In this document: positions 1-16,605 of the stretch, piece by piece
Numbering within the stretch: the first letter of the stretch is position 1
How the letters are laid out: every line of letters begins with the position of its first letter
Assembly: GCA_002256465.1 (NCBI GenBank)
Contig: NQJG01000002.1
Coordinates: forward strand, 1-16,605
Direction: 5' to 3'
Origin: Methylococcaceae bacterium NSP1-1
GTDB lineage: Bacteria; Pseudomonadota; Gammaproteobacteria; Methylococcales; Methylomonadaceae
DNA: 16,605 nucleotides
The notes under the pieces: generated by a model
Told to the model about the DNA's origin: nothing
Databases searched by the model: none
Seen by the model: only the letters and a program-made list of their open reading frames with translations
Translations under genes and position numbers: made by a program

Positions 1-150
1 TCGCGGATTTTGTGACTTTTGATAATTTCCTCGATCCGCAGGGCAGTTCTATCCAAAAATTTGTCTAAAAAGGGTTTTTCTTTTTCAATCAACGTTACCA
101 ATAAGACCTTTTCTTTATTCAGTGAGTTTATATGAGACAACTTGATACGC
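1..150. other. Left-edge stretch, possible partial gene, unresolved
   Basis: No confident gene. On the minus strand a frame stays open from about 152 to the window edge (about 50 codons, no ATG, TTG candidates at 152 and 140). It gives a Lys/Leu/Glu-rich sequence that resembles protein but that I do not recognise. On the plus strand frame 3 gives 21 codons ending in TAA at 66-68, which could be the C-terminal end of a gene entering from the left. Neither has a convincing ribosome site. The minus-strand frame would begin inside the glnA terminator, which argues against it being part of the same transcript. Confidence 0.2.
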
Positions 151-184
151 AAAAACCCCGCTAAGCCATATGACTTGCGGGGTT
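151..184 (-). terminator. Rho-independent terminator of glnA
   Basis: An 8-bp perfect stem, AACCCCGC (154-161) with GCGGGGTT (177-184). The 15-nt loop itself contains a near-palindrome around CATATG. Read on the minus strand, the stem is followed by a T run (rc of 151-155). It lies 37 bp past the glnA stop. There is no T run on the plus side, so it acts leftward only. Confidence 0.85.
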
Positions 185-220
185 GGGGCAGCTTGAATCT
201 GTTTGAAACAGGCTTAACCC

Positions 221-1630
221 TTACAAGCTATAATACATATCATATTCTGCTGGGTGTGTGCTCATGCGAATACGGGTAACTTCTTCCATTTTCAGTTTAA
301 TATAACCGTCAATCACGTCATCAGTGAAAACACCGCCTTTTTTTAGAAAGTCACGATCATTATCCAAAGCTTCCAATGCCTGATCAAAGGCGTTACAAAC
401 TTGTGGAATGTTGTTGGCTTCTTCGGCAGGCAAGTCATACAAATCTTTATCCATAGCATCACCAGGATGAATTTTGTTTTGAATACCATCCAGACCGGCC
501 ATTAACATGGCAGCGAACGCCAGGTACGGGTTTGCAGTTGAGTCGGGGAAACGCACTTCGATACGACGGCCTTTAGGATTGTTTACAAAAGGAATACGAA
601 TGGAAGCTGAACGGTTACGTGCGGAATAAGCCAGCATTACGGGTGCTTCAAAGCCTGGAACCAGGCGTTTGTAGCTGTTGGTGGATGCGTTGGTAAAAGC
701 ATTAAGTGCTCTGGCGTGTTTAATGATGCCACCGATGTAAAACAGGGCAGTTTCAGACAAACCGCCGTACAAATCACCCGTGAACAGGTTGACGCCGTCT
801 TTAGCGAGTGATTGGTGAACGTGCATACCACTGCCGTTGTCGCCCACTAAAGGTTTAGGCATGAAGGTTGCTGTTTTGCCGTAAGCGTGAGCGATATTGG
901 CAATGACGTATTTCAATTCTAATACTTCATCCGCTTTTTTAACCAGTGTGTTGAATTTTACGCCTATTTCACATTGGCCCGCTGTTGCAACTTCGTGATG
1001 GTGAACTTCTGTCTTCTGACCCATTTCTTCCAGCGTCAAGCACATCGCAGAACGCATGTCCTGAAATGAATCGACAGGCGGCACAGGGAAATAACCGCCT
1101 TTAACGCCTGGACGATGACCGGTATTGCCGTCGGGATAGACTTTTTCCGAGTTCCAGCCCGCTTCTTCTGAATCAACTTTGTAGAATGAACCACTCATGT
1201 CAGTGCCCCAACGAACATCATCAAATATGAAGAATTCGTTTTCAGGCCCGAAGAATGCAGTATCTGCAATGCCGGTTGATTTTAAATAGGCTTCTGCGCG
1301 TTTAGCCAATGAGCGTGGGTCACGTTCATAACCTTGCATATTTTTGGGTTCAATGATGTCGCAACGCAAGATCAAGGTGTTGTCATCAAAGAATGGATCC
1401 ATAACAGCAGTTGATGGATCAGGCATCAAAATCATGTCTGATTCATTAATGTGTTTCCAGCCGGCAACTGAAGAGCCATCAAACATATTACCTTCTTCAA
1501 AGGTGTCTTCATCAATGGAATGAGCAGGGAATGTGACATGTTGTTCTTTACCGCGGGTATCACAAAAACGGAAATCGACAAATTTTACGTCGTTTTCTTC
1601 GATCATTTTCAGTACTTTTTTTGCAGACAT
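221..1630 (-). CDS. glnA: Type I glutamine synthetase
   Basis: ATP-dependent ligation of ammonia to glutamate, the main route of ammonium assimilation in the cytoplasm, in a dodecamer. The 469-residue length equals that of enterobacterial GlnA. Visible signatures are FDGSS near residue 50, the ATP/metal-site motifs GPENEFF and [19 protein letters not shown] in the catalytic C-terminal domain, and the adenylylation loop DLYDLPAEE with the modifiable tyrosine at residue 398 (397 without the initiator Met). Adenylyltransferase (GlnE/PII) control is therefore expected. The ATG is preceded by AGGAGA (minus strand, 1638-1643) at good spacing. It is a single-gene unit ended by the terminator at 151-184; no ntrBC follows directly. 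An NtrC-type dyad at 1741-1757 lies upstream. Confidence 0.98.
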
Positions 1631-1650
1631 TTATGTGTCTCCTGAGATTG

Positions 1651-1678
1651 GTTATATGGAATCAGTGTTTTATGCCAA
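1651..1678 (-). promoter_or_regulatory. Candidate glnA promoter
   Basis: Minus strand: TTGGCA (rc of 1673-1678), 16 bp, TATAAC (rc of 1651-1656), five of six matches to each sigma-70 element. Transcription would start near 1644, giving a very short leader that begins at the AGGAGA ribosome site. The -35 also resembles a sigma-54 -24 element, but the matching -12 GC is missing (GG-N10-TG). Which sigma factor is used is therefore uncertain. Confidence 0.45.
1662..1676. repeat. 15-bp direct repeat, copy 1 (glnA side)
   Basis: TCAGTGTTTTATGCC, identical to 2019-2033 and in the same orientation. This copy overlaps the -35 and spacer of the candidate glnA promoter. Confidence 0.7.
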
Positions 1679-1740
1679 ACGGAGTAAAGATACCACTTTT
1701 TTTGATCGATTAGCCAATAAAAAAAATGAAGATAAACGGT

Positions 1741-1757
1741 TGCTCTATTTTGGTGCG
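1741..1757. promoter_or_regulatory. NtrC-type binding dyad, glnA side
   Basis: TGCTCTATTTTGGTGCG fits the NtrC dyad consensus TGCNCYANNNTGGTGCN. Its centre (1749) lies about 105 bp upstream of the predicted glnA start point, the usual distance for an NtrC enhancer. Seen by eye; DNA binding is inferred. Confidence 0.6.
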
Positions 1758-1914
1758 GCTAGTTATATCTAGCTCAAGCGCCCATTATCAATACTTGGCA
1801 CGCGCAAAAACAGATCAAACAAGGATATATAGAGAAAAGTTTTGGTTATAAATTTGCTATTCAGCAACAAAGTTGTCAAAATCGCACAGAATTATTTAAA
1901 AACAACAGCTTTTT

Positions 1915-1931
1915 TGCGCTAATATGGTGCG
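1915..1931. promoter_or_regulatory. NtrC-type binding dyad, porin side
   Basis: TGCGCTAATATGGTGCG has the same pattern as the dyad at 1741-1757 (TGCNCTANNNTGGTGCG). Its centre lies about 95 bp upstream of the start point predicted from the sigma-54 promoter at 1993-2008. Confidence 0.6.
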
Positions 1932-1992
1932 TTTTTAACGGACAAATTAAGCTAATCAATCTAACACTATGTTATTTAATAAAATAGTAATA

Positions 1993-2008
1993 TGGCATGG
2001 TATCTGCT
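1993..2008 (+). promoter_or_regulatory. Sigma-54 promoter of the porin gene
   Basis: TGGCATGGTATCTGCT matches the -24/-12 consensus TGGCAC-N5-TTGCW: GG at 1994-1995 and GC at 2006-2007, exactly 10 bp apart. Transcription would start near 2018-2020, leaving a leader of about 80 nt before the porin ATG. Confidence 0.65.
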
Positions 2009-2018
2009 TATTGTTTTT

Positions 2019-2033
2019 TCAGTGTTTTATGCC
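2019..2033. repeat. 15-bp direct repeat, copy 2 (porin side)
   Basis: Identical to 1662-1676. It lies at the predicted transcription start of the porin, where a bound protein would block or modulate initiation. Confidence 0.7.
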
Positions 2034-2099
2034 GACATTATGTGCATTGTTTATTGACAATAAGGCACATTAATCCAAGCCTATTTAAGGGGAATAGAA

Positions 2100-3545
2100 A
2101 TGAAAAGTATACCAAAACGCAAGAACCCGATAATTTTCGCGGCTGCGAGTGGTCTTTTATCAATTACGATCGGAGCAACTCCGGCCTATGCTAATCCGGA
2201 AATAGCAGCGGAGATGACAGATGCGGATGTTAACGCAAAACCCGAACAATATGAACCGGAGCCAGCAAAAGGAATGATCAAGGCGCTGACAAATTATGAT
2301 ATTAATGAAACCAAGTTTTTAAAAGACAATGGGATTACCATCGGCCTCTGGGGCAATGCGGGGATTACCTACAACGCGTCAAGTCCCGACAATAATTTCA
2401 ATGGTCCAGTCACTTTTGCAGACCGTTCCGGCGAATTTCAGTTGAACCAGTTGAATCTATTCATACAACGCGCAGTGGCGACGGAAGGGGATAAATGGGA
2501 TTTTGGTGGCCGTTTCGATGCCATGTTCGGTACGGACGCTATTTTTACCCAGGCATATGGCGTTCCTTCATTCGATGTAAACAGCGCTCAACCCAAAAAC
2601 AGGAGTAACTGGGATCTCAGTCTGCTCAACTCTAATGACAACCGCTTTTACGATATTGCATTACCTCAAGCCTACCTGGAAGCTTATGTGCCTGTAGGAA
2701 ACGGTCTTAATGTCAAGGCCGGGCATTTTTATACGCCGATCGGATATGAAACGGTCCCTGCTCCAGACAATTTCTTCTACACCCATGCTTACACCATGCA
2801 ATATGGCGAACCGTTTACGCATACCGGCTTTATGGGCAACTATGCAGTCGATAAGAATTGGGCGGTTATGGGCGGGGTTGTCACCGGTAGTGCAACCGGA
2901 GGTTGGGATGGCGGCTGGAATAAACAGTTGGGTAACTGGGGAGGGCTATTTGGAACAACCTGGACCAGCGACGACAAGGCTACTTCTGCCAATATCAGCG
3001 GCACCTACGCGGGGACGTCAGAGCAGAATAGTAGCTCTTGGGCGATGTACAGTCTGGTACTGAAGCACAATATCACCGATAAAACACACTTGGTCTTTCA
3101 GCACGACCACGGTTTTGCCGACAACACCTACGACTATGCCACAGGGACGCCGGACGCCATAAATGCCCGCTGGTATGGTATTAATACACATTTGTACTAT
3201 GACATCAAAGATGATTTGTCGATCGGTATGCGTGGTGAATGGTTTCGTGATCAAAACGGTTTCCGGGTTTGCTCTCCGGGACGTGTAGCTGCGGCTACCA
3301 ACAATGAAGGCAACAGTTACGCCATTGGCGGCCAGCCTAACAACAGTACCTGTAATGCCGCCAGTTGGTACGCATTTACTGTGGGCATGAATTACAAACC
3401 CACAAAGTGGCTGAATCTTCGCCCGAACATTCGTTATGACTGGGTAGATGGAACGGTGGCAGGTACGAACGATTCCTATAGGCCATTCGGCAATGGCAAA
3501 CAGGATCAATTTCTGTTCTCTACCGATTTCACAATCACTTTTTGA
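2100..3545 (+). CDS. Outer-membrane beta-barrel porin (BBP2/DUF1597-like)
   Basis: Predicted secreted outer-membrane channel of 481 residues. A basic N-terminus and hydrophobic core end in AYA (29-31), a good signal-peptidase I site before Asn32. The mature part is rich in Gly, Asn, Trp and Tyr in alternating strands and ends in FTITF, the C-terminal phenylalanine signature of outer-membrane barrels. The pattern, including an early stretch with WGNAG and a later GHFYTPIGYE, resembles putative porins of the BBP2 superfamily common in methanotrophs; this is family recognition by eye. The ATG follows AAGGGGAA at 2087-2094. The gene is monocistronic with its own terminator, and the sigma-54/NtrC signals suggest expression under nitrogen limitation. 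The substrate cannot be read from the sequence; uptake of a nitrogen compound is an inference only. Confidence 0.85.
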   Translation: MKSIPKRKNPIIFAAASGLLSITIGATPAYANPEIAAEMTDADVNAKPEQYEPEPAKGMIKALTNYDINETKFLKDNGITIGLWGNAGITYNASSPDNNFNGPVTFADRSGEFQLNQLNLFIQRAVATEGDKWDFGGRFDAMFGTDAIFTQAYGVPSFDVNSAQPKNRSNWDLSLLNSNDNRFYDIALPQAYLEAYVPVGNGLNVKAGHFYTPIGYETVPAPDNFFYTHAYTMQYGEPFTHTGFMGNYAVDKNWAVMGGVVTGSATGGWDGGWNKQLGNWGGLFGTTWTSDDKATSANISGTYAGTSEQNSSSWAMYSLVLKHNITDKTHLVFQHDHGFADNTYDYATGTPDAINARWYGINTHLYYDIKDDLSIGMRGEWFRDQNGFRVCSPGRVAAATNNEGNSYAIGGQPNNSTCNAASWYAFTVGMNYKPTKWLNLRPNIRYDWVDGTVAGTNDSYRPFGNGKQDQFLFSTDFTITF

Positions 3546-3569
3546 TCAAGTATTCAGCCATAATAGTTT

Positions 3570-3599
3570 AAAAAATGCGCCTGATAGGCGCATTTTTTT
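3570..3599 (+). terminator. Rho-independent terminator of the porin gene
   Basis: Stem AAAAATGCGCC (3571-3581) with GGCGCATTTTT (from 3587), 5-nt loop TGATA, running into a stretch of seven Ts. The flanking A and T runs make it potentially active in both directions. Confidence 0.9.
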
Positions 3600-3734
3600 G
3601 CCTGCAAGATTGGTAATTAGCTATCTATAGTTCCAAAAATAACAGTTATTTCTAAAAATATCATGCACCGGATAAACTCCGGATGCTATCCTTTTGTGCC
3701 AGGATATTTACAACTTACTTTATAAGGTGAAATT

Positions 3735-4271
3735 ATGAAATTCGGTTATGTGGTTTTGTTTGTTTTTCTGACCGGTTTAAGCGGTTGCGCTACAAATGGC
3801 AATAAGCCCCCTCAGGCGGTACAGCATACCGGTACAGGCACGTTGATCATTAAGCCCATAGCTTTCAAGAAAGATGCTTATATAAGAGATGCCGTCAAAC
3901 AGGAATGCAACCTGGATGGAAAACTGGTTCAGTTTATTGAGCAATATGCAGCCGGACAGTACGCGAATATAGTCACGGATTCTAATACGGCGCCCGCTGA
4001 TGCACAGGTTCTGACGATAGAATTTGAAGACGTGCAGGGTGCTGCCGGAGGAGCTTGGTCAGGCGCAAAATCAGTCGTGATAAAGGGTTCGTTAAGCCAA
4101 AAGGGTAAGATGTTGGGAGATTTTAAAGCCCGGCGTTATTCCGGCGGCGGTATGTTTGGAGGGTACAAAGGCACTTGCGCTATTTTGGGGCGCTGCGTAA
4201 AAACGTTGGGACGGGATGTGTCGGAATGGTTGGCTCACCCGACCCCTCAGGCTGTTTTAGGCGATCTGTAA
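3735..4271 (+). CDS. Small lipoprotein, DUF4410-like
   Basis: A 178-residue protein with a short signal and lipobox LSGC (15-18), so it should be lipidated at Cys18 and membrane-anchored facing the periplasm. The body contains a predicted alpha/beta section with a hydrophobic strand (LTIEFEDVQG), a Gly/Ala-rich turn region, and a Gly-rich segment RRYSGGGMFGGYKG before the C-terminal helix. This layout resembles the DUF4410 lipoproteins, whose function is unknown. The start is supported by AAGGTGA at 3724-3730. The stop is 8 bp before the ATG of the flavoprotein gene, so the two are probably one transcript. Whether they work together is not known. Confidence 0.7.
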   Translation: MKFGYVVLFVFLTGLSGCATNGNKPPQAVQHTGTGTLIIKPIAFKKDAYIRDAVKQECNLDGKLVQFIEQYAAGQYANIVTDSNTAPADAQVLTIEFEDVQGAAGGAWSGAKSVVIKGSLSQKGKMLGDFKARRYSGGGMFGGYKGTCAILGRCVKTLGRDVSEWLAHPTPQAVLGDL

Positions 4272-4279
4272 GATTATTT

Positions 4280-5602
4280 ATGAAGGCTGTTCCTAATTCA
4301 TGCGACGTGCTGGTAATCGGCGGTGGGCCTGCCGGCAGTAGCGCAGCCACGCACTTGGCGCAAGCCGGTTTCGATGTCGTGCTGCTTGAACGCGCCGTAT
4401 TTCCCAGAAATCAAGTGGGTGAAAGCCTGATTCCACATATCTGGAAATTCACCGATATGACCGGCGTGTCGGAAAAAATCGAGCAGGAATGTTTTTTGGC
4501 CAAGGCCGGCAGCATTACTGTCTGGAATGACAAAATCCACCAAATTCTGTTTTCTGATTTTGGCTATACCCGGCCTGGTTTGCATGTTGAGCGCGACATT
4601 TTCGATGATATTCTGCTGAAACATGCCGAAAGCTGCGGGGCTCAGGTGTTTAACGAGGTTACGGTCAAAAAATTCGATTTCAGTGACAGCCAGTGGCCGA
4701 AAATTTTTTACACTGACAAGCGTGGTCATAGCAATCATGAAAGCACTATCCGCTGCCAGTATGTCATTGATGCCAGCGGCCACAGTTCCTTTCTGGCAAA
4801 TCAGTTTAAAGTCCGCCAGACAATCAGCACGCAATTGAATTTTTTATCGCTGTGGGGCTATTTTGAAAACGCCCGTTTCGTCGGCGTCGACCGGAAGAGC
4901 TATTCCACGGAGGCGCTGACAACTGTAAAGCCGGTGACCTTTGTTATGTCGTTTGAAGACGGTTGGGTCTGGCATATCGTGTTACGGGGTAAGACCAGTG
5001 TCGGCCTGATTGTACCATCTGAAAGAACCAGAGGCATGGATCGGCAGCAGCGTGAAGTGTTCTTTAAACAAACCTGCGCAAGCCTGCCGCATTTGAACAA
5101 ACTGCTGGAACCGGCGCGTTTTATTGAAGGCTCGCTGCAATTCCGGCCGGATTACTCCTATTATTCTAATAAAATCTGCGGCGAAAACTATTACTGTATC
5201 GGCGACGCCGCAGCCTTTGTTGATCCCATCTTCTCTCACGGCGTCCAAAACGCATTTTATAACGCCGCCGCCGCAACGCTGGCGATCAAAGAATCTCTAA
5301 AAAACAAAAAACATCGATTGCGTTACAGCCAGCTTTGTGAAAGCCGTATGCAGCAGTTTTACGGCTTTTCAAGATCTTTGTCGTTGGGCGAATTCGGCAG
5401 TAACGGGATCAACCCTGGCCTGGTAAAAAACCTGATGAGGTTACTGCCGCAGTTGGAACTGGAACTTATTCTGGTCGCTTCGGAAACGACCAACCGCTCG
5501 GAAAACTTCCGCCGGTTAGCCAGAGAAGCGGGCGTGTTAGGACAGTTTGAGGAAAACTTTTCCGGCAGAAAAACCGAACGGATTGGGGCATTGGATTTTT
5601 GA
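4280..5602 (+). CDS. FAD-dependent oxidoreductase, halogenase/GGR-like
   Basis: A 440-residue flavoprotein. The N-terminal Rossmann motif GGGPAGS (14-20) binds FAD; next come the VGESLIP loop (46-52), a lysine at residue 75 near the position of the catalytic lysine of flavin halogenases, VIDASG (162-167), and the second FAD motif IGDAAAFVDPIFSHG. The halogenase motif WxWxIP is altered: WVWHIV at 229-234, with Val for Pro. This may therefore be a halogenase relative acting as an oxidoreductase or reductase, as in the geranylgeranyl-reductase-like group. I start it at the ATG at 4280, because the longer frame from 4175 lies inside the lipoprotein gene and would place about 35 unrelated residues before the FAD motif. 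It is probably co-transcribed with the lipoprotein. It resembles in kind, but not closely, the flavoprotein at 12271-13515. The substrate is unknown. Confidence 0.8.
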   Translation: MKAVPNSCDVLVIGGGPAGSSAATHLAQAGFDVVLLERAVFPRNQVGESLIPHIWKFTDMTGVSEKIEQECFLAKAGSITVWNDKIHQILFSDFGYTRPGLHVERDIFDDILLKHAESCGAQVFNEVTVKKFDFSDSQWPKIFYTDKRGHSNHESTIRCQYVIDASGHSSFLANQFKVRQTISTQLNFLSLWGYFENARFVGVDRKSYSTEALTTVKPVTFVMSFEDGWVWHIVLRGKTSVGLIVPSERTRGMDRQQREVFFKQTCASLPHLNKLLEPARFIEGSLQFRPDYSYYSNKICGENYYCIGDAAAFVDPIFSHGVQNAFYNAAAATLAIKESLKNKKHRLRYSQLCESRMQQFYGFSRSLSLGEFGSNGINPGLVKNLMRLLPQLELELILVASETTNRSENFRRLAREAGVLGQFEENFSGRKTERIGALDF

Positions 5603-5711
5603 GGAAGTGCTGTAAAGCCATCATCAGTATTATGTGTAGAATGCCGCCGACGATAACAAATGGCTAATAAGTTCCACTGATTTTTTGGGAAAAAAGTAGT
5701 TTCGTCTTTGT

Positions 5712-5740
5712 TTGTAGGCCAAGTTCCTTTAGTTTATAGT
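5712..5740 (+). promoter_or_regulatory. Weak sigma-70 promoter candidate
   Basis: TTGTAG (5712-5717), 17 bp, TATAGT (5735-5740; five of six to the -10 consensus). It could drive the methyltransferase-like gene about 100 bp downstream. The -35 is poor. Confidence 0.3.
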
Positions 5741-5839
5741 ATGGCAAATAAAATAATCACACGATGAATTTATGAGGAATATACAGCAAACAAGGTTTTA
5801 CATAAGAAGTCTATTTTGTTTATCTACAGATCGGTCTTC

Positions 5840-6289
5840 ATGTTTGCTCAAGCGCTCATTGCTTTTGTAGCATTGCCGGGCGTTATAGCCATCGCCGTTC
5901 CGGTCACCTGGCTATGGGCAAGTTCCCACACAAAGCTCGTCCAACCTTTGGGGCTAGTGCCTTTGCTCGCCGGTTTCTTTGCGTTGCTCTGGTGTGTCCG
6001 TGACTTCTACATCTCAGGCAAGGGCACGCTTGCCCCGTGGGCTCCTCCAACCCGATTGGTCACCATCGGTCTCTACCGCTACACGCGGAATCCCATGTAT
6101 ATCGCAGTAACGCTTGTTCTTCTTGGTTGGGCACTGTGCTTCGGTGCGCCGGGCCAGTTCGTCTACGCAGTCGTAGTAGCTGTTGCCTTCCACGTGCGGG
6201 TCGTGCTGGGCGAGGAGCCCTGGTTGGCGCGAACGCATGGAACACAGTGGGAGCATTATTCAAGTCGCGTTCCTCGCTGGTTCTGGTGA
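5840..6289 (+). CDS. Isoprenylcysteine carboxyl methyltransferase-family membrane protein
   Basis: A 149-residue integral membrane protein with about four hydrophobic segments. The C-terminal half has the family signature seen in small bacterial ICMT/phospholipid methyltransferase-like proteins: GLYRYTRNPMYIA, then a hydrophobic segment, then a Glu-containing segment VLGEEPWLARTHGTQW and YSSRVPRWF. These enzymes use S-adenosylmethionine; the substrate of the bacterial members is usually unknown. An upstream TTG (5816) is in frame, but the ATG at 5840 gives the N-terminus typical of the family (MFAQALIAF). Neither has a clear ribosome site. The gene looks richer in G+C than its neighbours and uses C/G-ending codons (CTC, CGG, GTC) more freely. 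With the odd sequence after it, this suggests acquisition by transfer, possibly as an integron-type cassette. Confidence 0.8.
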   Translation: MFAQALIAFVALPGVIAIAVPVTWLWASSHTKLVQPLGLVPLLAGFFALLWCVRDFYISGKGTLAPWAPPTRLVTIGLYRYTRNPMYIAVTLVLLGWALCFGAPGQFVYAVVVAVAFHVRVVLGEEPWLARTHGTQWEHYSSRVPRWFW

Positions 6290-6295
6290 ATGCCA

Positions 6296-6400
6296 TATAC
6301 AAAATTACTCTTAACCCTTCTGTCGAGAGAACACACTACGGTGGGGTACGTTTGCGCGCTCTGCTCCGTCACTGTTTGCGGCAGCCTTTTGTTTGGAGGC
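6296..6400 (+). repeat. Repeat-like or degenerate attC-like tail
   Basis: Directly after the methyltransferase stop. One frame reads LNPSVERTHYGG, a peptide I remember as a recurrent spurious translation of repeat or attC-like elements in proteobacteria. TCTTAAC at 6308-6314 resembles an R'' core (RYYYAAC), but no clear GTTRRRY partner is seen; GTTTGCG occurs twice instead. The call rests on memory and on position. Confidence 0.3.
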
Positions 6401-6406
6401 TTTTTT
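6383..6406 (+). terminator. Weak rho-independent terminator candidate
   Basis: AGCCT (6383-6387), 9-nt loop, AGGCT (6397-6401) followed by Ts to 6406. The stem is only 5 bp, but the position, 94 bp past the methyltransferase stop, is sensible. Confidence 0.4.
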
Positions 6407-6486
6407 GGTGGATAAAATAAAGTCACATGAATTCGTTGATGATCGGCGGTTATATTAATAGGACATAAGCCGCTAGAAGCTCGCCC

Positions 6487-7203
6487 TCAATACTCGGCAT
6501 CATGATAAATATTCTGAACATCGTCCAGATCATTCAACATATCTAAAAACTTCTCAAATAATTCCAAATCATCGCCGCTAATAGCTGTGGCACTTCTTGG
6601 CACAAATTGAATTTCGTCGACATCAAAATCAATCTCTCCAAAGGAATCCGTTAAGGCTTGCTTGGCCTTAAAGTAGTCAGCGGGGGGCGTGAAGACGGTA
6701 ATTTTTCCATCATCACTTTCAATGTCGGTAACATCCACATCGGCGGTTAGCAATGCTTCAAGAACAGTGTCCTCGTCATCATTTTTAAATGCCAGGATCG
6801 CGACATGGTCAAACATGTGGCTGACTGCGCCTTGGATACCAATTTTACTTTTTGTTTTGGTAAAACACTGGCGCACATCATTAAAAGTACGGTTAGGATT
6901 GTCGGTCAGGCAATCGACAATTACCATGCAGCCACCGGGGCCAAAACCTTCATATCGCGCAGGAGCAAATTCTTCACCACCCGCTCCTTTAGCTTTATCG
7001 ATTGCTTTTTCAATAACATGGGCAGGTACCTGGTTTTTCTTGGCTCGATCAATCAGCCCCCGTAATGCTAAATTGCCATCAGGGTCGCTTCCCCCCGCTT
7101 TAGCGCATACATAGAGTTCACGGCCATATTTACTATAGACCTTTGCCTTGGCATCAGCTGTTTTGGCCATGGATACTTTACGGTTTTGATAGGCTCTACC
7201 CAT
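6487..7203 (-). CDS. yeeN: YebC/PmpR-family protein, YeeN type
   Basis: A 238-residue cytoplasmic protein of the YebC/TACO1 family. It has the three expected regions: a basic N-terminal helical domain ([18 protein letters not shown]), the conserved centre [15 protein letters not shown] followed by RYEGFGPGG, and the C-terminal alpha/beta domain ending in [16 protein letters not shown]. The length and the N-terminus beginning MGRAYQNRK, without the usual AGHSKW, fit the YeeN subgroup (E. coli YeeN is also 238 residues) better than YebC proper. Family members have been described as transcriptional regulators and, more recently, as ribosome-associated translation factors; I cannot say which applies. 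GGAG at 7214-7217 supports the start. It stands alone, divergent from the gene at 7455. Confidence 0.92.
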
Positions 7204-7400
7204 TTGTCTGTTGCTCCATTTACAAAGAAAAATTGTTAAATTTTACAGATAAATATTTACATAGGGAACCTTTTAATCACCTCATCAAGCAACCTGCAAA
7301 TATTGTTCAGGGCTCACATTAATTGCAAATAAAAAAATACAGACTATTCCAACGAGAATAAACTATTTTATGACGACGGCTCTCGTTTCCTTCATTCGCT

Positions 7401-7430
7401 TTTACTTTTCTTTCGAAACTCGAGTACAAT
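7401..7430 (+). promoter_or_regulatory. Sigma-70 promoter of the winged-helix gene
   Basis: TTTACT (7401-7406), 18 bp, TACAAT (7425-7430; five of six to TATAAT), 25 bp before the ATG at 7455. The ribosome site AAGGGAG (7441-7447) lies between. Confidence 0.5.
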
Positions 7431-7454
7431 CTCTCAAACGAAGGGAGTATCTTT

Positions 7455-7880
7455 ATGTCTGAATTGTTGATACTAATTTTTGTCTTTTACATTATTTATC
7501 TCATTATGAAAAAATCAAAAAACACCACCGAAATACCATCGCCTAAAGCTAAAGCTGAACAGCCTATTGCGACCGTTGTAACTAAAGCTACGCCTAAAAC
7601 ACCAAGCCCAGCTCAGAAGCCCTCTAAAAAGGCTCAAGTCGTGGCTCCCAAATCTGTTGTGGCGACGCCGGAAATGAATATACCTGAACGCGTCGGTTTG
7701 ACCGCAGGCAGCATTTGGCATTATTTGACGGAAAATGGCGCTACCTCTGTTGCAAAATTGATTCGGGAGCTTCCAGAAGAAGAAAAAATCATCCAACGCA
7801 GCATTGGTTGGTTAGCTCAGGAAGGTAAAATAACTCTCGACGTCGTTGACCGGATTGAGACCATTGCGCTGAAAGAATAA
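7455..7880 (+). CDS. Membrane-tethered winged-helix (DUF2582) protein
   Basis: A 141-residue protein in three parts: one hydrophobic membrane segment (about 3-18), a Lys/Pro/Ala/Thr-rich flexible linker (about 19-75) with positive charge, and a C-terminal winged-helix domain (about 78-138). The C-terminal domain, with GLTAGSIWHYLTENG and SIGWLAQEGKITL, matches the DUF2582 winged helix-turn-helix family. The stop of transfer and basic linker suggest that the domain faces the cytoplasm. The role is unknown; a membrane-anchored DNA- or protein-binding factor is possible. It is well supported by AAGGGAG at 7441-7447. It is convergent with the dehydrogenase gene at 7947, and no hairpin separates them. 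Confidence 0.8.
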   Translation: MSELLILIFVFYIIYLIMKKSKNTTEIPSPKAKAEQPIATVVTKATPKTPSPAQKPSKKAQVVAPKSVVATPEMNIPERVGLTAGSIWHYLTENGATSVAKLIRELPEEEKIIQRSIGWLAQEGKITLDVVDRIETIALKE

Positions 7881-7946
7881 CTTTCTATTACGATGGTGAA
7901 ATTGTCGGTAACAAGGGAAAAAACGACTTATAAACAGTATGACATT

Positions 7947-9023
7947 TTATTTATATCCATCGCCGGTTCCCAACAAGGCGGCGATGATGTTTTTCTGAAT
8001 TTCCGAAGAACCCGAAAACAGGCGGCTGGAAAGGGCATCGCTGACTAATCTAGCCATCGGGCTGTCTGTTATCAGAGCGCTGCTGCCGAGGATGTGTATT
8101 GCATCCAGACTGGATTGCAGAAATGCTTCTGCGGCGAATAATTTGGTCTGGGCGCTGGCTAGGGTAAGGCGCTTGTCATTGTCTTTCAGGCGCGCGCATT
8201 CATTGACCCAAAGTCTGGTGGTGTCCAGTCTTAATTTCATGTCAGCAATTTTATGACTAATAGCCTGATTTTTACCCAAGTGAGTTCCGTTGACTTTGCG
8301 TTCGCGGCTGAATCTGATCACGCTGTCCAGTTGCCATTCCATGACGCCACAAATTCCGGCAAAAATAAACGCTCGCTCCAGTTCCAGCGCCTGCTGAATC
8401 ATCATGTTGCCGGCGCCGGTTTTGCCCAGTTGTCTGGAATGTGGAATCAGAGCGTTTTGCAGTATGACATCCCCCATGGTCGCACTCTGACAGCCGGATA
8501 CTTGGGGTGAATCAAGAAAGTTGGCACCTTCATCGTCATTATGTACGATGAAAGCGGATAATTTATTGTCCAGACGGGCATAGACGACCAGCAAATCGGC
8601 AATGGGGGTGTTGGTAATAAAGCGCTTGCGGCCGTTCAGTAAAAACCCTTCTTCGGTGCATACAGCAGTCATTGCCAGAGCGTTAAGATCGGAGCCCGCC
8701 TGAATTTCGGTAATGGCATGGCCGCCGACCAGGAGCCCCGCCATTAATTTGTGGATATAGTTTTCCTGTTGCTGGGCATTGCCGTAATTCAGTAGCGGAA
8801 ACAAAGCGCCCCACAGATGGGCGTTGATGGAGAGCAGTAAGCCGCTATCCTTGCAGGCTTTGCCAAGTGCTTCGTGTGCATTCACCATGTCGGCAAAACG
8901 GTTGCCGTTGCCGCCGCGATTTGCCGGGATCGCATGCTTTAAAAGCCCCTGACTTGCGCAATAAAAAAAGCGTTGCCGCGAAGCTGTGGCGTCTCCGGCA
9001 CACGGCAGCTTGTCCATTTCCAT
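7947..9023 (-). CDS. Prolyl-S-PCP dehydrogenase-like acyl-CoA dehydrogenase
   Basis: A 358-residue flavoprotein of the acyl-CoA dehydrogenase family, likely oxidising PCP-bound proline to pyrrole-2-carboxyl-S-PCP (the PltE/RedW/PigA role). It contains AIPANRGGNG (31-40), the FAD/substrate motif ITEIQAGSD (104-112) and FSGSSEIQKNIIA (336-348). The catalytic Glu of medium-chain enzymes (the Glu of the YEGT motif) is replaced by Ser337, while LELER (213-217) supplies Glu216 where isovaleryl-CoA dehydrogenase and, as known for the family, prolyl-PCP dehydrogenases keep their base. The N-terminus is about 20 residues shorter than usual. Its ATG directly follows the TGA of the adenylation gene in the same frame, so both are in one operon and possibly derived from one fused gene. 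It is the last gene of the leftward operon. A true acyl-CoA substrate is the alternative. Confidence 0.85.
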   Translation of the reverse strand: MEMDKLPCAGDATASRQRFFYCASQGLLKHAIPANRGGNGNRFADMVNAHEALGKACKDSGLLLSINAHLWGALFPLLNYGNAQQQENYIHKLMAGLLVGGHAITEIQAGSDLNALAMTAVCTEEGFLLNGRKRFITNTPIADLLVVYARLDNKLSAFIVHNDDEGANFLDSPQVSGCQSATMGDVILQNALIPHSRQLGKTGAGNMMIQQALELERAFIFAGICGVMEWQLDSVIRFSRERKVNGTHLGKNQAISHKIADMKLRLDTTRLWVNECARLKDNDKRLTLASAQTKLFAAEAFLQSSLDAIHILGSSALITDSPMARLVSDALSSRLFSGSSEIQKNIIAALLGTGDGYK

Positions 9024-10469
9024 TCAGTTTTTCTCCAGTTGTTGGTGTAATGTTTGATAGTCGGTCTTGCCGTTCGATAAATATGGCAGCGAATCCAGTA
9101 CAATAAATTTACAAGGTTGCATGTAGGTCGGCAATTTTTGTTTGATTGGCCTGACAATCGCTTCCAGTTTGGCCCCCGGTTTCAGCACAACTGCAGCGGC
9201 GGGACGTTGACCGCTAGAACTGTCCGTGATGCCAATCACGGCGCAGCCAGTTACTTCAGGACATTGTAATAAAACCGCTTCGATTTCCGCTGGTTCAACT
9301 CTGTAGCCTGAGCATTTCAGCATCCGGTCAAGACGACCGTGATAGCAATATTCGCCCCGTTCGTTTAGCGATACTTTATCGCCGGTGTGATAATAGTTAT
9401 CGGTCGATAAAGCGGCTATCAGTTCACCTTGCTGCCAGTAGCCGGACAGATTGTTGGCGCTTTGTACCTGTAATTCACCCATTTCAGCATCGATTTTCAA
9501 GACAGCGCCGCAAGCCGGATAGCCGATCGGGATTGGCCGATCGGTCTGTAGGCGGTCGCGGTCTACCGGCCAATAGCAGCAGACATTGGTTTCGGTGGGG
9601 CCATAAAGGTTATAAAAGTCGACTGCCGGCAATAAAGCACACAGTTTTTTCAACTGAGGCGTCGGAAACACCTCGCCGGCAAACAGAACGGTCTTCAGAT
9701 CAGGCAATGGGGTGGTGGACAAAGAACCTTTCAGGGCGATAAAACTAAGTAAGGACGGCACTGTGTAAAAAACACTGATGCAATATTCGCTTAGCCAGGC
9801 TGTAAGACGACTGGGCGACATTGTCAGGCCTGACGGTACAAAATGAACGCTAGCACCGCAACTTAAGCTACTGAACAGATCGAAAATAGATAGATCGAAA
9901 TGAAAGGGGGCTAATGAAGCAATACGGTCGCAGGGACTGATTTTGAAATTGCAGGCTGCCCAGCCGGCGAAATTGCTTAGGGCTCTGTGACTTAAAGCAA
10001 CGCCTTTGGGTGCGCCGGTGGAGCCGGAAGTATAGAGTATTGCCGCCAGCGCTTCGGCATCGACTTCTGCCGGCCAGCTTGTGCTTGATTGCACAAAAGC
10101 TGTCTGATCAATATCCAGCCAGAGTGCGGATGTTTCCAGCCAGTCCGGGCGATGTCCTTTACCGATGATACATTGGGGAGCGGCATCGTTAATGATGTAA
10201 TTTAAGCGGTTGGCCGGATTTTTGATGTCAAGAGGAATGTAGCAAGCACCTGCACCCAACACGGCGAGTATGGCTATGGCGGCATCGATACCGCGATCCA
10301 GGGCAATGACGACGCGCCGGTAAGGATTTTTCGTATTAGTCAGACAGGCGCTTAACTGGCAGGCCTGTTGTATAAGTTGCTGATAGTTAAGCTGCCGGTC
10401 ACCTTCAACAAAGGCAATATTGTCCGGGGCGCCTTGGCATTGCCGGTTAAATGCGGACAGCAAAGACAT
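9024..10469 (-). CDS. Stand-alone L-prolyl adenylation enzyme
   Basis: A 481-residue AMP-forming enzyme of the NRPS A-domain type, which activates an amino acid and loads it on a carrier protein. Motifs include YTSGSTGAPKG (146-156), NLYGPTE (287-293), YHTGD, GRLDRMLKCSGYRVEP, and the catalytic lysine K468 in NGKTD. Aligning to GrsA by eye, the specificity residues are D192, L193, F196, Y235, L262, A264, L288, V296, C297 and K468, that is DLFYLALVCK. From memory this is the proline code of PltF/RedM-type enzymes. No condensation or carrier domain is fused; the PCP at 11872-12111 is the obvious partner. No clear ribosome site precedes the ATG. It follows the condensation-like gene after 74 bp and abuts the dehydrogenase gene with no spacer. 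Comparable proteins: PltF, PigI, RedM. Confidence 0.92.
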   Translation of the reverse strand: MSLLSAFNRQCQGAPDNIAFVEGDRQLNYQQLIQQACQLSACLTNTKNPYRRVVIALDRGIDAAIAILAVLGAGACYIPLDIKNPANRLNYIINDAAPQCIIGKGHRPDWLETSALWLDIDQTAFVQSSTSWPAEVDAEALAAILYTSGSTGAPKGVALSHRALSNFAGWAACNFKISPCDRIASLAPFHFDLSIFDLFSSLSCGASVHFVPSGLTMSPSRLTAWLSEYCISVFYTVPSLLSFIALKGSLSTTPLPDLKTVLFAGEVFPTPQLKKLCALLPAVDFYNLYGPTETNVCCYWPVDRDRLQTDRPIPIGYPACGAVLKIDAEMGELQVQSANNLSGYWQQGELIAALSTDNYYHTGDKVSLNERGEYCYHGRLDRMLKCSGYRVEPAEIEAVLLQCPEVTGCAVIGITDSSSGQRPAAAVVLKPGAKLEAIVRPIKQKLPTYMQPCKFIVLDSLPYLSNGKTDYQTLHQQLEKN

Positions 10470-10543
10470 GGTTATGAACGCTCATCAGCGGGAATTGCCC
10501 TGATTATGCGCAGCAGAGGTTATTATCATATCAGCCTGGGTGA

Positions 10544-11875
10544 TTATTCGGCTTCTCCCAGTAATTCCGCCAGCATTAACTGATGCAATTTGTCGATTTG
10601 TTCGGAATTGCCGACCGGTTCATTAAAGTTATAGCTCAGGGTTAACTGATTCCGGTAGATACAGCTCAGGAAAGCCAATGCCGGCGGTGTCGTGACCTGA
10701 CAGGCATAAAAAACGGCCTTTATTTCAGCACCGGGAAAGCTGTCTGCCGGAATATCCAGCCGACCGACATCGGAAAACCAGAAGGAACTGCGCTCTTTGC
10801 CCGAGCCGTGGGATTGGCGCAGGATCTTGCCGTATTCTGTCAGTGATAGCCAACTGCCTGCCCACATCAGAGGCAGAAAGGCATAATCCATTTGCTGACG
10901 AATGACCTGGGCATTTTGCTGCTTAAGGTGGGCAAATAATTTTTGCCGGTCTTGAACGGCGTCACGAGGCACTTGCGCAAACAGAGCACAAACATGATTG
11001 CCGGTCATTGGCGTCAATGCCCGTTGCTTGCGCAAATTGAAGGCGTAGGGTGCGCAATAGGCTTCGCCGGCATTGTCAGGATGCATTTTTTCCAGTGCCC
11101 GCATCAGGCAGCCTATGTAATAAAGGCTGGTACCGGTTAGGCCGACATGTTGTCTGGCCAGTTTGATGACCTGTTCGGTTTGTGCTTCGCTCAGCCTTTT
11201 AATGGTGTAGTTCATGCGTTGCGGTGGCAGATCACTGTTGAAAGGCTGAATACTTTCCAGACGGTCCAACTGGTCGATATAGCGTTTGCCTTTCAATAGC
11301 AGGCCGATCTTTTGCCACCAGCGATATTTACCCAGTTGCACATTCACTAATGAGCCTGTTTCAGGCAGGCCGAATTGTTGGCGTTGCACATCATCGGCAG
11401 TGCAGAGATATTTCAGGATTAAATCCGCGCCCCGGGCATCGCCGAACGGATGCATCCAGCGGATAAAAAAAGTATGTTGTTTCGGACCGGTCAACAGATG
11501 AAATTCGATGGGAGCGGAGATTTCCCTTGTCTGTTTATGATTTATAATGCGGTCAAGGGTTTGTTGCTGGAAATCTGCTTCATTTTGGTTATCCGGGCAA
11601 TGATGCTGGAAAAACAGCGTGGGGGGATCGTTGCGTTTACACCAGTAGAAACGTCGTCCGATCTGTCTCAGAGAGGCCTGAGACACGGGAAAGCGCTGGC
11701 TGAATTCGGTAATCCGCTGTTGCAGCGCCTCTATATCCGGGATATTGCTGAGCACCAGAGCAAAACAGCCGTAATTGCCGGCCAGGCCGTCCTTGCGGAT
11801 TTCCTCATCCATGGCGAGGGTGAAGCTATCGGCCGGATTGAGTTTTTCCAGAATATCTTCTTTTTTGATACTCAT
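10544..11875 (-). CDS. Condensation-like acyltransferase
   Basis: A 443-residue protein resembling the condensation-domain/WES acyltransferase superfamily of CoA- and carrier-dependent acyltransferases. The active-site motif HHxxxDG appears as MHPFGDA (141-147): the catalytic second His (H142) and the structural Asp (D146) are kept, the first His and the Gly are not. A later SFWFSDVGRLD is where the DFGWG-like latch region is expected. An upstream in-frame ATG (11899) exists, but I start at 11875 because this ATG overlaps the PCP stop (ATGA), the classic sign of translational coupling. Tight coupling to the PCP suggests that it takes its acyl group from that PCP, for example moving pyrrolyl from PCP to an ACP or an acceptor alcohol or amine. 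The precise reaction is inferred. Confidence 0.75.
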   Translation of the reverse strand: MSIKKEDILEKLNPADSFTLAMDEEIRKDGLAGNYGCFALVLSNIPDIEALQQRITEFSQRFPVSQASLRQIGRRFYWCKRNDPPTLFFQHHCPDNQNEADFQQQTLDRIINHKQTREISAPIEFHLLTGPKQHTFFIRWMHPFGDARGADLILKYLCTADDVQRQQFGLPETGSLVNVQLGKYRWWQKIGLLLKGKRYIDQLDRLESIQPFNSDLPPQRMNYTIKRLSEAQTEQVIKLARQHVGLTGTSLYYIGCLMRALEKMHPDNAGEAYCAPYAFNLRKQRALTPMTGNHVCALFAQVPRDAVQDRQKLFAHLKQQNAQVIRQQMDYAFLPLMWAGSWLSLTEYGKILRQSHGSGKERSSFWFSDVGRLDIPADSFPGAEIKAVFYACQVTTPPALAFLSCIYRNQLTLSYNFNEPVGNSEQIDKLHQLMLAELLGEAE

Positions 11876-12111
11876 CCGTTTTGATGCCGTAAAATCCATT
11901 GTTCCAGTGCATTAAAGGATTGCACATTGTCCGGTTCAATTTCAGTATCGGGCAGGGTAACGCCGTATTCATTCTCGATAAACATAATGAGCCGCATAAT
12001 ACCCATGCTGTCCAGACCGGCCTCCAGAAGATCGTCATCATCGCTGAATTGCGCCGGATCGGCGATAAAAACGAGCTCCTGAAAGATAAAATCGCGTAGT
12101 TTCTTTTTCAT
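11872..12111 (-). CDS. Stand-alone peptidyl/acyl carrier protein
   Basis: A 79-residue carrier protein with the phosphopantetheine site GLDSMGI; Ser35 should carry the 4'-phosphopantetheine arm. It is acidic in the centre (SDDDDLLEAG) and predicted to be all-helical, with the size of PltL, RedO and PigG, the dedicated proline carriers. It is the first gene of the leftward operon, and its TGA overlaps the ATG of the condensation-like gene by ATGA. The adenylation enzyme downstream would load it with proline. It could alternatively serve as ACP for the ketosynthases, but its neighbours favour the proline role. Confidence 0.88.
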   Translation of the reverse strand: MKKKLRDFIFQELVFIADPAQFSDDDDLLEAGLDSMGIMRLIMFIENEYGVTLPDTEIEPDNVQSFNALEQWILRHQNG

Positions 12112-12149
12112 GGCTTTTGTAAGGTATACTAAACGGTTAATGATAGCTG

Positions 12150-12180
12150 ATTAGGGCTACAATAGTCATTAGTAATTAGG
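12150..12180. promoter_or_regulatory. Repeated ATTAGG motif in the divergent cluster promoter
   Basis: The 159-bp gap between the two operons carries TGATTAGGGCTA (12148-12159) and TAATTAGGATAG (12173-12184), similar sequences 25 bp apart on the same strand. The spacing, close to 2.4 turns, could suit a dimeric regulator. This is weak evidence on sequence alone. Confidence 0.25.
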
Positions 12181-12211
12181 ATAGCCGAATATTTTTCAGG
12201 CATAGTTTGCG

Positions 12212-12239
12212 TTGAAATAACTTGAGAGACATTTACAGA
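12212..12239 (+). promoter_or_regulatory. Candidate promoter of the rightward operon
   Basis: TTGAAA (12212-12217), 16 bp, TACAGA (12234-12239), about 30 bp before the ATG at 12271. The -10 is a moderate match (four of six). Confidence 0.3.
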
Positions 12240-12270
12240 ATGAAAATAGAAATGCGGACAGGTTGGAATT

Positions 12271-13515
12271 ATGGCTGATAGAGGAAGCGTCATTATTATT
12301 GGCGCAGGACCGGCAGGCAGTATTGCCGGGGCTTTGCTAAGCAATAAAGGTTATCGGGCCACCATTGTAGAACGGGATGCTTTTCCTCGCTTTAGTATAG
12401 GCGAGAGCTTATTGCCCCAGTGCATGGAATTTATTGAGCAGGCCGGGATGCTCGATGCAGTGCAGGCGGCAGGTTTTCAATTAAAAACCGGAGCGGCATT
12501 TTTGCATAAAGACAAACATTCCGAATTTTGTTTTGCCGATAAATTTACCGACGGCTTCGATTCCACCTATCAGGTGCAGCGCGACCGTTTTGATGCCCTG
12601 CTGGCCGATGAAGCACAGCGCATGGGGGTTGAAATTCGCTGGCAGCAGGAAGTGATTGCGGCTGATTTTAGCGGCACCAAGCCGACCCTGACGATCAAAG
12701 ACACAAGTGGACGTCATGATCAGCTGACCGCCGATTTTGTACTGGATGCCAGTGGCTTTGGCCGGGTATTACCGCGCCTGCTGGATCTGGAAAAACCTTC
12801 CGGTTTTCCGGTGAGACAGGCATTGTTTACTCATCTGGAAGACCGGATTGATGACGCAGGCTATGATCGCAATAAAATCCGCATTATCGTTCACCCCGAA
12901 CTGAATGATGTCTGGTATTGGTTGATTCCGTTCAGTAACGGGCGCTGCAGTATCGGTGTAGTAGGCGAAGCGGAGGTGTTTAATATTCACGGAGCAGATC
13001 GGCAATCCGTGTTGAAACAATTCATTACCGAGGAGCCGGGCTTGTTCGCCCTTTTGCATAATGCGGTATTTGATACGCCGGTCAACAGTATTAGCGGTTA
13101 CAGCGCCAACGTCAAGAGCTTGTATGGCAAGGGTTATGCCTTGCTGGGCAATGCGGGCGAATTTCTCGATCCGGTATTTTCCTCCGGCGTCACTATCGCC
13201 ATGAAATCAGCCAGTTTGGCGTTTGATGTGCTGGATCGGCAATTTAACGGATTGCCGGCCGACTGGCAAAGCGATTTTGCAGAGCCCTTGCAGAAAGGTG
13301 TGGAAACTTTTCGCACCTTCGTTACCTCATGGTATGAGGGCGGTTTACAGGATGTGGTGTTCTACCCGCACATGAAGAAAGTCGAACAAATGAATGACAT
13401 TAAACAGATGATCTGTTCGATTCTGGCCGGTTATGTCTGGGACGAGAATAATCCTTATGTCAAAAATCATAGTCTTCGCCTGAAAACGTTGGTGGAGTTG
13501 TGTCGCGAGCCCTGA
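12271..13515 (+). CDS. Flavin-dependent halogenase-like protein
   Basis: A 414-residue FAD enzyme. GAGPAGS (11-17) is the nucleotide-binding motif; IGESLLP (43-49) follows; Lys72 in FQLKTGA lies where halogenases keep their catalytic lysine; WYWLIP (215-220) is an intact WxWxIP halogenase signature; GNAGEFLDPVFSSGV is the second FAD motif. Known enzymes use FADH2 from a partner flavin reductase, oxygen and chloride or bromide, and the pyrrole group acts on PCP-bound pyrrole. The neighbouring pyrrole-forming genes fit that well. It is shorter than most pyrrole halogenases, and similar proteins without proven halogenation exist in polyene clusters, so a hydroxylase or dehydrogenase role is not excluded. 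It is the first gene of the rightward operon, 6 bp before the ketosynthase ATG. No flavin reductase is seen in the window. Confidence 0.8.
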   Translation: MADRGSVIIIGAGPAGSIAGALLSNKGYRATIVERDAFPRFSIGESLLPQCMEFIEQAGMLDAVQAAGFQLKTGAAFLHKDKHSEFCFADKFTDGFDSTYQVQRDRFDALLADEAQRMGVEIRWQQEVIAADFSGTKPTLTIKDTSGRHDQLTADFVLDASGFGRVLPRLLDLEKPSGFPVRQALFTHLEDRIDDAGYDRNKIRIIVHPELNDVWYWLIPFSNGRCSIGVVGEAEVFNIHGADRQSVLKQFITEEPGLFALLHNAVFDTPVNSISGYSANVKSLYGKGYALLGNAGEFLDPVFSSGVTIAMKSASLAFDVLDRQFNGLPADWQSDFAEPLQKGVETFRTFVTSWYEGGLQDVVFYPHMKKVEQMNDIKQMICSILAGYVWDENNPYVKNHSLRLKTLVELCREP

Positions 13516-13521
13516 TTGTTT

Positions 13522-14703
13522 ATGAGGCTGTATATTAATGACCTCGGCATCCTGTCCGCTGCCGGTAATAATGGTGGTGAGATGTTGCACCATTTGCAGG
13601 CAGGAGACCGGTCAGGTTTGGTTAGGACCGATGAGTATTCGCCCCATCAGGCGGTTTATTTAGGTGCTGTCCAGGCCGAATTGCCCGAAATCGGGGAAAA
13701 ATATAGCATTTATGATTGCAGAAACAATCAATTGTTGTTAGCTGCGTCGTGTCAGATTAAGGCGACAGTCAACCGCATGATTAAAAACTATGGTGTTGAC
13801 AGAATCGGCGTGGTAATCGGAACCAGCACATCCGGCGTTAGAAATACGGAACTGGCGCTGGCAGAAGTCGCCAGAGGCAGGCCTAAACCGCAAAAGTTTC
13901 ATTATAAACAGCAGCAGTTTGCTGGTGGGGCCGATTTTCTTGCATCTGTTCTGGGTCTGAAAGGCCCTGCCTATGCTATATCAACAGCCTGCTCATCCAG
14001 CGGCAGGGCGTTCGCCTCGGCGCGCAGGTTGATTGCTTTGGGCCTCTGCGATGCCGTTATTGTCGGCGGTGCCGATAGCTTATGCCGTTTTACGGTGTGT
14101 GGGTTTGAAGCCCTGGAGTCCTTATCGGCCGGATTGTGCAAACCTTTTGGTCCGCACCGGGACGGTATCAATTTATCCGAGGCGGTGAGCCTTTTTGTAT
14201 TAAGCAAGGATGAGGGGCCTGTATTGCTACAAGGTATTGGCGCCAGTAGTGATGCCTATCATTTCTCCGCACCCGACCCTACCGGCAGCGCCGTGATTGC
14301 TGCCATGGAAATGGCATTGGCGGATGCACAGATGCGGCCGGAACAAATTGACTATATTAATATGCATGGTACCGCGACACCCTTGAATGATGCGATGGAA
14401 AGCAAAGCGATAATGCAGGTATTTGGCGATACGGTTGCCGTCAGTTCGACCAAGGGCATGACCGGCCATGCTTTAGGGGCTGCTGCTGCTCTGGAGTTGG
14501 GCATTTGTTGGTTGTTATTGACACAGCGCGATGAACAGGGATTATTAATACCGAATATTAATGGTGATGGACTGGACCGCACTTTGCCGGCTTTGAATTT
14601 TGTAAAACCGGGTCAGACATTGGGAAGACGCATTAAACAGTGTCAAAGCAATTCATTTGCCTTTGGTGGTAACAATATTTCGATCATCATCTCGCATGTA
14701 TGA
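13522..14703 (+). CDS. Beta-ketoacyl-ACP synthase, ApeO-like
   Basis: A 393-residue thiolase-fold condensing enzyme that would extend an acyl chain by decarboxylative condensation with malonyl-ACP. The Cys-His-His triad is complete: Cys157 in STACSSSG, His282 in NMHGTATP and His316 in GMTGHALGA, with Lys311 before it. It is therefore an active ketosynthase and not a chain-length factor. The start at ATG 13522 is 6 bp past the halogenase stop; a TTG at 13516 is also possible but less likely, and the ribosome site is weak. Its TGA overlaps the ATG of the dehydratase (ATGA). The N-terminal region is divergent from FabF and resembles the KS of aryl-polyene clusters; that assignment rests mainly on order (KS, dehydratase, KS). 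Confidence 0.88.
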   Translation: MRLYINDLGILSAAGNNGGEMLHHLQAGDRSGLVRTDEYSPHQAVYLGAVQAELPEIGEKYSIYDCRNNQLLLAASCQIKATVNRMIKNYGVDRIGVVIGTSTSGVRNTELALAEVARGRPKPQKFHYKQQQFAGGADFLASVLGLKGPAYAISTACSSSGRAFASARRLIALGLCDAVIVGGADSLCRFTVCGFEALESLSAGLCKPFGPHRDGINLSEAVSLFVLSKDEGPVLLQGIGASSDAYHFSAPDPTGSAVIAAMEMALADAQMRPEQIDYINMHGTATPLNDAMESKAIMQVFGDTVAVSSTKGMTGHALGAAAALELGICWLLLTQRDEQGLLIPNINGDGLDRTLPALNFVKPGQTLGRRIKQCQSNSFAFGGNNISIIISHV

Positions 14704-15140
14704 AAAAGTTTGCTGTCGAAGAATTGCTGCCACATAGCGGCCGAATGGTGTTGCTGAACCGGGTCATTGAATTTGATGAAGAAAATATGGTTGCAGAAGT
14801 GATTGTGCGTGATGATGGATTATTTGGTCACGATAACACGGTACCCGCTTGGCTTGGGATAGAATACATGGCCCAAACCATCGCAGCGCTCGGAGGTATG
14901 AAGCGCAGACTGGCAGGAAAAAACCTCAATCCGGGTTTTTTACTGGGAACCAGACGGTATGATTGTAATGTTGGCCTATTTGCTGCGGGTTCGGTTTTAA
15001 CCGTTAGCGTCAAGCGATTGGTAGAGGATCAGGGACTGGGAGTGTTTGATTGCCGTATTACAGCTGAAGGTATATTGGCTTCGGCAAAACTGAATGTTTA
15101 TCAGCCTGATACAGCCATAAATCGGGTGATAACCAACTAA
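14700..15140 (+). CDS. 3-Hydroxyacyl-ACP dehydratase, ApeP-type hotdog protein
   Basis: A 146-residue hotdog-fold dehydratase that removes water from 3-hydroxyacyl-ACP to give the trans-double bond of a polyene. LLPHSGRMVLL (9-19) is typical of the APE-associated group. In the central segment GHDNTVPAWLGIEYMAQ, His44 and Glu55 correspond to the catalytic pair of FabZ. It is translationally coupled to the upstream ketosynthase (ATGA) and followed by 23 bp before the next start. In E. coli-type APE clusters a ketoreductase (ApeQ) normally sits between ApeP and the next ketosynthase; it is missing here. Confidence 0.88.
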   Translation: MKKFAVEELLPHSGRMVLLNRVIEFDEENMVAEVIVRDDGLFGHDNTVPAWLGIEYMAQTIAALGGMKRRLAGKNLNPGFLLGTRRYDCNVGLFAAGSVLTVSVKRLVEDQGLGVFDCRITAEGILASAKLNVYQPDTAINRVITN

Positions 15141-15163
15141 AGAAAACGATAAATGGAGTATTG

Positions 15164-16384
15164 ATGAAACGAGTTGTGGTAACCGGCATGGCAGCTATTA
15201 CGCCGCTGGGAAATGACTGGGAAACGGTTGCTCAAAAGCTTAAATCGCAAACAACCGGCATTCAAAGTATGGATGACTGGGGTAAATATAAAGGACTGAA
15301 TACCCGCTTGGGCGCGCCGGTGAATTTTTCCAGACCAGAGCATTATTCACGCAAACAAGTCCGTGGCATGGGACGGGTGGCGATGCTGGGTACTTATGCT
15401 TCGGAACTGGCTTTAATTGATGCCGGTTTGTTAAGCGATCCCTGTTTAGTAAGCGGTCAGGTGGGGATCGCCTACGGCAGTTCCTCCGGCAGTTTTGATG
15501 GTCTGATCGATTTTACCAAAATGCTGCTTAACTATGACAAAGGCGGAATGAATGCGACTTCGTATATACGCATGATGGGCCATACCTGTCCGGTCAATAT
15601 CAGTTTACATTTTGGAATTAATGGCCGCATTATTCCAACTTCAAGCGCCTGTACCTCCAGTAGTCAAGGTATTGGTTACGCCTATGAAACGATTAAACAT
15701 GGGCTTCAGGTAGCCATGGTGGCTGGCGGCAGTGATGAGTTGTCAGCCGCTCAGGCGGCAGTATTCGATACCTTATTTGCGACCAGTATCCGTAATGATG
15801 AACCGGACAAAACACCGCGTCCGTTTGACAAAGAACGTGACGGACTGGTGATCGGTGAAGGAGGCGGGACTTTAATACTGGAAGAGAGAGAGCATGCGTT
15901 AAGCCGAGGTGCGCATATTTATGCCGAGATTATCGGATTTGGCACCAATTGCGACGGTCAGCATGTTACACAGCCGGATTGTGACAGTATGCAGGTGGCG
16001 ATGAGGCTAGCGTTGCAGGATGCAGGCCTGAATGCAGCGGTGATCGATTATGTCAGCGCGCATGGCACCGCGACAGAGCTTGGCGATATTGCCGAAAGTC
16101 ATGCTACGGCTGCTGTATTCGGTAACCGGATTCCTATCAGTTCGATGAAAAGCTATACCGGTCATACGCTGGGAGCCTGCGGTGCGATTGAAGCTTGGGC
16201 AGCGGTGCATATGATGAATGAAGGCTGGTTTCATCCGACAGCAAATCTGGAAAACATAGACCCCGCCTGTGCGGAACTGGATTACATCAAAGGCGATATT
16301 CGCAAAATGGATTGCGAGTATTTGATGAGCAATAATTTCGCCTTCGGCGGCATTAATACCTCATTAATTTTCAAGCGGGTTTAA
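15164..16384 (+). CDS. Beta-ketoacyl-ACP synthase, FabF/ApeR-like
   Basis: A 406-residue ketosynthase close to FabF: VVVTGMAAITPLG at the N-terminus, Cys163 in SACTSSSQG, His300 in SAHGTATELGD, Lys329 and His334 in KSYTGHTLGA, and the C-terminal NNFAFGGINTS. The triad is complete. The TTG at 15161 is in frame, but ATG 15164 has TGGAG (15154-15158) at better spacing. Its position in the KS-dehydratase-KS series matches ApeR. In aryl-polyene systems one KS starts the chain from the aryl acyl group and the other elongates, and which does which here cannot be read from the sequence. The stop overlaps the next ATG (TAATG). Confidence 0.9.
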   Translation: MKRVVVTGMAAITPLGNDWETVAQKLKSQTTGIQSMDDWGKYKGLNTRLGAPVNFSRPEHYSRKQVRGMGRVAMLGTYASELALIDAGLLSDPCLVSGQVGIAYGSSSGSFDGLIDFTKMLLNYDKGGMNATSYIRMMGHTCPVNISLHFGINGRIIPTSSACTSSSQGIGYAYETIKHGLQVAMVAGGSDELSAAQAAVFDTLFATSIRNDEPDKTPRPFDKERDGLVIGEGGGTLILEEREHALSRGAHIYAEIIGFGTNCDGQHVTQPDCDSMQVAMRLALQDAGLNAAVIDYVSAHGTATELGDIAESHATAAVFGNRIPISSMKSYTGHTLGACGAIEAWAAVHMMNEGWFHPTANLENIDPACAELDYIKGDIRKMDCEYLMSNNFAFGGINTSLIFKRV

Positions 16385-16428
16385 TGTTTTTTGAACCCCA
16401 CGTAATGATAAACGATCGAAAATCGTGA
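16384..16428 (+). other. Short ORF overlapping the ketosynthase stop
   Basis: The TAATG junction opens a 14-codon frame (MFFEPHVMINDRKS) that ends at TGA 16426-16428. The same frame then stays open to the window end (see 16450-16605). It could be a leader peptide, or the start of the next gene interrupted by a nonsense change. Confidence 0.35.
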
Positions 16429-16449
16429 TCATTTCGTTATTCCTCTCAA

Positions 16450-16605
16450 GTGGTAAAACCCGACAGCAATTTATCCAGAAATCCCCCCTATTTCACTCCT
16501 TGGCTTTTTGTATTTACGCTTATCTGGCTTGTTGCTTACCGGATTGTATTTCCAGATCCTTTAGGGCTTGCCGCTAGCAATTGGCCGCTGATTATTGTTG
16601 GTGTA
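16450..16605 (+). CDS. Partial membrane protein running off the right edge
   Basis: Open from GTG 16450 to the end (52 codons so far). A polar N-terminus with NLSRNPPYFTPW is followed by a hydrophobic segment (WLFVFTLIWLVAYRIVF), a PDP turn and a second hydrophobic start (WPLIIVGV), so it is a polytopic membrane protein. I do not recognise the family; a transporter or exporter for the product would fit the site. No ATG lies between the TGA at 16426 and this GTG, and no clear ribosome site is seen. It might therefore begin at the ATG 16384 and be interrupted. Confidence 0.45.
   Translation, partial: MVKPDSNLSRNPPYFTPWLFVFTLIWLVAYRIVFPDPLGLAASNWPLIIVGV

Follow-up and report, generated by a model that had tools for sequence, protein, structure and literature searches.

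A pyrrole cassette beside the proposed half of a split aryl polyene pathway in Methylococcales methanotrophs

Pyrrolyl groups on a peptidyl carrier protein (PCP) are assembled by PltF, PltE and PltL in pyoluteorin synthesis and by PigI, PigA and PigG in prodigiosin synthesis, and AnaB carries out prolyl-ACP oxidation. Flexirubin and xanthomonadin are aryl polyenes (APEs); the flexirubin system has an ammonia-lyase, and xanthomonadin has a halogenated head. We know of no pyrrole cassette in either system. The fungal (halo)pyrrolyl polyenes rumbrin and auxarconjugatin are made by fungal synthases of another kind. For the E. coli APE, 4-hydroxybenzoate is supplied by the ubiquinone-synthesis enzyme UbiC, which is outside the cluster gene table in the available text of PMC8253772.

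The window, which is the whole stretch of 16,605 nucleotides analysed here, belongs to a Methylococcales MAG (77% complete). Open reading frames were called with a custom script, and names were assigned by BLAST to the proteins of the window and its relatives. Eight genes were found at 7947..16384, in exact agreement with the layout of two divergent operons given by the first-pass annotation. In our best reading, Methylococcales methanotrophs have a split APE pathway, and the window is one half of it, with a pyrrole cassette alongside.

The leftward operon (minus strand), with genes for a PCP, C451, a proline ligase and a prolyl-PCP dehydrogenase, is by its sequence a pyrrolyl-PCP cassette. 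The dehydrogenase ACAD (7947..9023) was annotated as PigA/RedW/AnaB type. Its best NCBIfam models were PigA (287 bits) and the RedW prolyl-PCP dehydrogenase (256 bits), scores below the equivalog cut-offs of 500 and 650, and the next model scored 169. Its top three PDB sequences (4irn, 5zw0 and 6af6) carry the names prolyl-ACP or L-prolyl-PCP dehydrogenase, and its stretch LELER aligned with MEWER of 4irn. The A enzyme (9024..10469) was annotated as a stand-alone L-proline adenylation enzyme of the PltF/PigI type. Among PDB chains with one matched A domain, the best were 7thn and 6o6e, both L-proline--[L-prolyl-carrier protein] ligases, which we take to be PigI and PltF; the chains ranked above them had two matched stretches each. 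The likely pocket residues, presumably those of the ten-residue code, were D192, L193, F196, Y235/T236, L262, A264, L288, V296, C297 and K468. The dedicated PCP (11872..12111) matched PF00550 and has the DSM site. With a proline-type free A enzyme, a prolyl-PCP dehydrogenase and a free PCP, the set was complete, and the Pfam, NCBIfam and PDB matches support the proline-to-pyrrole route proposed earlier for these genes.

C451 (10544..11899, minus strand) is a putative condensation-superfamily-like acyltransferase. It had no meaningful Pfam, NCBIfam or PDB match as query, and at E <=10 none of 17 C451 members had PF00668 among its matches, in a search whose filters drop most matches above about 0.1. 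The motif HxxxDA (H150xxxD154) was invariant in all 17 members; compared with an HHxxxDG-type site, it lacks the first His and has Ala at the position of Gly. Four C451-free genomes have a different PCP/C-like/FAD/ligase cassette directly upstream of Fhal-KS1 on the same strand (L135, L138, L139 and the partial L140, which ends within the ligase). The C protein of this alternative cassette aligned with C451 over nearly the whole length (hhalign, 99.7%) and gave a weak PF00668 match, at best 4.2e-5 and under the cut-off. Through this indirect profile link, we propose that C451 may be tied to the NRPS condensation superfamily.

The rightward operon (plus strand) is machinery for an APE, a common type of membrane pigment, comprising a halogenase-like flavoprotein and ApeO-, ApeP- and ApeR-type enzymes; its earlier assignment as an APE-type operon was upheld by Pfam, NCBIfam and PDB matches. 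KS1 (13516..14703), an ApeO-type ketosynthase by NCBIfam and PDB, matched 6qsp_A best in the PDB (340 bits), which we take to be ApeO of X. doucetiae. The dehydratase (14700..15140) is ApeP-like (PF22817, 9.5e-23). KS2 (15161..16384), ApeR-type by NCBIfam and PDB, matched 4ewg (521 bits) and 7f27 (517 bits) best. In the available text of PMC8358021, 4EWG is described as an ApeR homologue, and 7f27 appears from its residue numbering to be the A. baumannii ApeR of that paper. The ketosynthases and dehydratase of the APE type II PKS core were therefore all present. The ketoreductase ApeQ was absent from the window; it lies between the dehydratase and KS2 in L008, L009, L010, L011 and L013, whereas the genomes to which L006, L007 and L005 belong have it at another, second locus (L067, L068, L070). 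M. buryatense has ACPs and an ApeC-type PF13723 protein, and the relatives' loci hold ACPs, a KR, a GT, a thioesterase, and LolA-like and MMPL/RND proteins. Other proteins of the relatives were presumptively named COG4648-like and DUF3261-like, both having no Pfam match; the name NnrU is likewise presumptive.

The stand-alone PF00109 frames in eight genomes were two FAS-type ketosynthases, which we read as FabF and FabB, together with KS1 and KS2; the PF00109 frames of the complete genome wino1 were of the same four kinds. One or two large PKS-like PF00109 frames occurred in G002, G004, G005 and G008, and M. buryatense 5G has one. On this census, a second APE-type ketosynthase set at another place in these genomes was rejected, which leaves KS1 and KS2 as the stand-alone ketosynthases available to the ApeH locus.

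Fhal (12271..13515, plus strand) is a flavin-dependent halogenase-like protein (PF04820). FxxKxG and WxWxIP are flavin-dependent halogenase motifs, and both were present in 22 of 22 Fhal sequences compared, the window's included. The best PDB match was 3nix (387 bits), followed by ChlB4 (142), CmlS (130) and PltA (122); 3nix is named only as a flavoprotein/dehydrogenase and was far closer to Fhal than any chain named halogenase. Fhal might chlorinate pyrrolyl-S-PCP, as PltA does in pyoluteorin synthesis, and so form a halopyrrolyl unit, which would fit either transfer or priming by the pyrrolyl group. The intact motifs, the PltA match and the position of Fhal as divergent neighbour of the PCP agree with this, but we consider it very improbable, given the score of 3nix and the finding that C451-free genomes, too, have this gene at the head of their KS operon (L115, L147, L148). 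A role as pyrrole halogenase in particular, as implied by the (halo)pyrrolyl polyene of the first-pass annotation, was thus unsupported.

Related genes were also found outside the eight-gene feature, at 3735-6289 on the plus strand. Flp_up (4283..5602) is a second, CmlS/QhpG/LodB-like flavoprotein in which WVWHIV replaces WxWxIP; 46 of 47 sampled genomes with Flp_up also had C451. A lipoprotein-like protein (3735..4271, by eye, no Pfam match) has homologues that adjoin Flp_up in relatives (L066, L069, L071, L106). Homologues of the PEMT/ICMT-like methyltransferase (5816..6289, PF04191) adjoin the cassette in several relatives (L094, L096, L100, L104, L133, L137). The divergent gap between the two operons (12112..12270) is 159 bases long, and a promoter scan of it gave 2 matches against 1.6 expected in shuffles, showing no excess. 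In a tblastn search against reference proteins, the best match of the last 221 bases of the window had an E of 0.01 over 14 residues, and the start of an exporter as in L005 was rejected for lack of a convincing reference match. By eye, and with one stop codon, these bases resemble the start of a membrane protein at L007 4218-5165.

C451 occurred in 61 of 201 Methylococcales genomes, a set that includes the window's MAG and overlaps with the eight relatives. The same divergent eight-gene order was seen in 7 of 9 fetched C451 loci (L005, L007, L008, L009, L010, L011, L013), which indicates that the layout is not due to chance; L006 has the KS1 and flavoprotein genes on another contig, and L012 is a 5.2 kb fragment. 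In the order sample, the cassette was linked in 12 of 12 genomes with KS1 at least 73% identical (window included), 2.7-3.7 kb apart. At a KS1 identity of at least 57%, counted by gene and with the operon itself read in some of the genomes, 37 of 51 sampled genomes lacked C451 and 2 had it far away. The linkage of the two operons, which the first-pass annotation had taken from their shared gap, was therefore supported among close relatives, whereas the separation that it had named as counterevidence was found in part in the wider set.

These counts bear on another explanation, in which a pyrrole metabolite of its own is made by the cassette, Flp_up and an isomerase-like gene, which would simply lie next to an ordinary APE operon. 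KS1 without C451 in 37 genomes agrees with it, as do the distances in G151 (C451 777 kb from KS1) and G187 (other contig) and the cassette of G012, which by eye lies among housekeeping-looking genes (L105). We nevertheless find two products doubtful. Linkage was complete in the 12 window-type genomes, and KS1-like and ApeH-like genes were each present in 59 of 61 genomes with C451 versus 64 of 140 without, counts for which Fisher values ignore kinship. Moreover, the cassette, an ApeC-type protein and an exporter form one cluster in several distant relatives (L094, L104, L133). A carotenoid-isomerase-like gene was present in 59 of 61 C451 genomes and 7 of 140 others.

An ApeH/ApeI-type ligase and an aromatic ammonia-lyase (HAL) were each found in 8 of 8 relatives, while a search of the window's own MAG, which is 77% complete, found no ApeH, HAL or AmOx. 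Given these relatives and the off-cluster UbiC of E. coli, the earlier argument for a pyrrolyl starter from the missing aryl-starter gene was not supported. The methanotroph lyase scored 347 bits with the FlxA TAL model and 430 with HutH, both under cut-off, and its loop YTFHGCGLG fits none of the HutH, TAL and PAL motifs considered. HAL was counted after three rows at 34-36% identity (G009, G012, G203) were dropped; the G134 row is a 119-residue piece. It was present in 13 of 14 genomes with C451 of at least 60% identity. KS1-like and ApeH genes occurred together in 118 sampled genomes, 57 of them with C451 (13 with HAL, 44 without), which shows that C451 comes and goes independently of this core. 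Since 25 of the 118 had neither HAL nor C451, HAL absence does not call for a pyrrole starter and was rejected as evidence for one.

Pyrrolyl-S-PCP could itself prime the polyene, either as the sole starter or as one that can replace the aryl acid; an ACP of the APE system would receive it, perhaps through C451, and KS2 and KS1 would elongate it. In favour of this, the cassette is adjacent to the KS operon, the same three components supply a ketosynthase in pyoluteorin and prodigiosin synthesis, and KS1 scored 91 bits with the PigJ model, if less than with FabF-type models. In genus g5 (26 genomes listed), C451 was present in 16, HAL in 9 and both in none. Priming is nonetheless unlikely in our view, though not remote: the aryl route is kept, as indicated by ApeH (59 of 61 C451 genomes) and HAL (13 of the 14 with C451 of at least 60% identity), the 25 genomes lacking both genes also count against it, and to our knowledge pyrrole-starter systems need no condensation protein.

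The ketosynthase pockets bear on both sides. KS1 has the equivalents of H138, A166, C167 and F205, and KS2 those of F118, Y135, C164 and F202. Ketosynthases and Fhal were compared across 28 chosen loci, giving 26 KS2 rows (one duplicate, L006 = L073) and, after filters, 23 KS1 and 22 Fhal rows, with L140 among the partial clusters. L120 was scored as having no cassette beside the operon; its genome is G151. Where positions have been named for 4-hydroxybenzoyl enzymes, the C451-bearing, cassette-free and alternative-cassette loci of the window's group had the same residues, which argues against priming, although these residues might also take a pyrrole ring. The sole changes were in type-B loci, which carry the pyrrole cassette (S or T replaces A166 in 3 of 3 KS1, and Y replaces F118 in 1 of 5 KS2); the change at A166 favours priming. 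In the tree of these loci, the ten linked loci had a support of 48, and 92 with L120. Because the type-B outgroup also carries the cassette, the tree gives no direction of gain or loss.

The ligase and ammonia-lyase in all eight relatives and the 37 of 51 genomes with KS1 alone make the cassette look like an addition to a conventional APE pathway rather than a demonstrated replacement of its starter. We tentatively favour the transfer of a pyrrole-2-carboxyl group onto an APE, a reading that we consider plausible and still short of probable. The catalytic steps and attachment site that we infer from the observed genes and their linkage are as follows. The A enzyme would load L-proline on the PCP, and the dehydrogenase would oxidise prolyl-S-PCP to pyrrole-2-carboxyl-S-PCP. 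The polyene would be built conventionally: ApeH would attach an aryl acid to an ACP, and the chain would be extended by KS2 and KS1 together with a chain-length factor, KR and dehydratase; Fhal would probably halogenate the aryl head. C451 would move the pyrrolyl group to a nucleophile within the APE pathway, most likely one carried by the completed or membrane-bound pigment. It could equally move it to an ACP thiol, making pyrrolyl a starter. The alternative cassette upstream of Fhal-KS1 in C451-free genomes argues for transfer, as do the HxxxD kept by C451 in 17 of 17 members and the independence of C451 from the KS1-ApeH core. Against it stand the absence of a direct Pfam or PDB match for C451 and the failure to find ApeH, HAL and AmOx in the window's MAG. 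The exclusion of C451 and HAL in g5, as a swap of starter supply would predict, and the confinement of KS changes to cassette-bearing type-B loci argue against it, as does orientation, the alternative cassette being codirectional with Fhal and the pyrrole cassette divergent.

We speculate, with slightly more reserve, that methanotroph APEs are a modular family in which exchangeable PCP/condensation-like/ligase cassettes just upstream of the polyene operon equip the membrane pigment with another, second acyl head. In this view, the polyene lipids made with the pyrrole cassette would be doubly headed (or pyrrole-primed) and would form a product class not yet described; no description of a pyrrole-bearing APE or a bacterial pyrrolyl polyene was found among the titles and abstract starts listed in searches of open-licence PMC literature. 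If a proline-derived pyrrole is added, the chemistry of the pigment would change, and its protective role might change as well, in methane-consuming bacteria. M. buryatense 5G, for which genetic tools exist, also has the cluster, so that starter and cap are directly testable there.

By sequence, the window shares a stand-alone proline ligase, a prolyl-PCP dehydrogenase and a free carrier protein with the pyoluteorin, prodigiosin and AnaB systems. Unlike in pyoluteorin and prodigiosin synthesis, a condensation-like protein gene follows the PCP gene, and the neighbouring ketosynthases are of APE type rather than a PltB- or PigJ-like synthase. Should priming prove correct, rumbrin and auxarconjugatin, with a pyrrole joined to a polyene, would be the nearest products. 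The APE clusters of E. coli CFT073 and Xenorhabdus doucetiae, in the available texts of PMC8253772 and PMC8358021, have ApeO-, ApeP- and ApeR-type enzymes in common with the window. With the relatives they share ACPs, the PF13723 protein, ApeH/I, a GT and an acyltransferase, a thioesterase, a LolA-like protein, MMPL/RND, a KR and the proteins that we call COG4648-like and DUF3261-like. Unlike in those two clusters as given there, several methanotroph genomes have the genes distributed among two or more loci, and ApeH and ApeI form one frame in the window's group. The ammonia-lyase, the halogenase-like flavoprotein and the PCP-C451-A-dehydrogenase cassette of the methanotrophs are all missing from the E. 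coli gene table in the available text of PMC8253772.

The window is the entire contig C248 of a 1.67 Mb metagenome-assembled genome (MAG) with a completeness of 77%, which its named relatives place in the Methylococcales. An ORF check recovered all eight genes of the first-pass annotation and confirmed their coordinates. In the leftward operon, a carrier protein (PF00550) with a DSM site is followed by a 451-residue condensation-like protein without a Pfam match (C451), a stand-alone adenylation enzyme for amino acids, and a homologue of acyl-CoA dehydrogenases. The top matches of the adenylation enzyme, counting only chains in which a single A domain was matched, were two L-prolyl-carrier ligases. 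The top models for the dehydrogenase homologue were PigA (287 bits) and RedW (256 bits), both below their equivalog cut-offs, and its closest solved structures were prolyl-ACP or prolyl-PCP dehydrogenases. The genes of the rightward operon code for a halogenase-like flavoprotein (Fhal), a ketosynthase of ApeO type (KS1), a dehydratase of ApeP type, and a ketosynthase of ApeR type (KS2). A PEMT/ICMT-like methyltransferase lies at 5816–6289; its homologues adjoin the pyrrole cassette in several distant relatives, and it may act on the pigment.

A C451 scan of GTDB contigs yielded nine loci. Eight were named as Methylococcales or its genera or families, including Methylotuvimicrobium buryatense 5G (L013) and Methylomicrobium sp. 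wino1, and L011 was named only at the level of gammaproteobacterium. The two operons had been joined into one pathway from their shared promoter gap, and the comparison supports their linkage: the full set of eight genes, in identical divergent order, was present in seven of the nine loci. L006 held six of the eight genes, with KS1 and Fhal on a separate contig, and L012 is a fragment. A KR sits between the dehydratase and KS2 in 5/7 full-layout loci. None occurs at this position in the window, L005, L006, and L007; in the genomes of the last three, KR is encoded at another locus (L070, L067, and L068, respectively). In the 201-genome sample of the order, C451 lay 2.7–3.7 kb from KS1 in all 12 genomes, window included, whose KS1 was at least 73% identical to that of the window. 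C451 was located elsewhere, not near KS1, in G151 and G187, and was absent from 37 of the 51 genomes with a KS1 of at least 57% identity. In G002 (L006/L073, L067), KS1, Fhal, and KR lie on a contig that also carries genes for glutamine synthetase and porin resembling those at the left end of the window, and the dehydratase and KS2 stay beside the carrier protein. If the MAG is sound, this is a rearranged cluster.

The lack of an aryl-starter gene had been taken as a ground for a pyrrole starter. This argument is not supported, as the window does not contain that half of the aryl polyene (APE) pathway and the relatives hold aryl genes. Both the aromatic ammonia-lyase (HAL) and the aryl ligase ApeH were present in 8/8 relatives; neither was found in the 77%-complete MAG of the window. 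In G005 the pathway occupies about 33 kb of one contig (L117, L071, L009), which carries the pyrrole operon, the KS operon with KR, and APE genes for an ApeC-like protein, an acyltransferase, an ACP, an ApeH/ApeI-type frame, a glycosyltransferase, a second acyltransferase, HAL, and a thioesterase. The domains of the ApeH frame (AMP-binding and PF22818) were scanned in the L068 homologue. The same contig encodes a carotenoid-isomerase-like oxidase (AmOx), a LolA-like protein, an MMPL exporter, a lipoprotein-like protein, a second flavoprotein (Flp_up, at 4283–5602 in the window), and a few others. In M. buryatense, a PF13723 protein, two ACPs, ApeH/I, a glycosyltransferase, an acyltransferase, HAL, and a thioesterase are encoded some 53 kb from the pyrrole locus; the exporter genes, Flp_up among them, are about 0.8 Mb away. 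In some distant APE clusters an extra KS (KSb) adjoins an ApeC-like protein (PF13723 in L094) near exporter genes in L094 (17842–19778), L104, L123, and L133. The methanotroph APE HAL (L068, 13162–14691, and homologues) has the loop YTFHGCGLG, which differs from what we take to be the HutH, TAL, and PAL motifs.

The stand-alone PF00109 frames of the eight relatives are two FAS-type KSs (assigned by inspection), KS1, and KS2, and some relatives add one or two large PKS-like frames with PF00109. Because of this stand-alone inventory, it should be the KS operon adjoining the pyrrole cassette that serves the ApeH locus. For E. coli, the predicted substrate of ApeH is 4-hydroxybenzoate, which UbiC supplies from outside the cluster (PMC8253772), and in A. 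baumannii ApeO-ApeC alone gives the fully elongated polyene, with ApeR increasing throughput (PMC8358021).

Gene counts were made over the 201 genomes, with E-value limits set separately per gene. C451 was found in 61 genomes, KS1-like in 123, ApeH-like in 123, AmOx in 66, HAL in 53 (50 at 70% identity or above), and Flp_up in 47. C451 and AmOx occurred together in 59 genomes, C451 alone in 2 (G000, that of the window, and G143), AmOx alone in 7, and neither in 133; four of the seven carry the alternative cassette described below. For Flp_up, the corresponding counts were 46, 15, 1, and 139. They were 59, 2, 64, and 76 for both ApeH and KS1-like. C451 was not associated with HAL at 70% identity or above (both 13, C451 only 48, HAL only 37, neither 103). 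Among the 118 genomes with KS1-like and ApeH, 13 had C451 and HAL, 44 only C451, 36 only HAL, and 25 neither. Among the 26 genomes listed for genus g5, C451 coincided exactly with AmOx (16 both, 10 neither). Fisher values for these co-occurrences are not true probabilities because the genomes are related. From the co-occurrence counts we infer that the pyrrole cassette is an accessory to the APE core, tied to AmOx and less strictly to Flp_up. AmOx (L068 1120–2676, L070 7605–9134, L071 6043–7599, and relatives) is a carotenoid-isomerase/CrtI-like oxidase, and our guess for its role in an APE pathway is polyene isomerisation.

Across 369 sampled genomes of the class, the C451 profile gave four matches (G000, G016, G236, G267). 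Outside the order, the G236 match was weak (54 bits, part of the profile) and the G267 match strong; the locus in G267, L133, is a further APE-type cluster that includes the pyrrole cassette. G267 (1.4 Mb, 82% complete) is placed outside the order, and L133 may be there by transfer or contamination.

Four genomes (G040, G116, G127, G172) have HAL and AmOx, no C451, and a different cassette immediately upstream of Fhal-KS1. It runs in the direction of Fhal, in contrast to the divergent pyrrole cassette. This alternative cassette comprises a PCP, a C-like protein, an FAD oxidoreductase (PF12831), and an acyl-ligase. All four genes were seen in L138, L135, and L139; the fetched stretch of L140 stops within the ligase. 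G122 has a pyrrole cassette (L100) and also an alternative cassette, in its exporter block (L123). A further halogenase-like flavoprotein accompanies the alternative cassette in L135, L138, and L123. The C-like protein shares about 23% identity with C451, and the profile alignment (99.7%) covers nearly the whole length. The C-like protein of the alternative cassette keeps HHxxxDA and has a weak Condensation-family match; HxxxDA was present in 17/17 C451 sequences. The simplest reading of two unlike acyl-making cassettes, each with a C-like enzyme, beside one polyene operon is that they supply an additional acyl group.

A tree of KS1, KS2, and Fhal from 20 loci, with type-B loci as the outgroup, placed the alternative-cassette loci in one clade (support 97) and the linked pyrrole loci with G151 in another (92; 48 for the ten linked loci alone). 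Two cassette-free loci fell outside both. Because the pyrrole cassette is present in the type-B outgroup too, the tree gives no direction of gain or loss.

Residues discussed for the A. baumannii ketosynthases in PMC8358021 include F118, Y135, C164, and F202 of ApeR and H138, A166, C167, and F205 of ApeO. In the group of the window they were identical in pyrrole-bearing, cassette-free, and alternative-cassette loci. Since these residues are the same whatever the cassette, there is no sign of an altered starter in this group, which speaks against pyrrole priming of the polyene, as first proposed, though pyrrole might fit the same pocket. Changes were confined to cassette-bearing type-B loci (F118 to Y in L136, one of five KS2; A166 to S/T in 3/3 KS1), which slightly favours priming in those loci. 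What speaks most for priming is that C451 (16 genomes) and HAL (9 genomes) never occurred together among the 26 g5 genomes listed. Overall, we consider priming rather unlikely. Our tentative preference, held at somewhat less than even confidence, is that C451 would transfer pyrrole-2-carboxyl to the APE. Halogenase motifs of Fhal were present in 22/22 loci, C451-free loci included, and its closest structure is 3nix; for these reasons Fhal is more likely to belong to the APE pathway than to halogenate pyrrole.

We recognised no description of a pyrrole-bearing APE in the open-licence literature. As a class, APE clusters have already been reported from methanotrophs (PMC11964084, PMC12810054), and aryl polyene and NRPS-like fragments are listed for a pink Methylobacter (PMC12662621). 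The term "pyrrol" is absent from the main text of the first two, and the passages of the third also lack it. The parts are of known kinds, and their combination and spread across the order appear undescribed.
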